Part shown: piece after piece, positions 1 through 64,000 of the stretch | How positions within the stretch are numbered: the first letter of the stretch is position 1 | How the letters are laid out: each line of letters begins with the position of its first letter | Origin: an uncultured Gemmiger sp. | GTDB lineage: Bacteria; Bacillota; Clostridia; Oscillospirales; Ruminococcaceae | Assembly (NCBI GenBank): GCA_944388175.1 | Contig: CALXHR010000003.1 | Coordinates: 62,001 to 126,000, forward strand | DNA length: 64,000 nt | Direction: 5' to 3' | Notes under the pieces: model-generated | Told to the model about the DNA's origin: nothing | Seen by the model: only the letters and a program-made list of their open reading frames with translations | The model's database searches: none | Position numbers and translations under genes: made by a program

Positions 1-869
1 GCGTTATAAATGTTGTGGTAGCCCGGCACGCCCAGGCGGATGTGCGCAAAATTCTCGCCCAGTTCCAGCACGTCGAACTCATAGAACCCGGGCTTATACT
101 CGCCGATGTTGACGGCGCGGAAGCGCGCTTCCTCATGGATGCCGAAGCTGAGGACCGGACGGTCGATGGAGTTCATGACGTCCAGCGTGTTGCGGTCGTC
201 CATGTTGAACACGACGTTGCGGGACAGCAGCGCGAACTTTTGGAACGCGAGCTTGAGCTGGCCCATGGTACCGTAGTACTCCAGATGGTCGTTGTCGATG
301 TTGAGGATGACGCCGACGGCGCAGGTCAGGTGCAAAAAGGTCTCGTGGTACTCGCACGCTTCGATGACGGCGCTGGGGCCGTTGCCGGCCTTGCCGTACC
401 CGCCGATAAGCGGCAGCTTGCCGCCGATGACGGCGGCCGGGTCGCGCCCGGCAAGTTCCAGCATGGTGGTAATCATGCCGGAGGTTGTGGTTTTGCCGTG
501 GGTGCCGGCCACGCCGACGGTCTGCGAATGCATGCGGCTGACATAGCCCAGCAGGATGCTGCGCTCGACCGCCTTGATGCCGCGCGCACGGGCGGCTTTG
601 AGTTCGGGGTTATCGTCGTGGATGGCGGCGCTGTACACCACCAGCTGCGCGTCGCCCAGGTTGGCCGCGTCGTGGCCGATGGTCACCGTGACGCCCAGCG
701 CGCGCTCGGCCTCGGTGTTTTTGGTTTCCTCGACGTCGGAGCCGGTGATGGTATACCCGCGTGCGTGCAGGATCTGGATCAGCGGAAAGGTACCGGAACC
801 GCCGCAGCCGATAAAATGGACGGTCTTGACGCCGTCGAGCAGTTTCGGGTCGAACATCATATAGTTCAT
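1..869 (-). CDS. murC: UDP-N-acetylmuramate--L-alanine ligase, N-terminal part (cut by window edge)
   Basis: Cytoplasmic ATP-dependent ligase that adds L-alanine to UDP-MurNAc, the first amino acid of the peptidoglycan stem. The 289 visible residues carry the N-terminal nucleotide-sugar fold (HFIGCGGSG, about residues 18-26), the Mur-ligase P-loop GTHGKTTTS at 122-130, and the middle-domain stretch ACEYHETFLHL and NIDNDHLEYY. The usual MurC length is about 450-480 residues, so roughly the last third (the C-terminal ligase domain) lies beyond base 1. The ATG at 869-867 is preceded by GAGGTGA at good spacing. Family assignment is secure. Confidence 0.95.
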   Translation of the reverse strand, partial: MNYMMFDPKLLDGVKTVHFIGCGGSGTFPLIQILHARGYTITGSDVEETKNTEAERALGVTVTIGHDAANLGDAQLVVYSAAIHDDNPELKAARARGIKAVERSILLGYVSRMHSQTVGVAGTHGKTTTSGMITTMLELAGRDPAAVIGGKLPLIGGYGKAGNGPSAVIEACEYHETFLHLTCAVGVILNIDNDHLEYYGTMGQLKLAFQKFALLSRNVVFNMDDRNTLDVMNSIDRPVLSFGIHEEARFRAVNIGEYKPGFYEFDVLELGENFAHIRLGVPGYHNIYN

Positions 870-1026
870 GGAACGGTCACCTCAAAGCCTGTCTTACGTT
901 TACGCAGCAATATGGTATAATTATAATCTTTTTTTTGTGCAAAAGAAACACTTTCCCAAAATTTTTGGTATAATAACAGAAAAGATTTCCACAATTCGGG
1001 TATTTTGACAAGTGGGAGGGTTCTGT
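870..1026. promoter_or_regulatory. AT-rich divergent promoter region between murC and a small ORF
   Basis: This gap is much more AT-rich than its surroundings. It holds TATAAT-type -10 boxes facing both ways: ATTATA on the plus strand at 920-925 (minus-strand TATAAT, toward murC) and TATAAT at 969-974 (toward the plus-strand ORF at 1027). No convincing -35 box stands 17 bases from either, so the exact promoters are uncertain. Confidence 0.45.
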
Positions 1027-1248
1027 ATGGCAAAAATCGTGTGGGGCACCGACCCCCTGGCTTTGCAGCGGCTGGGGCAGGCGGAACACCCCTGCCCGCT
1101 GTCCGTTGCGGAATTGGCCCGCCTGGGCATCCCGGCGCGCAAAATCCCCCGCGTGCGGGCCGAGCTGGCCCGCCTGGCCGCCGACGACGCTGTGCCGCGC
1201 GCCGCGCTACCGGCGTTAGCGCTGCGCATTGCCCGGCAGTTGCTGTAA
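1027..1248 (+). CDS. small hypothetical protein (73 aa)
   Basis: I do not recognise this protein. It starts at an ATG seven bases after GGGAGGG, so initiation looks real. It is soluble, rich in Ala, Arg and Leu, and begins MAKIVWGTDP; the second half is predicted helical (PRVRAELARLAADDAV, then ALPALALRIARQLL). It runs tail-to-tail into the large membrane-protein gene on the other strand and overlaps its end by 33 bases. The divergent position next to murC is the only context clue. It could be a DNA- or RNA-binding small protein, but nothing shows that. Confidence 0.6.
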   Translation: MAKIVWGTDPLALQRLGQAEHPCPLSVAELARLGIPARKIPRVRAELARLAADDAVPRAALPALALRIARQLL

Positions 1249-3612
1249 CGGCCGTTTTTTGCGTTTTTCGCGCAGCCAGAACACCAGCAGGCCGCCGAGC
1301 GTCGCCAGCGAGACCAGTTCGGCCGCCCGCCACAGGGGCGGTTCCTGGTAGGTCACCGTGAAAGAACCGCTGTACCCGCCGGGCACCGTCAGCACGATCA
1401 AACCGTTTTCGTCCGTCGTCAGCGGCCACGGCGCGCCTTGCGCATCGACGGCGCGGTAATGGTTGTAGTGGAAAATGGGCAACGCGACGCTGGCTTCGCT
1501 GTCGCCGGTATTTTCCAGCGTGATATGCGCCGCGCCCTGCGTTTTGTCATACCACTTGACCAACAGCGCTTCGTCCTGCGGCTGCGGGCGGGGATAGTTC
1601 AGGTCCACCTCGCGGGAAAGGAGGTACTCCCCCACGCCCACCGCGTTGCGGTCATTTTCCGACAGCGTATAGCAGGGGTCCAGGTCCCGCAGCTGGTACA
1701 CCGTATGGTACATCATGCCGGATACGACGACCGCCGCCGACAGCAGGACCGACAGTGCCGGGGCATACAGCGCCCTTTTGTACCGGCGGAGCAGTTCCAG
1801 CGCCGCCGCCGTTGCGACCGCCAGGCAGACCGACGCGATCGTCAGATACCGCCAGGGGAACTGCACCGCCGTCGCCAGGCGGTGCGCCTGCGTCTGGTAG
1901 AGATGGCTCAAAAGCGCATCCCAGGGGAATTTATCCCACGCCAGCACAACCGCAACCCCGCCCAGCAATACGCTGTAGTGCAAAACGCCCTGCAGCGTTT
2001 TTTCCTTGTGCTGCCAGGCGCCGCGCCCCAGCAGCACGACCGCCGCCAGCAGAGCGCCGAGGGCCAGCGCCGCCCCCAGCGACCCGCGGGAACTGGTGGT
2101 TTCCATATTGGGGAACAGCGCGAGCATCTCGCCCAGCGAGGACGCCTGTGCCTGGAAATTCCACAGCCCGATGTTTTCGTTTACCTGTACGCGCTGCGTC
2201 AGCATGGAATCCAGCATAGGCACCGCAAACCAGGCGCTGAGCCCCACCGACACCCCGGCCGCCTTGAAAATGGCCAGCAGCCGCGCTTTGCGGAACGTTT
2301 TGGGGGCGCACAGCAGAGCAAACAAAACCAGAAAGATCAGCGTCATTTCCAGGCTTAACACATGGCATTGCACCAGCCCGGCCACGCCGGCCGCCAGCGG
2401 GAGCCATGCGCGCCAGGCCGGTTTTTCTGTGGTATATATCCCGTACATGCCCAAAATGACGAGCGGCAGCCACACCATGGCCGTGTACTCGCCCACCGCG
2501 CCCCGGAAATAGATGTTGACCAGGCGGTAATTGGCCAGCAGATACAGCGCCGTGCCGGCCACCGCCGTGCCCCTGGCAACGGTCATCCGCCGCAGGGCGC
2601 CATAGCAGAAGCCCGCGGTAGCCGCCGTGGCGAGGGCCACATAGATCTTATAGCAAAGCTGCAGCGGGACCATGCAGTTGTACAGCAGGGCGGGCAGGTA
2701 CAAAAACAGATCGCAATAGTACAGGGGCGTCGCATACCCGTAGCCGTTGAGCATATCGGTGTACAGGCGCACCGGGAACTGCCCGTCCGCCAGGCCCTGC
2801 GCCAGGCTGACGATCCGAATCCAATGGAATTTGTGATCCTCGCCGACAGACCAGAACAGCCCCTGCTCCCACAGCGGGAAACACGCCCACACGCAGACCA
2901 GCCCCAGCGCCAGCACTGCCCCGTGCCTGCGCACAAAGCCCCGCAGGTCGACCGTTCCCGCGGCAAACAGCGCCGCGCCGATGCCGTCGGCAAAGGCAAA
3001 AAGCAGCGCCAGCCCCAGCAGGCGGACCACGCGGTACACGGGCTGTTCCTGCAGGACGATGCTTTCGATTTGGAAATCGCACTCCCCCAGGGGGGTGATC
3101 TGCGCCGCCACCTGCTGGGCATCGGCGCCCAGTGGGACCCACAGCCTGCCGGTCAGCGTGGACCAGGCGCCTGTCAGCGTAACGAGGTCGCCGTACACCA
3201 GGTTGTCAAAGCGCAGTTCCTGAAAGGAAACCTGTGCCGCACGGATGTTGGCGGATGTGGAATCCGCCTGGTAGTAAACCGTCACCGTATACGCGCCGGA
3301 GCGCAGCGGCCGCCCCTGCGATACCAGCGGCTCAAATTCGGCGGTTCCTTCGCTTTCCGGCAGGCGCCTGGCATCCTCGGCAATTTGGAACTGCACACTC
3401 TGCTCTGTGACCTGCGCCTGATACTGGGGGGCGGCCGGCTGCTGGGGCCCGCCGGCAAAATCCTGCGGTGTCAGCGTCAGCGAGTACGCGGGGCGCAAAA
3501 GCCCCGCCGCCAGCACAAGCAGGACCGCCCCCTGCAGCAGAACAAGCGCCGCCAACACTTTGTGCGCTTTTGCCGTTTTTTGCACCCATGAAGAGAACTT
3601 CTGCCAATTCAT
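1216..3612 (-). CDS. large polytopic membrane protein, PTPS-related/YfhO-like (GT-C type) family
   Basis: A 798-residue integral membrane protein. After a cytoplasmic start and one membrane segment (about 20-40) comes an extracytoplasmic beta-rich stretch of about 150 residues, then many hydrophobic segments from about 190 to 620, another soluble C-terminal domain and a last membrane segment followed by the basic tail REKRKKR. The stretch GEDHKFHWIRIVSLAQGLADGQFPVRLY resembles the acidic-residue loop of the 6-pyruvoyl-tetrahydropterin-synthase-related membrane family (PF10131) and of YfhO-like GT-C glycosyltransferases, which use lipid-linked sugars. ATG 3612 follows GGAAGG; an adjacent in-frame GTG is also possible. 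The substrate is unknown; a role in decorating surface polymers is inference. Confidence 0.7.
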   Translation of the reverse strand: MNWQKFSSWVQKTAKAHKVLAALVLLQGAVLLVLAAGLLRPAYSLTLTPQDFAGGPQQPAAPQYQAQVTEQSVQFQIAEDARRLPESEGTAEFEPLVSQGRPLRSGAYTVTVYYQADSTSANIRAAQVSFQELRFDNLVYGDLVTLTGAWSTLTGRLWVPLGADAQQVAAQITPLGECDFQIESIVLQEQPVYRVVRLLGLALLFAFADGIGAALFAAGTVDLRGFVRRHGAVLALGLVCVWACFPLWEQGLFWSVGEDHKFHWIRIVSLAQGLADGQFPVRLYTDMLNGYGYATPLYYCDLFLYLPALLYNCMVPLQLCYKIYVALATAATAGFCYGALRRMTVARGTAVAGTALYLLANYRLVNIYFRGAVGEYTAMVWLPLVILGMYGIYTTEKPAWRAWLPLAAGVAGLVQCHVLSLEMTLIFLVLFALLCAPKTFRKARLLAIFKAAGVSVGLSAWFAVPMLDSMLTQRVQVNENIGLWNFQAQASSLGEMLALFPNMETTSSRGSLGAALALGALLAAVVLLGRGAWQHKEKTLQGVLHYSVLLGGVAVVLAWDKFPWDALLSHLYQTQAHRLATAVQFPWRYLTIASVCLAVATAAALELLRRYKRALYAPALSVLLSAAVVVSGMMYHTVYQLRDLDPCYTLSENDRNAVGVGEYLLSREVDLNYPRPQPQDEALLVKWYDKTQGAAHITLENTGDSEASVALPIFHYNHYRAVDAQGAPWPLTTDENGLIVLTVPGGYSGSFTVTYQEPPLWRAAELVSLATLGGLLVFWLREKRKKRPLQQLPGNAQR

Positions 3613-3660
3613 CACGATCCGCCTTCCCGCAAAGGAACATTTACGTTGGATTTTCGTCTT

Positions 3661-3689
3661 ATTATAACAGCGGCCTGCCAAAAATTCAA
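3661..3689 (-). promoter_or_regulatory. promoter of the PTPS-related membrane protein gene
   Basis: On the minus strand TTGAAT (plus 3684-3689) and TATAAT (plus 3661-3666) are separated by exactly 17 bases, a good sigma-A match. It lies about 50 bases before the ATG at 3612. Confidence 0.7.
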
Positions 3690-3728
3690 CTTGCGCAGCC
3701 CGCCGCCCCCCTTTGCGGCAAAAGCGCC

Positions 3729-3757
3729 TTGTGCACGCCGGCCGCCTATGCTATAAT
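3729..3757 (+). promoter_or_regulatory. promoter of glycyl-tRNA synthetase gene
   Basis: TTGTGC at 3729-3734 and a perfect TATAAT at 3752-3757 with a 17-base spacer. The leader to the ATG is only about 70 bases, too short for a T-box, so no tRNA-sensing leader is apparent. Confidence 0.75.
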
Positions 3758-3834
3758 AGCGTTGCCGCGCCCGATTTGTGCGGGGCGAAACGCTTTGTGT
3801 GGCAGCCAGCCACGCGGAAGGAGTATGCAAAACC

Positions 3835-5256
3835 ATGAAAAACAGCGAAAAAACCCTGGATATGATTGTGAACCTGTGCAAAAACCGCGGGTTCATCTAC
3901 CCCGGCAGCGAAATCTACGGCGGTTTGGCCAACAGCTGGGACTACGGCCCCTTGGGTGTTGAGTTCAAAAACAACGTCAAGAAAGCCTGGCTGAAAAAGT
4001 TTGTGCAGGAAAGCCCCTACAACGTCGGGCTGGACGCCGCCATTTTGATGAATCCCCAGACCTGGGTGACGACCGGCCATGTGGCCAGCTTCTCGGACCC
4101 GCTGCTGGACTGCCGCGCCTGCAAAAGCCGCCACCGCGCTGACAAGCTGATCGCCGACTGCGAGCAGGGCCAGGGCGTCGATGTGGACGCCATGACCTTT
4201 GACGAGATGGACGCTTTTATTGCCAGCCATGAGGAAGTCGTCTGCCCGGTGTGCGGCAAGCACGACTTTACGCCCATCCGCAAGTTCAACCTGATGTTCA
4301 AGACGGCCATCGGCGTGACGGAGGATTCCTCCTCCACCTGCTACCTGCGGCCCGAGACCGCGCAGGGCATCTTTGTCAACTTTGCCAACATCCAGCGCAC
4401 GACCCGCCGCAAACTGCCGTTCGGTGTCTGCCAGGTGGGCAAGGCGTTCCGCAATGAGATCACGCCCGGCAACTTCACCTTCCGCACCCGCGAGTTTGAG
4501 CAGATGGAATGCGAGTTCTTCTGCAAGCCGGACACCGACCTCGAATGGTTCGCCTACTGGAAGGACTATTGCAAAAACTGGCTGTTGAGCCTGGGTATCC
4601 ACGAAGAAAACCTGCGCCTGCGCGACCATGAGCCCGCCGAACTGGCGTTTTACTCCCGCGCGACGACCGATATCGAGTATGCGTTCCCCTTCACCGACTG
4701 GGGCGAACTGTGGGGCATTGCCGACCGCACCAACTATGACCTGAGCCGCCACCAGGAAGCTTCGGGCAAGAGTCTGGAATACTTTGACCCCGAGACCAAC
4801 CAGCACTACATCCCCTACGTCATCGAGCCGAGCCTGGGCTGCGACCGCGTGGCGCTGGCCTTCCTGTGCGAAGCCTACGACGAGGAGCACCTGGTGGACG
4901 CCAAAGGCAAGGAGGACGTGCGCACCGTGCTGCGGCTGCACCCGTTCCTGGCGCCGTACAAGTGCGCGGTGCTGCCGCTCTCCAAGAAATTGGGCGACAA
5001 GGCGATGGAAATCCGCAACGAGCTGGCCAAGGACTTTATGGTGGATTACGACGACGCCGGGTCCATTGGCAAGCGTTACCGCCGCCAGGATGAGATCGGC
5101 ACGCCGCTGTGCGTGACCGTCGACTTTGAGACGGTGGGCGACGAGAACACCCCCGCCGACAACTGCGTCACCATCCGTGACCGCGACACGATGGAGCAGA
5201 TCCGCCTGCCCATCAGCGAGCTGAAAGACTATATCGCCAAAAAGGTCGCGTTCTGA
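3835..5256 (+). CDS. glyQS: glycyl-tRNA synthetase, single-chain (alpha2) type
   Basis: Charges tRNA-Gly with glycine in the cytoplasm. The 473-residue length fits the homodimeric class II enzyme of many Firmicutes rather than the alpha2-beta2 GlyQ/GlyS type. Visible marks: the N-terminal [17 protein letters not shown] block, two CxxC pairs (Cys93/96 and Cys137/140) in the insertion, the class II motif 2 block [14 protein letters not shown] near 225, motif 3 [10 protein letters not shown] near 345, and the anticodon-binding domain at the C-terminus. ATG 3835 was chosen because AAGGAG lies about 12 bases upstream and the closer ATG at 3824 is out of frame. It is a single-gene unit with its own promoter and terminator. 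Confidence 0.96.
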
Positions 5257-5275
5257 CCGTTTGCCAAACGATAGC

Positions 5276-5312
5276 GGCCCCGCCCGGGTACACACCCGGG
5301 CGGGGCCTTTTT
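5276..5312 (+). terminator. intrinsic terminator after glyQS
   Basis: Perfect 13-bp stem: GGCCCCGCCCGGG (5276-5288), six-base loop, CCCGGGCGGGGCC (5295-5307), then five T residues. Confidence 0.93.
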
Positions 5313-5339
5313 CTGTGCGGTGCAGTTTGGGCGCGCAGG

Positions 5340-5717
5340 TCAAAAATAGCCGCCGTCCTCATGCCGGGCCTGGCTTTCCAGCCCCATCGAAAGGCCCAGC
5401 GCTTCGTCGACGCGGCGCATATCGTCGGGCGGGATGCGCCCGGCGCGCTCGCGCAGGCGGCGTTTGTCCAGCGTGCGGATCTGCTCGGTCAGCACGATGC
5501 TGTCCTTGGCCAGGCCGCAGCGGTCGGCCCGCACACTGATGTGGGTGGGCAGGCGGTTTTTGTCCTGCCGGCTGGTGATGGCCGCCGCGATGACGGTGGG
5601 GCTGTGCCGGTTGCCGATCTCATTCTGGATGATAAGTACCGGCCGCACGCCCCCCTGCTCGGACCCGACGACCGGGCTTAAATCGGCGTAGAACACTTCC
5701 CCGCGGTGCACTTCCAT
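5340..5717 (-). CDS. mazF: MazF/PemK-family mRNA interferase (EndoA-type toxin), orphan
   Basis: A 125-residue protein matching the type II toxin endoribonuclease that cuts single-stranded mRNA at short motifs. It has the family opening HRGEVFYADLSPVVGSEQGGVRPVLIIQN and the later ITSRQDKNRLPTHI and SIVLTEQIRTLDKRRL blocks, as in Bacillus EndoA. The last ten or so residues are a short extra tail. A strong GGAGG precedes the ATG. The usual small antitoxin gene just upstream is absent: only 53 bases separate it from the acyltransferase gene. An inverted repeat at 5737-5755 covers its probable -10. It may be a chromosomal regulator tamed by an unlinked antitoxin. Confidence 0.92.
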   Translation of the reverse strand: MEVHRGEVFYADLSPVVGSEQGGVRPVLIIQNEIGNRHSPTVIAAAITSRQDKNRLPTHISVRADRCGLAKDSIVLTEQIRTLDKRRLRERAGRIPPDDMRRVDEALGLSMGLESQARHEDGGYF

Positions 5718-5736
5718 GCAAAAGACCTCCTCTCGT

Positions 5737-5755
5737 CTTATACCCTTAGTATAAG
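5737..5755. promoter_or_regulatory. inverted repeat over the probable mazF promoter
   Basis: CTTATAC (5737-5743), a five-base centre, and GTATAAG (5749-5755) form a 19-bp inverted repeat. The minus-strand -10 candidate TATACT (plus 5748-5753) sits inside it, about 30 bases before the mazF start. This is the arrangement expected of an operator; no clear -35 was found. Confidence 0.5.
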
Positions 5756-5770
5756 CGGGGGGAGGTCGTT

Positions 5771-6859
5771 TTAATCACCGCGTTCCATCAGCGCAGCCAG
5801 CGCGTCGCCTTTTTGGCAGACCGCCCGGAACAGGCGGGTGTTTTGCAGCGGGCGCATCACCAGCCGGGTGCGCAGCGCGTCGATGGCCGCACAGCCCGCA
5901 AAGGTGGCCGCCACCACAAACAGCGCATACAGCGCCGAGCCGTGGTGCGCCTGCGCCCGGAAGATGCCGTTCCACAAAACATCGCGCAGCGCCGGCACCT
6001 GGTGCAGGATGTAGACGCCCAGCGACGTGCCGGCCACGGCGTTGAGGGCGCGGCGCCGCCCCAGGTCCAGGCTTTGGAAGAGGAAAAACAGCCCCAGCGC
6101 CGCCAGCAAATTGGGCAGCGCGCCCAGGCCGGTGCGGTAGTAGGCCACATACTGGAACGCTTTGCCGCCGGTCTGGCCCTGCCACTCGAGCCAGGCGCGC
6201 GCCGCGGTGTTGAGCAGTGGCAGCCCTACCCCCAGCGCCAGCGCTACGCCGCGGCGGCGCAGCAGCGCCGACAGGCGGTTGCCGGGGTAGCGGCGCAGGT
6301 AGGTGGCGAGCAGATATTCATACAAAAACATCCAGACGAGGTCGCTGACGGGGCCGTCCTCGCCAAACAGGGTCGGGTAGACGATGAGCGGCACGGCCAG
6401 CGCCAGCAGCAGGCCGCGGTGGGCGCGGCGCGGCAGCCCGTGCAAAAGGCGCGCCAGCAGCGGCGTGCACAACAGCAAAAGCAGGTAGTCGCTGACGAAC
6501 CAGAGCTGGCGCGTCGACGCCGGGAACACCGCCCAGCGCAGCGTGCCGAAGGAGACATCCACCCCGGCCAGCGCGCACAGCACCGTGACGGGCACCGTGT
6601 ACAGCCACAGCGACAGCCACAGCGACAGCGGGCGGCGGGTGGCGAACGGCTGCCCGCACAAAAACCAGCAGCCGATGAGCACAAACACGCTGCAGGCGAT
6701 GCGTGACCCGCAGCCGATCAGGCAAAAGGCAAAGGACGACGGCAGCGTGCTGTAATCGGCAATGCCGCCCTGCCCGGTCAGGTGGTCGCCGATGATGAGC
6801 AGCATGCACAGGATGCGCAGCAGTTCCAGGTTGCTTTCACGCGGGGTCTTGGCGGGCAT
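5771..6859 (-). CDS. acyltransferase 3 family membrane protein
   Basis: A 362-residue integral membrane protein of the acyltransferase 3 family (OafA/NodX-like, PF01757), which O-acylates surface sugars or other extracytoplasmic acceptors. It opens with the family signature RESNLELLRILCMLLIIGDHL (a conserved His about residue 22) and has about ten hydrophobic segments through residue 330. It begins only four bases after the acpS stop, so it is the last gene of the nitroreductase-acpS-acyltransferase run. Its acceptor is unknown. Confidence 0.85.
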   Translation of the reverse strand: MPAKTPRESNLELLRILCMLLIIGDHLTGQGGIADYSTLPSSFAFCLIGCGSRIACSVFVLIGCWFLCGQPFATRRPLSLWLSLWLYTVPVTVLCALAGVDVSFGTLRWAVFPASTRQLWFVSDYLLLLLCTPLLARLLHGLPRRAHRGLLLALAVPLIVYPTLFGEDGPVSDLVWMFLYEYLLATYLRRYPGNRLSALLRRRGVALALGVGLPLLNTAARAWLEWQGQTGGKAFQYVAYYRTGLGALPNLLAALGLFFLFQSLDLGRRRALNAVAGTSLGVYILHQVPALRDVLWNGIFRAQAHHGSALYALFVVAATFAGCAAIDALRTRLVMRPLQNTRLFRAVCQKGDALAALMERGD

Positions 6860-6862
6860 GGG

Positions 6863-7252
6863 TCACTCCCCTTTTGGTTGGTGTTCTTCCAGCACGACGA
6901 CAGCGCTGGCCAGGCCGCTTTCATGCGTCAGGCTGACATGCACGGTCAGGCCGCGCTGCTTGGCCCAGGCGGCCGCCCGGCCCGAAAGTTCAAAGTAGGG
7001 CGCGCCACCCTTTGCGCGCAGCAGCGCCAGTTCCGGCAGCGCAAAACCGCCCAGCCCGGTGCCGGCCGCTTTCAGGAACGCCTCCTTGGCGGCAAAGTTG
7101 GCGGCCGCGGTCTCGGCGCGGCGCCTGCCGCCCAGGCCCCCCAGCAGCGCCTGCTCGGCCGGGGCAAAGACATAGTCGCAGAAAGCCGGTTTGCCAAGGC
7201 TTTTTTCGATGCGCGCCGCCGCGCACAGGTCGATGCCGATGCCCAGGATCAT
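6863..7252 (-). CDS. acpS: holo-[acyl-carrier-protein] synthase
   Basis: Transfers 4-phosphopantetheine from CoA to the acyl carrier protein, switching on fatty acid synthesis. The 129-residue length is normal. It shows both AcpS signatures: MILGIGIDLCAAARIEK at the start, with the metal-binding Asp8, and NFAAKEAFLKAAGTG near 60 with the catalytic Glu. Start ATG 7252-7250 overlaps the nitroreductase stop (ATGA), so the two are translationally coupled. Confidence 0.95.
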   Translation of the reverse strand: MILGIGIDLCAAARIEKSLGKPAFCDYVFAPAEQALLGGLGGRRRAETAAANFAAKEAFLKAAGTGLGGFALPELALLRAKGGAPYFELSGRAAAWAKQRGLTVHVSLTHESGLASAVVVLEEHQPKGE

Positions 7253-7779
7253 ACCATCACCACATAGTCCGGTTTGCGCGGGGCCGCGGGTTTGACGCCG
7301 CCCTCGGCCGGGTAGCCGAGGATGCAGTTGCCGACGCCGCGCCAGCGCGCGGGGTCCAGCCCCCACTGGCGCAGCAGGGCTTTGCCGTCCTCGGTCTCAA
7401 ACGTCTCTTTGGCGCGGTGAATCCAGCAGGAGCCCAGCCCCAGGCTGGACGCCGCCAGCAGCAGGTTGCCCATGACGAGCGAGCCGTCCTCGACACCCGT
7501 GGGGATGGAAGCGTCGGCCAGCACGACGAGCACCACCGGCGCGCCGTAGAACGGGTCGCTCTGCACGCCCATGATGGCGGCGTTGATCGCCGAGAGTTTG
7601 TCGCGCGTGGCTTTGTCCTGCACGGCAACGATGCACGGGCTTTGCCGGTTCATCGCCGTGGGGGCCCAGGTGCCGGCCGTGAGCACAGCCTGCAGTTCCT
7701 CCGGCTTGGGCAGGTCCGGCTTATAGGCGCGGCAGCTGCGCCGCGCGGCAATGGCGGAAAGCACTTCGTTTTGGATCAT
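7249..7779 (-). CDS. nitroreductase family protein (FMN-dependent oxidoreductase)
   Basis: A 176-residue flavoprotein of the nitroreductase superfamily. Marks are the opening AIAARRSCRAYKPDLPKPEEL, the GTWAPTAMNRQSPCIVAV block that contacts FMN, and LLLAASSLGLGSCWIHRAKETF near 110-130, typical of family members that bind FMN as dimers. The true substrate cannot be read from the sequence. ATG 7779 follows AAGGAGGG; an upstream extension lacks a binding site. It overlaps acpS by four bases at its end. Confidence 0.88.
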   Translation of the reverse strand: MIQNEVLSAIAARRSCRAYKPDLPKPEELQAVLTAGTWAPTAMNRQSPCIVAVQDKATRDKLSAINAAIMGVQSDPFYGAPVVLVVLADASIPTGVEDGSLVMGNLLLAASSLGLGSCWIHRAKETFETEDGKALLRQWGLDPARWRGVGNCILGYPAEGGVKPAAPRKPDYVVMV

Positions 7780-7812
7780 GGCAAAACCCTCCTTATATAG
7801 CATGTAGAAGCT

Positions 7813-9183
7813 TTATGGGATGCGCCGCAGGCGGCGCGCTTCCTCCAGCAGAGGGCCGCGGTCGTTGGGCACGCGGCCTTCCATCACAGCGTTCAGCAGT
7901 GCGTGCAGCGTGCGGCCGACGTCCGGCCCGGCGGGCAGGCCGGCGTCCATAAGGTCGCCGCCGTTGACGGCCAGCTGGCGCACGGTGTAGCAACCGGTGC
8001 GGGCCAGCTCGCCCATGCGTGCCGCAAAGGCCGTGACTTCGGCGCGGCGGGCGGCGACGTCCGGTGTCAGCGCGTGGGCGTCGAGGTCGGCGCATTTGAG
8101 CGCGCACAGCCGCCGCAGAAATACCGCGCCGTAGCGGTTGAGACTTTTTAAAATGGCGGCGTCGCCGGTGGGCAGCGGCGCGTCGTGGATGGCGATGAGC
8201 GCCGCCGCGCCGTCGATGAGATAGACCGGCGCTTTGAGCCGCCGCAAAATCGCGCGCGCCATGACGGCACCGCGCTGGTTGTGCCCCCGGAAATGCGCTG
8301 CGCCATCAGGGCCGACGCTGCGGCACTGCGGTTTGGCAATGTCATGTAAAAACGTGGCCCAGCACAGCACCCGCGCGCCGCGGGTGTCCTGCCCGCGCAG
8401 GTCCAGCGTCTGCACCGCCACCGCCGTGTGTTGCCACACGTCGTAGCAATGCCAGCGCCCGGGCTGGGTACAGCCCATGCAGGGCAGCACTTCCGGCACG
8501 GCGCCGCCCAGAATCTTGCCGTACTGTGCCAGGACCGCCCCTGCGCCGGGGGCCATCAGTAGGCCGTCCAGCTCTGCATAGATGCGCTCGGCACTGACGC
8601 TTTGCAGCGTCTGGCAAGCGGTCTGGGCCGCGGCGGCCGTGGCGTCGTCCAGGCGAAAGCCCAGCCGCGCCGCAAAGCGCAGCGCGCGCAGGATGCGCAG
8701 CGCGTCCTCACCAAAGCGGGCCGCAGGGTCGCCGACGCAGCGCACGACGCCCGCCGCCAGGTCGCTGCGGCCGCCGTAGAGGTCGACGACGCCCTCGCCG
8801 GGGGCGTAGGCCATGGCGTTGATGGTAAAATCGCGCCGGGCCAGGTCGTCGGCCAGCGCGCCGACAAAATGGACCTGGTCGGGGTGGCGGTGGTCGCGGT
8901 ACGCGCCGTCCTGCCGGTAGGTCGTGATCTCATACACTTTGCCGTGCAGCACCACGCCCACCGTGCCGTGCTTGACGCCGGTGAGCACCAGCTGTTGGCC
9001 GGCAAACAGGGCGCACGTTTCCTCCGGCCGGGCCGCGGTGCAGAGGTCCCAGTCGCCGGGGGTACGCCCCAGCAGGCTGTCCCGCACACAGCCGCCCACC
9101 ACGTAGGCGCTGTGGCCCGCGGCGCGCAGCGTTTGCAGCAGCCACAGGGCGTCCTGCGGCAGCCGGATGCTCTCCTGCCTCAT
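7813..9183 (-). CDS. cca: CCA-adding tRNA nucleotidyltransferase with HD domain
   Basis: Builds or repairs the 3-prime CCA end of tRNAs without a template. It has the class II nucleotidyltransferase head: VVGGCVRDSLLG (about 27-38), the metal-binding GDWDLCTAA, RRDFTINAMAY and GEDALRILRALRFAARL for nucleotide selection. A C-terminal HD domain follows (HTAVAVQTL and FLHDIAKP, about 270-300), giving 456 residues. The HD pair suggests extra phosphohydrolase activity, as in other bacterial CCA enzymes. ATG 9183 follows AAAGGGAG. Confidence 0.94.
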   Translation of the reverse strand: MRQESIRLPQDALWLLQTLRAAGHSAYVVGGCVRDSLLGRTPGDWDLCTAARPEETCALFAGQQLVLTGVKHGTVGVVLHGKVYEITTYRQDGAYRDHRHPDQVHFVGALADDLARRDFTINAMAYAPGEGVVDLYGGRSDLAAGVVRCVGDPAARFGEDALRILRALRFAARLGFRLDDATAAAAQTACQTLQSVSAERIYAELDGLLMAPGAGAVLAQYGKILGGAVPEVLPCMGCTQPGRWHCYDVWQHTAVAVQTLDLRGQDTRGARVLCWATFLHDIAKPQCRSVGPDGAAHFRGHNQRGAVMARAILRRLKAPVYLIDGAAALIAIHDAPLPTGDAAILKSLNRYGAVFLRRLCALKCADLDAHALTPDVAARRAEVTAFAARMGELARTGCYTVRQLAVNGGDLMDAGLPAGPDVGRTLHALLNAVMEGRVPNDRGPLLEEARRLRRIP

Positions 9184-9211
9184 GCGGGTCTCCCTTTCTG
9201 CGGCATGGCGG

Positions 9212-9598
9212 TCAAGCGCGGTGCCATTCCTGCGTGAGGTCGACGATGCAGGCCAGGCTGTCCCCTTCGGCCTGCAGCGCTTCGACCTTGGCGCGGGCGG
9301 TCTCGGTGTCGGTCATCCAGGTCAGGATAAAGTAATTCTCGGCCGGAACGCCGTAGTAGACCCACGCGCCGTCGGCGCGCAGCAGGTCCGGCAGGTGGTC
9401 GAGTTCGGTGTCCAGCAGGCCCTGGCCTTCCTCGCCGTAGAGCATCTCGGGCCCTACCTGCAGCGAGGTGATGACGTTGATGCTGCTGTTGATGTAGGTG
9501 TCGCGGTCGACACTTTTGTCGGTGTGTTCCCAGGCGCTGGCAAAGGCTTTGACCAGCAGTTCCCGCACTTCGAGTTTATCGTCCCCCGGTTGATACAT
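9212..9598 (-). CDS. conserved-looking hypothetical protein (128 aa)
   Basis: Not recognised. A soluble acidic protein beginning MYQPGDDKLEVRELL, with no signal peptide or membrane segment. The middle has a Gly/Leu-rich stretch (EMLYGEEGQGLLDTELDHLPDLL) and an aromatic strand (AWVYYGVPAENYFILTWM) that suggests an alpha/beta fold. ATG 9598 follows GAAGGAA; a minus-strand TATACT (plus 9634-9639) could be its -10. It lies just upstream of cca and may be co-transcribed with it. Confidence 0.6.
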   Translation of the reverse strand: MYQPGDDKLEVRELLVKAFASAWEHTDKSVDRDTYINSSINVITSLQVGPEMLYGEEGQGLLDTELDHLPDLLRADGAWVYYGVPAENYFILTWMTDTETARAKVEALQAEGDSLACIVDLTQEWHRA

Positions 9599-9695
9599 GG
9601 CAACTTTCCTTCTTTGCATAGATATTCATATACAGTATAACACAAAACCGGGGCGTTGGGTATGGTTTTTTGCAAAAACCGCGCCGCCGCCACGC

Positions 9696-9738
9696 AAAAC
9701 GCCCCGCCCCGGGGCCGGTTTGACCCTGGGGCGGGGCG
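9696..9738 (-). terminator. intrinsic terminator after the small membrane protein gene
   Basis: On the minus strand an 11-bp perfect stem (plus CGCCCCGCCCC 9700-9710 with GGGGCGGGGCG 9728-9738) is followed by a short T run (plus A residues 9696-9699). It closes the opp-side transcript coming from higher coordinates. Confidence 0.85.
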
Positions 9739-9763
9739 CGTTTGTGCAGAGGGGCTGCCCGCC

Positions 9764-9973
9764 TTAAAAATGCCGGAAGAAGAAGAAATACAGCACCAGC
9801 CCAAACACCGCGAACATCAGCAGCAGCGCCGGGATGAACACGATCAGCGCGGCCAGGATCATGGCCAGGCGGTCGTTTTTCTCCAGCGGGGTTTCTTTCA
9901 ACGTCTCTTCAAAGCGCTGTTCGGCCTGTTTATGGTTTGTCAGCACACGTTTGAGTTTTTTCTGAAAGAACAT
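9764..9973 (-). CDS. small single-span membrane protein (69 aa)
   Basis: Not recognised by name. The first 36 residues are charged and helical (KKLKRVLTNHKQAEQRFEETL), then one strong membrane segment runs from about 38 to 66 and ends in an unusual FFFFRHF tail. The ATG at 9973 follows GAAAGGA. It starts 34 bases after the oppF stop and is followed by a terminator, so it is probably the last gene of the opp operon. A role with the transporter is only inferred from position. Confidence 0.65.
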   Translation of the reverse strand: MFFQKKLKRVLTNHKQAEQRFEETLKETPLEKNDRLAMILAALIVFIPALLLMFAVFGLVLYFFFFRHF

Positions 9974-10007
9974 GGCGGGGTTCCTTTCTTCTGGCGGGGG
10001 CGGGCGT

Positions 10008-11048
10008 TTACCCGATCACTTCGCCGGTGGGGACGTTGTTCTCATGCAGGGGGAAATGGCAGGCAACCCAGTGGCCGTCGCTCAGCTCGCGCCACTCGGG
10101 CACTTCGTGCTTACATTTCTCCTGGCAGTAGCGGCAGCGGGTGTGGAACTTGCAGCCCTCGGGCGGGTTGACCGGGCTGGGGATATCGCCTTCCAGCAGG
10201 ATGCGCTCGCGGCCGCCGTCCTCCTCGGTCGTGGGGATGGCGGAGAGCAGGGCCTCGGTGTAGGGGTGCAGCGTATCGCTGAACAGTTCCTCGGCGTCGG
10301 CCAGCTCAACCAGATTGCCCAGGTACATGACGGCGATGCGGTCGCTGATGTACTTGACAACGCTGAGGTCGTGGGTGATGAAGAGGTAGGTCAGGCCCGC
10401 TTTGGCTTTGAGGTCCGACAGCAGGTTCAAAATCTGCGACTGGATGGAGACGTCCAGCGCCGAGACCGCTTCGTCGCAGACGACAAAGCGCGGGCGCAGC
10501 GCCAGGCTGCGCGCGATGCCGATGCGCTGCCGCTGCCCACCCGAGAACTGGTGCGGGTAGCGGTTGAACATATAGGTGGCAAGGCCGCATTCCTCCATGA
10601 CCTGGAAGATATATTCCTTCATGGCGGGGTCGTTTTTCTTAAAGATGCCGTGCGAGGTCAGGCCCTCGCCGATGATCTGGCCCACCGTCATGCGCGGGTT
10701 CAGCGAGGAGTACGGGTCCTGGAAGATCAGCTGCAGGTCTTTGCGCAGCACGCGCATCTGCTCTGCGTTTTGCTGCTTCAGGTCGATGGCCTGGCCGTCC
10801 TTGTGGTAGATGATGTCGCCGTGGGTCTGCGGGTAGAGCTGCAAAATGGTGCGGCCCAGCGTCGATTTGCCGCAGCCAGACTCGCCCACCAGGCCCAGCG
10901 TCTCGCCCTCGTAAATTTCCAGCGTGATGCCGTCGTTGGCGCGCACATAGCGCTGCTTTTCGCGCAGTTTGGTCTTTTTGACCGGGAAGTACTGTTTGAC
11001 GTCGCGCACTTCCAGCAGGACCTTGCGGCCGTTTTGATCATTTTTCAT
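10008..11048 (-). CDS. oppF: oligopeptide ABC transporter ATP-binding protein
   Basis: One of the two ATPases that power peptide import. It carries Walker A GESGCGKST (about 55-63), the Q-loop region FQDPYSSLNP, the signature SGGQRQRIGIARSLAL, Walker B FVVCDEAVSALD and the H-loop ITHDLSVV. The C-terminal extension has the Cys-rich oligopeptide/dipeptide-transporter stretch GCKFHTRCRYCQEKCKHEVPEW, a likely metal-cluster site in OppD/OppF/DppD-type proteins. It overlaps the oppD end by 11 bases, which implies coupled translation. The name oppF rather than dppF is a family choice; substrates are not shown by sequence. Confidence 0.93.
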   Translation of the reverse strand: MKNDQNGRKVLLEVRDVKQYFPVKKTKLREKQRYVRANDGITLEIYEGETLGLVGESGCGKSTLGRTILQLYPQTHGDIIYHKDGQAIDLKQQNAEQMRVLRKDLQLIFQDPYSSLNPRMTVGQIIGEGLTSHGIFKKNDPAMKEYIFQVMEECGLATYMFNRYPHQFSGGQRQRIGIARSLALRPRFVVCDEAVSALDVSIQSQILNLLSDLKAKAGLTYLFITHDLSVVKYISDRIAVMYLGNLVELADAEELFSDTLHPYTEALLSAIPTTEEDGGRERILLEGDIPSPVNPPEGCKFHTRCRYCQEKCKHEVPEWRELSDGHWVACHFPLHENNVPTGEVIG

Positions 11049-12033
11049 TTTGCTGTCTCACCGCCTTTTCCGCATAGAAGCAACGTACCAGATGGTTGGG
11101 GCCGACCTCCTGCAGGGGCGGCTCTTCCGCAAGGCATTTCTGGGTGCAGTACTTGCAGCGGGGCGCAAACTTGCAGCCCTTGGGCAGGTACAGGGGGTTG
11201 GGCACCGCGCCGGGGATGGCGTCGAGCTTTTTGCCCTTGGGGGTGTTGAGCCGCGGGATGGAGATCATCAACCCCTCGGTATAGGGGTGCGAGTAGACCG
11301 ACTTGTGGAAAATTTCCTTCGCGTCGGCTTTCTCGACGATCTGGCCGCAGTACATGACGGCGACCTCGTCGGCCATCTCATGGATGACGCCCAGGTCGTG
11401 GGTGATGAAGAGGATCGAAGTGCCGGTCTGGCGCTTGAGATCGTTCATCAGCTTGAGGATCTGCGCCTGGATGGTCACGTCCAGCGCGGTGGTGGGCTCG
11501 TCGGCGATCAGCAGCTTGGGCTTGCAGGCCAGCGCCATGGCGATCATGACGCGCTGGCGCATACCGCCCGAAAGCTGGAACGGGTACTGCTTGGCCACGC
11601 GCTCGGGGTTGGGGATCTTGACGTCGGCCAGCAGTTCGGCCGCTTTGGCGCGGGCCTGCTGTTTGGTCATGTTCTGGTGGATCTGCAGCACCTCGCCGAT
11701 CTGACGCTCGACGGTGAACACCGGGTTGAGCGAGGTCATCGGCTCCTGAAAGATAACCGAAATCTCGTTGCCGCGGATGTGGTACATCTCTTTTTCGGTG
11801 CAGTGGAGGATATCGCGGCCGTCAAAGGTCACGCTGCCGCTGTCGATCCAGCCGTTGCCGTCCAGCAGCTTGATGATGCTCATGGCAGAGACGCTCTTGC
11901 CGGAGCCGGACTCGCCGACGATGCCCAGCGTCTTGCCTGCTTCCAGCGAGTAGGTGACGTCGTTGACCGCCTTGACGATGCCCTTTTTGGTCTTGAAATA
12001 GGTGTGAAGATTCTTCACTTCCAGCAAACTCAT
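11038..12033 (-). CDS. oppD: oligopeptide ABC transporter ATP-binding protein
   Basis: Partner ATPase to OppF, 331 residues. It has Walker A GESGSGKS, the FQEPMTSLNP block, signature LSGGMRQRVMIAMAL, Walker B LIADEPTTALDV and the H-loop ITHDLGVI. The C-terminal GCKFAPRCKYCTQKCLAEEPP is again the Cys-bearing transporter extension. ATG 12033 was chosen over longer readings because AGGAGAGG sits just upstream, inside the last codons of oppC; seven bases separate it from the oppC stop. Confidence 0.94.
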   Translation of the reverse strand: MSLLEVKNLHTYFKTKKGIVKAVNDVTYSLEAGKTLGIVGESGSGKSVSAMSIIKLLDGNGWIDSGSVTFDGRDILHCTEKEMYHIRGNEISVIFQEPMTSLNPVFTVERQIGEVLQIHQNMTKQQARAKAAELLADVKIPNPERVAKQYPFQLSGGMRQRVMIAMALACKPKLLIADEPTTALDVTIQAQILKLMNDLKRQTGTSILFITHDLGVIHEMADEVAVMYCGQIVEKADAKEIFHKSVYSHPYTEGLMISIPRLNTPKGKKLDAIPGAVPNPLYLPKGCKFAPRCKYCTQKCLAEEPPLQEVGPNHLVRCFYAEKAVRQQNEK

Positions 12034-12040
12034 ACGTCGA

Positions 12041-13858
12041 TCACCTCTCCTTCGATTTCGGGTCGATAGCGTCGCGCAGGCCGTCGCCCACACAGTTGAT
12101 GCTGATGGTGCAGACGCCGAACGCGATGGCCGGGAACAGCCAGCGCCACCAGTAATTCTCGATGACCTGGCCGTTCTGCGCGCCGTTGAGCATGTTGCCC
12201 CAGGTGGCGTTGGGCTCGGTGACGCCGAAGCCGATGAAGGACAGCGACGATTCCGTCAGCATACAGGTGGCAAAGTCCAGCGTGGCGTTGACGATGATGA
12301 CGGTGATGATGTTGGGCAGGATGTGGCGCAGGATGATGCCGAACTCCTTGACGCCCAGCGCCTTGGCGGCGGTGACGAACTCCTGCTCACGCTCGGCCAG
12401 GACGCTGCCGCGCACCAGGCGGGCGATGCCCGGCCAGGACAGCAGGCCCAGGATGAACATGATGAGGATGATGCGCTGCAGCTCGCTAATGCTGTTACCC
12501 AAAATGCTGGACAAAATGATACAGAACGGCAGGAACGGGATGGATGAGACAATCTCGGTCAGACGCATGAGCAGGTTGTCGATCTTGCCGCCCTTATAGC
12601 CCGAGATACCGCCCACCAGCACGCCGATGAAGGTGGAGATGATGACGGCGATAAAACCGACGGTCATCGTCATGCGGCCGCCCAGCAGCAGGCGGCGGAA
12701 CACGTCGCGGCCCAGCTGGTCGGTGCCCATCAGGTAGCCGTCCAGGCCCCAGCTCTCGGCGTTGCCGTTCTCGTCGATGGCATAGCTGCCGAAGTAGTTG
12801 GTAAAGACGTCGGTCACACCGGTCATTTTGGGGGCGTTGGTCTGGCCAAAGTTGTTGTTGCCCCAGCTGGTCACGGTGCCGTCGTCCAGAATGGCGGTGT
12901 AGTGGTAACGGCCGCCCTCAATATCGACGACATGGCCCTGGATTTCCTCGGGCACGTTCATGGAACCGTAGACGTTGTTGCCCCAGGTGTACACCTGGCC
13001 GTCGGCGGTCAGCGCGGCGGCGCTCTCGTCCGAGAGGGCGATGTCGACGGTGTTGCCCTGTACTTCCTCCGGCACATTGGTGTAGGCCGAAGGCTTGTTG
13101 GACAGCGGCTCGACGCGGCCGTCGTTGGTCAGGGCGATGACGATGTTGGGGTTATCCTCAAACTGGGCGATGTTGCCCTGTACGCCTTCGGGGAAATAGA
13201 TGCTGAGCAGATACGAGCTGCCCCAGTTGTACAGGCGGCCGTTCTCGGTCAGCGCCAGCGAGAACTGGTGCCCGGCCGAAATCTGCTTGATGGGCTGGCG
13301 GCTGACTTCCAGCTCGACGGGGATGGACGTCAGGCCCATGCGGTCGTTGCCCCAGGTGAAAATCTGCCCCTCGGCGTTGACGGCCAGCACATGGTCGTAG
13401 CCGGCCGAAATCTGGGTCAAGGGGCCCATCTCGCTGGCGGCGGGGATGCTTTTGAGTTTCTCGGTGGGGAACGTGCCCCACTCATACACGTTGCCGTCCT
13501 TGTCCAGCCCTACCGAGAAGGTGCTGCCCACGGAAAGCGCCTGGACGTTGCCCTGCAGCGAGTCGGGAACCTTCAGCAAACCAAAGCCGGGGGCGGCGTT
13601 GGCCTGGGTCACGTCCTGGTAGTTGAGTTCGATCGGGAAAAAGAAGGGAAGGATCATGCAGCACAGGAAGATGACGACGAACAGGCACAGGCCGACCACC
13701 GCGATCTTGTCTTTGATAAAGCTGGTCACCACCATGCGCAGGGGGCTTTGCATCAATTCTTCGTCCTGTTCCTCCTGGGGCATGCCGCCCATAAACATGC
13801 GCTCGGCTGCCGCGGCCGCGGTAGATTTCCTGCCGGCGTCTTTCTGTTTTTTGGCCAT
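12041..13858 (-). CDS. oppC: oligopeptide ABC transporter permease OppC with inserted seven-repeat RCC1-like beta-propeller
   Basis: The C-terminal part (about 376-605) is an ordinary OppC permease: GTDQLGRDVFRRLLLGG, several membrane segments and the EAA-type loop AKALGVKEFGIILRHILPN that contacts the ATPases. The N-terminus is the usual cytoplasmic tail and first membrane segment (51-73). Between them lies an extra domain of about 270 residues (about 100-372, bases 12740-13561). It consists of seven repeats of about 40 residues, starting near 105, 147, 190, 230, 271, 310 and 348, with the pattern I-x-x-G-x-x-H-x-x-A-L-x-x-D-G-x-V-x-x-W-G. These are RCC1-type repeats, and seven is the count for a closed propeller, as in RCC1 and BLIP-II. 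Topology puts it outside the membrane, where OppA docks. Normal OppC is about 300 residues; this is 605. ATG 13858 follows AAGGAGG. Confidence 0.93.
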   Translation of the reverse strand: MAKKQKDAGRKSTAAAAAERMFMGGMPQEEQDEELMQSPLRMVVTSFIKDKIAVVGLCLFVVIFLCCMILPFFFPIELNYQDVTQANAAPGFGLLKVPDSLQGNVQALSVGSTFSVGLDKDGNVYEWGTFPTEKLKSIPAASEMGPLTQISAGYDHVLAVNAEGQIFTWGNDRMGLTSIPVELEVSRQPIKQISAGHQFSLALTENGRLYNWGSSYLLSIYFPEGVQGNIAQFEDNPNIVIALTNDGRVEPLSNKPSAYTNVPEEVQGNTVDIALSDESAAALTADGQVYTWGNNVYGSMNVPEEIQGHVVDIEGGRYHYTAILDDGTVTSWGNNNFGQTNAPKMTGVTDVFTNYFGSYAIDENGNAESWGLDGYLMGTDQLGRDVFRRLLLGGRMTMTVGFIAVIISTFIGVLVGGISGYKGGKIDNLLMRLTEIVSSIPFLPFCIILSSILGNSISELQRIILIMFILGLLSWPGIARLVRGSVLAEREQEFVTAAKALGVKEFGIILRHILPNIITVIIVNATLDFATCMLTESSLSFIGFGVTEPNATWGNMLNGAQNGQVIENYWWRWLFPAIAFGVCTISINCVGDGLRDAIDPKSKER

Positions 13859-13873
13859 AGTCAGGGAACCTCC

Positions 13874-14866
13874 TTAGTTTTCGAGCCGGACCCGCGGGTC
13901 GACGATGGTGTAAGCGATATCCATGATGACGTTGCCGGCCAGCGCCAGAATGACGTAGAACATCTGCATCGTCAAGACGATGGAGAAGTCACGCTGCATC
14001 AGGCCGTCGATGAGCATCTTGCCCAGGCCGGGCCAGAGAAAGACGCTTTCGATAACGACCGAGCCGCCGAACAGCGCCACGACCCACGCCGTCGCGATGG
14101 TGACGATGGGGATAAGCGCGTTGCGGAACGCATGGACGTAGATGACGGTCTTTTCTTTGAGGCCTTTGGCGCGGGCGGTCTTGATATAATCCATGCGCAG
14201 CACGTCGATCATCTCGGCGCGGACATAGCGCGTGATGCTGCCGATGCCCGAGATGGACATGACGATGGCCGGCAGCGCCATGTGCCACGCGGTATCTAAG
14301 AACATTTCAAACCCGTTGCCCGAAAAGCCCGGCGACCGCACGCCGCTGATGGGGAAGATGGGAATTTTGACCGCGAAGGCGAAGATCAGCAACAGGGCGA
14401 TGATGAAGCTGGGCAGGCTGTAGCCCACGATGGTGATGACCTGGATGAATTTGTCGAACACGCCGTTTTTGCGCACGGCGGTGGCGATGCCCAGCGGGAT
14501 GGAGATGGCGAACACCACCAGCATCGATACGGCGTTGAGCATCAGCGTGTTGAGCATCGGGGTGCCGATGACCTCGATGACGTCGCGCTTATACTGGGTC
14601 GAGTACCCGAAGTTGCCGGTAAGCATGTTGCCGATCCAGATGAAATACTGCACCACCAGCGGCTTGTCGAGGCCGAGCTGTAAATAGGTGCGGTCGTACA
14701 ATGCCTGGTAGGCGTCCGGCTTCATGCTCTGGCTCACATCGCCCAGCATCATGCGCACGGGGTCGCCCGGCATGGACTTGTAGATGAAAAACATCAAGAT
14801 CGAGATGATGAAAAATACGAATACGATATAGACAAGACGCCGTACCAGGTACCTGCCTTTGCCCAT
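13874..14866 (-). CDS. oppB: oligopeptide ABC transporter permease
   Basis: First permease subunit, 330 residues, with a membrane segment at the start (LVYIVFVFFIISILMFFI), the OppB motif SMPGDPVRMMLG, the block YFIWIGNMLTGNFGYS, and the EAA-type loop TARAKGLKEKTVIYVHAFRNALIPI near 220-245. ATG 14866 is preferred because GGGGGG lies about eight bases upstream; the in-frame ATG at 14881 has its AGGAA too close. It is followed 15 bases later by oppC. It lacks any inserted domain, unlike its partner. Confidence 0.93.
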   Translation of the reverse strand: MGKGRYLVRRLVYIVFVFFIISILMFFIYKSMPGDPVRMMLGDVSQSMKPDAYQALYDRTYLQLGLDKPLVVQYFIWIGNMLTGNFGYSTQYKRDVIEVIGTPMLNTLMLNAVSMLVVFAISIPLGIATAVRKNGVFDKFIQVITIVGYSLPSFIIALLLIFAFAVKIPIFPISGVRSPGFSGNGFEMFLDTAWHMALPAIVMSISGIGSITRYVRAEMIDVLRMDYIKTARAKGLKEKTVIYVHAFRNALIPIVTIATAWVVALFGGSVVIESVFLWPGLGKMLIDGLMQRDFSIVLTMQMFYVILALAGNVIMDIAYTIVDPRVRLEN

Positions 14867-14943
14867 TCGGTATCCCCCCATTTCCTGTGATTGGTGCCCG
14901 CGGGGGTGTGCCGCGGTTCAGTGCTTTAAAACGATGGTGCCTT

Positions 14944-14982
14944 AAAAAATCCGGCGGCCCCTCGGCAAAGGGGAACCGCCGG
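14944..14982 (-). terminator. terminator-like hairpin between oppA and oppB
   Basis: On the minus strand a GC-rich stem with outer arms CCGGCGG (plus 14976-14982 with 14951-14957) and inner arms CCCCT/AGGGG is followed by a run of T (plus A residues 14944-14949). It lies in the 184-base gap after oppA. Such a hairpin normally stops most transcripts, leaving more binding protein than permease. Confidence 0.85.
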
Positions 14983-15050
14983 AACCCTAGTTCGTTATGC
15001 CGTTGGCGTCACGCCGCCGGCTTGCGAGCGGGTGCGGCCCCGGGGCCGGG

Positions 15051-16970
15051 TCATTCAGAGACCCAGGCGTCCAGAAGCGCGCGCTCCCAACCCCAAATCG
15101 CGGTGGCTTCCCAGCCATGCAGCTTGGTGGAGTAGAAGTCGAAGTACTCATCAGAGTACAGGGGGATGTCGGGCATCTTCTCGTTCCAGACCTTGATGTA
15201 GTTACGCCAGGCTTCCATCCAGGCCTCGGTATCCTCGTAGGGGATGTTCTTCATGGCGCCGGAGGCGTCGGCCAGCTCCTGGTCGACGATCCAGTTGGAG
15301 TTGTAGCCCGCACGCATCCACATCTCGTCGGTGGAGTAGTAGTACCACGGGGAGTTGGCGGTGGCGAAGCCGGTGGCCAGATTGTACATGTTGTAGGTGG
15401 TCTCGCCGGCGTGGTTGATGCAGTCCTGCAGGGTGGCAAAGTCGGTGGTGGTCGCCTTCAGCTCCATGCCGGCCTCGGCCATGTTGGTGGGCAGCATGGT
15501 GGCCAGCAGGTCAGAGACGGGGTTGCCCTCGGAGTTGCACCAGGTGATGACCAGCGGCTGCAGCGTGCCGTCAACATCCTTGTAGCGGGTGCCGGTGCCG
15601 GAGTAGGGGGTACCGTCGGCGTTCAGGTTCCAGCCGTCGGCTTCCAGCAGTTCTTTGGCGGTGTCGACGTTGACTTCATAGCTGTTCAGGTTTTCAGCCA
15701 GCCAGTCGGCGTTCTCGGTGTACTCGACCTGGGCCAGGCCGTAGGCGGCGTTGACGACCGCGGCGTAACCGCCGGAGTACTGGCGCGCGAACTCGTTACG
15801 GTCCAGGCAGTAGGCAATGGCCTGGCGGACGGCGGCGCTGTCGGTGGGGAAGACGCTGCAGTCGAACTGGATCTTGCCGTAGCCGTTGCGGTAGTAGGTG
15901 GTGTCGGCGGCAATGCCCTCCTCGACAAGGTCGAGGCCGGCGTTGATGGTGTCCGCGCCGCTGGACTGGAACAGCAGGTCGACGGAACCGGCTTCCAGCT
16001 CGTTGACCATCGTGTCGCTGGAGACAGTGCGGACGACCAGCGTCTCGATGACGGGCTTAACACCGCGGTAGTCGCCGTTGTACTTGGGGTTGACCTTCAG
16101 GGTCGCCTCCTGGGCGGCCTCGTCAAAGCCGGCGAACAGGTAGGGGCCGCAGGTGACCTGCGGGTTGTAGCGGTAGCCGGTGTCGATGTTGTTGATGGTC
16201 TCTTCCAGCAGTTCGGAGGTGAAGTCGCCGGTGATGCGGGCGCCGTTCTCGGTGTCCTCGACGTCGCAGCCCGGGGCGATGACGGCCATCGGGCGGGGAC
16301 GGGCAATGGCGTAGGAGATATCGTAGTGGTAGGGCAGTTCCTCGGCCTTGACGGTGAGCGAGAAGGTCATATCGTCGATGAGGTGCACGCCGGCAAAGGT
16401 GTCGGTGGCGCCCTCGTTGTATTCTTCATAGCCGACGTAGACGTTCATGTTGGCGCCGGGGTAGCCGATCTCGATCATCGTGGGGCTGTTCTCGAGCAGC
16501 ATCGCAAAGACGTAGTCCTTGGCGGTGATGGGGCTGCCGTCGCTCCACACCAGGCCGTCGTTGATGGTCATGGTGTAGGTCTTGGAGCCGTCCTCGTTGT
16601 CGGTCTCCTCGTGGGAAGCCAGGACGGTGTCGTTGTAGGCGAACTCGCCTTCCTTGGTGTAGACGACCGTGTCGCCGCCATGGATCAGGTCATACATGGC
16701 GTAGTTGGTCGCCGAGTTCGAGAAAGCAGTGTCGTAGAACTCGTTGATGACCTGGGTGGTCGAGCCGATGACCAGCTGGCCGGAGGGCTCAGTGGGGCGG
16801 GTGCTGGTTTCCTCAGCGGCAGCCTCCTCCGAGGTCGCCGCTTCCGTGGAGGAAGCAGACGAATCCGCCGCAGCGTCGTTGGTGACCGTCTCCTGGCCGC
16901 CGCAGGCCGCCAGCGAGACCGCCATGGTCCCCGCCAGCAGCAGGGACGCGATCTTGGTTGCGTTCTTCAT
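15051..16970 (-). CDS. oppA: oligopeptide-binding lipoprotein (ABC transporter substrate-binding protein)
   Basis: Extracellular family 5 solute-binding protein that captures peptides and delivers them to OppBC. The first 23 residues are a lipoprotein signal ending in the lipobox LAAC with Cys23, followed by a low-complexity Ser/Ala/Glu linker to about residue 57. The mature domain shows typical marks: NDGLVWSDGSPITAKDYVFAMLL (about 137-160), VAGF-like FAGFDEAAQEATLKVNPKYNGDY and AVRQAIAYCLDRNEFARQY near 385. At 639 residues it is a little longer than most OppA proteins. It is the promoter-proximal and probably most expressed gene of the operon. Confidence 0.94.
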   Translation of the reverse strand: MKNATKIASLLLAGTMAVSLAACGGQETVTNDAAADSSASSTEAATSEEAAAEETSTRPTEPSGQLVIGSTTQVINEFYDTAFSNSATNYAMYDLIHGGDTVVYTKEGEFAYNDTVLASHEETDNEDGSKTYTMTINDGLVWSDGSPITAKDYVFAMLLENSPTMIEIGYPGANMNVYVGYEEYNEGATDTFAGVHLIDDMTFSLTVKAEELPYHYDISYAIARPRPMAVIAPGCDVEDTENGARITGDFTSELLEETINNIDTGYRYNPQVTCGPYLFAGFDEAAQEATLKVNPKYNGDYRGVKPVIETLVVRTVSSDTMVNELEAGSVDLLFQSSGADTINAGLDLVEEGIAADTTYYRNGYGKIQFDCSVFPTDSAAVRQAIAYCLDRNEFARQYSGGYAAVVNAAYGLAQVEYTENADWLAENLNSYEVNVDTAKELLEADGWNLNADGTPYSGTGTRYKDVDGTLQPLVITWCNSEGNPVSDLLATMLPTNMAEAGMELKATTTDFATLQDCINHAGETTYNMYNLATGFATANSPWYYYSTDEMWMRAGYNSNWIVDQELADASGAMKNIPYEDTEAWMEAWRNYIKVWNEKMPDIPLYSDEYFDFYSTKLHGWEATAIWGWERALLDAWVSE

Positions 16971-17008
16971 GTTTGGTCAAAAACCTCCCTTTTCTTCCAC
17001 GACCGAAC

Positions 17009-17080
17009 GCCGGCGCGACAGGATGTCATGGTTTTCTGGGTCCCCAGAAAACCCAAAAGGGCATGCCCTTTTGCGCCGGC
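17009..17080 (-). ncRNA. structured leader element of the opp operon (three-way-junction fold)
   Basis: Within the oppA leader three nested inverted repeats fit together. The outer arms are GCCGGCGC (plus 17009-17016) and GCGCCGGC (17073-17080), eight perfect pairs. Inside are two further perfect repeats: GGTTTTCTGGG (17030-17040) with CCCAGAAAACC (17043-17053), and the 18-base palindrome AAAAGGGCATGCCCTTTT (17055-17072). As RNA this makes a compact three-way junction about 40-110 bases before the start codon. It matches no riboswitch class I know. It could also be a mobile or repeated palindrome, or a DNA operator. Confidence 0.55.
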
Positions 17081-17134
17081 TATCCACACGCGGTGTTCCC
17101 GCACCGCGCACAAACACATTCAGCCGATTGTTCA

Positions 17135-17163
17135 ATTATACAGGTTTGTCACACCGCTGTCAA
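17135..17163 (-). promoter_or_regulatory. strong sigma-A promoter of the opp operon
   Basis: On the minus strand a perfect TTGACA (plus 17158-17163) and a perfect TATAAT (plus 17135-17140) are 17 bases apart. Transcription would start near 17128, giving a leader of about 158 bases before oppA. The remainder of the 320-base gap, 17164-17290, shows no gene. Confidence 0.9.
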
Positions 17164-17290
17164 TGTTTGCACACATTTCCCGGGGTGTTTTTGGCAGTTT
17201 CCTCAAAGATACGCGCGATTTTTGGCGAAACCGCCCAGACCCCCTGCCGGGGCCTGTCGGCATTGCAAAGACAACTGTCCCCTGCCCTGC

Positions 17291-18994
17291 TCACGCGATG
17301 CCGGTCAGGTCGAAGCTGTCCAGCCAGCGGCTGGCGGCCTCGCAGACGCTGCGCAGGCAGTCCGGTTCGAAGGGGCTGACCATGCCGGCGTTTGCCAGCA
17401 GTTCGGTGAATACTTTGGTGCCGCCCTGGCGGGTGTAGGCCATGTAGTGCGCCCAGGCGTCTTTGGGGTCTTGCTGGATCATGGCCCAGAACTCCAGCGA
17501 GACAGTCTGCGCCAGGCAGTAGTCAATATAATAGAACGGGCTGGAGTAGATGTGGTGCTTTTGCTGCCAGCTCTCGCCGTTGCCATAGAACGGGATATCG
17601 CCGTCCAGCCGCAGCCAGGGCATGTAGGTGCCCAGCAGGTCTTTCCAGACGGCGTGGCGCTCGGCGGGGGTCAGGTCGGGTTTCTCGTACACGATGTGCT
17701 GGAAATGGTCCACCGCCGTGCCGTAGGGGATGAAGGTCAGCGCCGCGGCCAGGTGGCTGTAGCGGAACTTGGCCGCGTCCTTGCCAAAAAAGCCCTCGGC
17801 CCACGGCCAGGCAAAGAACTCCATACTCATCGAGTGGACTTCGCAGGCTTCCATGGTGGGCCAGGTGTACTGCATCGGCACGCGGTCGCGGTTGGTCCAG
17901 GCGGCAAAGGCGTGGCCGGCCTCGTGGGTGACGACCTCCACGTCGCCCTGGGTGCCGTTGAAGTTGGCAAAGATGAAGGGGACGTTGTAGTCGGGGAGGG
18001 AGGTGCAGTAGCCGCCGCTGGCCTTGCCGGGGGTGGAAAGCACGTCCAGCAGCTTGCCGTCCAGCATAGTGTTGAAGAACACGCTCGTCTCGGGCGAGAG
18101 TTCGTCGTAGAAGGTCTTGCCCATGGCCAAAATGGCGTCGGCGTCGCCCGCCGGGCGCGGGTTGCCGGAGCGGAACATCAGCGCCTCGTCGGCGTAGCTC
18201 ATCGGGTAGGGCACGCCCAGCCGCTCGGCCTGGGCGCGGCAGACGCGCTCGGCCACCGGCACCAGATACCGGACGACGGCGGCGCGGAACTGCTCGATAT
18301 CCGCCTTGGTGTAGCAGTTGCGCTGCATGCGGTAGTAGCCCAGCGTGGTGTAGCCCTCGTACCCCAGCTTTTTGCCCATGCCGTCGCGCAGGTGGACGAG
18401 TTTGTCGTAGATTTCGTCCATCTGGGGCTGGTTTTCTTTGAACCAGCGGCCTTCCGCCTTCCAGGCGGCCAGGCGGCGGGCGTCGTCGGCGTCGGTCTTG
18501 TAGGGGGTCAGCTGGCTCAAGGTGCAGACGCTGCCCTCAAAGGGGATCTGGGCGCTGGCCAGCAGTTTTTCGTACTCCTGCGTCAGGTCGTTCTCCTTTT
18601 GCAGGTCGGGCACGATCTCGGGCGCAAAGGTTTTGCGGGCCATCTCGGCATTTTGGAACATCAGATCGCCGTACTCGGCCGCAAAATCGGCGCGGAAGGG
18701 GCTTTCGAGCAGGACGGCGATGAAGGCGTCGCGGCAGACCTGCAGCTCGGGGTCGGCGGCGTTCCAGAATTTAGACTCGCCGTCGTAAAAGGCGTCGCGG
18801 GTGTCGATGCTGTGGCGGGTGCTGGCCAGCGTGGCCAGCGTCTGGATGTGGCGCTCGAGCGCGTCATTCTCCAAAAAGGCGGCGCGGGCGGCGGGGTAAT
18901 CGGCCGCGGCGCGCAGCCGGGCGGTGATGGCGTCGTAGTCGGCTTTCAGCGCCGCCAGGTCGGGGCGCTGGTAGGGCATTTCGGGGAAAGTCAT
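17291..18994 (-). CDS. pepF: M3 family oligoendopeptidase F
   Basis: Cytoplasmic zinc metallopeptidase of 567 residues that cuts imported oligopeptides. The HEAGH zinc motif is at 357-361 and the third ligand is Glu385 in the block EACEVHSMSMEFFAW; GESWQQKHHIYSSPFYYIDY near 490-510 is the substrate-binding region typical of M3 peptidases. The N-terminal helical half covers the cleft. It lies just upstream of the opp operon in the same direction, so uptake and hydrolysis genes are linked, but oppA has its own promoter between them. Confidence 0.95.
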   Translation of the reverse strand: MTFPEMPYQRPDLAALKADYDAITARLRAAADYPAARAAFLENDALERHIQTLATLASTRHSIDTRDAFYDGESKFWNAADPELQVCRDAFIAVLLESPFRADFAAEYGDLMFQNAEMARKTFAPEIVPDLQKENDLTQEYEKLLASAQIPFEGSVCTLSQLTPYKTDADDARRLAAWKAEGRWFKENQPQMDEIYDKLVHLRDGMGKKLGYEGYTTLGYYRMQRNCYTKADIEQFRAAVVRYLVPVAERVCRAQAERLGVPYPMSYADEALMFRSGNPRPAGDADAILAMGKTFYDELSPETSVFFNTMLDGKLLDVLSTPGKASGGYCTSLPDYNVPFIFANFNGTQGDVEVVTHEAGHAFAAWTNRDRVPMQYTWPTMEACEVHSMSMEFFAWPWAEGFFGKDAAKFRYSHLAAALTFIPYGTAVDHFQHIVYEKPDLTPAERHAVWKDLLGTYMPWLRLDGDIPFYGNGESWQQKHHIYSSPFYYIDYCLAQTVSLEFWAMIQQDPKDAWAHYMAYTRQGGTKVFTELLANAGMVSPFEPDCLRSVCEAASRWLDSFDLTGIA

Positions 18995-19037
18995 AGCAGA
19001 GGGGTCCTCCTTTTTTTTAGATGGGGCGCTGCGCCCC

Positions 19038-19691
19038 TTAGTCTTGCAAAAGCAGCGCGTGCAGATCGGTCACGGTGCCGGCCAGTGCCGCCGCGCCGGC
19101 GGCGGAGAGTTCTTCGGCCGTGCCGTAGCCGTACACCGCGCCGATGCAGGGCAGGCCGTTTTGGGCCGCGCCCCGCACGTCGTGTTCGCGGTCGCCGACC
19201 ATGACGGCCGGCCGCGCGCCGGCCGCCCCCAGCGTTTGCAGGGCGTAGGCGACGACGTCGCCTTTGTCGGTGCGGGTCTCGTCGATGGTGGCCCCGCAGA
19301 TGGCGGTGCAGTAAGCGTCCAGCGCAAAATGCGCCAGGATGCGCCGCGCAAACGGTTCCGGCTTGCTGGTGGCCACCGCCACCGTTTTGCCGGCGGCCTG
19401 CAGGGCGGCCAGCAGTTCGGGGATGCCGGGGTAGACGGCGTTTTCAAAGAGGCCGGTTTCGGGGTAATATTCGCGGAAGGCCGCGACGGCGCGGGCGGCG
19501 TCGGCTTCGCCCAGCCCCAAGATCGTGCGGAAACTCCACGGCAGCGGCGGGCCCAGGAAACCGCGCAGCTGGGCTTCGCCCGGCAAGGGCAGGCCCAGTT
19601 TGCGGCAGGCGTACCGCACCGAGTTGAGGATGCCGGGGGCCGAGTCGGTCAGCGTGCCGTCGAGGTCAAACAGGATGGTCTGGTACTGCAT
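19038..19691 (-). CDS. HAD family hydrolase, phosphoglycolate phosphatase-like
   Basis: A 217-residue HAD phosphatase. Motif I is ILFDLDGTLTDSAPGI (nucleophile Asp9), motif II VAVATSKPEPFARRIL (Ser/Thr near 108), motif III Lys in TRTDKGDVVAYAL and motif IV MVGDREHDVRGAAQNGLPCIGAVYGYG. The cap is the small helical type of Gph/PgmB-like enzymes. The substrate is not determined: phosphoglycolate, a sugar phosphate or 5-prime nucleotides are all possible. It follows the glycosyltransferase by 13 bases, so the two share a transcript. Confidence 0.88.
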   Translation of the reverse strand: MQYQTILFDLDGTLTDSAPGILNSVRYACRKLGLPLPGEAQLRGFLGPPLPWSFRTILGLGEADAARAVAAFREYYPETGLFENAVYPGIPELLAALQAAGKTVAVATSKPEPFARRILAHFALDAYCTAICGATIDETRTDKGDVVAYALQTLGAAGARPAVMVGDREHDVRGAAQNGLPCIGAVYGYGTAEELSAAGAAALAGTVTDLHALLLQD

Positions 19692-19704
19692 GGCGCGCCC
19701 CGCT

Positions 19705-20724
19705 TTAGTTGAACTTGAACAGTTTTTGCGCGATGCGGTACCCCGCGATGCTGAGCTTGCTGCCCAGCCAGCCCGGCAGGTTGCACCCCTGCGCCACCGA
19801 GCGGCGGCACCGGCGGTACAGGCGCTCGTCGTGGGCTTTGAGGTCGTCCCACAGCTGTTTGCGCTTTTGCAGGGCTTCGGCGCTGCCGTCCAGCGTCAAA
19901 AAGATGCTGGAGATCGCCATCATCATCGAGAAATAGTTGAGCATATACGCGCGCAGCTTTTTTTGCTGCGGCGGCAGCGCAAAGACGTCGACGGCGTTCA
20001 TCATCAGGCGGGTGACGCGCAGCTGCTGGTCGACGCGCTTAATCATGTTTTTCTCGTTGACGCTCTGGTCCTCGCGCCCGATGAAATAGCGGTAGAGGTC
20101 CTGGTTGAGGTAGTAGATGGTGTTGACGCAGGGCAGCGGCTGGTAGACGAAGATGTTATCGACATAGAACGTGTGCTTGGGCAGCACCATGCCGCTGGCG
20201 CGCAGCACCGCCGTGCGGTAGATGACGCTGTGCATCAGGATGTTTTTGTTGGGCGGGAAATGCCCGATCTCGTTCCAGTGGAAAACGCGGTCCTCGGGCA
20301 AAATACCCTTGTAGTTGACGATGTTGCGGGTGTTGTCGGCCACATGCTCATAGACATAGTTGGCCATGACCAGGTCCAGCGGCGTCTCGTCGTGGGCATG
20401 CTGGCGCAGCACGGCCATCACGTTGGCCAGCGCGTCGGCGTCCAGCCAGTCGTCGGAGTCTACCACTTTAAAATACAGGCCCGTGGCGTTGCGGATGCCC
20501 TGGTTGACGCCCTCGCCATGGCCGCCGTTCTCCTGGTGGATGACCCGCACGATGCCGGGGTACTTTTTGGCGTAGTCGTCGGCGATCTTGCCGGTGTTGT
20601 CGCTGGAGCCGTCGTCCACCAGGATGATCTCGGCTTCCTCGCCGGCGGGCAGCAGGGTTTCGATGCAGCGGTCCATGTAGGCGGCCGAGTTGTAGCACGG
20701 CACGGTAAAGGTGATCAGTTTCAT
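19705..20724 (-). CDS. family 2 glycosyltransferase
   Basis: A 339-residue GT-A fold glycosyltransferase. The N-terminal domain has ITFTVPCYNSAAYMDRCIETLL, the nucleotide-binding EIILVDDGSSDNTGKIADDYA, NGGHGEGVNQGIRNATGLYFK and the metal-binding VVDSDDWLDADAL (DxD-like, about 85-95). The C-terminal half is helical and may associate with the membrane. ATG 20724 follows GAGGAG; reading further upstream lacks a site. Sugar donor and acceptor are unknown; surface polysaccharide synthesis is likely. Confidence 0.88.
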   Translation of the reverse strand: MKLITFTVPCYNSAAYMDRCIETLLPAGEEAEIILVDDGSSDNTGKIADDYAKKYPGIVRVIHQENGGHGEGVNQGIRNATGLYFKVVDSDDWLDADALANVMAVLRQHAHDETPLDLVMANYVYEHVADNTRNIVNYKGILPEDRVFHWNEIGHFPPNKNILMHSVIYRTAVLRASGMVLPKHTFYVDNIFVYQPLPCVNTIYYLNQDLYRYFIGREDQSVNEKNMIKRVDQQLRVTRLMMNAVDVFALPPQQKKLRAYMLNYFSMMMAISSIFLTLDGSAEALQKRKQLWDDLKAHDERLYRRCRRSVAQGCNLPGWLGSKLSIAGYRIAQKLFKFN

Positions 20725-20906
20725 ACAGATGCTCCTCTTCCTGCGCAGCCTTGCCAAAAACAAAAGTACGCCCGGCGGCACGCCGCCCTTGCCCCTGCGG
20801 TTTTGCAGCGGTTTGCGCCGCTGCGCCCCCTGCAGGGCCGTTGTTTTCTTCGATGGTCTGCGCTTTTGGGCGGGCGGCGCACAGCGCCGCCCGCCAGCTT
20901 AGCACT

Positions 20907-20935
20907 AGCATACCCTGTTTTGCACAAAATTACAA
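20907..20935 (-). promoter_or_regulatory. promoter of the GT2-HAD transcript
   Basis: Minus-strand TTGTAA (plus 20930-20935) and TATGCT (plus 20907-20912) with a 17-base spacer, about 180 bases before the GT2 ATG. The intervening GC-rich leader (20725-20906) holds no gene but several GC-rich inverted repeats. Confidence 0.55.
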
Positions 20936-20967
20936 GAGCCAATCCTGCCCCCTGCCCGGCCGCACAC

Positions 20968-21007
20968 AAAAACGCCCCGCGCCTGCCGGTCTGGCAGGCG
21001 CAGGGCG
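20968..21007 (-). terminator. intrinsic terminator after the 45-residue ORF
   Basis: On the minus strand GCGCCTGCC (plus 20979-20987) pairs with GGCAGGCGC (20993-21001), extended by CGCCC/GGGCG, and is followed by T residues (plus A run 20968-20972). Confidence 0.85.
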
Positions 21008-21063
21008 CCACTTGCTGATGGGCCGAATGGTCTGTTGCGTTCTACGCCCGTTGGGGGCGCCGC

Positions 21064-21201
21064 TTAAAACAGATCGTCACGGTTAAAATTATGCAGGCCC
21101 GACGGGATCACGTCGTTGTAAACCTCCTCCGGCAGACCGTAAGGAGGGGCCGGCTCCAGAAAACCGTACATCCATTCCGCCAAGGTGTGCAGCTTCAACA
21201 T
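21064..21201 (-). CDS. very small protein (45 aa), own promoter and terminator
   Basis: Not recognised. The reading begins MLKLHTLAEWMYGFLEPAPP and ends NFNRDDLF. Three independent signals support it: AAAGGAGAT seven bases before the ATG, a promoter at 21234-21262 and a terminator at 20968-21007. The sequence is soluble, Pro/Leu/Tyr-rich, slightly acidic and without a membrane segment. It is transcribed alone. Regulatory or protein-binding roles are possible but unsupported. Confidence 0.7.
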   Translation of the reverse strand: MLKLHTLAEWMYGFLEPAPPYGLPEEVYNDVIPSGLHNFNRDDLF

Positions 21202-21233
21202 GCAACCCCATCTCCTTTCTGTTTTCTGTCTTT

Positions 21234-21262
21234 ATTATACGCAAGGAGTCCGACTTTTGCAA
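21234..21262 (-). promoter_or_regulatory. promoter of the 45-residue ORF
   Basis: Minus-strand TTGCAA (plus 21257-21262) and a perfect TATAAT (plus 21234-21239) with a 17-base spacer, in an AT-rich stretch about 30 bases before the ATG. Confidence 0.75.
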
Positions 21263-21350
21263 GCCGCATTTTGTACAAACTTACAAAAATTATTTGTATA
21301 TTTTCCACTGTTTCAGCATATTGTACATATTCGCGTTGCATCTGTATGCC

Positions 21351-21464
21351 TTACGCGGACAGTTCCGCCCACGCTTCCTGCACTGTATCGGCCGAGAACA
21401 AAAACTCCCCCGCCTCGGAATAGACTTCGAAATGGCCGCCGACATACCGGATCTGCTGCGTCAT
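21351..21464 (-). CDS. very small protein (37 aa)
   Basis: The reading is MTQQIRYVGGHFEVYSEAGE followed by FLFSADTVQEAWAELSA. It looks like one small beta-hairpin followed by a helix. Short proteins of this form occur in Clostridia as far as I recall, but I know no function. GAAAGG precedes the ATG, and a TATACT -10 lies in an inverted repeat just upstream. Its stop is 150 bases before the next small ORF. Confidence 0.65.
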   Translation of the reverse strand: MTQQIRYVGGHFEVYSEAGEFLFSADTVQEAWAELSA

Positions 21465-21488
21465 GGTGGTACCGCCTTTCTGTTGTGG

Positions 21489-21511
21489 TATGCCTTTAGT
21501 ATAGGGCATAC
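21489..21511. promoter_or_regulatory. inverted repeat flanking the -10 of the 37-residue ORF
   Basis: GTATGCC (21489-21495) and GGCATAC (21505-21511) flank the minus-strand TATACT (plus 21498-21503). No good -35 is seen. The layout suggests an operator or a short hairpin at the transcript start. Confidence 0.4.
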
Positions 21512-21534
21512 GCGGTACCATAATGCGGGCTTGT

Positions 21535-21939
21535 TCAGCCGGCCGCCGGCTTTGCAGTACAGGAAACCGGACTGCAGGTGGCCCGCCGGGCGGCGCGCAG
21601 CACAAACACAACCCAGCCGCACAGCAAAAACCAGTAAAAGGTGTAGCGCGGGCAGACGAGCCCGGCCAGGTTGCCCCACTCGGCGCTGTAGTCCCACACG
21701 GCGACGTGCAGCACCTCGCGGCAGAGCACGCCGACGGCCACCTCGACCCCGCTGACGCCCGCTGCGCCCGCACAGGCCGCCCCGGCCAGCGGCAGCGGGC
21801 GCTCGGCCAGCATCTGCAGCCCGCACAGGCAGACCCCGCCGGCCAGAAACATCGTCCAGTGGGTGGCGCCGCGCCAGGCCAGTTCCACCCCCAGGTAGCC
21901 GCTGCCGCCCAACACAAAAAGCGCGATACGTTCCAACAT
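21535..21939 (-). CDS. small polytopic membrane protein, CmpB/putative ABC-transporter type IV family
   Basis: A 134-residue protein with about four hydrophobic segments. The middle block GVEVAVGVLCREVLHVAVWDYSAEWGNLAGLVCPRYTFYWFLL resembles the family PF06541 (often annotated CmpB, putative ABC transporter type IV), whose mark is the WDYS...N..G pattern followed by a tryptophan. Function in that family is not well established. ATG 21939 follows GGAGGGGG. It has its own promoter and lies downstream of pncB in the same direction. Confidence 0.7.
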   Translation of the reverse strand: MLERIALFVLGGSGYLGVELAWRGATHWTMFLAGGVCLCGLQMLAERPLPLAGAACAGAAGVSGVEVAVGVLCREVLHVAVWDYSAEWGNLAGLVCPRYTFYWFLLCGWVVFVLRAARRATCSPVSCTAKPAAG

Positions 21940-21973
21940 AGCAAAAGCCCCCTCCGCACACAGCTGGTTTGTG

Positions 21974-22002
21974 CTAGTATGCGCGGAAGGGGCGGCTTGT
22001 AA
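21974..22002 (-). promoter_or_regulatory. promoter of the CmpB-like gene
   Basis: Minus-strand TTACAA (plus 21997-22002) and TACTAG (plus 21974-21979), 17 bases apart, in the 80-base gap after pncB. Confidence 0.5.
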
Positions 22003-22019
22003 CCGCTTTGTAACAAATT

Positions 22020-23465
22020 TTATTTGGACAGCTGTTTCAGCAGCGCGCTGCGGGTATCCCACAGTTTCTGGCTGAGGTCGACGTAGTAGCGGTGGGGGTT
22101 TTCAAAGCGCTTGACTTCGTCCCACAGCGTATTGACCTGCGCCTTACAGAACCTTTTGATATCGTCCAGGCTGGGGCTCTGGTAGACGCGGCGGCCGTCC
22201 CGGTAAATCTGCGTCGAAAGGCAGCGCGCCGTGCAGTGGACGTAGGTGCACTCTTTCCAGGTCTCGATGGGGTCGAACAGCGTGATGCCGTGCTGCGTCT
22301 CGACGGTCTCGTCGGCCATCGTGATGAGGTCAGCCATCGCCTTGCCGTCCTCGTCATAGATGCGCCAGACCTTTTTCAGGCAGGGGATCGTCATCTTCTC
22401 GGCCGATTCGGACAGTTTCATCTTGGGCGTGTAGCTGCCGTCCTGCTCTTTGACGGCAGCCAGCTTGTACACACCGCCGAACACCGGGTCGGATTTGGCG
22501 GTAATCATGTTTTCGCCGATGCCAAAGCTGTCCACCCGCGCGCCCTGCAAAATCAGATCGCGCACAATGTACTCGTCCAGGCTGTTGGACGCGCAGATCG
22601 GGCAGTCGGGGTAGCCGGCGGCGTCCAGCATCTTGCGCGCCTTTTTGGAGAGGTAGGCGATATCGCCGGAGTCGATGCGGATGCCTTTGGGGCGCTTGCC
22701 CATGGGTTTGAGGACCTCGTCAAACACCTTGATGGCGTCCGGCACGCCGTGGCGCAGCACGTTGTAGGTATCTACCAGCAGCACGCAGGCGTCGGGGTAG
22801 AGTTCGGCGTATTTTTTAAAGGCTTCGTACTCGCTGGGGAACATCTGCACCCAGCTGTGGGCCATGGTGCCGGACGCCGGGATGCCGAAGTCCCGCGCCG
22901 CCATCACGCAGGAGGTGGACCCGCACCCGCCGATGTAGGACGCCCGCGCGCCGAAGTAGGCGGCGTCGTACCCCTGGGCGCGGCGCGCGCCAAACTCCAT
23001 GACCGGGCGGCCGGCCGCCGCGCGCACGATGCGGTTGGCCTTGGTGGCGATGAGACACTGGTGGTTGAAGGTGACCAGCAGCAGCGTTTCGAGCAGCTGG
23101 CACTCGATGGCCGGGCCCTCGACGGTGACGATGGGTTCCTGCGGGAAGATGGGCATGCCTTCCTCAATGGCCCAGATATTGCAGTGCAGCCGGAAGTTGG
23201 CCAGGTAGGTAAGGAACCGCTCGTCAAAGACTTTGGTCGCGCGCAGGTAGTCGATATCCTCCTGCGTGAAGCGCAGGTTGTCGACGGCGTCGATGAACTG
23301 CTGCAGCCCCGCCATGATGGCGTAGCCGCCGCCGTCCGGCACGCGGCGGAAGAACATGTCAAAGACGGCGATCTTGTCGTCATACCCTTCGTCCAGGTAG
23401 CCGGCCGACATTGTCAGCTCGTAGAAGTCGGTCATCGTCGTCAGGTTGCGTTTTACATCCAGCAT
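22020..23465 (-). CDS. pncB: nicotinate phosphoribosyltransferase
   Basis: Joins nicotinate and PRPP to make nicotinate mononucleotide in the NAD salvage pathway. The 481-residue length is typical of the Firmicutes type. Marks: the opening LTTMTDFYELTMSAGYLDEG, the active-site block MEFGARRAQGYDAAYFGARASYIGG near 155-180, FGIPASGTMAHSW (catalytic His region) and the phosphate-binding RIDSGDIAYLSKKARKML and DSFGIGENM. It follows the D,D-carboxypeptidase gene by 32 bases and is probably co-transcribed with it. Confidence 0.95.
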   Translation of the reverse strand: MLDVKRNLTTMTDFYELTMSAGYLDEGYDDKIAVFDMFFRRVPDGGGYAIMAGLQQFIDAVDNLRFTQEDIDYLRATKVFDERFLTYLANFRLHCNIWAIEEGMPIFPQEPIVTVEGPAIECQLLETLLLVTFNHQCLIATKANRIVRAAAGRPVMEFGARRAQGYDAAYFGARASYIGGCGSTSCVMAARDFGIPASGTMAHSWVQMFPSEYEAFKKYAELYPDACVLLVDTYNVLRHGVPDAIKVFDEVLKPMGKRPKGIRIDSGDIAYLSKKARKMLDAAGYPDCPICASNSLDEYIVRDLILQGARVDSFGIGENMITAKSDPVFGGVYKLAAVKEQDGSYTPKMKLSESAEKMTIPCLKKVWRIYDEDGKAMADLITMADETVETQHGITLFDPIETWKECTYVHCTARCLSTQIYRDGRRVYQSPSLDDIKRFCKAQVNTLWDEVKRFENPHRYYVDLSQKLWDTRSALLKQLSK

Positions 23466-23497
23466 TGGTGGTCTCCCCTTCCCGCAGACGGTCTTGT

Positions 23498-24832
23498 TTA
23501 TTTGCTGTCCCCTTCCCGGCTCCAGGCGCCGAGGATGGACAGAACCCAGATAAAGGCGTACACCGCCACGACCGCCATCGTGAGCATGATGACGACCTTG
23601 AAATAGGTGCTGGAGAAAAATTCCCCGACCCGGGCGATGGTGTACAGCAGCTGGTTGCGCGAGACGTCGCTGCCGGCGATGAGCTCCACCGTGCCGATGG
23701 GCTCGCCCTCGATGCTCAGCGTCACGGTGCCCACGACGTCGCCCTGGCGGATGGGCGCGGTCAGGTGGTCGGGCAGCTGGAAGGTCTGCTCGGTCAGTTC
23801 GGCGCCGCCCTCGCGCAGTAGCAGCGTCATCATATCGTCGGCCGGGTAGAGCATGACGGTGTCGGTCTCGGTCGAGTAGACGATGCGGCTCTCGGTGATG
23901 GGCTGGGTGGTATCCAGCGCTGGGGCGATGGTGTAGGTGGCGAACACCCAGTCCATCAGGGTGCCGGTCTCCAGCAGGGCGGGGCGGCCGCCCTCCTCGT
24001 CGGTGGCGTTGGGCACGTTGAGCAGCACGCTGATGTAGCTCTCACCGTCCTGCGTGTGCCAGCCGGCAAAGTTCTGCCACTCGCCCAGGCTGCCGGTCTT
24101 GCCGCCGCGCGTGTAGGCGCGGTAGTAGCCGCTGCTGGAACTGACCATGCGGTCGGTGTTCTGGATGATGTAGGTGCCCGGCGTGGGGTAGTTGGCGTTG
24201 GTGCCCATATCGTAGGTGGGCGTGGCCATGACCTCGGCCACGATATCGTACGCGGTCAGCGCGCGCAGGATCAGGTAGGCGTCGCGGGCCGTCGTCACAT
24301 TGCCTTCGTCCAGGCCGCAGGGGTCGGTGAAGGTGGTGGCGGTGCAGCCGATGGCCGCGGCTTCCTCGTTCATGCGGGCGACAAAGTTATCGACGCTGCC
24401 GCCGCCCATATAGTCCGCCACGATGTAGGCGGCCTCATTGGCGCTGGGCAGCAGCATGGCGTACAGCAGGTTGCGCAGCGTCTGGGTGTCGCCGCGGCGG
24501 ATATCGGCCGTGGAAGCGTTGGTCGTCTGCTCCCAGATCAGGTCGTAGATATACCCGGGCGCGGTGAGCGAGATGGTGTCCAGCTGGTCCTGGTAGTTTT
24601 CCAGCAGCAGCAGGCAGGTCATCATCTTGGTCAGGCTGGCGGCCTGCAGTTGGGTCTCGCTGTTTTTCTCGTAGACGACGATGTTGGTGTCGAGGTTGAC
24701 GACGTAGGCGGCCGGGGCCGTCAGGGCCGGGGCGTCGGTGGAAAGGGCGCTGTTCTCCCCTTCCGCCGCCACCGGCACGGCCAGCACCAGCGTCAGCACC
24801 AACGTGCACAACAGGGCACAGAATTTTTTCAT
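23498..24832 (-). CDS. D-alanyl-D-alanine carboxypeptidase (penicillin-binding protein, S11 family)
   Basis: Secreted, membrane-anchored enzyme of 444 residues that trims the last D-Ala from peptidoglycan stems. A signal peptide of about 23 residues ends in VAA. The serine beta-lactamase-like domain has SLTK (Ser66-Lys69), SAN (130-132) and KTG (245-247). A beta-rich domain follows, then a C-terminal membrane helix (about 415-435) as in DacF/DacB-type proteins. The ATG at 24832 was chosen; the codon two triplets earlier is TTG. Which Bacillus paralogue it equals (dacA, dacB or dacF) cannot be decided. Confidence 0.93.
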   Translation of the reverse strand: MKKFCALLCTLVLTLVLAVPVAAEGENSALSTDAPALTAPAAYVVNLDTNIVVYEKNSETQLQAASLTKMMTCLLLLENYQDQLDTISLTAPGYIYDLIWEQTTNASTADIRRGDTQTLRNLLYAMLLPSANEAAYIVADYMGGGSVDNFVARMNEEAAAIGCTATTFTDPCGLDEGNVTTARDAYLILRALTAYDIVAEVMATPTYDMGTNANYPTPGTYIIQNTDRMVSSSSGYYRAYTRGGKTGSLGEWQNFAGWHTQDGESYISVLLNVPNATDEEGGRPALLETGTLMDWVFATYTIAPALDTTQPITESRIVYSTETDTVMLYPADDMMTLLLREGGAELTEQTFQLPDHLTAPIRQGDVVGTVTLSIEGEPIGTVELIAGSDVSRNQLLYTIARVGEFFSSTYFKVVIMLTMAVVAVYAFIWVLSILGAWSREGDSK

Positions 24833-24948
24833 AGGCAAAGGTTCCTTGGTTCGTCAGGCCCGGGCACGGCAGCCGCCGCGCGCCGGGGAACGGTGCGTAT
24901 TGTTCTTAGTATAGCAAACTTTTCCCGGAAATAAAAGGGAAAGCCGGG

Positions 24949-26991
24949 CTAATTCATCGCCCCGGCGGTGGCAAACAGGCGTTCGACCTCGTCGGACAGC
25001 GCTTTGTGCGCCGGGTCGGCCAGGTTGGGGTCCTGCGCCAGCAGGGCTTTGGCTTCGTCCTGCGCGACGCGCAGCGTGCGGGTGTCCTGCACAAGGTCGG
25101 CCACCCGCAGCGTGGGCAGGCCGTGCTGCGCCTGGCCGAAGAAATCGCCGGGGCCGCGCGTTTCGAGGTCGTATTTGGCCACGGCGAAGCCGTCGGCCGT
25201 GCGGCACAGAAAGCGCAGGCGCTCTCGCACCGCATCGTTGCCGTTGTCCGAGATCAGGATACAGCAGGAATCCGCCGCGCCGCGCCCCACGCGGCCGCGC
25301 AGCTGGTGCAGCGCCGAAAGGCCGAAGCGCTCGGCGTTCTCGATGACCATGACGGTGGCGTTGGGCACGTCGACGCCGACCTCGATGACGGTGGTGGAGA
25401 CCAGCACGTCCAACTCCCCCGCCTTGAACTGCTGCATGACGGCGTCTTTTTCCTTAGGTTTCATCTTGCCGTGCAACAGGCCGATGCGCCGGTGCGGCAG
25501 CAGCGGGCAGACGGTCTCGGCATAATATTGCTTGACAGCCTGCATGCCGGCGTCGAGCTCGTTTTCCTCAATGGCCGGGCAGACGATGTAGACCTGGTGC
25601 CCGGCAGCGATCTGTTTGTCGAGGAAGCCGTACATATCGCGCCGCTTTTGGCCGGTGATGAACCAGGTCTTGACCGGTTTGCGGCCGGGCGGCAGCTCGT
25701 CCAACACCGAGATATCGAGGTCACCGTACAGCAGCAGCCCCAGCGTGCGCGGGATGGGCGTGGCGCTCATGACCAGCAGGTGCGGGCTTTGCGCCTTGCC
25801 GGCCAGCAGCCCGCGCTGGCGCACGCCGAACCGGTGCTGCTCATCGACGATGGCCAGGCCGAGGTTTTTGAACACGAGACTGTCGGTGAGCACGGCGTGG
25901 GTGCCGACGACCAGCCCGGCGCGGCCGTCGGCGATGGCGCCGAGGGCGATGCGCTTTTCGCTGGCTTTCATGCCGCCGACAAGCAGCGTGACGTTGATGC
26001 CGAACGGTTCCAGCCGGTCGGCCAGCGTGGCCGCATGCTGGCGGGCCAAAATTTCGGTGGGGGCCAGCATGGCGCTCTGCCAGCCGTTTTGCGCGGCAAA
26101 CCAGATGGCGGCGGCCGCCACCAGCGTCTTGCCGCTGCCGACGTCGCCCTGCAGCAGGCGGTTCATCGGCGCGGCGGCGCACAGGTCCTGGGTGATCTCC
26201 TCGGTGGCGCGGCGCTGCGCCCCGGTGGGCGCGTAGGACAAGCTGCGCCAGAACGGCCCCAGGTCCAGCGGGCGCATCGGCGCGCTGGTGGCGCGGCGGC
26301 CGTGGCTGCGCAGCAAAAAGATGCCGATCTGCAGCAGGTACAGTTCCTCAAAGATCAGGCGGCGGCGGGCGGCGGCCAGGTCGGCGGCGTCGCGCGGGGC
26401 ATGCATGGCGCGCACAGCCTGCGCCTTGCCCGGCATGCGGTAGCGCGTCAGCAGCGCGGGGGGCAGCGGGTCGGGCAGTTCGTCCACATAGGCCAGCGCC
26501 GCCTGCGCGCAGTTGGCGTGGCGGACCGCGGGCAGGCCCTCGGTGCCCGGGTAGACCGGCACAAAGGGGCTGGCGGCCACCTGGGCCTCGGTGCGCACCA
26601 GCGGGTGCAGCAGTTCGCGGTGGGTCAGCGCGCCGCCGATGCGCCCCTCAAAAAAGTAGCTTTGGCCGACGACGAGTTTTTCGGCCGCGTAGGCCGCATT
26701 GAACCACGAGAGCGCCAGCACGCCGGAATCGTCGGCCGCCAGCACGCGGTGCAGCAGCCGCCCGCCCTTGATGCGGCGGGGCGGTTCCTTTTGCAGCACC
26801 GTCGCCCTGACGCAGCAGTCGGCGTCATAGGGGGCTTCGGCAATGGCGTAGGGCTGCGTATAGTCGATGTATTTGCGCGGGTAGCACAGCAGCAGGTCCC
26901 GCACGGTAACGATGCCGAGTTTTGCAAACTTTTTGGCAAACGCCGGGCCGACGCCCTTGAGGTATTGGACCGGACTGTCTAGGGTGGGCAT
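24949..26991 (-). CDS. recG: ATP-dependent DNA helicase RecG
   Basis: Branch-migrating helicase that remodels stalled forks and Holliday junctions, 680 residues. It has the N-terminal wedge/OB domain (KGVGPAFAKKFAKLGI, then a beta barrel), Walker A LLQGDVGSGKTLVA near 280, the DEQH box IVDEQHRFGVRQR, motif III MSATPIPRTLGLLLYGDLD and the C-terminal motifs VLVSTTVIEVGVDVPNATVMVIE and QLRGRVGRG. AAGGAGG precedes the ATG. fakA and asp23 lie upstream, the same neighbourhood as yloU-yloV...recG in Bacillus. Confidence 0.96.
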   Translation of the reverse strand: MPTLDSPVQYLKGVGPAFAKKFAKLGIVTVRDLLLCYPRKYIDYTQPYAIAEAPYDADCCVRATVLQKEPPRRIKGGRLLHRVLAADDSGVLALSWFNAAYAAEKLVVGQSYFFEGRIGGALTHRELLHPLVRTEAQVAASPFVPVYPGTEGLPAVRHANCAQAALAYVDELPDPLPPALLTRYRMPGKAQAVRAMHAPRDAADLAAARRRLIFEELYLLQIGIFLLRSHGRRATSAPMRPLDLGPFWRSLSYAPTGAQRRATEEITQDLCAAAPMNRLLQGDVGSGKTLVAAAAIWFAAQNGWQSAMLAPTEILARQHAATLADRLEPFGINVTLLVGGMKASEKRIALGAIADGRAGLVVGTHAVLTDSLVFKNLGLAIVDEQHRFGVRQRGLLAGKAQSPHLLVMSATPIPRTLGLLLYGDLDISVLDELPPGRKPVKTWFITGQKRRDMYGFLDKQIAAGHQVYIVCPAIEENELDAGMQAVKQYYAETVCPLLPHRRIGLLHGKMKPKEKDAVMQQFKAGELDVLVSTTVIEVGVDVPNATVMVIENAERFGLSALHQLRGRVGRGAADSCCILISDNGNDAVRERLRFLCRTADGFAVAKYDLETRGPGDFFGQAQHGLPTLRVADLVQDTRTLRVAQDEAKALLAQDPNLADPAHKALSDEVERLFATAGAMN

Positions 26992-27062
26992 TGCGGGACC
27001 TCCTTTCTGTGCTTTTTGTGTGGGGCGGCAGCGCCCCTGCGGCTGCCTGCGCCCCGGGATGC

Positions 27063-27115
27063 AAAAAGGACGAACCGGCTGCAAGCCGCGGGCGGCCGTG
27101 GAGCCTGATTCGTCC
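27063..27115 (-). terminator. terminator after fakA
   Basis: On the minus strand GGACGAA (plus 27109-27115) pairs with TTCGTCC (plus 27068-27074), enclosing a second small stem, and is followed by five T residues (plus A run 27063-27067). It separates fakA from recG. Confidence 0.75.
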
Positions 27116-27144
27116 TGTTGGGTGCTTTTGGGGTCTGCCGGAGG

Positions 27145-28830
27145 TTACTCGACCGAGATCATGTAGTAGTACACCGGCTGGCCGCCGCTGATGTGGCTGA
27201 CCTCGATGTTGCCGCCGCACTTGGCGCGGACCATCTCGGTGGTATGCTCGGCTTCCTCCTCGCTGACGTCGCAGCCGGAGATGACCGTGATGAACTGGGT
27301 GTCCTTTTTGCGCATTGAGCGCGCCAGGCGGTAGGTGGCCTTGACGATGTCGGTGCCGGTGGCGACGATCTTGCCGTTTTCCAGCGCCATGATCTCGCCC
27401 TTCTTGATGGGCTTGCCGTCGAACTCACTGTCGCGCGCGGCGTAGGTCACCAGACCGGTGCTGACGCGATCGGCGGCCTGCATCATGGTGACGGCGTTGT
27501 CGTCGGGCTTGGCGTCGGGGTCAAAGTTCAGCATCGCGGTCATGCCCTGGGGCACGGTGCGGGTGGGCAGCACGATGACCTTGCGGTCGGCCAGCTTCTG
27601 CGCCTGCTCGGCCGCCATGATGATGTTCTTGTTGTTGGGCAGCACCAGCACGGTCTTGGCCGGCACGCTCTGGATCGCAGCCAGAATGTCCTCGGTCGAG
27701 GGATTCATCGTCTGGCCGCCGCTGACGACGGCGTCGACGCCGAGGTCGGCAAAGACGCTCTTGAGCCCCTCGCCGGCCGCGACGGCCACAAAGCCGTACG
27801 CACGCTCGGGGTCGACGGCGGCGTAGGTGAACTCGCTCTCCTTCTGTTCCTCGGCGCGGGCCTGTTTTTCCAGCCCTTTGCCCTGGGCCTGGCGGGCCAG
27901 GAACTGCTCGTGCATGTTCTCGATCTTGAAGTCGGTCAGGTAGCCGTACTTGATGGCCTCCGACAGCATCATACCGGGGTCGGAGGTGTGCACATGGCAG
28001 TTGGCGACGTCGTCGTCCTCAATGACGACGACGGAATCGCCGTTGGACTCAAGGAACGCGCGCAGGCGGGTGACGCTGGCGCCCTCGTTTTTATGCAGCA
28101 AAAACTGCGTGCAGTAGCCGTTTTTGATGTCCTCGACCTTCATCAGGTCGTCGGCGAACACGCCCTTGCCGGCCGCATCGCTGGACACTTTGGGCTTGGC
28201 GGCGACCTCGGCGCTTGCGACGATCTCGCCGCCGTCGAACACCTGTTTCATGCCCTCAAACACGACCATGATGCCCTGGCCGCCGGCGTCCACGACGCCC
28301 GCTTTTTTGAGCACGGGCAGCAGGTTGGGGGTATCCTCCAGCGCGGCCTGGCCGGCTTCCATCATGGCGGCCCACAGCGCGGCGGGTTCCAGGTCGGTGC
28401 AGGCGGCGGCTTTTTCCGCCGCCAGGCGGGTGACCGTGAGGATGGTGCCCTCGGTGGGTTTCATGACGGCCTTGTAGGCGGCGTCAACACCCATCTGCAG
28501 CGCGTTGGCCAGATCGGCCGCGCCGGCTTCGGTCTTGTCTTTGAGCGCTTTGGAGAAGCCGCGGAACAGCAGGCTGGTGATCACGCCGGAGTTGCCGCGC
28601 GCGCCGCGCAGCATCGCCGAAGCCGCCGTCTTGCTGGCTTCGGCCACCGTGCAGGTGTCGGGCAGGGCTTCCAGCTCGCGGATGGCCGCGCCGACCGTCA
28701 TGCTCATGTTGGTACCGGTATCGCCGTCCGGCACGGGGAAAACGTTCAGCTCATCCACGCGGGTGCGCTGGTTGGCAATGTTGTTGGCGCCGGAAAGGAT
28801 GGCGTCACGCAGGATCTGGCCAGTAATCAT
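27145..28830 (-). CDS. fakA: fatty acid kinase catalytic subunit (DAK/DhaL-type, YloV)
   Basis: Phosphorylates fatty acids held by a FakB (DegV-type) carrier, feeding exogenous acids into phospholipid synthesis. The N-terminal DhaL-type kinase domain (about 1-200) has the nucleotide/Mg motif NVFPVPDGDTGTNMSMT and RGARGNSGVITSLLFRGFSKAL; the middle and C-terminal halves match the DegV-like FakA extension, with VVSGGQTMNPSTEDILAAI near 370. Length 561 is normal. It starts 20 bases after asp23. No fakB lies in this window. Confidence 0.93.
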   Translation of the reverse strand: MITGQILRDAILSGANNIANQRTRVDELNVFPVPDGDTGTNMSMTVGAAIRELEALPDTCTVAEASKTAASAMLRGARGNSGVITSLLFRGFSKALKDKTEAGAADLANALQMGVDAAYKAVMKPTEGTILTVTRLAAEKAAACTDLEPAALWAAMMEAGQAALEDTPNLLPVLKKAGVVDAGGQGIMVVFEGMKQVFDGGEIVASAEVAAKPKVSSDAAGKGVFADDLMKVEDIKNGYCTQFLLHKNEGASVTRLRAFLESNGDSVVVIEDDDVANCHVHTSDPGMMLSEAIKYGYLTDFKIENMHEQFLARQAQGKGLEKQARAEEQKESEFTYAAVDPERAYGFVAVAAGEGLKSVFADLGVDAVVSGGQTMNPSTEDILAAIQSVPAKTVLVLPNNKNIIMAAEQAQKLADRKVIVLPTRTVPQGMTAMLNFDPDAKPDDNAVTMMQAADRVSTGLVTYAARDSEFDGKPIKKGEIMALENGKIVATGTDIVKATYRLARSMRKKDTQFITVISGCDVSEEEAEHTTEMVRAKCGGNIEVSHISGGQPVYYYMISVE

Positions 28831-28850
28831 CGTCTGTTACACCTCATGTC

Positions 28851-29204
28851 TTAGTCTGCCAAAATATCGTCCACATACACGTCGATGCGCGCGACGCGCA
28901 GGCCGGTCGCATGTTCGACTTCGTCCTTGACGCGGTGGGTGATGCTTTGCGAGATGGATGCGATATTGAGCCCATACCCCACTTTGATATGCAGCGCAAT
29001 GACCAGACGGCCGCCTTCCTGGGTGACGGTAACGCCCTTGGGCGGCAGGCTGCCGGTGCGCAGTGCGTTGGATACGATGTTCTCCGTCGGGTTCTGGCCC
29101 ATGGCGGCGATCCCGTAGCACTGCTTGGCGGCCTGTTCCACCAGACCGGAAAAATAGTCGTTGGTCAAAGAGATATGTCCGTAAGGATTCACCTTGGTGA
29201 TCAT
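28851..29204 (-). CDS. Asp23/Gls24 family envelope stress protein (YloU-like)
   Basis: A 117-residue soluble protein of the Asp23 family, which gathers at the membrane and is linked to envelope stress. It shows NPYGHISLTNDYFSGLVEQAAKQCYGIAAMG and the late block HRVKDEVEHATGLRVARIDVYVDDI. It is the classic neighbour of FakA in Firmicutes, so the pair probably share a transcript. A minus-strand TATAAT at plus 29239-29244 is a likely -10; the -35 (TGTTCA) is weak. Confidence 0.9.
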   Translation of the reverse strand: MITKVNPYGHISLTNDYFSGLVEQAAKQCYGIAAMGQNPTENIVSNALRTGSLPPKGVTVTQEGGRLVIALHIKVGYGLNIASISQSITHRVKDEVEHATGLRVARIDVYVDDILAD

Positions 29205-29379
29205 CTGCGATCCTCCTTTGCTGGGCTTACTTAAAGGTATTATACACCTTTTGCACCCGTTTGAACAGTCTCTTTTGCTAAAAAAACTTGCGTTGTTTTT
29301 TTACATTCCATTCACAAACTTTGGGGCCGAAATGTATATACTGTTTATAACAACATCACCAAAAGGAGCCGTTGTTTGT

Positions 29380-29847
29380 ATGAACTTATTGTTCTTTTTG
29401 ACCCCTAAACAGGATGTTTTATACATTTGCGAGGACTTTACCCTGCGCCAGACGCTGGAAAAATGGTCCAACCAGCGCTACGCCACCATTCCCGTGCTGA
29501 AACGCAACGGCGAGTATGTGGGCACCATCACCGAGGGCGACATTTTGTGGGGCATGAAAACGCTGCACGGCCTGGACCTGGAAGCCAGCGAGGACGTGCC
29601 CATTGCCAGTTTCCCGCGGCGGCGCGACTACAAGGCCGTGACGGTGACCACCGACATGCGCACGCTGGTGGCGGCGGCTGTGGACCAGAACTTTGTGCCG
29701 GTGGTGGACGACCGCAACGTGTTTATCGGCATTGTACCGCGTACCGCCATCATCAAATACATGCTGCGGCGCATGGACGCCAACAGCGAGACGACACAGA
29801 TTTCCACCCGCGCAATCCAACAACGGCTGGCGCAAAACGACGCCTGA
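29380..29847 (+). CDS. CBS-pair domain protein
   Basis: A 155-residue protein made almost wholly of two CBS motifs, which together bind adenosyl ligands such as AMP or ATP. CBS1 covers about 10-60 (FTLRQTLEKWSNQRYATIPVLKRNGEYVGTITEGDIL) and CBS2 about 75-135 (MRTLVAAAVDQNFVPVVDDRNVFIGIVPRTAIIKYM). No catalytic or DNA-binding domain is attached, so it is probably a sensor partner of another protein. AAAGGAG precedes the ATG. TATACT at 29337-29342 is a -10 candidate. It converges on rplL. Confidence 0.85.
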   Translation: MNLLFFLTPKQDVLYICEDFTLRQTLEKWSNQRYATIPVLKRNGEYVGTITEGDILWGMKTLHGLDLEASEDVPIASFPRRRDYKAVTVTTDMRTLVAAAVDQNFVPVVDDRNVFIGIVPRTAIIKYMLRRMDANSETTQISTRAIQQRLAQNDA

Positions 29848-29872
29848 CCTGCGGGACCGCGTTGGCAGCAGG

Positions 29873-29914
29873 AACGCCCCTGCCCTGGTATTTTGCACCG
29901 GGGCGGGGGCGTTT
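29873..29914 (+). terminator. terminator after the CBS protein gene
   Basis: AACGCCCCTGCCCTGG (29873-29888) pairs with CCGGGGCGGGGGCGTT (29899-29912... ) with G-T pairs, then a T run. It faces the rplL terminator a few bases further on. Confidence 0.8.
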
Positions 29915-29939
29915 TGCGCGCTTTGGGCGCACGCAGAAA

Positions 29940-29973
29940 CCGCCCGCCGCGGGGCGAACCCTGCGGCGGGCGG
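29940..29973 (-). terminator. probable terminator after rplL
   Basis: An 11-bp perfect stem (plus CCGCCCGCCGC 29940-29950 with GCGGCGGGCGG 29963-29973) lies 24 bases after the rplL stop. On the minus strand it is followed only by GTTTC, so the T run is weak. Confidence 0.65.
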
Positions 29974-29997
29974 CAGTTTGTGGAACGTAAGGGAAAC

Positions 29998-30375
29998 TTA
30001 CTTCAGCTCGACCTTGGCGCCCAGCTCTTCCAGCTTCTTCTGGATGTCCTCGGCGTCGGCCTTGGAAGCCTGCTCCTTCAGCTTGGCGTTCGGGGTCTCG
30101 ACCAGCTTCTTGGCCTCCATCAGGGAGACACCGGTCAGCTCCTTGACGGTCTTGATGACCTGCATCTTGGAAGCGCCGACATCGGCCAGGATGACGTCAA
30201 ACTCGGTCTTCTCTTCCTCGGCGGGAGCGGCGGCAGCGCCGGCGGCAGCGGGAGCGGCGGCGGCCACAGCGGAAACGCCGAACTCCTCGCAGATGGTGTC
30301 AACGAGCTCTTTGAGCTCCAGAACGGTCATAGTCTTGACAGACTCGACAATGGCAGTGATCTTCTCAGAAGCCAT
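29998..30375 (-). CDS. rplL: ribosomal protein bL12 (L7/L12)
   Basis: Stalk protein that recruits translation GTPases. The 125 residues show the N-terminal dimer domain ([28 protein letters not shown]), an Ala/Pro/Gly hinge (about 37-55) and the globular domain [38 protein letters not shown] 30375 follows GGAGGT. It forms one transcript with rplJ, and a hairpin follows it; rpoB is not next. Confidence 0.97.
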
Positions 30376-30466
30376 GATAGTTACCTCCATTACAGTATGT
30401 TTTTGGGTTTAGGCGGCGCATTGTTTCGGGCGCTGCGCCGGGGCGCTCAGGCAGCAAAAGCTGCGA

Positions 30467-30979
30467 TCAGGCAGCGGCCTCGTCCTGCTTGTCGACGACA
30501 GCCTGCAGGGCCACAGCCAGACCACCGACGATCCCGTTGAGGGAACCGGCCAGCATGGAAAGCAGGCCTTCGCGGTTGGGCATGGTGGACAGGCTCTTGA
30601 CGCCGGCGGCGTCGAGGACCTGGCCGTCGCAGAAGCCGCCCTTGACGACGAAGCGCTTGGACTTGTCGGCGTCGGCAAACTTGCACAGGATGCGCGCCGC
30701 AGCAGCCGGGTCCTCCGCGGACAGGGCAATGGCGGTGTCACCCTTGAAGCAGTCGGCCAAACCCTCGTACTGGGTGCCTTTGACGGCCAGGCGCAGCATG
30801 GTGTTCTTGACGACCATGTAGTGCACGCCGGCCTCACGCAGCTCCTTACGCAGCTTGGTGTCGTCGGCCACGCTGATGCCGTTGTACGCGACGACGACGC
30901 CAGCCAGAGAAGAAGCGATCTCCTCGTTCAGGGCCTTGACAAGGGCCTTCTTGGATTCCAGAATCTTTGCACTGGGCAT
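30467..30979 (-). CDS. rplJ: ribosomal protein uL10
   Basis: Stalk base that anchors the L7/L12 dimers on 23S rRNA and, with L12, represses its own mRNA. The 170 residues include VVAYNGISVADDTKLRKELREAGVHYMVVKNTMLRLAV and a helical C-terminal tail that carries the L12 sites. ATG 30979 follows GAGGTG. Upstream is a typical L10 leader. Confidence 0.96.
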   Translation of the reverse strand: MPSAKILESKKALVKALNEEIASSLAGVVVAYNGISVADDTKLRKELREAGVHYMVVKNTMLRLAVKGTQYEGLADCFKGDTAIALSAEDPAAAARILCKFADADKSKRFVVKGGFCDGQVLDAAGVKSLSTMPNREGLLSMLAGSLNGIVGGLAVALQAVVDKQDEAAA

Positions 30980-31019
30980 GTTACATTTCACCTCGTTCCA
31001 CTTACAGTTTGGTAACGGT

Positions 31020-31160
31020 AAGCGGCTTTTCGCGTATAGGAAAAGCCCCTTCCCCGTTGCCGGGAAAAGGGCTTGAAAGCAGAGCAGTCAAACGCACGTT
31101 TCTCGGCAGGCCGGGTCACCCCGTTATGCCTTGCGGCACCTGCTGTCTTAAAAACAGCTT
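31020..31160 (-). ncRNA. ribosomal protein L10 leader with attenuator
   Basis: The transcript that starts near 31158 carries ACAGCAGGTGCC followed later by CCTGCCGAGAAACG, the paired arms with kink-turn-like bases known from the Firmicutes L10 leader bound by L10-(L12)4. It ends in an attenuator: AAAAGCCCCTTCCCCG (plus 31041-31056) pairs with CGGGAAAAGGGCTT (31061-31074), followed on the minus strand by T-rich sequence. Binding of free L10 would favour termination before rplJ (family knowledge). Confidence 0.8.
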
Positions 31161-31164
31161 ATAC

Positions 31165-31193
31165 AGTATAGCACGCGAACGTGCGTTTGTCAA
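31165..31193 (-). promoter_or_regulatory. internal promoter of rplJ-rplL
   Basis: Minus-strand perfect TTGACA (plus 31188-31193) and TATACT (plus 31165-31170) with a 17-base spacer, just after the rplA stop. The spacer contains the repeat CGCACG/CGTGCG. It makes rplJL independent of the rplKA transcript. Confidence 0.9.
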
Positions 31194-31207
31194 GTGCTTT
31201 TGGGGGT

Positions 31208-31900
<693 letters not shown>

Positions 31901-31918
31901 TGGTCATTCCCCTCCTGT

Positions 31919-32344
31919 TCAACCCTCAACGGTAACGCCCATGCTGCGGGCGGTACCCTTGATCATGCTGACGGCAGCCTCCAGCGAAGCCGCGTTCAGG
32001 TCGGGCATCTTGGTCTTGGCGATCTCTTCGGCCTGGGCCAGCGTGATGGAGCCGACTTTGTTCTTGTTGGGCACGCCGGAAGCGGTCTCGATGCCGGCAG
32101 CCTTCTTGATGAGGACGGGCGCCGGGGGGGTCTTGGTGATGAAGCTGAAGGAGCGGTCGGCGTACACGGTGATGACGACGGGGATAATCATACCCATCTG
32201 GTTCTTGGTGCGCTCGTTAAACTCCTTGGTGAAGGCCATGATGTTGACGCCCTTCTGGCCCAGAGCGGGGCCGACGGGCGGGGCCGGCGTCGCTTTGCCG
32301 GCAGGGATCTGCAGCTTGATGTAGCCAGTGATTTTTTGTGCCAT
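31919..32344 (-). CDS. rplK: ribosomal protein uL11
   Basis: 141 residues, normal length, part of the GTPase-associated centre and thiopeptide site. It shows [33 protein letters not shown] and the C-terminal RNA-binding signature [30 protein letters not shown] 32344 follows GGAGGTG. First gene of the rplK-rplA pair. Confidence 0.97.
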
Positions 32345-32500
32345 GATATTTGCACCTCCAAATTTTGTGGTGAGTTGCGGCCCGCGGCGCGGGCCTCCCA
32401 CGGGCATGCGACGGCCGCACGCCCTATAAAAACCGTACCCCGGGCCAGGGCCCGTTCGCGGCTTTTACCGGAAAATTGCGTTTTGCCCCGAGCGTTTGGC
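32345..32500 (-). promoter_or_regulatory. GC-rich leader between nusG and rplK
   Basis: This 156-base gap has no ORF. On the minus strand it carries GC-rich hairpins, among them GGCCCGC (plus 32379-32385) with GCGGGCC (32389-32395), just before the rplK ribosome binding site. It has no T run, so it is not a terminator. It may hold the L1-binding autoregulatory site known in other bacteria, which is inference. Confidence 0.4.
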
Positions 32501-33040
32501 TCAGAACAGTTTGACCTGATGCAGCTCGAGTTCTGCGGGCAGCTCGCGGCCAAACATCGTGATCTTGACGCGCACCTTGCGCGCCGGGATGTCGATCTCC
32601 TCGACGGTGCCGACGGAACCTTCCATCGGGCCGGCGGTGATCTCCACGGTATCGCCGACTTTGTAGTCGACCTGCAGGTCGGTCTTGGTCTCGACGCCGA
32701 GGTTGGCGACTTCGGCTTCGGTCAGCGGCTCCGGCTTGGACTCGGGGCCGACAAAACCGGTGCAGCCGCGCGTGTTGCGCACAATGTACCAGGTGTTGTC
32801 GTTCATGACCATTTTGACAAAGACATACCCGGGGTAGAGCTTGCGCTGGACTTCTTTTTCGCCGGTCTTGTTGCCGGTTTTGTCCAGCACTTCCTCAACC
32901 ACCGTTTCGGTCGGGACCTTGACATCACAGATCAAATCCTGCAGGCGGCGGTTTTCCACCATCGTCATCAGGTCCTGGGCGACTTTGTTTTCGTAACCGG
33001 AATAGGTATGCACCACATACCAGTTTGCCTGTTCAGCCAT
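32501..33040 (-). CDS. nusG: transcription termination/antitermination protein NusG
   Basis: Binds RNA polymerase and promotes processive elongation. The 179 residues have the NGN domain (WYVVHTYSGYENKVAQDL at the start and YPGYVFVKMVMNDNTWYIVRNTRGCTGFVG) and a C-terminal KOW domain (YKVGDTVEITAGPMEGSVGTVEEID). It lies 25 bases after secE. Confidence 0.97.
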   Translation of the reverse strand: MAEQANWYVVHTYSGYENKVAQDLMTMVENRRLQDLICDVKVPTETVVEEVLDKTGNKTGEKEVQRKLYPGYVFVKMVMNDNTWYIVRNTRGCTGFVGPESKPEPLTEAEVANLGVETKTDLQVDYKVGDTVEITAGPMEGSVGTVEEIDIPARKVRVKITMFGRELPAELELHQVKLF

Positions 33041-33065
33041 GGGTCAATGCCTCCCGCTCAAGCGT

Positions 33066-33338
33066 TCAGGCGCCGACCACTAAGTGGATCGCGCCGCCGA
33101 AGATAAGGTCCAGCACGATGAGGACCACCGCCGCAGCGATGACCACGACAAGCACCGTGATGGTGTTGGTCTTGACATCCTTTTTGCTGGGCCACACGAC
33201 CTTTTTCAGCTCGCTTTTGGTATCTTTGAAATACTTTGCGATGCCTTTGAAAAAGTTCTTGACCTTGCCAAAAAACGAGGTCTTCTTCTTACCGCTTTGA
33301 GCCTGGGCTGCAGGGTTCACAGTCTTTTTGTCAGCCAT
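33066..33338 (-). CDS. secE: preprotein translocase subunit SecE
   Basis: Small subunit of the SecYEG channel. The 90 residues comprise a charged Lys-rich N-terminus, the amphipathic block FFKGIAKYFKDTKSELKKVVWPSKKDVKTNT, and a single membrane helix (about 62-88). Gene order rpmG-secE-nusG is standard and supports the call. Confidence 0.95.
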   Translation of the reverse strand: MADKKTVNPAAQAQSGKKKTSFFGKVKNFFKGIAKYFKDTKSELKKVVWPSKKDVKTNTITVLVVVIAAAVVLIVLDLIFGGAIHLVVGA

Positions 33339-33354
33339 CTCTAAGCTCCTATCC

Positions 33355-33504
33355 TCACTTGGTTTCGCGGTGAAGGGTATGCTTTTTGCAGAAACGGCAA
33401 TACTTCTTCATCTCAAGACGGTCGGGAGAATTTTTCTTGTTCTTCTCCTTGTTGTAGTTGCGCTGCTTGCACTCGGTGCAAGCCAGGGTGATCTTGACAG
33501 TCAT
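33355..33504 (-). CDS. rpmG: ribosomal protein bL33
   Basis: A 49-residue protein of the zinc-binding L33 form: CTEC near the start and CRFC near residue 36 are two CxxC pairs. ATG 33504 follows GGAGGTGCC. First gene of the rpmG-secE-nusG-rplK-rplA transcript. Confidence 0.96.
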
Positions 33505-33565
33505 TTGTTCGGCACCTCCATTATCGGTTAATAAGCCTCCCTCGCGCTTACGGGCTGCCCCGAAA

Positions 33566-33633
33566 AAAGGGCATAAAAAATAAACCCGCAAAAGAGGTGC
33601 TACTATAGTAGCACAACTGCGGGTGCAAGTCAA
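33566..33633 (-). promoter_or_regulatory. promoter of the rpmG operon embedded in a terminator-like hairpin
   Basis: Minus-strand TTGACT (plus 33628-33633) and TACTAT (plus 33605-33610) are 17 bases apart. The -10 is the centre of an 18-base perfect palindrome, GTGCTACTATAGTAGCAC (33597-33614), itself enclosed by CCCGCA (33585-33590) and TGCGGG (33618-33623). After the hairpin, the minus strand runs into a T-rich stretch (TTTATTTTTT). The same bases can thus end the addA transcript and start the rpmG transcript. Confidence 0.75.
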
Positions 33634-33675
33634 GCGGAAAGTGCGGCATTTTGCGCATTTTTTCTGCGCGGGGTT

Positions 33676-36600
33676 CTATGTCAGCGGGATGTCGATCTCC
33701 TGTGCCATGGCAAAGCTGTAGACCGTCAGCCTGGTCACCGGCACGCCCAGGCGCAGCGCAAACGCCTGGCGGTACAGCTGCAGCTGGGCCGCATACTCCT
33801 TTATATAGTAGTCGGCGTCGCGGCTGGCGTCGGTCTTGTAATCGCAGATTTCGGCATAGTCGTCAAACACAAGCACCAGGTCGGCAATGCCCTGTACAAG
33901 CACTTCGGCTTCCGGGGCCCCTGCCTGCGGCACCACCCGGCGCGCCGGCAGTGCCGTGATGAACGGTTCCTCGCGCAGCACGCGCTTTGCCTGGTGGATG
34001 CGCCGCCAGACGCCGCTGGTAAAAAGCGGCTCCAGCCGGGGCAGGTCCAGTTTGGCGGCCAGGGCGGGGTCCAGCAGCTTTTGCGCCACCTGTCGCTCGA
34101 CCTCCTTCTTCAGGTTGGGGGCGTCGCCCTGCAGCGGCACGCTTTGCATAAACGCGTGAATGGCGGTGCCGCGCTCGGCCCCGGTCAGGCCGTCCTTTTG
34201 CAGAAACGCCGGGCGCTCCAGCGCCGCCGGACGCGCCGCGTGGGCCACCGCGCTGACGCTGACCTTGGCGGGGATCGTCTGCAGCGCGGCGCGCGGGTTC
34301 TGCCAGGCGAACGAAGCGCGCAGGCTTTGGCGCAGCGCCTGCTGCGGCGGCGGGGCGGGCGGCGCTTCGGGCGCGGGCGCGGGTTCCGGCACAGGCAGCA
34401 GGCGGACCGTCAGCGGCGCGCGGGTGGGACGGTGGTGCGGCAGCAGGTCGGTCTTGGCCCACAAAGCGCCGCTGTCCGGGTGCAGCAGCGCCGCCGTCAG
34501 CAGCCAGCCGGCCCAGCTGGTCATGCCGCGCATTGCTTCGGGGCCGGTGGCTTCGGCCTGGGCGTAGAGCGCCGGGGTTTTGAGCTCGCTGCCGCCGCGC
34601 TTGAGCGGCACGGTGATGATGAGCGCGTCCTGCGCGCGGGTAAGTGCCACATAGAGCACGCGCATCTCCTCGCTGAGGGTCTCGGTGCGGATGGCCTGGG
34701 CCAGCGCCGCGTAGGGCAACGTTTTGTAGCGGCGGGCCGTGTTGCCGGCGCGCAGCATGACGCCGACGCCGAAACGGCTGTGGGTGAGCACGGGGCGGGT
34801 GGCGTCGCTCTGGTTGAAGGCGTGCGCCGTGTTGGCCACAAAGACGACGGGGAATTCCAGCCCCTTGGAGCGGTGCACCGTCATGATGCTGACGCAGCCC
34901 GGCCGGGTCTGCCCTCCGCCGCTCTGGTTCAGCCCGCCGTTGGCCGCCGCGGCGTCCATGGCGCGGATGAGCGCCGGCAGCCCGGCCTTGCCGGCGCCGG
35001 CCGCCCAGGCGACGAAAGTCTGCAGGTCCTCGCGGTAGCGCGCGCCGTCGGGCAGTGCGCCCACGGCGGCCAGGTAGCCGGTGCGGGCCAACAGTTCTTC
35101 GAGCAGGCGGTCCACCGGCAGCATGCGCGCCAGGCGGCGGTATTCGGCCAGGGTCTGCACAAAGGCGGCAAAGCGCGGCTCGCCGCCCTCCAGCACGGCA
35201 CCGTACAGGCTGCCCTGCGGGCAGGCGCGGCGCAGCGCCACCAGGTCGTCCGGCGTATAGGGGAACAGCTGGCTGAGCAGCACCGCCGCCAGCGGAATGT
35301 CCTGGGCGGGGTTGTCAATGACGCGCAGCAGCGCCGCAAAGGGGCGCACCGGCGGCGCGTCCAGCAGGTCGGCGGCCACGTCGGCAAACACCGGGATGTT
35401 GGCCGCGCGCAGCGCGCTTTCGTAGGTGGCAAAGTCGGCGCGGCCGCGCAGCAGGATGCAGAAATCCCCTGCCTGGCAGGGGCGCACGCCCTCTTTGCCG
35501 CGCACGGGGAACCCCTCGGCCAGCATGGCGGCGATGCGCTGCGCGATGACGGCGGCGTCCCCCGCCGCGTCCGCGCCGTCGATGGCGTCGATCTCGCACA
35601 GGCCAGGGTAAGCGTCGTCGGGCCGGCCGACGACGAGACGCTGGCCGGCGCCGTAGTCGACGCCGCCGAGCTCCTGCGAGAAGAAGGTCTCGAACAGATA
35701 GTTGATGCCGGCGATGACCTGCGGCGCGCTGCGGAAGTTGGCGTCCAGCGCCAGCGTGGCCGGCGCGCCCGCCGGCTGCGGGTAGGGCTGCCAGCGCTGC
35801 TGCTTGCCCAAAAACACCGACGGGTCGGCCTGGCGGAAGCGGTAGATGCTCTGCTTGATATCGCCCACAAAGAACAGGTTATCGGCCTGCGGGGTAGCCA
35901 GCGCAAAATAGATGGCGTCCTGCAGGGCGTTGGTGTCCTGGTATTCGTCGACGAGCACAGCGGCATAGCGCGCGCTGACGGTGCGGCACAACGGCGTGCG
36001 GGTGCCGTCCGGCGTTGTGAGCAGGTCCAGCGTCAGGTGCTCAAAGTCGGCGTAATCCAGCAGTTTCTCCTCACATTTGGCGGCAAAGCAGGCGTCGGCA
36101 AACTGCTGCGTGACGCGCACGAGCGCCGCCACCAGCGGCGCGGCGCGGCGGCGGTCCTGCGCATACTGTGCGGCGGTGCACAGCAGGCAGTCGCCGCGCA
36201 GGCTCTCGATCTGCTTTTTGGCGCGGTCGCGCAGTTCGCTGGCCGCAAAGGCCGCCGGGTTGCTGGCTTTGCCGCCCTTGATGCGCCCCGCTTTGCGCCA
36301 GGCGCCGCCCAGCTCGTCCAGCAGGGCGACGGCGTCGTCCCACCGGGCTTGCGCCAGCGTCTGGCACAGCGCTTCGACGCGGGCGGCGTCGTCCAGCAGC
36401 ACCGCCGTGTAGGCGGCGTCGGCGGCGTCGTCCCGCGCGGCGGTGCGCGCGCCGGCTTCCAGCAGGGCTTTGGCCCCGCGGGCGCGCGCGTGCGCGATGC
36501 GCAGCACTTCGCGCCCCCAGGGGGTATCCTGCGGGGGGGCTTCGGTCTGCCACTGGGCGGCAAAGCCCTGCAGGGCCTGCGCCGGGTGCGGCAGCGCGCG

Positions 36601-37152
36601 GCTGAAATGGTACAGTTCCAGCACGGCGCGCCCGGCGGTCTGGTCGGTGCGGCCGCGGTCGTACAGATCGGCAAAGGCGCGGAAATCGGCGTCCGCATAG
36701 GCGGTTTCCAGCACGTCGGCCAGCGTCTCCTGCTCAATGCGGGCCAAATCCGCTTCCTCCGCCATCTCAAAATCCGGCGGGATATCCAGCGCGGCAAAGT
36801 GCTGCTGCACAAAGTGCAGGCAGAAGGCGTCCACCGTGCCGATGGCCGCGCGCTGCAACAGCAGCTGCTGGCGGCGCAGGCGCACATCGCCCGGGCGGGC
36901 GCGCACCTCCTGCGCCAGGCGGGCCGAGATATCGGCCCGCAGCTTGGCGGCGGCCGCGTTGGTAAAGGTCATGATGAGCAGCTGGTCGGCGTCCACAGGG
37001 TGGTCGGGGTCGGTGATGAGCCCCGCGACGCGCTCGACCAGGACGCGGGTCTTGCCGGAACCGGCGGCCGCCGACACCAGCAGGCTGCCGCCCCGCGCGC
37101 CGATGGCGGCGGCCTGCGCGGGGGTGAATTGGATTTTGGGGGCTTCCGGCAT
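33676..37152 (-). CDS. addA: ATP-dependent helicase/nuclease subunit A
   Basis: Large subunit of the AddAB double-strand-break repair complex, the Gram-positive counterpart of RecBCD. In 1,158 residues it has the UvrD-type helicase motifs: SAAAGSGKTRVL (28-38), TFTNAAAAKLRADI, VLVDEYQDTNALQ, FVGDIKQSIYRFRQADPSVF, MTVHRSKGLEFPVVFVAN and LSEEMRVLYVALTRAQD. The C-terminal RecB-type nuclease keeps EICDYKT (Asp and Lys near 1104-1106) and the following QLQLYRQA. ATG 37152 follows AAGGAG, 14 bases after addB. Confidence 0.96.
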   Translation of the reverse strand: MPEAPKIQFTPAQAAAIGARGGSLLVSAAAGSGKTRVLVERVAGLITDPDHPVDADQLLIMTFTNAAAAKLRADISARLAQEVRARPGDVRLRRQQLLLQRAAIGTVDAFCLHFVQQHFAALDIPPDFEMAEEADLARIEQETLADVLETAYADADFRAFADLYDRGRTDQTAGRAVLELYHFSRALPHPAQALQGFAAQWQTEAPPQDTPWGREVLRIAHARARGAKALLEAGARTAARDDAADAAYTAVLLDDAARVEALCQTLAQARWDDAVALLDELGGAWRKAGRIKGGKASNPAAFAASELRDRAKKQIESLRGDCLLCTAAQYAQDRRRAAPLVAALVRVTQQFADACFAAKCEEKLLDYADFEHLTLDLLTTPDGTRTPLCRTVSARYAAVLVDEYQDTNALQDAIYFALATPQADNLFFVGDIKQSIYRFRQADPSVFLGKQQRWQPYPQPAGAPATLALDANFRSAPQVIAGINYLFETFFSQELGGVDYGAGQRLVVGRPDDAYPGLCEIDAIDGADAAGDAAVIAQRIAAMLAEGFPVRGKEGVRPCQAGDFCILLRGRADFATYESALRAANIPVFADVAADLLDAPPVRPFAALLRVIDNPAQDIPLAAVLLSQLFPYTPDDLVALRRACPQGSLYGAVLEGGEPRFAAFVQTLAEYRRLARMLPVDRLLEELLARTGYLAAVGALPDGARYREDLQTFVAWAAGAGKAGLPALIRAMDAAAANGGLNQSGGGQTRPGCVSIMTVHRSKGLEFPVVFVANTAHAFNQSDATRPVLTHSRFGVGVMLRAGNTARRYKTLPYAALAQAIRTETLSEEMRVLYVALTRAQDALIITVPLKRGGSELKTPALYAQAEATGPEAMRGMTSWAGWLLTAALLHPDSGALWAKTDLLPHHRPTRAPLTVRLLPVPEPAPAPEAPPAPPPQQALRQSLRASFAWQNPRAALQTIPAKVSVSAVAHAARPAALERPAFLQKDGLTGAERGTAIHAFMQSVPLQGDAPNLKKEVERQVAQKLLDPALAAKLDLPRLEPLFTSGVWRRIHQAKRVLREEPFITALPARRVVPQAGAPEAEVLVQGIADLVLVFDDYAEICDYKTDASRDADYYIKEYAAQLQLYRQAFALRLGVPVTRLTVYSFAMAQEIDIPLT

Positions 37153-37166
37153 AGGGTTCTCCTTTT

Positions 37167-40100
37167 TTATTCTTCCGCAAACGGGTCGCTGACGTTGGGC
37201 ACCGTGCGTTCGTCCTCGCCGTCCTGGTGGGGGCAGGCGATGCGGAAATCGCAGTAGGCGCAGGGGCTGCGCCCACCGCTGCACAGCGGCTGCGCGCCGA
37301 TGTTGCCCGCATAGAGGTTTTGCGCCATCTGCACCAGCAGGCCGTCGAGGTGGTCGCGGATGCGGGCGAGTTTTTCGGCATCGGCCAGGCGGCCTTTGGC
37401 GTTGGTGATGCGGCCGGTCTTTTCGCTATAGTTCAGCGGCGTGAACTGGCCGGTGCGCTTGGGGTCCATGGCGGTGTAGACCGTCTCGTCGTCGAGCAGC
37501 AGGCCGTTGAGCGGGTAGACGGCCGCGCCCGCCTGCCCGGCCGTCTCGGCGTCGGCGCGGGGGATGTTTTCCGGCGCGGGGTCAGCCAGCAGGTACTCGA
37601 CCCCAGCAGCGGCCGCCCCGGGGAACTGCGCCCCGGCCTGACGTTCCAGCGTAAAGAGGTAGAGCAGCATCTGGCAATCCAGCCCGCAGTAGACTTCCTT
37701 GAGCTGGAAGTCCTTGCCGCCGGTCTTGTAGTCCACAACGCGCAGGTAGGTGCGCGGGCCGTGCGCCATGGCGTCGACGCGGTCCACCGTGCCGACGATG
37801 CGCACGGTGTGCCCGCCGCCGGCGTCCAGTTCCACCGGGTCAACGCGCGGGGCGTTGGGGTCGTCGCCGGGGCGGTCGTCGATGCGCAGTTCAAAAGCGG
37901 CCGGCTGGAACCCGGACTGGCGCAGGTCGCGCTGGATGAAGCCCAGCAGTTCGACCAGGTTGCGGCGGATGCGGTCAATGAGGTACTGCATGCGCACCGT
38001 GACGCCGGGCAGGTTGGCGGCGACGTACTGCGCGACCAGCGTATCGACGAGGGCGGCCAGTTCCTCGGCCGTCAGGTCCCTGAAATCGTCTTTTCGATCT
38101 TTGAGGGCGTTTTCCAGCACCCAGTGCGTCAGCGTGCCGCTGATATTGGGGGCCAGCTCGGCCTTTTGGCGCGGGGCGGCGCGCAGGATGAACTGCAAGA
38201 AATAGCTGAACGGGCAGGTCTGGTATTTTTCAAACCGCGTGGGGCTGACGCGCAGGCTGCGGCCCAACAGCGCTTCCAGCGCAGCGGTGTCCTGCACGGC
38301 CAGCGGTTTGCCCTGGCGGGCGCGCTGCACCGCCGCATAGCCGGGCGCGGCGTACGGGGTGCCCTCGGCTTCGGCCAGGGCTTCGGCCAGGGCCGCACCC
38401 TCGGCCCCGCGCGCAGGGTCCTGGCTGACGGGGCCTAAAATATCCAGCGCGGCGGCCGGGGCGGCGGCCAGTTCCGCCGTGGCGGGCGTCGTGAACGGCA
38501 CGCCCAGCAGGCTGCGCACCGGGGCCAGCGCGGCGCTGGCGCCCTCGGCGTTGGTGTCATGGGCGGCGCCGGGCCAGCTCAGCCACAAAAAGCGGCGCGC
38601 TGCCGTCAGCGCCTTGTAAAAGCAGACGCCCTCGCGCAGGGCGCGGTTCTCAAAGCAGTCGGGCAGTTCGGCCCCCTGGCGGATCATGGCGTCGCGGTCG
38701 GCGTTGGTCAAAAGCCCCTGGTCGCCGGGCGTCTGGGGGAACTCGCCCTCGCGCAGGCCGACGACGAACACGGCGTCGGTTTCCGGCAGGCGCATGCGGC
38801 CGGCCGACGTCAGGATGACGCTGTCGAGGCTTTGCGGGATATGCCCGAGGTCGGTGGTGCGCAGCAGCAGCGTGAACAGGCCGGCGTACTCGGCCGGGGG
38901 CAGCACTTCGTCGCCCAGCAGCTGCACGAGCTCGTTCAGCAGGCCCACGACGACGTTCCACTCGCGCAGGGCTTCGTCGGCTTCGGGCAGGCGGCCCTGG
39001 GCGCGCAGCGTTTCGGCCAGCGCATTCAGCGTCTTTTCGGCCCCGAGCGCCTGCAAAAACAGGTAGATCTGGCGCGTCAAGTCCGCCGCGCCGGCATTTT
39101 TGGCACGGGCCAGGAACTTTTGCGCGCGCCCGACGATCCAGGCGCGCGCGATCTCGGCGTCGTCACGGGTCTGTTCGTCCTCGGCCCGGCGGGTGTCGGC
39201 ATACCCGGCGGCGCTGCGCGTGAACGGCGCGCGCCAGTCGGCCGCTTTAAGCGGCCAGGTATAGGCGTAGTTTTCCAGCGCGGCCTGCTGGCGCGCGGGC
39301 CGGTCTACCAGCCCGGTTTTGAGCAGGCGCAGCACCGTGCGGCTGGAAAGCCCGCCGCGCAGCAGTTCCAGCGCCGCGTGCACGGCGCGGGCGGGGGCAG
39401 TGGCTTCCGGCGTGGTGGCTTCGTCGCAGAACAGCGGGATGTTTTGCAGGCGGAACTCATACCGCAGCGGGCTGAGGTACTGCCCGATATCGCGGCAGAC
39501 GACCGCCATGCGGCTGTAGGGCACCCCGGCGCGGGCGCGCGCCGCAATGGCGGCCGCCACGGCCTTGGCTTCGGCCTGGCGGCTGGCCGCCGCATGGCAG
39601 ACGATGGCCGGGGCGGCGGGGTCCACCGTGCGCTGCGGCGTGTAGGTGGGGTCTGCCAGCAGCAGGTTGAGCTCGGCCAGGACGGGGGCGTCGGCGTGGC
39701 GGGGGTCGTCGGCCAGCGTGCGGGTATGTACCGGCACGCCGGCGTCCGCCGCCATGCGGCGCAGCGCGGCGGCCACCATTTTGGCGCCGCTGAACACCCC
39801 CATGCCGCCGTCGCGGTCCTGCAGGCCGTCGCAGCACAGGCAGACCGTCACGTCGGCCACCGGCAGCATGGCGGCCAGCAAGGCGCGCTTGGGGGCGTTG
39901 AAGGTATCGAACTCGTCGATGAACACCGCCCGCCCCGCAAAAAACTCCGCATCCAGGGTGCGGGCCGCCAGCTGCTGGCGGTCGCCGGGGTCCATGGCGC
40001 TTTGCTGCAACAGCGCTTCGTACGCGCCGTAGATCAGCGCCAGTTCCCGCAACTTTTCACGGTCGGTGCCGGGGGCCTCGGCATAGGCTGCCAGCGCGTC

Positions 40101-40499
40101 CGGCGTGATGCCGGCGCTTTTGAGTTCTTGGATGGTCTGGGCCGCCTTTTCGCAAAACGCTGCCGAGCGGCGCTGCCGGCTGTAGTAGACGACGCGGTCC
40201 AGCAGCGAGTCGACGGCGCGGCGCACCAGCAGCGCGCGGCCGGCTTCGTCCAGCGTCTGCACGGCCGCGCCGCCGTAGCGGCGCAACAGCGCTTCGGCCA
40301 GCGTCGTGAAGGAATAACTTTCGACATAGGCGGAAAGGGTGTCCCCCAACGTGCGGTAGAGCAGCCCCTCGGTCGAGGAGGTGAACTGTTCCGGCACGAT
40401 GAGCAGGCTGGGCTGGCCGTGCTCGGCCCGCGCGCGCAGCTGCGCCAGCATCTGGTAGGATTTGCCGCTGCCCGACGGGCCGAGAAGAAGATGCAGCAT
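37167..40499 (-). CDS. addB: ATP-dependent helicase/nuclease subunit B
   Basis: Second AddAB subunit (1,110 residues): a Walker A near the start (LLLGPSGSGKS, residues 4-14), an otherwise inactive helicase core that reads Chi, and a C-terminal nuclease with VVDYKTGGKDFQL. Four cysteines for the iron-sulfur staple are present: one in YQTCPFSYF (about 790) and three in CAYCDFRIAC near the end, with the C-x2-C-x5-C spacing known from Bacillus AddB. So both nucleases look active. It is the first gene of addB-addA. Confidence 0.95.
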   Translation of the reverse strand: MLHLLLGPSGSGKSYQMLAQLRARAEHGQPSLLIVPEQFTSSTEGLLYRTLGDTLSAYVESYSFTTLAEALLRRYGGAAVQTLDEAGRALLVRRAVDSLLDRVVYYSRQRRSAAFCEKAAQTIQELKSAGITPDALAAYAEAPGTDREKLRELALIYGAYEALLQQSAMDPGDRQQLAARTLDAEFFAGRAVFIDEFDTFNAPKRALLAAMLPVADVTVCLCCDGLQDRDGGMGVFSGAKMVAAALRRMAADAGVPVHTRTLADDPRHADAPVLAELNLLLADPTYTPQRTVDPAAPAIVCHAAASRQAEAKAVAAAIAARARAGVPYSRMAVVCRDIGQYLSPLRYEFRLQNIPLFCDEATTPEATAPARAVHAALELLRGGLSSRTVLRLLKTGLVDRPARQQAALENYAYTWPLKAADWRAPFTRSAAGYADTRRAEDEQTRDDAEIARAWIVGRAQKFLARAKNAGAADLTRQIYLFLQALGAEKTLNALAETLRAQGRLPEADEALREWNVVVGLLNELVQLLGDEVLPPAEYAGLFTLLLRTTDLGHIPQSLDSVILTSAGRMRLPETDAVFVVGLREGEFPQTPGDQGLLTNADRDAMIRQGAELPDCFENRALREGVCFYKALTAARRFLWLSWPGAAHDTNAEGASAALAPVRSLLGVPFTTPATAELAAAPAAALDILGPVSQDPARGAEGAALAEALAEAEGTPYAAPGYAAVQRARQGKPLAVQDTAALEALLGRSLRVSPTRFEKYQTCPFSYFLQFILRAAPRQKAELAPNISGTLTHWVLENALKDRKDDFRDLTAEELAALVDTLVAQYVAANLPGVTVRMQYLIDRIRRNLVELLGFIQRDLRQSGFQPAAFELRIDDRPGDDPNAPRVDPVELDAGGGHTVRIVGTVDRVDAMAHGPRTYLRVVDYKTGGKDFQLKEVYCGLDCQMLLYLFTLERQAGAQFPGAAAAGVEYLLADPAPENIPRADAETAGQAGAAVYPLNGLLLDDETVYTAMDPKRTGQFTPLNYSEKTGRITNAKGRLADAEKLARIRDHLDGLLVQMAQNLYAGNIGAQPLCSGGRSPCAYCDFRIACPHQDGEDERTVPNVSDPFAEE

Positions 40500-40522
40500 A
40501 CGGGGGTTCCCTTTCCTGACAG

Positions 40523-40550
40523 AAAAAGAGGGAAAGCGCTTCCCTCTTTT
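40523..40550 (-). terminator. terminator between spoIIR and addB
   Basis: AAAAGAGGGAA (40524-40534) and TTCCCTCTTTT (40540-40550) form an 11-bp stem with a T-rich end on either strand. On the minus strand it closes the spoIIR transcript. Confidence 0.85.
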
Positions 40551-40579
40551 AAACGGTTACACAAACGTTTTTTGGCGGG

Positions 40580-41167
40580 CTATGCAAGCCCCTGCAAGGC
40601 GTCCCACAGGGCAAAGCGGACCTCGTACCGGCCAAAGACCAGCGCGTTTTCTTGCGGCGTGGGGTATTCGGCCGTTGCGCCTGCGACGCACAGCGCCGGG
40701 TACAGCACGCAGAACCAGTTGTGCCCCTGCGCGTCGCCCAGTTCCACCCGCAGCGCCGTGTAGGCGCCGCCGGGCAGCGCAAAGCTGCCGTACGCCCGCG
40801 CGGCAAAGTCGGCGGTTTCCAGCCGCACAGCCGCGCGCTGCGCGCTGTGGGCCTGGTGCAGCGCCAGGTTGGCCGCCCGTTGCAGCCGCGGCAGCGCCGT
40901 GCGCAGCGCCTGCGCCGCCTGCTGCGGCGTGGCGGCCGACGTGACCGTGGCGGGCAGCGCGTCCAGAATGGCGTCCCGCACTTCCAGTTTTAAAAGCTGG
41001 TCCTCGAGGGTATCGCTGTTGGCCAGCACATGCAGGCGGATGGTATCGGCGCGCACCTGCGCCGCCACCTTGCTGCGCTGCGCCGCCGCCACCGTAAGTA
41101 CCACGCTGAGCAAAAGCCCCAACCCAACGCCGAGTTCCAGCACCTTGCGCTTAGGGGTTCGTATCAT
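40580..41167 (-). CDS. spoIIR: stage II sporulation protein R
   Basis: Forespore-made secreted signal that triggers SpoIIGA to process pro-sigma-E in the mother cell. The 195-residue protein has an N-terminal membrane/signal segment (VLELGVGLGLLLSVVLTVAAA) and the diagnostic block IRLHVLANSDTLEDQLLKLEVRDAIL, then NWFCVLYPALC near 150. Its presence points to a spore-forming lineage. No sigma-F promoter could be assigned with confidence. Confidence 0.93.
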   Translation of the reverse strand: MIRTPKRKVLELGVGLGLLLSVVLTVAAAQRSKVAAQVRADTIRLHVLANSDTLEDQLLKLEVRDAILDALPATVTSAATPQQAAQALRTALPRLQRAANLALHQAHSAQRAAVRLETADFAARAYGSFALPGGAYTALRVELGDAQGHNWFCVLYPALCVAGATAEYPTPQENALVFGRYEVRFALWDALQGLA

Positions 41168-41225
41168 AGTTGCCCCCTCCCTTCGCCCAACAGTATGGGC
41201 CGGGCGGGCGGCGGCTAAACAGCGG

Positions 41226-42125
41226 TCAGCCTTTTTCCGGTTTCAGCGGGCGGCGTACCGTCACGCGCGGGCCGCCGCGCGCCGGGCGGCAGAGGTAGAC
41301 CTGCTTGTAGCTGGCGCGCAGGGCCGCCTGGGCGGCGCGGGCGCGGGGTTCGTCGGCAAACACGCCGAACACTGCCGCACCGCTGCCCGTCATCTGGGCG
41401 GTCAGCGCGCCGTGCTCCCGCAGTATGGCGCAGATGGCCGGGGTCTCCTTCGCGCCGGAACAGTGTTCCAGCGCGTTGCCGGCCGCGGCGCACACCGCCG
41501 CCAGGTCGCCGGCGCGCACGGCCTGTTCCTGGGCTTCGCAGTCGGGGCGGACGGGGCTGCCCATCGTATCGTAGCGGGCAAAGGCTTCCGGCGTTGAGAC
41601 GCCGACGCTGGGCATGGCCACGACGAACCAGCACGCCGGGCAGGGCGGCAGGGCTTTCATCAGGTCGCCGACGCCGCGCACGCGGCAGGTGCCGCCCAGC
41701 AAGGCAAACGGCACGTCGGCCCCGATGCCCGCGCCGAGGGCGCAGAGTTCGCTCATCGAAAGGCGGGCGTCGTACAGGTCGTTGAGCCCCACCAGCACGC
41801 CGGCCGCGTCGGCGCTGCCGCCGGCCATGCCGGCGCGCACCGGCACCCGCTTGTAGATTGTCATATCGACGCCGGCCAGCAGCCCCGTGTAGTGGAAAAA
41901 CGCCAGCGCCGCCTGGATGGCGGTGTTTTTGTCGTTGACCGGCACAAAGCTGCCGGGCAGCGTCAGGCTCAGCCCCTCGCTGCGGCGCAGCGTGATCTTC
42001 TCGTACAGATCGATGGTCTGCATGACCATATCGAGGTCATGGTAGCCGTTGGGCAGCGTGCCGACGACGTCCAGCGAAAGGTTGAGCTTGGCCGGGGCCA
42101 GCACGGTGACGGAACGTTTTTGCAT
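41226..42125 (-). CDS. ispE: 4-diphosphocytidyl-2-C-methyl-D-erythritol kinase
   Basis: GHMP kinase of the MEP isoprenoid pathway, 299 residues. Marks: APAKLNLSLDVVGTLPNGYHDLDMVMQTIDL at the start, the ATP loop VPVRAGMAGGSADAAGVLVGLNDLY near 92-118, and the C-terminal MTGSGAAVFGVF. ATG at 2123-type offset 42125 follows GGGGAGGA. It is the third gene after lrp and the aminotransferase, all on one strand. Confidence 0.95.
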   Translation of the reverse strand: MQKRSVTVLAPAKLNLSLDVVGTLPNGYHDLDMVMQTIDLYEKITLRRSEGLSLTLPGSFVPVNDKNTAIQAALAFFHYTGLLAGVDMTIYKRVPVRAGMAGGSADAAGVLVGLNDLYDARLSMSELCALGAGIGADVPFALLGGTCRVRGVGDLMKALPPCPACWFVVAMPSVGVSTPEAFARYDTMGSPVRPDCEAQEQAVRAGDLAAVCAAAGNALEHCSGAKETPAICAILREHGALTAQMTGSGAAVFGVFADEPRARAAQAALRASYKQVYLCRPARGGPRVTVRRPLKPEKG

Positions 42126-42161
42126 AGGGTCCTCCCCTTTTGGTCGGTTTGGCGTGTCAGG

Positions 42162-43340
42162 TCAGGCTTTCAGCCAGCCGTTTTCCTGCAAAAAGGCGCG
42201 GATGCGGTGCATGGCGGTCTGCAGGTGCTCGACGCTGTAGGCGTAGCTGATGCGGGCGTACCCCTCGCCGGAAGCGCCGAACGCGTCGCCGGGGATGATG
42301 GCGACCTCTTTTTCGTGCAGCAGGCGCTCGCAGAATTCCTCGCTGGACAAGCCGCTGACCTGGATGGAGGGGAACACGTAAAACGCGCCGCGCGGCTCAA
42401 AGCAGGTCAGGCCCATCTCGTTGAGGGCTTTGACGACATAGCGGCGGCGGCGGTTGTACTCGTCGCGCATCATCTCGATCTGGTCGTCGCACTGGCGCAG
42501 CGCCGTGATGGCCGCATACTGGCTGGTGGTGGGCGCGCTCATGATGCAGCTTTGGTGGATCTTGGTCATGATCTCGATGATCGGCTCCGGCCCGGCGGCA
42601 TAGCCCAGCCGCCAACCCGTCATCGCGTAGGACTTGGAGAAGCCGTTGACGACGATGGTGCGCTCGGCCATGCCGGGCAGCGAAGCGAAAGAGACATGGC
42701 GCTCGAGACCGTAGGTCAGCTCGGAGTAAATTTCGTCCGAGAGGACCATGACGTTGGTACCGCGCAGCACCTCGGCGATGGCTTTGAGGTCCCCGGTCTC
42801 CATGACAGCGCCGGTGGGGTTGTTGGGGTACGGGAAAATAACCAGCTTGGTGCGCGGCGTGAGGGCCGCCTGCAGCTGGGCTGCCGTCAGGCGGAAACCG
42901 TCCTCGGCCCGGGTGGGGATGTGCACCGGCACGCCGCCCGTGAGCTGGGTGATCGGCTCATAGCAGACAAAGCAGGGTTCGGGGATGATGACCTCGTCCC
43001 CGGGCTGCACCAGCGCGCGGATGGCCAGGTCAATGGCTTCGCTGCCGCCGACGGTGACGAGGGTCTGTTCCACTTTGTAATGCAAATCAAAGCGGCGTTC
43101 CAGGTAGCGGCAGATTTCGGCGCGCAGTTCCTTGAGACCGGCGTTGGCCGTGTACTTGGTACGGCCCTGTTCCAGGCTGCGGATGCCCGCGTCACGCACG
43201 CTCCACGGCGTTTTGAAATCCGGCTCGCCGACGCCCAGCGAGATGCAGTGCGGCATATCGGCCGCCAGGTCAAAAAAGCGGCGGATGCCGGACGGGCGCA
43301 TCACCTGCGCATTGGGGGCGATCAGTTGTTCATAGTTCAT
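42162..43340 (-). CDS. PLP-dependent aminotransferase, class I/II (AspC-like)
   Basis: A 392-residue fold-type I aminotransferase. It contains SLGVGEPDFKTPWSVRDA, YTANAGLKELR, the PLP-contacting FPYPNNPTGAVM, LSDEIYSELTYG and the lysine block VNGFSKSYAMTGWRLGY (Schiff-base Lys near 235), plus the C-terminal Arg in GYARISYAY. Substrate could be aspartate, aromatic amino acids or N-acetyl-diaminopimelate. ATG 43340 overlaps the stop of the Lrp gene by one base; an in-frame GTG at 43355 is an alternative. The coupling suggests that the regulator senses its substrate or product. Confidence 0.9.
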   Translation of the reverse strand: MNYEQLIAPNAQVMRPSGIRRFFDLAADMPHCISLGVGEPDFKTPWSVRDAGIRSLEQGRTKYTANAGLKELRAEICRYLERRFDLHYKVEQTLVTVGGSEAIDLAIRALVQPGDEVIIPEPCFVCYEPITQLTGGVPVHIPTRAEDGFRLTAAQLQAALTPRTKLVIFPYPNNPTGAVMETGDLKAIAEVLRGTNVMVLSDEIYSELTYGLERHVSFASLPGMAERTIVVNGFSKSYAMTGWRLGYAAGPEPIIEIMTKIHQSCIMSAPTTSQYAAITALRQCDDQIEMMRDEYNRRRRYVVKALNEMGLTCFEPRGAFYVFPSIQVSGLSSEEFCERLLHEKEVAIIPGDAFGASGEGYARISYAYSVEHLQTAMHRIRAFLQENGWLKA

Positions 43341-43819
43341 CACAGCATCGTCCACTCTCTTTCATCGGTCTCCTCGGCTTCATACAGGCGGCCGCTGCGC
43401 TTATATGCGCGCAACACAAAGCTCGTCGCGGTCGAGATCACGTCGTCCAGCGGCGACAGGCGTTTGGCGACAAAGAGCGCGATCTCCTGGAAAGAGCGGC
43501 CCTTGATGATGACCTGCAAATCGTAGCCGCCGCTCATCAGCAGCACGGTGTCGACCTCGTCAAAGGCGGCGATGGTTGCGCCGATATCGTCAAACCCGCA
43601 GGATTTATGCGGCGTGACGCGCAGTTCAATGACTGCTTCCACCACATTGACGCCGGCGCGCTCCCAGTCGACGAGCGTCTCGTACCCGCGGATATACCCC
43701 TTGGCGACGGCTTCGTCCATCATGGCGGCTACTTCCTGCGGGGTTTTGTCCAGCATGGCCGCGATATCCTCAATGGGCATGCGGGCGTTTTTTTCGAGCA
43801 GGCGAAGCAATTCTTCCAT
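43340..43819 (-). CDS. Lrp/AsnC family transcriptional regulator
   Basis: A 159-residue protein with an N-terminal helix-turn-helix (MEELLRLLEKNARMPIEDIAAMLDKTPQEVAAMMDEAVAKGYIRGY) and a C-terminal RAM ligand-sensing domain (DTVLLMSGGYDLQVIIKGRSFQEIALFVAKRL). Such proteins bind amino acids and form octamers. It overlaps the aminotransferase start by one base and so probably controls it, and perhaps itself. ATG 43819 follows GAGGTG. Confidence 0.92.
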   Translation of the reverse strand: MEELLRLLEKNARMPIEDIAAMLDKTPQEVAAMMDEAVAKGYIRGYETLVDWERAGVNVVEAVIELRVTPHKSCGFDDIGATIAAFDEVDTVLLMSGGYDLQVIIKGRSFQEIALFVAKRLSPLDDVISTATSFVLRAYKRSGRLYEAEETDEREWTML

Positions 43820-43863
43820 AACATCACACCTCGTTTTATGATAGATTGGTTATAAGTAAATTG

Positions 43864-43892
43864 ATTATAGCACACTCGCCGCGGCTTTGCAC
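43864..43892 (-). promoter_or_regulatory. promoter of the Lrp-aminotransferase-ispE run
   Basis: Minus-strand GTGCAA (plus 43887-43892) and a perfect TATAAT (plus 43864-43869), 17 bases apart. Between it and the ATG lies an AT-rich stretch (about 43835-43862) with imperfect dyads containing TTATAA and TTATGA, a natural place for Lrp self-binding. Confidence 0.65.
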
Positions 43893-43937
43893 CTGTTTTT
43901 TGCCGCAGCGCGCCCGGCCGGGCCGCCCACTCCATGC

Positions 43938-43969
43938 AAAAAGCACCCGTGCACAGGGCACAGGTGCTT
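43938..43969 (-). terminator. terminator after the rml-associated membrane protein gene
   Basis: On the minus strand AAGCACCTGTGC pairs with GCACGGGTGCTT (plus 43941-43952 and 43958-43969, one G-T pair), followed by five T residues. Confidence 0.88.
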
Positions 43970-44003
43970 GCGGTATGGTTTGCGTGCGGTGGGCTGCGCG
44001 GCG

Positions 44004-44996
44004 TCAGCCTTCGGCGTCGGAGGACGCGGGTTCTTCCTCCCCGTCCGTCTCTTCCGCAGGTTCGCCGCCATCTTCGCCGCCTTCTTCCGGCGGCGTCTCC
44101 TCATCGGGCGTCTCTTCCCCGCCGTCCTCGGTCGGGGTTTCCTCCGCCGCGGCGGCATCCTCGGCCGGCTGGGCGGCATCCCCGGCAGTCGCGCTGTTGG
44201 CGGCGTCGGTCATGGTGGAATCCAGCTGGTTTTCGACCATCGTCTGGGTATCCTGCGAGACGGCCGCCGTCGGGGTGGGCGTGGGCGTCGCTTCGACCTG
44301 CATCTCACTCTCCTGCAGCGCGGCGAGGTACCAGGTACGGTTTTCGCCGCGGGCAAAGATATAGTCCATGTACTTGACGGGGTCGGTGGGCGCGGTCAGC
44401 GAAATTTCGCCGCTGGTGCTGTTGCTGGCCGTGGGGATGTACCCGACCGTGACGCGCAGCTGGCTGCCGCTGTTGGTGATGCGCTCGACCTGCGGCGTGT
44501 ACTGCGCGACCGCGCTGGTGACGGGCACCAGGTAGCACTGCTTTTCCTCGTTGTACTGGTAGACGAACTGGTCGGTGGTAAAGCTGCCGTCGGTGATCTC
44601 ATACGTCGGCCCCAGCAGGTTGGCGATGTAGGTGTCGATCTCCAGCTTGGGGATCATGGCGGAACCGGTCTCGGGGTCGCGCTCGTACTGGTCCAGCGTG
44701 CCGCCGTCCTTCTGGGCTTCGTACACGGTGCCCCAGATGGCCGCCTGCTTGAACACGCCGGGGTCCACCGCCTGCACATCGTCAAACGGCAGCGGGTCCA
44801 GCATGACCATGCCGTACAGGCGGTCGGCGTATTCCTCGCGGCGGCCGGAATCGTCCAGCATGCCGCGCACCACGCCCACAAGCCAGCCGACGACGGTGAG
44901 CAGGCCGATGAACGCCAGCAGCAGCGCTACCGCGCCCAGCGCCTGCCGCGCCAGACGGCGGCTGTTGCGGATCTGTTCTTCTTTATAATTTGCCAT
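44004..44996 (-). CDS. membrane-anchored protein with acidic Pro/Thr-rich tail, unknown function
   Basis: Not recognised. The 330-residue protein has a basic cytoplasmic N-terminus, one membrane helix (about 17-45: ALGAVALLLAFIGLLTVVGWLVGVV) and an extracytoplasmic domain of about 180 residues with a beta-rich look (QLRVTVGYIPTASNSTSGEISL). From about 232 it becomes low complexity: PTPTPT, then long Glu/Asp/Pro/Ala runs, giving a very acidic end. ATG 44996 lies 48 bases after the rmlB stop with no terminator between, so it is probably the last gene of the rml operon. Its role on the surface is unknown. Confidence 0.7.
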   Translation of the reverse strand: MANYKEEQIRNSRRLARQALGAVALLLAFIGLLTVVGWLVGVVRGMLDDSGRREEYADRLYGMVMLDPLPFDDVQAVDPGVFKQAAIWGTVYEAQKDGGTLDQYERDPETGSAMIPKLEIDTYIANLLGPTYEITDGSFTTDQFVYQYNEEKQCYLVPVTSAVAQYTPQVERITNSGSQLRVTVGYIPTASNSTSGEISLTAPTDPVKYMDYIFARGENRTWYLAALQESEMQVEATPTPTPTAAVSQDTQTMVENQLDSTMTDAANSATAGDAAQPAEDAAAAEETPTEDGGEETPDEETPPEEGGEDGGEPAEETDGEEEPASSDAEG

Positions 44997-45044
44997 GTTG
45001 GGTGCTATTGCTCCTGAATTTCAAATCTTGTGCGCGGGCAGATA

Positions 45045-46109
45045 TTATTTGTTTTTGTACATCTGCTCGTAATATTTCTGGTAGTCGCCGCTGGTGACGT
45101 GGGCCATCCAGTCGGGGTGGGCCAGGTACCAGTCGATGGTCAGCACGATGCCTTTTTCAAACGGCGTCTCGGGGTACCAGCCCAGATCGTTCTTGATCTT
45201 GGTGGGGTCGATGCCGTAGCGGCGGTCATGGCCGAGACGGTCCGCCACATGGGTGATGAGTTCTTCGCTGATGCCCTCGTCCTGCAGGCGGTCATGCAGC
45301 TGGGCGATGACGGTCTTGACGATGAAGATGTTGGGGCGCTCGTTATGGCCGCCGACGTTGTACACTTCGCCGTCCTTGCCGCCCGCCGCGACCATATCGA
45401 TGGCCTTGCAGTGGTCCATGACATACAGCCAGTCGCGGATCTGCATGCCGTCGCCGTACACCGGCAGCGTTTTGTGCTGCCTGGCGTTGTTGATGAGCAG
45501 CGGGATGAGTTTTTCGGGGAACTGGTAGGGGCCGTAGTTGTTGGAGCAGCGGGTGATGTTCATCGGCATGCCGTAGGTGTCGTGGAACGCCTTGACGAAC
45601 ATATCGGCGCTGGCCTTGCTGGCCGAGTAGGGGCTGTGCGGGCACAGGGGCGTCGTCTCCATAAAATAGCCGTCGGGGCCCAGCGCTCCGTACACTTCGT
45701 CGGTAGAGACCTGCAGGTACTTTTTGCCCGGTTTCCAGGTCTTGGCCGCGGCGTCGTACCAGGCGTCCTTGCAGCACTGCAGCAGGTTGACGGTGCCCAG
45801 CACGTTGCTCTCGACAAAGATTTCGGGGTTTTTGATGCTGCGGTCGACGTGGCTTTCGGCCGCAAAGTTGATGACGTAGTCGGGGTCATACTTGGCGATC
45901 AGCTCGGTGACGAGCGCCTTGTCGCAGATATCGCCCTGCACAAAGATGTGGCGGGCGTCGCCCTCGATATCCTGCAGGTTCTCGAGGTTGCCGGCATAGG
46001 TCAGCTTGTCGAGGTTGACAAGGCGGATGTCGGCGTATTTATCCAGCATGTAGTGGACGAAGTTGGAACCGATAAACCCGGCGCAGCCGGTGACGAGATA
46101 GGTTTTCAT
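45045..46109 (-). CDS. rmlB: dTDP-glucose 4,6-dehydratase
   Basis: Second step of dTDP-L-rhamnose synthesis, NAD-dependent, 354 residues. It has the Rossmann motif VTGCAGFIGSNFVHYML, INFAAESHVDRSI, the active-site STDEVYG and catalytic YSASKASAD, and NNYGPYQFPEKLIP. It begins seven bases after the rmlD stop. The opening ATG is 46109; longer in-frame reading upstream lies within rmlD sequence. Confidence 0.95.
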   Translation of the reverse strand: MKTYLVTGCAGFIGSNFVHYMLDKYADIRLVNLDKLTYAGNLENLQDIEGDARHIFVQGDICDKALVTELIAKYDPDYVINFAAESHVDRSIKNPEIFVESNVLGTVNLLQCCKDAWYDAAAKTWKPGKKYLQVSTDEVYGALGPDGYFMETTPLCPHSPYSASKASADMFVKAFHDTYGMPMNITRCSNNYGPYQFPEKLIPLLINNARQHKTLPVYGDGMQIRDWLYVMDHCKAIDMVAAGGKDGEVYNVGGHNERPNIFIVKTVIAQLHDRLQDEGISEELITHVADRLGHDRRYGIDPTKIKNDLGWYPETPFEKGIVLTIDWYLAHPDWMAHVTSGDYQKYYEQMYKNK

Positions 46110-46116
46110 GGTGCAA

Positions 46117-47019
46117 TCATTCTCCGTTCCAGTTTGCAAAAAAGTCGTTGAGGGCGTCCTGCCAGCCGCGCATCTCGTCGCCGACGGTGCAGCGCAGCAT
46201 GCGGTTCTCCAGCGCGCTCCACGCCGGGCGGTTCGCACTTTCGGGGTGGGCGGCGGCATACTCGGCGCTGGTGCAGGGCACGACCTTGCACGCCAAACCG
46301 GCGTGCTGCATGATGGCGGCCGCAAACGCGGCCCAGCTGCAGATGCCGTTGCCCGTGCAGTGGTAGATGCCGTAGTCGTGGCTGACCGCCAGCTTGAGGA
46401 TATGGTACGCCAGGTCCACCGCGTTGGTGGGGTTGCCCAGCTGGTCGTCGACAACGGTGACGGTGTCGTGCGTTTTGCCAAGGGCTACCATCGTTTTGAC
46501 GAAGTTTTTGCCGTAGTAGCTGTACAGCCAGGCCGTGCGCACGATGATATGCCGGCGGCAGAACTGCTCGACATAGCGCTCGCCCAGCAGTTTGGTGTCG
46601 CCGTAGGCCGAGACCGGCGCCGGGATGGCACATTCGTCCAGCGGCACGCCGCCGTTGGCCCGGCCGGAGAACACGTAGTCGGTGGAGATATGGATCAGCC
46701 GCGCGTTGACTTTGTCGCACGCCAGCGCCAGGTTGCGCGGGCCGATGGCGTTGACCTGGTACGCTGCGTCGCGCTGGGTCTCGCACCCGTTGACGTTGGT
46801 GAACGCCGCGCAGTTGATGACGGTATCCGGTTGGTGGCGGCGGATATAGTTGATCGTCGCTTCGCGGTCGGTGATATCCAGTTCCTGCACGTCCACCGGG
46901 ATGACGGTGGCTTTGCGCAGCCGCTCCGGCAGGGGGCCCAGCACGCAGCCCTCGGCCGCAAGCTGGCGCTGCAGTTCGGTGCCGAGTTGCCCGCGGCACC
47001 CTGTGATCAAAATTTTCAT
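46117..47019 (-). CDS. rmlD: dTDP-4-dehydrorhamnose reductase
   Basis: Last step of dTDP-L-rhamnose synthesis, NAD(P)H-dependent, 300 residues. Marks: ILITGCRGQLGTELQRQL, VINCAAFTNVNGCE, HISTDYVFSGRANGGVPLDE and the YGDTKLLGE block with the catalytic Tyr and Lys. It starts 11 bases after rmlA. The 3,5-epimerase RmlC that should act before it is not in this window. Confidence 0.95.
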   Translation of the reverse strand: MKILITGCRGQLGTELQRQLAAEGCVLGPLPERLRKATVIPVDVQELDITDREATINYIRRHQPDTVINCAAFTNVNGCETQRDAAYQVNAIGPRNLALACDKVNARLIHISTDYVFSGRANGGVPLDECAIPAPVSAYGDTKLLGERYVEQFCRRHIIVRTAWLYSYYGKNFVKTMVALGKTHDTVTVVDDQLGNPTNAVDLAYHILKLAVSHDYGIYHCTGNGICSWAAFAAAIMQHAGLACKVVPCTSAEYAAAHPESANRPAWSALENRMLRCTVGDEMRGWQDALNDFFANWNGE

Positions 47020-47030
47020 GGAATTCCCTC

Positions 47031-47915
47031 TCAGTACAGCAGCTTGTCGTCGGCCACGTTTTTCAGGTGTTTGCCATAGGGCGATTTGCCATAGCGCGCC
47101 GCGCTCTCCAGCAGTTTTTCTTTGCTGATCCAGCCGTACTTGTAGGCGATCTCTTCCGGCGCCGAAATCTTGATGCCCTGGCGCTGCTCGACCGTCTGCA
47201 CAAAGGTGGCCGCTTCAACCAGGGAATCCATCGTGCCGGTGTCCAGCCAGGCATAGCCGCGGCCCAGCAGCTGCACGTCGAGTTTGCCCTCGGCCAGGTA
47301 CATGGCGTTCAGCGTCGTGATCTCCAGCTCGCCGCGGGCGCTGGGCTTGACCTGCTTGGCCATCTTGACGACGTCACGGTTGTAGAAATACAACCCGGTG
47401 ACGGCGTAGTTGCTCTTGGGGTGTTCGGGCTTTTCCTCAATGGAGGTAGCGTGCCCGTCTTTGTCAAAGGCGACGACGCCGAAACGCTCGGGGTCGTTGA
47501 CGTAATACCCAAAGACCGTGCAGCGGCCGGCCTCGGCGTTGGCAGCAGCCGCTTTAAGCCGCTTGCTGAACCCCGCGCCGTAGAAGATATTGTCGCCCAA
47601 CACCATGGCGCAGCAGTCGCCGTCGATAAACTCCTCGCCCAGCAAAAACGCCTGGGCCAGGCCGTCGGGGCTGGGCTGGACCTTGTATTGCAGGCGGATG
47701 CCGTACTGGCTGCCGTCGCCCAGCAGCGCCTCAAAACGCGGCGTGTCGGTGGGGGTGGAAATGATGAGGATGTCCTGGATACCCGCCAGCATCAGCGTCG
47801 ACAGCGGGTAGTAGATCATCGGCTTATCGTAAACCGGCAGCAGCTGCTTGGAGGTGACCATCGTCAACGGGTACAGCCTGGTGCCGGCGCCGCCGGCAAG
47901 GATAATGCCTTTCAT
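47031..47915 (-). CDS. rmlA: glucose-1-phosphate thymidylyltransferase
   Basis: First step: makes dTDP-glucose from dTTP and glucose-1-phosphate. The 294 residues contain [51 protein letters not shown] and [19 protein letters not shown]. It is the promoter-proximal gene of rmlA-rmlD-rmlB. Confidence 0.96.
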
Positions 47916-48013
47916 CTGTTACAACTCCTTTTGGCAAGTTTCACCGTGCGCGCCGCCCATCCTAACAGGAAAAAACCTGCCAGGGCATGATCTCACACAA
48001 TAATCGTGAGGTC

Positions 48014-48042
48014 ATTATACCGCATTTATCCCCCCAGCGCAA
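48014..48042 (-). promoter_or_regulatory. promoter of the rml operon
   Basis: Minus-strand TTGCGC (plus 48037-48042) and TATAAT (plus 48014-48019) with a 17-base spacer. Just downstream, CTCAC and GTGAG (47991-48010 area) form a small dyad. The whole 47916-48230 gap carries only this promoter, the divergent one at 48119 and their leaders. Confidence 0.65.
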
Positions 48043-48118
48043 GGGGCAAATCCCCCGCCGGCGCCCCCGGCGCGGCCTGGGATTTGTTTCCAGTTTGTTA
48101 CCATTTGTTTGCGAACGC

Positions 48119-48147
48119 TTGACGGACGCAGCGGACTATGATACAAT
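48119..48147 (+). promoter_or_regulatory. promoter of the sortase-linked lipoprotein gene
   Basis: TTGACG (48119-48124) and TACAAT (48142-48147) with a 17-base spacer. The leader contains GGCGGCC/GCCGCC and ends in AAGGAGG about ten bases before the TTG start at 48231. Confidence 0.8.
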
Positions 48148-48230
48148 ATACGCGGTGTAAATACCGGCGGCCGTATGCCGCCACCTTATACAATGTGATG
48201 AAATCCGCTTGGTAAGGAGGCGTTTTTTCT

Positions 48231-48566
48231 TTGAAACGCTTTTTGTGCGCAGCGTTTTTTATTGCGCTGGTCGCGCTGCTGGCCGCCTGCGGGGTGTTAA
48301 GCAAAGTCAGCGCCCCGGTGCAGGCCACCGCCACCCCCACCAGTTCGACATCCCGCAGCCAGCACAATGATACCGTCACGGTAAAGGAAGCGCCCGCCAC
48401 CGTCGACGTCGTCTCGGCCCGGGACGCCCAGACCCCGGAATCTACCGCCGCCCCCGCACAGCCTTCCACCCCGGCCACCGGGGATTTTCCGGTGCTGTAT
48501 CTGGCCGGTATCGTGGGGTTGATCCTGATCTGTTCTGCCGGGCTGTTGATGCTGCGCAAAATCTAA
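48231..48566 (+). CDS. small lipoprotein with sortase-type C-terminal signal
   Basis: A 111-residue exported protein starting at TTG 48231 (no ATG is near; AAGGAGG is at the right place). The N-terminus is a lipoprotein signal with lipobox LAAC and Cys20. A Thr/Ser/Pro/Ala-rich linker follows. The C-terminus is built like a cell-wall sorting signal: PATGD (81-85), a hydrophobic stretch (about 88-107) and a positive tail RKI. PATGD departs from LPxTG but resembles the PxTGD variants of Firmicutes. The next gene is a class B sortase. Carrying both signals is unusual; the C-terminal piece could instead be a plain membrane anchor. Confidence 0.75.
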   Translation: MKRFLCAAFFIALVALLAACGVLSKVSAPVQATATPTSSTSRSQHNDTVTVKEAPATVDVVSARDAQTPESTAAPAQPSTPATGDFPVLYLAGIVGLILICSAGLLMLRKI

Positions 48567-48574
48567 CCGAAAAG

Positions 48575-48598
48575 CGCCCCCTGTGTGGGGCGTTTTTT
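48575..48598 (+). terminator. terminator between the lipoprotein and sortase genes
   Basis: CGCCCC (48575-48580), a six-base loop, GGGGCG (48587-48592) and six T residues. It would leave sortase transcription to read-through or a separate weak promoter. Confidence 0.85.
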
Positions 48599-48637
48599 AT
48601 TTCCCGCATGTTATTTTACCGAAAGGAGCCGCCGCCC

Positions 48638-49582
48638 GTGGGCAAACGTTACCGCAGACTGCGCGGGGACACCGCGTACTATCCGTTTGCTGCGCGCACG
48701 CATCTGCGCGCGCGGCAGCGGCGGCAGGCGCGCTGGCTGCGCAACGCCGGCGTTGCCGCGCTGGCCCTGGCCGCCGCCCTGCTGGTACGGCAAACGGTGT
48801 TCCGCGGCGGGCAGCCGGAAGCGCCGCAAGCTGCCGGCGCGGTCGCCCCCATAGCCGCCACCCGCGAGAGCGCCCGGGTGAGCGTGCGCCCCGTGGCGGC
48901 CACCGCCGACGCCCTGGCCCTGACGCAGCAGGCCGACGCCGCTGCCCATGCCACGCCGGAGCGTGCCGCCACGCCCTCGCCGCAGCAGGCGGCCCGCGTG
49001 CTGCCGCAGTACCTTGCCCTGTACGAGCAGAACCCCGACCTGATCGGCTGGCTGCGCGTCGAGGGGGCCGGCATCGACCTGCCGGTGGTGCAGACCCCCG
49101 GCGACAACGAATATTACCTGCGCCGCGGGTTTGATAAATTCTATGCGGTGGGCGGCACGCTGTTTTTGGACGAGCGGTGCGCCGTCACGCCGGCCGACCC
49201 TACCGCCAACTGGCTGATCTATGGCCACAACATGGCGGACGGCACAATGTTCGGCCAGCTGACGCGCTACCGCGACGAGGACTTTTACCGCGAACACCCG
49301 ACGTTCACCTTTGACACGCTGTACGAGACCGCCACCTGGCAGGTGGTGGCCGCGCTGGACACGACGCTGGGTGCCGACGAACTGCCCTACTACACCTTTT
49401 TTGACGCCGGCACCAAGCTGGAATGGCAGCAGCGGGTGGACGCCATACGGGCGTTGGCGCTGTATGACACCGGTGTCGAAGTGCAGTACGGCCAGCAGCT
49501 GCTGACGCTTTCGACCTGCGGCGACCGCCGCCCCAGCACCGACGCCCGTTTTGCCCTGCTGGCCGTGCGCGTGGAACCGTAA
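48638..49582 (+). CDS. class B sortase
   Basis: Membrane-anchored cysteine transpeptidase of 314 residues. A basic cytoplasmic start and one membrane helix (about 35-52) are followed by a Thr/Ala/Gln-rich linker, then the sortase domain from about 120: NPDLIGWLRVEGAGIDLPVVQTPGDNEYYLRRGF is typical of class B. The catalytic triad can be placed: His197 in IYGHNM, Cys294 in TLSTCG and Arg304 in DARFALLAV. GTG 48638 was chosen because AAAGGAG lies ten bases before it; the in-frame ATG at 48608 has no site. Its likely partner is the upstream lipoprotein. Confidence 0.92.
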   Translation: MGKRYRRLRGDTAYYPFAARTHLRARQRRQARWLRNAGVAALALAAALLVRQTVFRGGQPEAPQAAGAVAPIAATRESARVSVRPVAATADALALTQQADAAAHATPERAATPSPQQAARVLPQYLALYEQNPDLIGWLRVEGAGIDLPVVQTPGDNEYYLRRGFDKFYAVGGTLFLDERCAVTPADPTANWLIYGHNMADGTMFGQLTRYRDEDFYREHPTFTFDTLYETATWQVVAALDTTLGADELPYYTFFDAGTKLEWQQRVDAIRALALYDTGVEVQYGQQLLTLSTCGDRRPSTDARFALLAVRVEP

Positions 49583-49657
49583 ACGCCCGGCACTTGCATT
49601 TTGCGGGCGAATCGGCTATGATGGTGCCAGACCCACACCGGAAAGGAGCCTTACACT

Positions 49658-49879
49658 ATGGCAGAATTTACCTATGAGATTACCGAGCGCATCGCGGTGC
49701 TCTCGACCAATGCGCGCGGCTGGGAACGCCAGCTGAACCTCGTCAGCTGGAACGGCAACGCCCCCAAGTATGACCTCCGCGACTGGTCCCCCGACGGCAC
49801 CCGCATGGGCAAAGGCATCAGCCTGAGCGAGGAGGAACTGAAAACGCTGAAAGATATCCTGGACGAGATGGAACTGTGA
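49658..49879 (+). CDS. YdbC-family (PC4/p15-like) nucleic-acid-binding protein
   Basis: A 73-residue protein close in style to the bacterial YdbC family, a single-stranded DNA-binding fold related to the coactivator PC4. Marks: ITERIAVLSTNARGWERQLNLVSWNGNAPKYDLRDWSPDGTRMGKGISL then a C-terminal helix. AAAGGAG precedes the ATG. Its exact role is not settled in the family. It is followed seven bases later by the HD-type gene. Confidence 0.85.
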   Translation: MAEFTYEITERIAVLSTNARGWERQLNLVSWNGNAPKYDLRDWSPDGTRMGKGISLSEEELKTLKDILDEMEL

Positions 49880-49886
49880 GGGCCGT

Positions 49887-50489
49887 ATGGAAGACTACCA
49901 TGCCCGTTTTGTGCAGATCTACAACCAGCACATCACCCGCCCCGGCGCAGACCGCCTGCTGAACTGGCTGGAGACGACGGACTTTTTTACCGCGCCGGCC
50001 TCGACGCGGTTCCACGGCGCGTGCGAGTGCGGGCTGGTGATGCACAGCATCAACGTGTATGAAGCGATGATGCAGCATTTTTTCACCGACGGCGAAAATG
50101 CCGAGAGTTACGCCATCTGCGGGCTGCTGCACGATTTGTGCAAAGCGAACTTTTACAAGGTGAGCACCCGCAACGTCAAAAACGACGCCACCGGCCAGTG
50201 GGAGAAAGTGCCCTACTACCAGGTGGCCGACCAGCTGCCCTACGGCCATGGCGAAAAGAGCGTCTACCTGATCGAGCATTTCATGCGCTTAAAGACCGCC
50301 GAAGCCGTGGCCATCCGCTGGCACATGGGCGGGTTTGACGATGCCGTGCGCGGCGGCAGTTTTGCCGTAAGCGACGCCTACAACACCTACCCGCTGGCCG
50401 TCAAACTGCACATTGCCGACCTGGCCGCCACCTACCTGATGGAGCAGGGCACCAGCAGTGTAGAGAACGGCCACCCCAAACCCCAATAA
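49887..50489 (+). CDS. HD-type hydrolase family protein
   Basis: A 200-residue soluble protein with the HD phosphohydrolase pattern: the first His in GLVMHSINVYEAM (about 50-60), then the HD pair in ICGLLHDLCKANFYKV (about 80-95), and later His and Asp residues in RWHMGG and HIADLAATYL. The metal-binding residues appear intact. Similar proteins are annotated only as hydrolases; nucleotide or nucleic-acid substrates are likely. It shares a transcript with the YdbC-like gene and ends at a bidirectional terminator. Confidence 0.8.
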   Translation: MEDYHARFVQIYNQHITRPGADRLLNWLETTDFFTAPASTRFHGACECGLVMHSINVYEAMMQHFFTDGENAESYAICGLLHDLCKANFYKVSTRNVKNDATGQWEKVPYYQVADQLPYGHGEKSVYLIEHFMRLKTAEAVAIRWHMGGFDDAVRGGSFAVSDAYNTYPLAVKLHIADLAATYLMEQGTSSVENGHPKPQ

Positions 50490-50496
50490 ACCGCGC

Positions 50497-50537
50497 AAAA
50501 CGCCCCGGCGGGAAAGTTCCCGCCGGGGCGTCGTTTT
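50497..50537. terminator. bidirectional terminator between the HD gene and divIVA
   Basis: A 14-bp perfect stem, CGCCCCGGCGGGAA (50501-50514) with TTCCCGCCGGGGCG (50517-50530), has A residues on its left and TCGTTTTGTT on its right. It serves the plus-strand HD gene and the minus-strand divIVA. Confidence 0.88.
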
Positions 50538-50538
50538 G

Positions 50539-51525
50539 TTATTTCTTTTGGGTGGGGTCGTCCAGACGGTCGATCTCGTCCTGCAGCAGCTGCGAGACCG
50601 GGCGCCGCACGCTGCGCAGGCGGCGCGCAGCCGGTTTGGGCGGCGCGGACGCTTTGGCAGGCGGCGGGGGCGGCGCGCTGCGGCGCGGCCGTACCGGCTG
50701 GGCTGACGCCCGCACGCGGAACTGCGGCGCGGCCGGTTTGGGCGGTGCAGGAATATCCTGTTCCGGCGTACCCCTGGCAAAGGTTTTCATCTCGGTGCCC
50801 AGTTCCCGCAGTTCGGCCTCGGTATCGTCGAGCGCCTGATAAATCGAGCGGGTCAAGCCTTCCATATCCAGCGTGGCGGCGCTCAAGCGCTGGTCGACGC
50901 GGGCCAGACGGTCGCGCACCAGCATGACGCCGGCCGCAATACCGCGGGCGTTCTCCGCCATGCGGTCCTTTTGCGCTTCGGCCTGCTGTTTCAGCTCTTT
51001 TTCCGCACTCTCGGCGTAGAGGTGCGCGTCCTGCAAAATCTTGCGCGCTTCCAACTTAGCTTCCCGCACGGCGTCCGGGGCAGACGCCACCGTGTTTTGC
51101 TGCGCGGCGGTAAGCTGTTGCTGCAAATCCTCGACCTGCTGCTGCAGGTCATGGCATTTGAGCTGCCAGATATTGGCGTTTTTCTGGCTTTCTTTCTGGC
51201 CGGTCTGGTATGTATCCAGCTGCTTTTGCAGTGTTTTGATCTGTTCTTCGCCCTCGCGGCGGCGGGTCTCGGCCGTATCGGCGCGCTGGGTAGCGGCGGC
51301 GGCTTCCGCCTGCAGCGCCTGCGCACGGGCGTCGGCTTCGGTGCAGGCCTGCCGCTGGGCGTCAAGGTCGGCCTGCAGGCTTTGCAGCTTGCGCTCGTAG
51401 TCCATTTCGCGCTGCTGGGTCTCGTCGGCCAGGGCGTTCATATACGCCAGCACATCATTTTTATCAAACCCGAACAGACTGGAACGGAACCCCTGTTCCT
51501 GAATGCTCTTCACTTCCGATGGCAT
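50539..51525 (-). CDS. divIVA: DivIVA family cell-division/polarity protein
   Basis: A 328-residue protein with the DivIVA membrane-sensing head near the start (GFRSSLFGFDKNDVLAYMNALADE, about 12-35) followed by long coiled-coil helices (about 36-230) and a disordered Pro/Ala/Arg-rich tail with APPPPPAKASAPPKPAARRL. DivIVA binds curved membranes at poles and septa. It is longer than Bacillus DivIVA (164), mainly through the coil and tail. It follows ftsZ by 36 bases, so division genes are co-transcribed. Confidence 0.88.
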   Translation of the reverse strand: MPSEVKSIQEQGFRSSLFGFDKNDVLAYMNALADETQQREMDYERKLQSLQADLDAQRQACTEADARAQALQAEAAAATQRADTAETRRREGEEQIKTLQKQLDTYQTGQKESQKNANIWQLKCHDLQQQVEDLQQQLTAAQQNTVASAPDAVREAKLEARKILQDAHLYAESAEKELKQQAEAQKDRMAENARGIAAGVMLVRDRLARVDQRLSAATLDMEGLTRSIYQALDDTEAELRELGTEMKTFARGTPEQDIPAPPKPAAPQFRVRASAQPVRPRRSAPPPPPAKASAPPKPAARRLRSVRRPVSQLLQDEIDRLDDPTQKK

Positions 51526-51561
51526 GGCGTTTTACATCCTCTCGCGGCAGACCGTCAGCCA

Positions 51562-52782
51562 TCAGGAACGCTTGTTCAGGATGCTGAGCAGATCGTCGAA
51601 GTAATCGCTGTCGTCCTCTTCCTCCGCAGGGGCGGCCGGGGCCGGCTGCACGCCGACGCCGGTGTTGAAAGACTGGGTGAAGATGGGGTTGGGCATCACA
51701 GGCTCCGCCGGCTGCTGCGCGGCAGGCTGCGGCTTTTCGGCGGCCGGTTTTTCCGGCTCGATGCGCTGGGCGGCGCCCGCGCGCTTGGCGTCGACATGGG
51801 CCTGGATGGGCTCGTCAACTTCCGGCGTGCTCTCGAAGCCGGTGGCAACGACGGTGATGCTCATCTCGTCGCTCAGGCGCTCGTCGAACGCGGTACCCCA
51901 GATGATGTTGGCATCGGGATGCGCGGACTGGGTAATCATGGAGGCGGCGGTCTCGACGTCGTCGAGACCGATGTCGGGGCTGGACGTGATGTTGATGATC
52001 ACGCCGCGCGCGCCGGCGATGCTGGTTTCCAGCAGCGGGCTGGAGATGGCGGCCTTGGCGGCGTTTTCGGCCTTGCCGGCGCCCTTGGCCACACCGACGC
52101 CCATGTGGGCGAAACCGGCGTCTTTCATGATGGAGCGCACGTCGGCAAAGTCGAGGTTGATGAACGCCGGCGTGTTGATCAGGCCGGAAATGCTCTCGAC
52201 GCCCTGGCGCAGCACGTTATCGGCCGCTTCAAACGCGTTCATGAGGGTGATGCGCTCCTGGCTGATGAGCTTGAGACGCTCGTTGGGGATGACGATCAGC
52301 GAGTCGACGTGCATCATCAGCGAAGCGATGCCCTGCTCGGCCAGGCTCATTTTGCGCTTGCCCTCAAACGCAAAGGGCTTGGTGACGATGCCGACGGTCA
52401 GGATGCCCAGATCGTGCGCAACTTCGGCCACGACGGGAGCCGCACCGGTGCCGGTGCCGCCGCCCATGCCGGAAGTGATAAAGACCATCTGCGCGCCCTT
52501 GAGCGCGTTGGAAATCTCGTCCTTGCTCTCCTCGGCGGCGCGCTGGCCGATCTCGGGGTCGGCGCCGGCGCCGCGGCCCTTGGTCAGCTTGGCGCCCAGC
52601 TGCACTTTCTGCGTGGCTTTGGAGTTGAGCAGCGCCTGCTGATCGGTGTTCATTGCAACGAACTCGACCCCGGACAGGCCGGCATCCACCATGCGGTTGA
52701 CAGCGTTGCCGCCGCCACCACCTACGCCGATGACCTTGATATTGGTCACATTTTGCATTTCTTCGTCGAGAACGAATGCCAT
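51562..52782 (-). CDS. ftsZ: cell division protein FtsZ
   Basis: Tubulin-like GTPase that builds the division ring. The 406 residues show [22 protein letters not shown], the tubulin signature [16 protein letters not shown] (about 106-121), [15 protein letters not shown] with the T7-loop Asp, then a linker with Pro/Ala and the C-terminal peptide [17 protein letters not shown]. No ftsA lies next to it; murA is upstream instead. GGGGGA precedes the ATG and a clear promoter sits about 100 bases upstream. Confidence 0.97.
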
Positions 52783-52882
52783 GAGAGTATCCCCCTAAAA
52801 TGTAAAAGTGTCAGCGGGCCGAAACGGCGTCCCCACAAATGGGCACACTGACCCGTGATTTTTTTGCATATAACCGATTATT

Positions 52883-52911
52883 AGAATACCAAATTTTCAT
52901 CCCAATTTCAA
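52883..52911 (-). promoter_or_regulatory. promoter of ftsZ-divIVA
   Basis: Minus-strand TTGAAA (plus 52906-52911) and TATTCT (plus 52883-52888) with a 17-base spacer in an AT-rich island, about 100 bases before the ftsZ ATG. Confidence 0.75.
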
Positions 52912-53007
52912 TACCTGGCGGTAAAATTCATAAAAAATGCCTGTTTTGCCGCGAAATCACCAACTGTAGGGGCGGCCGGTGAAGTTTTTTGGCACAAACG
53001 CGAACCG

Positions 53008-54279
53008 CTACCCGGCCGCCGCCCGGCACACCGCGCCGAGGGCCGCCAGGTCGCCGGGCAAATCGGCGTAGCCGCGGCGGATATGCCCGGGGTCCCGCAG
53101 CTGCGTAGTTCCTTCGGCCGCCAGCGCCGCCACCGCCAGCGCCGCGCCGCCGCGCAGGTCCGGCGCGGTGACGGCCGCCCCGTGCAGCCGGGCCCCGCCG
53201 GCGATCTGCAGCCTGCGCCCCGCCGCCGTGCACGTCGCCCCCATGGCGGCGAACCCCGCTGCGCAGGCAAAACGGTCGGCAAACAGGTGGTCGTAGATTT
53301 CGCTGGGGGCGTCGGCCTGCAGCAGCACCGCCGCCGCCAGCGGGGCGGTGTCGGTGGCAAAGGCCGGCCAGGCGTTGGCAAACAGCTGCTGCCCGCCGCG
53401 CAGCGGCTGCGCCGGGTCCCGCGCCAGGCGCACCGTGGTACCGTCCGTTTCCATCTGCACGCCGCACGCTTTCAAAAAGTGCAAAAACGCGCCGTAATAG
53501 CGCGGCGGGCAGCCCGCAATGGCAATCTGCCCGCCAGCGGCCGCCAGCGCCGCCGCATAGGTGGCCGCGGCGATGCGGTCCGGCAGTGGCGTATAGCGCA
53601 CGCCGCCCAGCGCGCGCCGCCCCTGCACCACAAGGGTGGGCGTGCCCGCCCCCGTGATCTGCGCCCCGCAGGCGCGCAGGAAACCGGCCAGGTCGCAGAC
53701 TTCCGGCTCGCAGGCCGCGCCGCGCAGCACCGTGGTGCCCTGCGCGCAGCAGGCCGCCATCAACAGCGTCATCGTCGCGCCGACGCTGGGCAGCCGTAGC
53801 GAAAAATCCACCCCGCGCAAAGGGCCGAACCGCCGCAGCGTGACGGCGTCACCCTCCAGTTGCACCTGCGCGCCCATCGCGGCCAGCCCGGCCAGGTGGA
53901 TATCGACGGGGCGCGGGCCCAGGCGGCAGCCGCCCGGCAGCGGCAGGCGCACGCTGCCGGTGCGGCACAAAAGCGGCGCCAGGTAAAATACCGAGCTGCG
54001 CATCGCCCCGGCCAGTGGCTCCGGGATTTCGCCGCACAAGGCGTCCGCCGGGGCCGGCTGCGTGCAGATGTCCGCGCCGTCGCGCACCGCTTTGGCCCCC
54101 ACGGCCTGCAGCAGCGCCAAGCTGGTATCGACGTCCGCCAGGCGCGGCACGCCGCACAGCCGGCAGGGCGCACCGCACAAAAGCGTGGCCGCCAACAGCG
54201 GCAGCGCGCTGTTTTTGGCCCCGGCCGGGCGGATTTGCCCGTGCAGGGTCTGCCCGCCGGTGATGGTGATCGTCTGCAT
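53008..54279 (-). CDS. murA: UDP-N-acetylglucosamine 1-carboxyvinyltransferase
   Basis: First committed step of peptidoglycan synthesis: adds enolpyruvate to UDP-GlcNAc; the fosfomycin target. The 423 residues include the AGAKNSALP substrate loop (Lys22, Asn23), the catalytic Cys118 in PLPGGCRLGPRPVDIHLAGLAAMGA, and the FATDTAPL block with the catalytic Asp. The Cys form means normal fosfomycin sensitivity is expected. Some usual positions differ (for example FADRF for FENRF), so it may be the second MurA copy many Firmicutes have. ATG 54279 follows AAGGGGG. Confidence 0.93.
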   Translation of the reverse strand: MQTITITGGQTLHGQIRPAGAKNSALPLLAATLLCGAPCRLCGVPRLADVDTSLALLQAVGAKAVRDGADICTQPAPADALCGEIPEPLAGAMRSSVFYLAPLLCRTGSVRLPLPGGCRLGPRPVDIHLAGLAAMGAQVQLEGDAVTLRRFGPLRGVDFSLRLPSVGATMTLLMAACCAQGTTVLRGAACEPEVCDLAGFLRACGAQITGAGTPTLVVQGRRALGGVRYTPLPDRIAAATYAAALAAAGGQIAIAGCPPRYYGAFLHFLKACGVQMETDGTTVRLARDPAQPLRGGQQLFANAWPAFATDTAPLAAAVLLQADAPSEIYDHLFADRFACAAGFAAMGATCTAAGRRLQIAGGARLHGAAVTAPDLRGGAALAVAALAAEGTTQLRDPGHIRRGYADLPGDLAALGAVCRAAAG

Positions 54280-54324
54280 AGCGGCCCCCTTTTTGTCCCC
54301 CTGGCGGGGAACGGCAAAATGCGC

Positions 54325-54367
54325 GGGCAGCCCGGCGCCGTACCGTCCGGCCGGCGCCGGGCTGCCC
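54325..54367 (-). terminator. hairpin after dpaB, probable terminator
   Basis: A 16-bp perfect stem: GGGCAGCCCGGCGCCG (54325-54340) with CGGCGCCGGGCTGCCC (54352-54367). On the minus strand the next T run (TTTT) is about five bases beyond, so efficiency is uncertain. Confidence 0.65.
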
Positions 54368-54429
54368 GTATCGATTGCAAATCGGTCTAGTTACATATAT
54401 GGCTGCGCGCAGCGGGTTATGCGCGGCGG

Positions 54430-55017
54430 CTACAGCAGCATCGGCTGAATCTGCACGCCGCGCAGCGCGCTTTCCAGCGTGTCGGGCAGCTGGGTGAAAT
54501 CGCTTTTGAGACTGCAGGGCTTTTTGTAACTGTCGTCCTGGCCAAAAGGCACAAAGTAGTAGTGTTTGCGCTGCAAAAGTGCCGCCAGCGCCGGGGCGCT
54601 GCCCGAAAGCCCGTCGTTGGTGGAGGGTGCCACCACGACCGGGCAGCCGCCGCGCAGCAGACTTTTGGCCGCCAGCGTAACCGGCGTGGCGCTGATGCCG
54701 GCCGCCAGCAGCGCCATGGTGGTGCCGGTGGCCGGCGCAATGACGAGCGCCTGCGCCAGCCGCTGCGGGCCCAGCGGCTCGACCTGCTGCAGCGTGGTCA
54801 GCGGCGCGTGGCCGGTTTGTTCACGCAGCGTTTTGTGCAGCGCCGCCGCCGTGCCGAAACGGGTATCCTGCCCGGCCGCGCTGACGCTGAGGATGGGCAA
54901 AACGTCCCACCCGCGGCGGCGCAGCGCGCCGATTTGCGGCAGTACGGCCGAAAAACTGCAAAAGCTGCCGCACAGGGCAAAAGCCACCGTGCGCGGCGCA
55001 TTGGACGTTTGTTTCAT
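54430..55017 (-). CDS. dpaB: dipicolinate synthase subunit B
   Basis: Flavoprotein-like subunit (SpoVFB) of the enzyme making dipicolinic acid, the calcium chelator of the spore core. The 195 residues have the flavoprotein opening VAFALCGSFCSFSAVLPQIGAL, VIAPATGTTMALLAAGISATPVTLAAKSLLRGGCPVVVAPSTNDGLSGSAP and the end NYYFVPFGQDDSYKKP-type block. Start ATG 55017 overlaps the dpaA stop (ATGA). The frame stays open far upstream inside dpaA, but only this start has the right context. Confidence 0.93.
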   Translation of the reverse strand: MKQTSNAPRTVAFALCGSFCSFSAVLPQIGALRRRGWDVLPILSVSAAGQDTRFGTAAALHKTLREQTGHAPLTTLQQVEPLGPQRLAQALVIAPATGTTMALLAAGISATPVTLAAKSLLRGGCPVVVAPSTNDGLSGSAPALAALLQRKHYYFVPFGQDDSYKKPCSLKSDFTQLPDTLESALRGVQIQPMLL

Positions 55018-55802
55018 GGCTGTTCCCCCTTGTCCGCCAAGATGGCCAGCACCGTCTGGCCGATGAGTTCCCCTGCGGTATACGGCGCGCAGCGCCCCGG
55101 CAGCGCCAGCGCCTGCACAGCCTGCACGCCCAGCGCCTGCGCCGCCGCAAAATCGACGCCGCCGGGCGCGCTGGCCAGGTCGACGACGAGCGCGCCGCGC
55201 GGCAGCTGTTGCAGCAAAGCGCGCGGCAGCACCACTGCCGGGACGGTATTGACGACGGTCTGCGCCCGCGGCAACAGGGCGGGCAGCGCCGCCAGCGGTT
55301 CGGCACGGTGCCCGGCGCAGCGGGCGGCGGCGCGCGGTTCGGCGCGGCGTGCCGCCACAGTGACCCGGCCGCCCAGCAGCGCCAGGCGGTCGGCCACGGC
55401 GCGCCCTACCCGGCCGTAACCCAGCACCAGGAACGCGCTTTCCCAGATGGTCCGCTGCCGCAGCTGCAGCAGCAGCGCCAAACAGGCTTCGGCTGTGGGC
55501 ACGGCGTTGAGCATTTCCAGTTCCGGGCGCGCGAAATAGTCCACCAGCGGCAGGTTGGCCTGCCGCACGGCCGCGCGCACCGGGGGCCCGGGCCGGCCGG
55601 CCAGCACCAGCGTGCCGGGGCGCGCCGCCTGCAGGATGCGCGCCACCTCGTCGCTGACGCGCTGCTGCGACATGGGCAGCAGCGCATACGCCGCCCGCGC
55701 CGCACAGTCCGGCCCGGCGACGGCATACCCCGCGCGGCGCAGCACCTGCGCGGCCGCCTGTTGGCGGGCGTCCTGCCCGGCCACGCAAAACAACTTCGGC
55801 AT
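55014..55802 (-). CDS. dpaA: dipicolinate synthase subunit A
   Basis: NAD(P)-dependent subunit (SpoVFA), 262 residues, with an N-terminal domain and a Rossmann domain (ESAFLVLGYGRVGRAVADRLALLGGRVTVAARR, about 120-150), then VVDLASAPGGVDFAAAQALGVQAVQALALPGRCAPYTAGELIGQTV, which is diagnostic. In Bacillus the genes are switched on by sigma-K in the mother cell. A weak sigma-K-like element lies upstream (see findings). GGGAGGGGG precedes the ATG. Confidence 0.93.
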   Translation of the reverse strand: MPKLFCVAGQDARQQAAAQVLRRAGYAVAGPDCAARAAYALLPMSQQRVSDEVARILQAARPGTLVLAGRPGPPVRAAVRQANLPLVDYFARPELEMLNAVPTAEACLALLLQLRQRTIWESAFLVLGYGRVGRAVADRLALLGGRVTVAARRAEPRAAARCAGHRAEPLAALPALLPRAQTVVNTVPAVVLPRALLQQLPRGALVVDLASAPGGVDFAAAQALGVQAVQALALPGRCAPYTAGELIGQTVLAILADKGEQP

Positions 55803-55868
55803 CGGCGTCCCCCTCCCTCTTTTTCATGCGCCATACTATGCCGCCGGCCGCCCGGGGCGTGCGCATGC

Positions 55869-55896
55869 AAAAGCGCCCTGCCGTTTGGCAGGGCGC
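55869..55896 (-). terminator. terminator after the first LytM-like gene
   Basis: A 10-bp perfect stem, GCGCCCTGCC (55873-55882) with GGCAGGGCGC (55887-55896), followed on the minus strand by TTTT (plus A run 55869-55872). It separates the 756-residue protein gene from dpaA. Confidence 0.85.
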
Positions 55897-55915
55897 GCAA
55901 AAAGGGCGGTATGAA

Positions 55916-58186
55916 TCAATAATGTTTGAGTGCGTCGCACTGGGCGCGCCAGACCGGGCGCGGGTCGATGGGCACCGTACCGATGCGCATCTCCGCCACG
56001 AGGGCAGAACCGCAGGTGGCGATGCTTTGCCCCTGTTTGAGCTGGTCGCCCGTTTTGACGTTGAGTTGTTGCAGGTGGTAGAAAATGCTCTTGACGCCGG
56101 CGCCGTGGTCGATGACCAGCGTGTTGCCGAACCCGTCGCCAAGGTCCTTGACCAGCACGACGGTGCCGTTGGCCGGGGCAATGAGCAGTTCCCCCCAGGT
56201 GGTGGACAGCACCATGTTGGTGGCCGTGCGCCCGCCGGTGCCGGGGTTGGTGTCGCGCTGGCTGCGGCTGCGGCCCACGTACTCGGTGGTGCCGTAGTAC
56301 AGTTCAACGTCAAGCGTGTTGAGCAGCGGCTGCACAAAACTGCTGTTGACCCAGGCGACCTGCGTCTCACTTTTGTTGAGCACGGCGCTGAGTTCGGCCG
56401 GGATCTCGGTCTCGCCGATATAGGGCGAGACGAGGTTGTAGTTGCTGGAATAATCTTTATAGTCCCACTTGGCGGCCCCGACCTCAAATTCCAGCGTTTC
56501 GCTGGAATCGCCCACCGTGACGGTCAGCGATTGCTTGCCGGGGGCCTGGTTCCAGGGGATGGGCAGGTAACAGACCCAGCCGGTGCTGGCCTTGCCGAAG
56601 CCCGCGTTCTTGAGCGTTGTGCTGATCTGCGGCGGTTTGCCGTCGACCGTATCGCCGACGGTGACGGCGGCCACGCCGCCCTGCTGCACCGATGTGGCAA
56701 ACAGGTGCACCGCGGGGCGCACGTTCACCGTAAACGCGATCTGCCAGGTCTCCTGGCCGGTCACGGTAGCATCGCCCGCCACAGGGCTTTCGTCACTGTA
56801 AACCGTCAGCTCGGCCACATAGTCGCCGTTCTCGGGGAACTGGAAGTTGGCGAACGTCTCGACGTCGCCCTCATACAGCACCGCATCCTCTGCGTCGGTC
56901 ACGGTCAGTTCGCTGCGGTAGTTGCCTGAAACCGTGAAATCCGGCGAAGCCTGCTCCACCGGCTGCTCCAGGGTCGTCGGCGTGGTGCTGCGCGTTTCGG
57001 CATAGGTGCGCTTGATCGCTTTGCCCACAACGGGCACTTTCCAGCGGTACGAGGACGACGCGATTTCCTGCCCGGCAAACGTCACGTGGATCTGCGGCAG
57101 CAGGTCGGGGGTGGCGCTGCGGTACAGCCACACCACACCGCTGACGGCAATGACCAGCACAAAGATCAGCACCAGCAACAGCCAGCGCACCACCCTTTCC
57201 ACGCCGCCGCGCAGGTGGTCGGTCAACGTGGGGGCCGGTTCTTCGGGCGGCGTCTCGGCTGCCGGGGCCGGTTCCGCGCCTTCGGCGGCCACGTCGTCCA
57301 GGTGCGCCGTGATCTGCTCTATCGAGAGTTGAACCGTGCGCGTCAGGTCCGAAATGCGCTGTTCATCCGGTTCCGGCTGCGGTTCCCCATCCGGTTCTTC
57401 CGTTTTTGCACGGTCCGGTTCTTCTGCGGGTTCGTCGGCCGCCGGTTTTTCCGCTTCCGGCTCTGTTTCCGCGTTCTCCGCAGGTTCCGGTGTTGCTTCT
57501 GCAGCCGGTTCTTCCTGCGGCGGCTCCGGGGTTTCGCCCTTAGGCTCCTCTTGCGCCGGTTCGGCCGGTTCTTCCGCTGGTGCCTGCGCCGGTGGCGGTT
57601 CAGGCGTTTCTTCCGCGGACGCAGCGGCCGCGGATTTTTCCGGCTGTGGTTCGGCCGCTTCCGGTTCCGCTTCCGCAGTCCCTACAGGTTCCGGCATCTC
57701 TTCTGCGGCCGGTTCTTCCTGCGGCAGCTCCGGGGCTTCGCCCTTAGGTTCCTCTTGCACCGGTTCCGGTTCGGTAGTTTCTTCTGCGGGTGCCTGCGCC
57801 GGTGCCTGTTCGGAAGTTTCTTCCGCGGACGCGGCGGCCGTCTCTGCAGGGGTGTTCTCCGCGGTCTCAGCGGGCGTTTCTTCCCCTTGTGCAGGCGTTG
57901 TTTCCGGCGTTTCCGCCAGATGCGGTTCGGCTGCTTTTTCCGCCGGTTCCGCCGTCTGCGAGGCTTCCGGCGTTTCGGCGGCGGGCCGTTCGGCCGGTTC
58001 CGGCGCAGGGGCCGGTTCCGCCTTGGGCGCTTCGTGCCCGGCCGGGGCCGGGTTTTCCGCCGTCTCGGCTTTTGCGGCGGTCGCCGCGCTCTGTTTTGCC
58101 GCCGTGGCGGTGGTACGCGCGCTGCGTTTGCGCCGTTTTGCCGCGCCTTTCTTTTTCGGCGCCGTTGCCTTCTTTTCCTCTTGCAT
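55916..58186 (-). CDS. membrane protein with long Glu/Pro/Ala-rich cytoplasmic tail and degenerate LytM (M23) domain
   Basis: A 756-residue protein. Residues 1-330 are cytoplasmic: a Lys/Arg-rich start (KKKGAAKRRKRSARTT), then Glu/Pro/Ala low complexity with an internal duplication. One membrane helix lies at 333-355, then beta-rich Ig-like regions (about 365-640) and a C-terminal LytM/M23 fold (about 655-756: NTLVIDHGAGVKSIFYHLQQLNVKTGDQLKQGQSIATCGS). The zinc ligands are gone: the HxxxD site reads TTWGELLIAP and the final HxH reads VAEMRIG. It is therefore probably a non-catalytic binding module, like EnvC- or SpoIIQ-type domains. ATG 58186 follows GGGAGAG. A related gene lies 93 bases upstream. 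Confidence 0.75.
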   Translation of the reverse strand: MQEEKKATAPKKKGAAKRRKRSARTTATAAKQSAATAAKAETAENPAPAGHEAPKAEPAPAPEPAERPAAETPEASQTAEPAEKAAEPHLAETPETTPAQGEETPAETAENTPAETAAASAEETSEQAPAQAPAEETTEPEPVQEEPKGEAPELPQEEPAAEEMPEPVGTAEAEPEAAEPQPEKSAAAASAEETPEPPPAQAPAEEPAEPAQEEPKGETPEPPQEEPAAEATPEPAENAETEPEAEKPAADEPAEEPDRAKTEEPDGEPQPEPDEQRISDLTRTVQLSIEQITAHLDDVAAEGAEPAPAAETPPEEPAPTLTDHLRGGVERVVRWLLLVLIFVLVIAVSGVVWLYRSATPDLLPQIHVTFAGQEIASSSYRWKVPVVGKAIKRTYAETRSTTPTTLEQPVEQASPDFTVSGNYRSELTVTDAEDAVLYEGDVETFANFQFPENGDYVAELTVYSDESPVAGDATVTGQETWQIAFTVNVRPAVHLFATSVQQGGVAAVTVGDTVDGKPPQISTTLKNAGFGKASTGWVCYLPIPWNQAPGKQSLTVTVGDSSETLEFEVGAAKWDYKDYSSNYNLVSPYIGETEIPAELSAVLNKSETQVAWVNSSFVQPLLNTLDVELYYGTTEYVGRSRSQRDTNPGTGGRTATNMVLSTTWGELLIAPANGTVVLVKDLGDGFGNTLVIDHGAGVKSIFYHLQQLNVKTGDQLKQGQSIATCGSALVAEMRIGTVPIDPRPVWRAQCDALKHY
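57490..57853. repeat. tandem duplication inside the Glu/Pro/Ala-rich tail
   Basis: Two near-identical coding blocks about 204-210 bases apart: the stretch with CTTCCTGCGG at 57511 recurs at 57715, and GTTTCTTCCGCGGACGC at 57606 recurs at 57816. They encode AEET...PAQAPAEE...QEEPKGE.PE.PQEEPAAE twice (residues about 120-167 and 190-235). The reading frame is kept. Confidence 0.85.
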
Positions 58187-58279
58187 AGGGTATGCCACTC
58201 TCCCGTTTTCCCTTTGATCGCAGGCAGGCTGGTGCCCGCACCGCATGGTTACCGTATGGATATGTGCGCACAAGGCGCT

Positions 58280-59512
58280 TTATTCAGATTCATGATATTG
58301 CAAGCCGCTGCGGCCCTGGATAGCCGCCTCGGGGTCGACGGACTTATTGCCGATGCGCAGCTCATAGATCAGATCATGCGCTTCGCCGGCCGTCCCGACC
58401 GCATCGCCCACCGTCACGGCCTGCCCTTGCGCAACCGTAACGTCCTGCAGGCCAAACAGGTAGCTTTTGACGCCGCAGCCGTGGTCGATGACGACGGTGC
58501 CGCCGGTCAGGGCCAGCGTGCCGGCATACGCCACGGTGCCGCTTTGCGGCGCGGTCACGCTCTCGCCGGGGGCGGCCCCGTAGGTCAGCCCGGTCGCCTG
58601 GCCGCTGCGCTGCCCGTCCACCATCTGCACCAGCCCGTAGTCGCAGGTAACCGCGGCGGTGCTGGGGGCCTGGAACGGCCCCGACCAGCGCTTTTCGGCT
58701 TCGCCGGTGGTATACAGCGGCCAGATGGCGTTGCGGAATTCCTCGGCCCCGCCGCTTTCTTCCTCCGCTTCGACGGCAATGTTGCCATACTCGGTCTTGC
58801 TGACGGTCAGCGTGAGTTCCTGCGTCAGGGTGCCGCAGGTCAGCATCATGGCGTGGTCGCCGCTCTCGGCATTATAGGTGACCGGGATATATCCGATATA
58901 CCCGTTGGCCGTTTTGCGGAACCACACCGGGCCGAGGTCGGTTTCCAGCGAAGGTTCGCCGTCCAGGATGCCGGCCAGGCGGATGGCCACGATGCTGCCT
59001 TGGGCCGCGCGCTCGGCGCTGAGCGTGACCGACGGCGCCAGCTGCATGGTGTAGTTGGCGCGGTAGGCGTACCACCCTTGCGGGCTGCCGGGGCTGTCGG
59101 CCGGTTGGCTGTAGGCGGTGACGGCGATTTCATACTCGCCGTTTTGGGCATAAGTATACGTATTGCAGGTCTCGGCGTCGGCCGCCCAGATCGTCCCGTC
59201 GGGCGCTGTGAGGGTAATTTCGGCGCGCGTTGCCCAGGCGGGCAGCACAAGCTGGGGAACGCCGTCGGAAAACGTTCCCAACTGTTGGATCGTCAAGTTG
59301 GTGGGGTTGTGGTAGCTCTTGCTGAGGACATCCCCCAGCACCGGCACCGTCCAGTCCCAGCCGTTGGGCTCCAACGCCTGCTCCCCAAAGGTGACAGGCT
59401 CCTGCGGGAGAGAATCCTCCCCCGTGCGGCTGTACAGGTAGGCGGCCGCGCCGGCCAGGATCAGCGCGACCATGCCGACGACCATGACCAGCCAAAGCAG
59501 CAATCTGCGCAT
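58280..59512 (-). CDS. membrane-anchored protein with degenerate LytM (M23) domain, paralogue of the next gene
   Basis: A 410-residue protein with a membrane helix at the start (about 4-26), beta-rich extracytoplasmic domains (about 30-300) and a C-terminal LytM-like domain (about 305-400). It shares architecture and phrases with the 756-residue protein: WDWTVPVLGDVLSKSYH against RWKVPVVGKAIKRTYA, and VVIDHGCGVKS against LVIDHGAGVKS. The zinc sites are lost: LTYGAAPGESVTAP replaces HxxxD and IYELRIG replaces HLHFE. The long cytoplasmic tail is missing. AAGGAG precedes the ATG. The pair probably arose by local duplication. Confidence 0.75.
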   Translation of the reverse strand: MRRLLLWLVMVVGMVALILAGAAAYLYSRTGEDSLPQEPVTFGEQALEPNGWDWTVPVLGDVLSKSYHNPTNLTIQQLGTFSDGVPQLVLPAWATRAEITLTAPDGTIWAADAETCNTYTYAQNGEYEIAVTAYSQPADSPGSPQGWYAYRANYTMQLAPSVTLSAERAAQGSIVAIRLAGILDGEPSLETDLGPVWFRKTANGYIGYIPVTYNAESGDHAMMLTCGTLTQELTLTVSKTEYGNIAVEAEEESGGAEEFRNAIWPLYTTGEAEKRWSGPFQAPSTAAVTCDYGLVQMVDGQRSGQATGLTYGAAPGESVTAPQSGTVAYAGTLALTGGTVVIDHGCGVKSYLFGLQDVTVAQGQAVTVGDAVGTAGEAHDLIYELRIGNKSVDPEAAIQGRSGLQYHESE

Positions 59513-59551
59513 GGTATCTCCTTACTGCCAGGCGGCGCACCGCAGGCAGTG

Positions 59552-59585
59552 AAAAAGGCCGGGCGCGGTCAGGGGCGCGCCCGGC
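59552..59585 (-). terminator. terminator after the small acidic membrane protein gene
   Basis: A 10-bp perfect stem, GCCGGGCGCG (59558-59567) with CGCGCCCGGC (59576-59585), followed on the minus strand by five T residues (plus A run 59552-59556). Confidence 0.88.
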
Positions 59586-59623
59586 GACCTATAACGGCAA
59601 AGGGACCTTGCGCCAAAGCAGGG

Positions 59624-59869
59624 TCACTGCGCGTCCTCACCGGCGGTATCCGCCGCAGGGACGTCGTCGATCTTCTCGTACACGGGCTCGTCGCCGTACA
59701 CATCGTCCTCGTCCTCGGCGTCGTCCGCATAGTCGTCGCTGAACAGCAGGCGCTCGTACTCGTCGAGTTCTTTTTCGCGGCGGTACAGGTAGAGCGCCGC
59801 CGCGGTCAGCGCGCCGGCAGCGACGAACAGGAACGCCAGCACGGCGCCAAACGTCGATTTCTTCATCAT
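59624..59869 (-). CDS. small membrane protein with acidic cytoplasmic or exposed tail (81 aa)
   Basis: Not recognised. One membrane helix (about 7-29) follows MMKKSTF, and then the protein turns strongly acidic: KELDEYERLLFSDDYADDAEDEDDVYGDEPVYEKIDD. It has its own promoter and terminator and AAAGGAG at the right distance from the first of two adjacent ATGs. Its place ahead of the LytM-like pair may hint at an envelope role, but the terminator separates them. Confidence 0.7.
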   Translation of the reverse strand: MMKKSTFGAVLAFLFVAAGALTAAALYLYRREKELDEYERLLFSDDYADDAEDEDDVYGDEPVYEKIDDVPAADTAGEDAQ

Positions 59870-59967
59870 GGGGCATTCTCCTTTCCAGAGTCAGGGCCCG
59901 GCCCTGCGGCCCGGCGCCCGTGAACGTCCCGCTGTGCGGGCACCCTGTGCCCGCCCGGGTTCTTTTT

Positions 59968-59996
59968 ATTATACCCGACCTTACGCCGGAATACAA
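59968..59996 (-). promoter_or_regulatory. promoter of the small acidic membrane protein gene
   Basis: Minus-strand TTGTAT (plus 59991-59996) and a perfect TATAAT (plus 59968-59973), 17 bases apart, just after the mutY end. Confidence 0.8.
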
Positions 59997-60030
59997 CACC
60001 GCGTATGTAAAAAAATGACAGCTTACGCCG

Positions 60031-61055
60031 CTATTTTTGTAGGTAAGCTGCATAAGCGTTGGGCACCGGGTACACCTGCGCCAGCTGGTCCGGCGCAGCC
60101 CAGACCCAGCCGTCCGGCAGCGGGCAGGCGTCGGCCGAAGCGCACCAGCCGCCCAGTTCCCACACTTTGTGGGTGAACACATGGCGCGCCGGGGGCAGGG
60201 CTTCGCCCCACACCGGCTGCACGCCGACGGCGCGCAGCGCCTGTTCCAGCTGCTGCTGCGTCATGGCCTGTTCCCAGGCGGCGGGCTGCCACAACCCCGC
60301 CAGCAACCCCTTGGCCGGGCGGCGCTGCAGCAACAGGCCCGCCGGGCTTTGCACCAGCGCCACCGTAACCGGCACCCGCGCCTTGGCTTTGGGCGCCGGT
60401 TTGACCGGCAGCTGCGCCTGGCGGCCGGCCGCATGGCCCCGGCACACGCCGGCCAGCGGGCAGGCGTCGCACCGGGGCGCGCCCGGCACGCAGACCAGCG
60501 CGCCGAGTTCCATCAGCGCTTCGTTGTAGGGGCCGGGGGCGTCTTTGGGCATCTGGTCCAGCACGCGCTGCGTGAACAACCGCTTGGCGGCGGGCTGGGT
60601 GATGTCGGCGTCGTCGTCATACAGCCGCGCGAACACGCGCAGCACGTTGCCGTCCACCGCCGGGGCCGGGATGCCGAACGCAATGCTGGCGATGGCCCCG
60701 GCCGTATAATCCCCGATGCCGGGCAGCGCGCGCAGCGCGTCGTAGTCCGCCGGCAGTTCGCCGCCGTACTGTGCGCAGACGATGCGCGCGGCCTTTTGCA
60801 TGTTGTTGACGCGGTTGTAGTACCCCAGCCCCTGCCACAGCTTGCGCAGGGCGTCCGGCTCGCAGGCGGCCAGGGCCGCAGGGTCGGGCAGCGCGGCGAT
60901 AAAGCGCTCATAATATGGGATGGCGGCCGCCACGCGGGTCTGCTGCAGCATGATCTCGCTGACCCAGATGTGGTACGCAGAAGGCTCCTGCCGGAACGGC
61001 AGGAGCCTTTTATTGGCCTGGAACCAGGGCAGCAGCCGCGGCGCAATGGGCTCCA

Positions 61056-61056
<1 letters not shown>
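60031..61056 (-). CDS. mutY: A/G-specific adenine glycosylase
   Basis: Removes adenine mispaired with 8-oxoguanine. The 341 residues have the helix-hairpin-helix ALPGIGDYTAGAIASIAFG with the catalytic Asp further on in PAVDGNVLRVFARL, the iron-sulfur cluster motif C-x6-C-x2-C-x5-C (CVPGAPRCDACPLAGVC, about 190-206), and a C-terminal NUDIX-like domain that reads the oxidised base. ATG 61056 overlaps the asnS stop by one base (TGATG), so the two are coupled. Confidence 0.95.
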
Positions 61057-62441
<1,385 letters not shown>

Positions 62442-62464
62442 AGGTATTCCACTCCTCTATAACA

Positions 62465-62509
62465 AACAATACGTATTGTTATTATAGCGGGTTTTGCCGC
62501 GCTTGTACA
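62465..62509 (-). promoter_or_regulatory. asnS promoter with a 16-base palindrome at the start site
   Basis: Minus-strand TGTACA (plus 62504-62509) and TATAAT (plus 62481-62486) with a 17-base spacer. Immediately downstream, plus 62465-62480 is the perfect palindrome AACAATACGTATTGTT, placed over the expected transcription start. It looks like a repressor site. Confidence 0.6.
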
Positions 62510-62518
62510 GTCTTTTTT

Positions 62519-63673
62519 TCAGCCGGCCGCCGTCTGGTCCCCCTGTACATGGCCGCCCAACAGCACGGCCAGCGCCTCGGCGGCCGCCTGGCCGGCGCGC
62601 ACGGCTTCCGTCACCGTGTTGGCGTGGCCGCCGACCTCAATAAGCAGGCTGCCGGGCGCAAGGTCCTGGTTGTAGTAGCGGTAGGCGCACAGCACGGGGC
62701 GCGTCAGGCCGGGCGTGCGCTGTTCCATCGCCTGTTCCCAGGCGGCGGCAAAGCGCAGGTTGAGCCGCCAGTTGGGCAGCGGCACGCTGGAGCCGTTGTC
62801 GCACCCGGCAATGAGCATGACCTGGGCGGCGTCCTGCCCGCCGACCTGGCACAGCGGTTTGACGCGGGTGCCGTCGGCGTCCTCGATGGCGTCGCGGTGG
62901 ACGTCAAGGATGATCTGGATGGAGGGGTACCGCTCGAGATACGCCTGCGCCGTCGTGCGGCTGCGGTCATAGCTGGCGTTGTAGCTGGGGGAATCGTGCA
63001 ACGTCGTGTCGTGCAGCGTGCAGATGCCCGCATCGTTGAGCACCTCGGCCATCGCCGCGCCCACGGCGCACATGTTGAGCGCGGTGTCCTGCGTGCGGGC
63101 CGTGAAGTCGGGGTCATAGACAGGGTCCGGCCAGGTCTGGTAGGTCTCGGTCGCGTGGGTGTGCAGGATCAGCACCTGGGGTTCGCGGCTGTCCACCTCG
63201 ACGGAAAACGGCAGCGACGGCGTGGTGGCCGCGGCGCGCAGGTCGGCGTCGCTGTGCTCGGTCATATTGCGGATGCTGCCCGCCCCCAGCGTGACATACC
63301 CCGCCCCGCTGCCCTGGCCGAACGTCTCGGCCCGGATGGCGCCGGGGTTTTCGATCTCCGGCGCAGCGGACGGCAGCGGCGTCGCCGTGGGCTGCGGCGT
63401 GGGCGTGGGCTGCGGCGCAGGCCCCGCCGTTTGCGGCGCGGCGGACGGCTGCGGCGTTGCCGGGGCGGCGACCGCCTGCGACGCGGTTGGCGACGCTGTG
63501 GGCTGCGGCAGGCGGAGCGCGACGGCCGCCGCCGGGTCCTGGCAGAACACCGCACCCCGCACCAGCCAGGCGCGCCCCGGCAGGCGCACGGCGGACGCCG
63601 CCGTCAACAATATGGCCCCGGCAGCCCCCGCCAGGCACAGCAGCACGGCCAGCGCACGGCGCAGCAGCGGCAT
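62519..63673 (-). CDS. spoIIP: stage II sporulation protein P (spore engulfment cell-wall hydrolase)
   Basis: Peptidoglycan amidase/endopeptidase that works with SpoIID and SpoIIM during engulfment. The 384 residues have an N-terminal membrane anchor (about 5-30), a Thr/Pro/Ala-rich linker to about 115, and the SpoIIP domain: VLILHTHATETYQTWPD near 170, TTLHDSPSYNASYDRSR, IQIILDVHRDAI and the end SLLIEVGGHANTVTEA. ATG 63673 was chosen, with a GGGGGTGGGG stretch upstream; an ATG 48 bases earlier has no ribosome site. rpsT is divergent, as near spoIIP in Bacillus. Confidence 0.9.
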   Translation of the reverse strand: MPLLRRALAVLLCLAGAAGAILLTAASAVRLPGRAWLVRGAVFCQDPAAAVALRLPQPTASPTASQAVAAPATPQPSAAPQTAGPAPQPTPTPQPTATPLPSAAPEIENPGAIRAETFGQGSGAGYVTLGAGSIRNMTEHSDADLRAAATTPSLPFSVEVDSREPQVLILHTHATETYQTWPDPVYDPDFTARTQDTALNMCAVGAAMAEVLNDAGICTLHDTTLHDSPSYNASYDRSRTTAQAYLERYPSIQIILDVHRDAIEDADGTRVKPLCQVGGQDAAQVMLIAGCDNGSSVPLPNWRLNLRFAAAWEQAMEQRTPGLTRPVLCAYRYYNQDLAPGSLLIEVGGHANTVTEAVRAGQAAAEALAVLLGGHVQGDQTAAG

Positions 63674-63742
63674 CTTCCCCACCCCCTTGCCCCCAGCGTA
63701 TGCAATTTTTGCGGGGCGCATGAAGATTTTTCAAAAAAAGCC

Positions 63743-63771
63743 TTGCATGGCTGACAAAAATGTGGTAGGAT
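63743..63771 (+). promoter_or_regulatory. promoter of rpsT
   Basis: TTGCAT (63743-63748) and TAGGAT (63766-63771) with a 17-base spacer, about 40 bases before the rpsT ATG. Confidence 0.6.
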
Positions 63772-63809
63772 AACATGTACTGTTATGGGGAAGCAAGGAG
63801 GTGGAACGA

Positions 63810-64000
63810 ATGCCTAACATCAAATCGCAGAAAGACCGCGTTGTCCAGGCCAAGAAAGAAGCACTGCACAACAAGGCCATCAAGTCCAACCTGAAAACAG
63901 TGATCAAAAAGGCAGACGCTGCCATCGACAGCAACGCTGCTGACAAAGACGCCGCCATCAAGGCCGCCGTCTCTGCCATTGATTCTGCCAAGAGCAAGGG
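63810..64000 (+). CDS. rpsT: ribosomal protein bS20, N-terminal part (cut by window edge)
   Basis: The 63 visible residues begin MPNIKSQKDRVVQAKKEALH and are Lys/Ala-rich and helical, as expected for S20, which binds 16S rRNA (usual length about 87). AAGGAGGTG precedes the ATG. The remaining 20 or so residues lie past base 64000. Confidence 0.93.
   Translation, partial: MPNIKSQKDRVVQAKKEALHNKAIKSNLKTVIKKADAAIDSNAADKDAAIKAAVSAIDSAKSK

Follow-up and report, generated by a model that had tools for sequence, protein, structure and literature searches.

The best solved sequence match to the insert described here was BLIP-II (PDB 3qhy and 1jtd; E = 1.9e-38), which is described in PMC6121496 as a propeller of seven blades, each of three antiparallel strands. 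The blades of our model of the insert are likewise seven and three-stranded. BLIP-II, however, is a free secreted inhibitor, whereas the OppC propeller is part of a membrane permease, and binding of beta-lactamase is not implied for the latter. The RCC1 and UVR8 propellers share RCC1 repeats with the insert (above the Pfam cut-offs), but their sequence match was weaker than that of BLIP-II, the OppC blades are three-stranded, and there is no Ran or chromatin setting here. On the importer side, the OppC proteins of 8z21 and of M. tuberculosis (8j5q) have the N-terminal helix, GTDxxGRD core, coupling loop and OppABCDF operon that we observed. The first outer loop of 8z21, which we take to be E. 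coli OppC, has about three residues as read from a weak N-terminal alignment, in contrast to about 282 in the protein described here. MalF-P2 is likewise a large, folded domain inserted on the outer side of a single permease subunit in a type I importer; it occupies another permease position and belongs to another subunit family than the OppC insert. No MalF chain was observed among the PDB sequence matches of OppC or of its insert. Segment 240-249 of MalF-P2 is reported to contact MalE directly (PMC3150292).

The window (the whole stretch of 64,000 nucleotides analysed, from an uncultured Gemmiger sp.) carries an oppC gene whose reading frame is unbroken across 605 aa. Both OppC_N (residues 38-90, whole profile, 1.2e-10) and BPD_transp_1 (residues 412-602, 5e-36) were found above the Pfam cut-offs. 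From residue 373 the core aligned with 8z21 OppC from residue 80 onward (3.8e-53), and residues 46-90 paired with 8z21 residues 32-76 at a score below significance. Because OppC_N ends at residue 90 and the core alignment begins at 373, we took residues 91-372 as the insert, about 282 residues between the first helix and the GTDxxGRD core. A preliminary description of this DNA had noted about 270 extra residues there, at 12736..13561; the size and place were close to ours, while the bounds are refined here to 12743-13588 by these two ends. The NCBIfam equivalog cut-off was not reached by OppC (best Opp4C, 326.9 bits against 350) and we claim no named subfamily. The parts of the gene were assigned as follows.

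12041..13858, minus strand: oppC, 605 aa, peptide ABC importer permease with an inserted predicted propeller (open reading frame, Pfam, alignment to solved OppC)
13640..13708, minus strand: first membrane helix, residues 51-73 (hydropathy maximum at 52-70; helix at 51-73 in the model, of low confidence there)
12743..13588, minus strand: inserted domain, residues 91-372 (between the OppC_N end and the aligned core; RCC1 Pfam matches; BLIP-II match)
12044..12742, minus strand: permease core, residues 373-605, with GTDxxGRD, helices and the EAA-type loop at 497-515 (Pfam, PDB alignment, hydropathy)

By hydropathy, the insert is preceded by one helix and followed by three more ahead of the EAA-type loop. 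In this permease family the EAA-type loop is cytoplasmic and contacts the ATPases. Since three helices separate the insert from this loop, the propeller most likely lies outside the cell, on the OppC half of the entrance, and helix parity thus agrees with the side of the membrane proposed earlier.

Three Pfam profiles matched the insert: the RCC1-like domain PF25390 (1.2e-62, 212.8 bits, cut-off 150), RCC1_2 (2e-39, 132.9 bits, cut-off 22, in five stretches) and RCC1 (1.4e-8). When the insert alone was compared to PDB sequences, BLIP-II was followed by UVR8, HERC and RCC1. Within the window's own assembly RCC1_2 matched oppC alone, and none of 14 control genomes gave an RCC1_2 match. An AlphaFold2 model built on 38 aligned sequences contained 21 strands in seven groups of three over residues 105-371, with block pLDDT of 70-96 over residues 91-370 and a poor membrane part (about 35-67). 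The preliminary description had named an RCC1 profile match and a propeller in structure prediction as checks, and both were found. It had also read seven successive repeats with W-G positions; seven three-stranded units were indeed predicted, but W-G anchors occur in only six of them (residues 127, 169, 212, 292, 332 and 370). The fourth repeat had no W-G in any of the 89 aligned rows, the window included. At the other six places, 58 rows had six tryptophans, 25 had five and 6 had four. The sequence matches and the model together support reading the insert as a complete seven-bladed propeller of RCC1/BLIP-II type, and the three-stranded blades of the model make BLIP-II a closer template than RCC1 itself. 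Each of the predicted blades below has three strands in the model.

13475..13546, minus strand: blade 1, residues 105-128, W-G at 127
13349..13420, minus strand: blade 2, residues 147-170, W-G at 169
13220..13291, minus strand: blade 3, residues 190-213, W-G at 212
13106..13171, minus strand: blade 4, residues 230-251, degenerate, lacking W-G in every aligned row
12980..13051, minus strand: blade 5, residues 270-293, W-G at 292
12860..12931, minus strand: blade 6, residues 310-333, W-G at 332
12746..12817, minus strand: blade 7, residues 348-371, W-G at 370, six residues before the GTD motif (also link conservation)

A genome-collection scan returned at least 38 complete propeller-OppC loci (L021-L056, L058, L061) among the 78 distinct loci kept, which represent 80 of 95 confirmed matches; L057 was cut within the propeller architecture, and L059 and L060 were contig-end pieces with the core alone. 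The complete loci came from records placed in Oscillospiraceae, Acutalibacteraceae, Lachnospiraceae and Erysipelotrichaceae. Within the window's genus, 7 of the 35 genomes examined contained a propeller OppC. A sample of the class gave at least 17 of 391 genomes at E 1e-60, two of which matched only part of the propeller, and this is a lower bound as up to three candidates per genome were scored. We also scanned with the core only, scoring up to seven candidates per genome, and observed a sharp gap in score both in the order (268 bits against 229 for the next match) and in the phylum (267 against 242). Above it stood 28 of the 394 genomes sampled from the order and 14 of the 398 from the phylum; being drawn from samples, these counts are not prevalences. 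The genomes above the gap numbered 41, and a propeller was observed in all of them. Thirty-five were examined anew and each matched a propeller profile (L167, L168 and L173 in proteins cut by a contig end), while the other six were among the earlier propeller loci. The two best phylum-scan matches below the gap (L183, L184) had no propeller.

In a tree of the core only, the 37 propeller rows formed one group with 100/100 support. This tree retained 37 of 55 propeller rows after thinning, with L099 absent, and was built without four hairpin-insert rows and the fragments L059 and L060. The core sequences thus point to one origin for the propeller OppC, and the architecture is supported as the mark of a group spread through Bacillota and not as a peculiarity of the window. 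An event unique to the window is ruled out by the number of complete loci and their single tree group, and an assembly artefact by the recurrence of the architecture in separate assemblies and in all core-defined genomes, so that the earlier reading of an unbroken frame in an intact operon as a true domain insertion stands. The homologue search that the preliminary description suggested for judging spread accordingly returned the same architecture in many Bacillota relatives. No plasmid copy was found: none of 72,556 plasmid records had a single place covering 80% of the protein. Strain-named, non-MAG records with the architecture include Gemmiger formicilis An723, Gemmiger sp. An120 and Anaeromassilibacillus sp. 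An200; these carriers are probably cultured, and the strains are presumably chicken-gut isolates. In the comparison of loci L027 and L029, the OppC of a MAG named Eisenbergiella (Lachnospiraceae) was about as near to that of the window (77%) as was the OppC of Gemmiger sp. An120 (75%), a sequence closeness that hints at gene transfer or misbinned contigs. In one propeller OppC of 696 aa (L110:1440-3530, minus strand), the second W-G repeat was followed by a low-complexity stretch of acidic character.

A second group of OppC proteins (L009-L012, L014-L019, L117-L126) has an unrelated insert of roughly 140-360 residues in the same place. It showed no propeller match, nor any Pfam match above cut-off in the four proteins scanned. 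In the core tree this group was separate from the one with propellers and had a single short-loop row (L020) nested inside it, and the OppC outer loop seems to be a recurrent insertion site. By eye, two further OppC proteins (L115:1825-3243 and L116:1683-3107, both minus strand) lacked a large outer insert and had additional hydrophobic segments ahead of the usual first helix.

The propeller evolved faster than the OppC core, with a mean conservation of 0.43 compared to 0.60 across the 89 rows (an alignment without L167 and L168, both truncated at a contig end). The dN/dS values, 0.31 for the propeller and 0.08 for the core (7 Gemmiger sequences, 21 pairs), show that it is under purifying selection, and none of the rows lacked more than 10 of the 270 propeller positions. 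The stretch before blade 1 (residues 74-104) had a conservation of 0.50, above the propeller mean, and the link after blade 7 was near invariant in the weighted rows (G371 100%, G374 100%, Y/F375 99%, G378 100%, D380 100%), which suggests that the propeller is fixed rather than floating. It is very improbable that the propeller is baggage that the protein tolerates, or an artefact of assembly or annotation, since its faster evolution is set against an architecture shared by dozens of separate assemblies, near-complete propellers in every aligned row and its presence in each core-defined genome.

The operon consists of a family 5 binding protein, a second permease and two ATPases together with OppC, and an oligoendopeptidase gene lies upstream.

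13874..14881, minus strand: oppB, 335 aa, no inserted domain (open reading frame, Pfam, NCBIfam)
15051..16970, minus strand: oppA, 639 aa, single SBP fold (Pfam, model; nearest folds AppA of B. subtilis and lactococcal OppA)
11038..12033, minus strand: oppD, ATPase; chosen start Met at 12033, the mechanical open reading frame starting at 12093 (open reading frame, profiles)
10008..11048, minus strand: oppF, ATPase, 346 aa, lacking the coiled-coil-like insert seen in distant relatives (profiles, Walker A to Q-loop spacing)
17291..18994, minus strand: M3-family oligoendopeptidase (TIGR02289), the next gene upstream of oppA, same strand (NCBIfam 525 bits, cut-off 442)

The order OppA-B-C-D-F was observed wherever the contig reached far enough, and OppA was always encoded there. 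Pfam found no insert in OppB, as the preliminary description had said. The OppA of the window has, by eye, a lipobox-like sequence at Cys23, and its model is a single binding-protein fold (pLDDT 86, with low confidence at residues 1-54). The closest folds were AppA of B. subtilis with a nonapeptide and lactococcal OppA (TM-score 0.60-0.68 over the query). The model contained no extra domain that could receive the propeller. Opposite oppA, an 813-aa antisense open frame was observed (window 14997-17438, plus strand), which we take as an effect of GC-rich composition. Among the 16 OppA proteins compared, five appeared circularly permuted (L154:6743-9001, L160:6681-8969, L164:6783-9047 and L165:6752-8995, minus strand; L158:2566-4896, plus strand), with the usual C-terminal 60 or so residues placed after the signal region and before the normal start. 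A binding protein with divergent topology, Tp0684 of Treponema, is described in PMC4990184. The comparison of OppA tethers between propeller operons and others drew on the only five outside sequences found.

An M3-family oligoendopeptidase was found in the flank of 37 of 76 loci, many of these flanks being short. Of these 37, nine came closest to the window type and 28 to a PepF-type query; identity to the latter was only 30-32% for three of the 28, one of which was cut short. Both types occupied the same operon-side place, TIGR02289 in some Gemmiger loci and PepF in others (window 17291-18994; upstream flanks of L021-L061), as if one had replaced the other. A flank gene in L058, presumably an M29 aminopeptidase, had no NCBIfam match at 1e-20. 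The M3 peptidases argue for oligopeptide substrates, and with the modelled OppA fold they make oligopeptide uptake the most likely function of this importer.

The reading of the propeller to which we give most weight, though tentatively and at somewhat less than even confidence, is that of a rigid platform on the outer side, by which OppA would be docked or retained, in analogy to, and unrelated by descent to, MalF-P2. Fixed between the conserved stretch after helix 1 and the near-invariant six-residue link to the GTD motif, the propeller would capture or retain lipid-anchored OppA loaded with a long peptide and orient it over the pore, as MalF-P2 does for maltose-binding protein; the imported peptide could then be cut by the neighbouring M3 peptidase. 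We compared evolutionary distances across 59 operons, excluding the five with permuted OppA and two outsiders, with the propeller taken as the 290 residues that precede the GTD motif, a cut that in the longest proteins removes part of the first blade. The OppA-propeller pair gave the strongest of 15 partial rank correlations (0.49), was also the highest with plain distances (0.50) and came first in 290 of 500 random halves. However, it fell to third of 15 when the set was thinned to 22 operons (0.38) or restricted to 36 near relatives (0.33). Nor is the measure specific, since the propeller and OppF, which are unable to touch, scored 0.34-0.40.

Charge complementarity was rejected as a sign of OppA docking, as the propeller and OppA were both acidic in all 59 operons, which disfavours a simple electrostatic attachment. 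Conservation likewise gave no binding side: the turns of the two propeller faces, assigned from strand order and not from coordinates, were equally conserved (0.443 and 0.445). The platform for OppA is thus favoured by an OppA encoded in the operon, by the top-ranking correlation and by an OppA fold like that of peptide-bound AppA. It is weakened by the drop of that correlation, the shared acidity, the equal faces and an OppA with no receiving domain, and also by the existence of Opp systems that have a plain OppC and do entirely without a propeller. On balance we slightly favour the holding of OppA over sensing, gating or an external enzyme, all of which the preliminary description had raised.

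Less probably, what the propeller binds outside the cell is not OppA but another protein or a peptide; candidates would include secreted peptidases, proteins from the host or the diet, and the cell wall, and peptides would be released beside the importer. The tight protein binding reported for its nearest solved relative BLIP-II (PMC6121496), the faster change of the propeller compared to the core and the peptidases near the operon are consistent with this. However, the linked peptidases match oligoendopeptidase families that we take to be cytoplasmic, and an arms race is not indicated by dN/dS values well below 1. The flanks yielded no secreted gene that recurred; only the M3 peptidase and the Opp genes stood out clearly in this survey, in which antisense frames of GC-rich genes dominated the clusters and blurred the result. 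A fuller version, in which a BLIP-II-type propeller would recruit such an outside protein and couple peptide release and uptake at the membrane, with OppF remodelled too in lineages outside the near group, appears slightly less probable again.

We consider it rather unlikely that the propeller works without a partner of its own as a lid or filter, narrowing access to the pore on the OppC side or altering the energetics of gating and so limiting peptide size or charge. A short link of near-invariant sequence joins the propeller to the GTD motif ahead of helix 2; this and the net negative charge in 59 of 59 operons would suit such a role, but the model is too poor in its membrane part to place the propeller over the pore.

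The OppF sequences bear on a further reading, in which the propeller senses a ligand and signals its state to the ATPases, the importer doubling as a receptor. An insert of 130-200 aa between Walker A and the Q-loop was observed in 28 of 64 readable propeller operons (spacing 185-256), while 11 loci outside the propeller group with a readable frame of that kind had a normal spacing of 49-55. Part of the group has therefore also remodelled the cytoplasmic side. The insert appeared, by eye, charged and coiled-coil-like (e.g. L174:1018-2550, L149:913-2472 and L154:886-2559, all minus strand). It was found in all 28 readable propeller operons outside the window's near group, whereas the OppF of the window and all 36 readable operons of the near group (spacing 53) lacked it. 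No linked regulator was noticed, and we regard a sensor as quite improbable.

Both the importer and the propeller are of known kinds, and we found their combination in none of the open-licence papers listed. No description of an RCC1-type propeller within OppC was found among them, although a 2008 survey of RCC1-like repeat proteins, cited in PMC9218822, may mention one. In the text of that 2022 propeller survey (PMC9218822), the RCC1/BLIP-II group was mostly bacterial in the data compiled, and that text did not mention an ABC transporter. For gut bacteria living on protein, peptide importers are important, and the list of their parts is usually regarded as settled. Because the closest solved relative of the propeller is an excellent protein binder, its partner can be sought directly. 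The presence of the propeller in every group member found would imply an entrance step that standard importer models lack, and the conserved architecture points to a conserved job at the transporter entrance.
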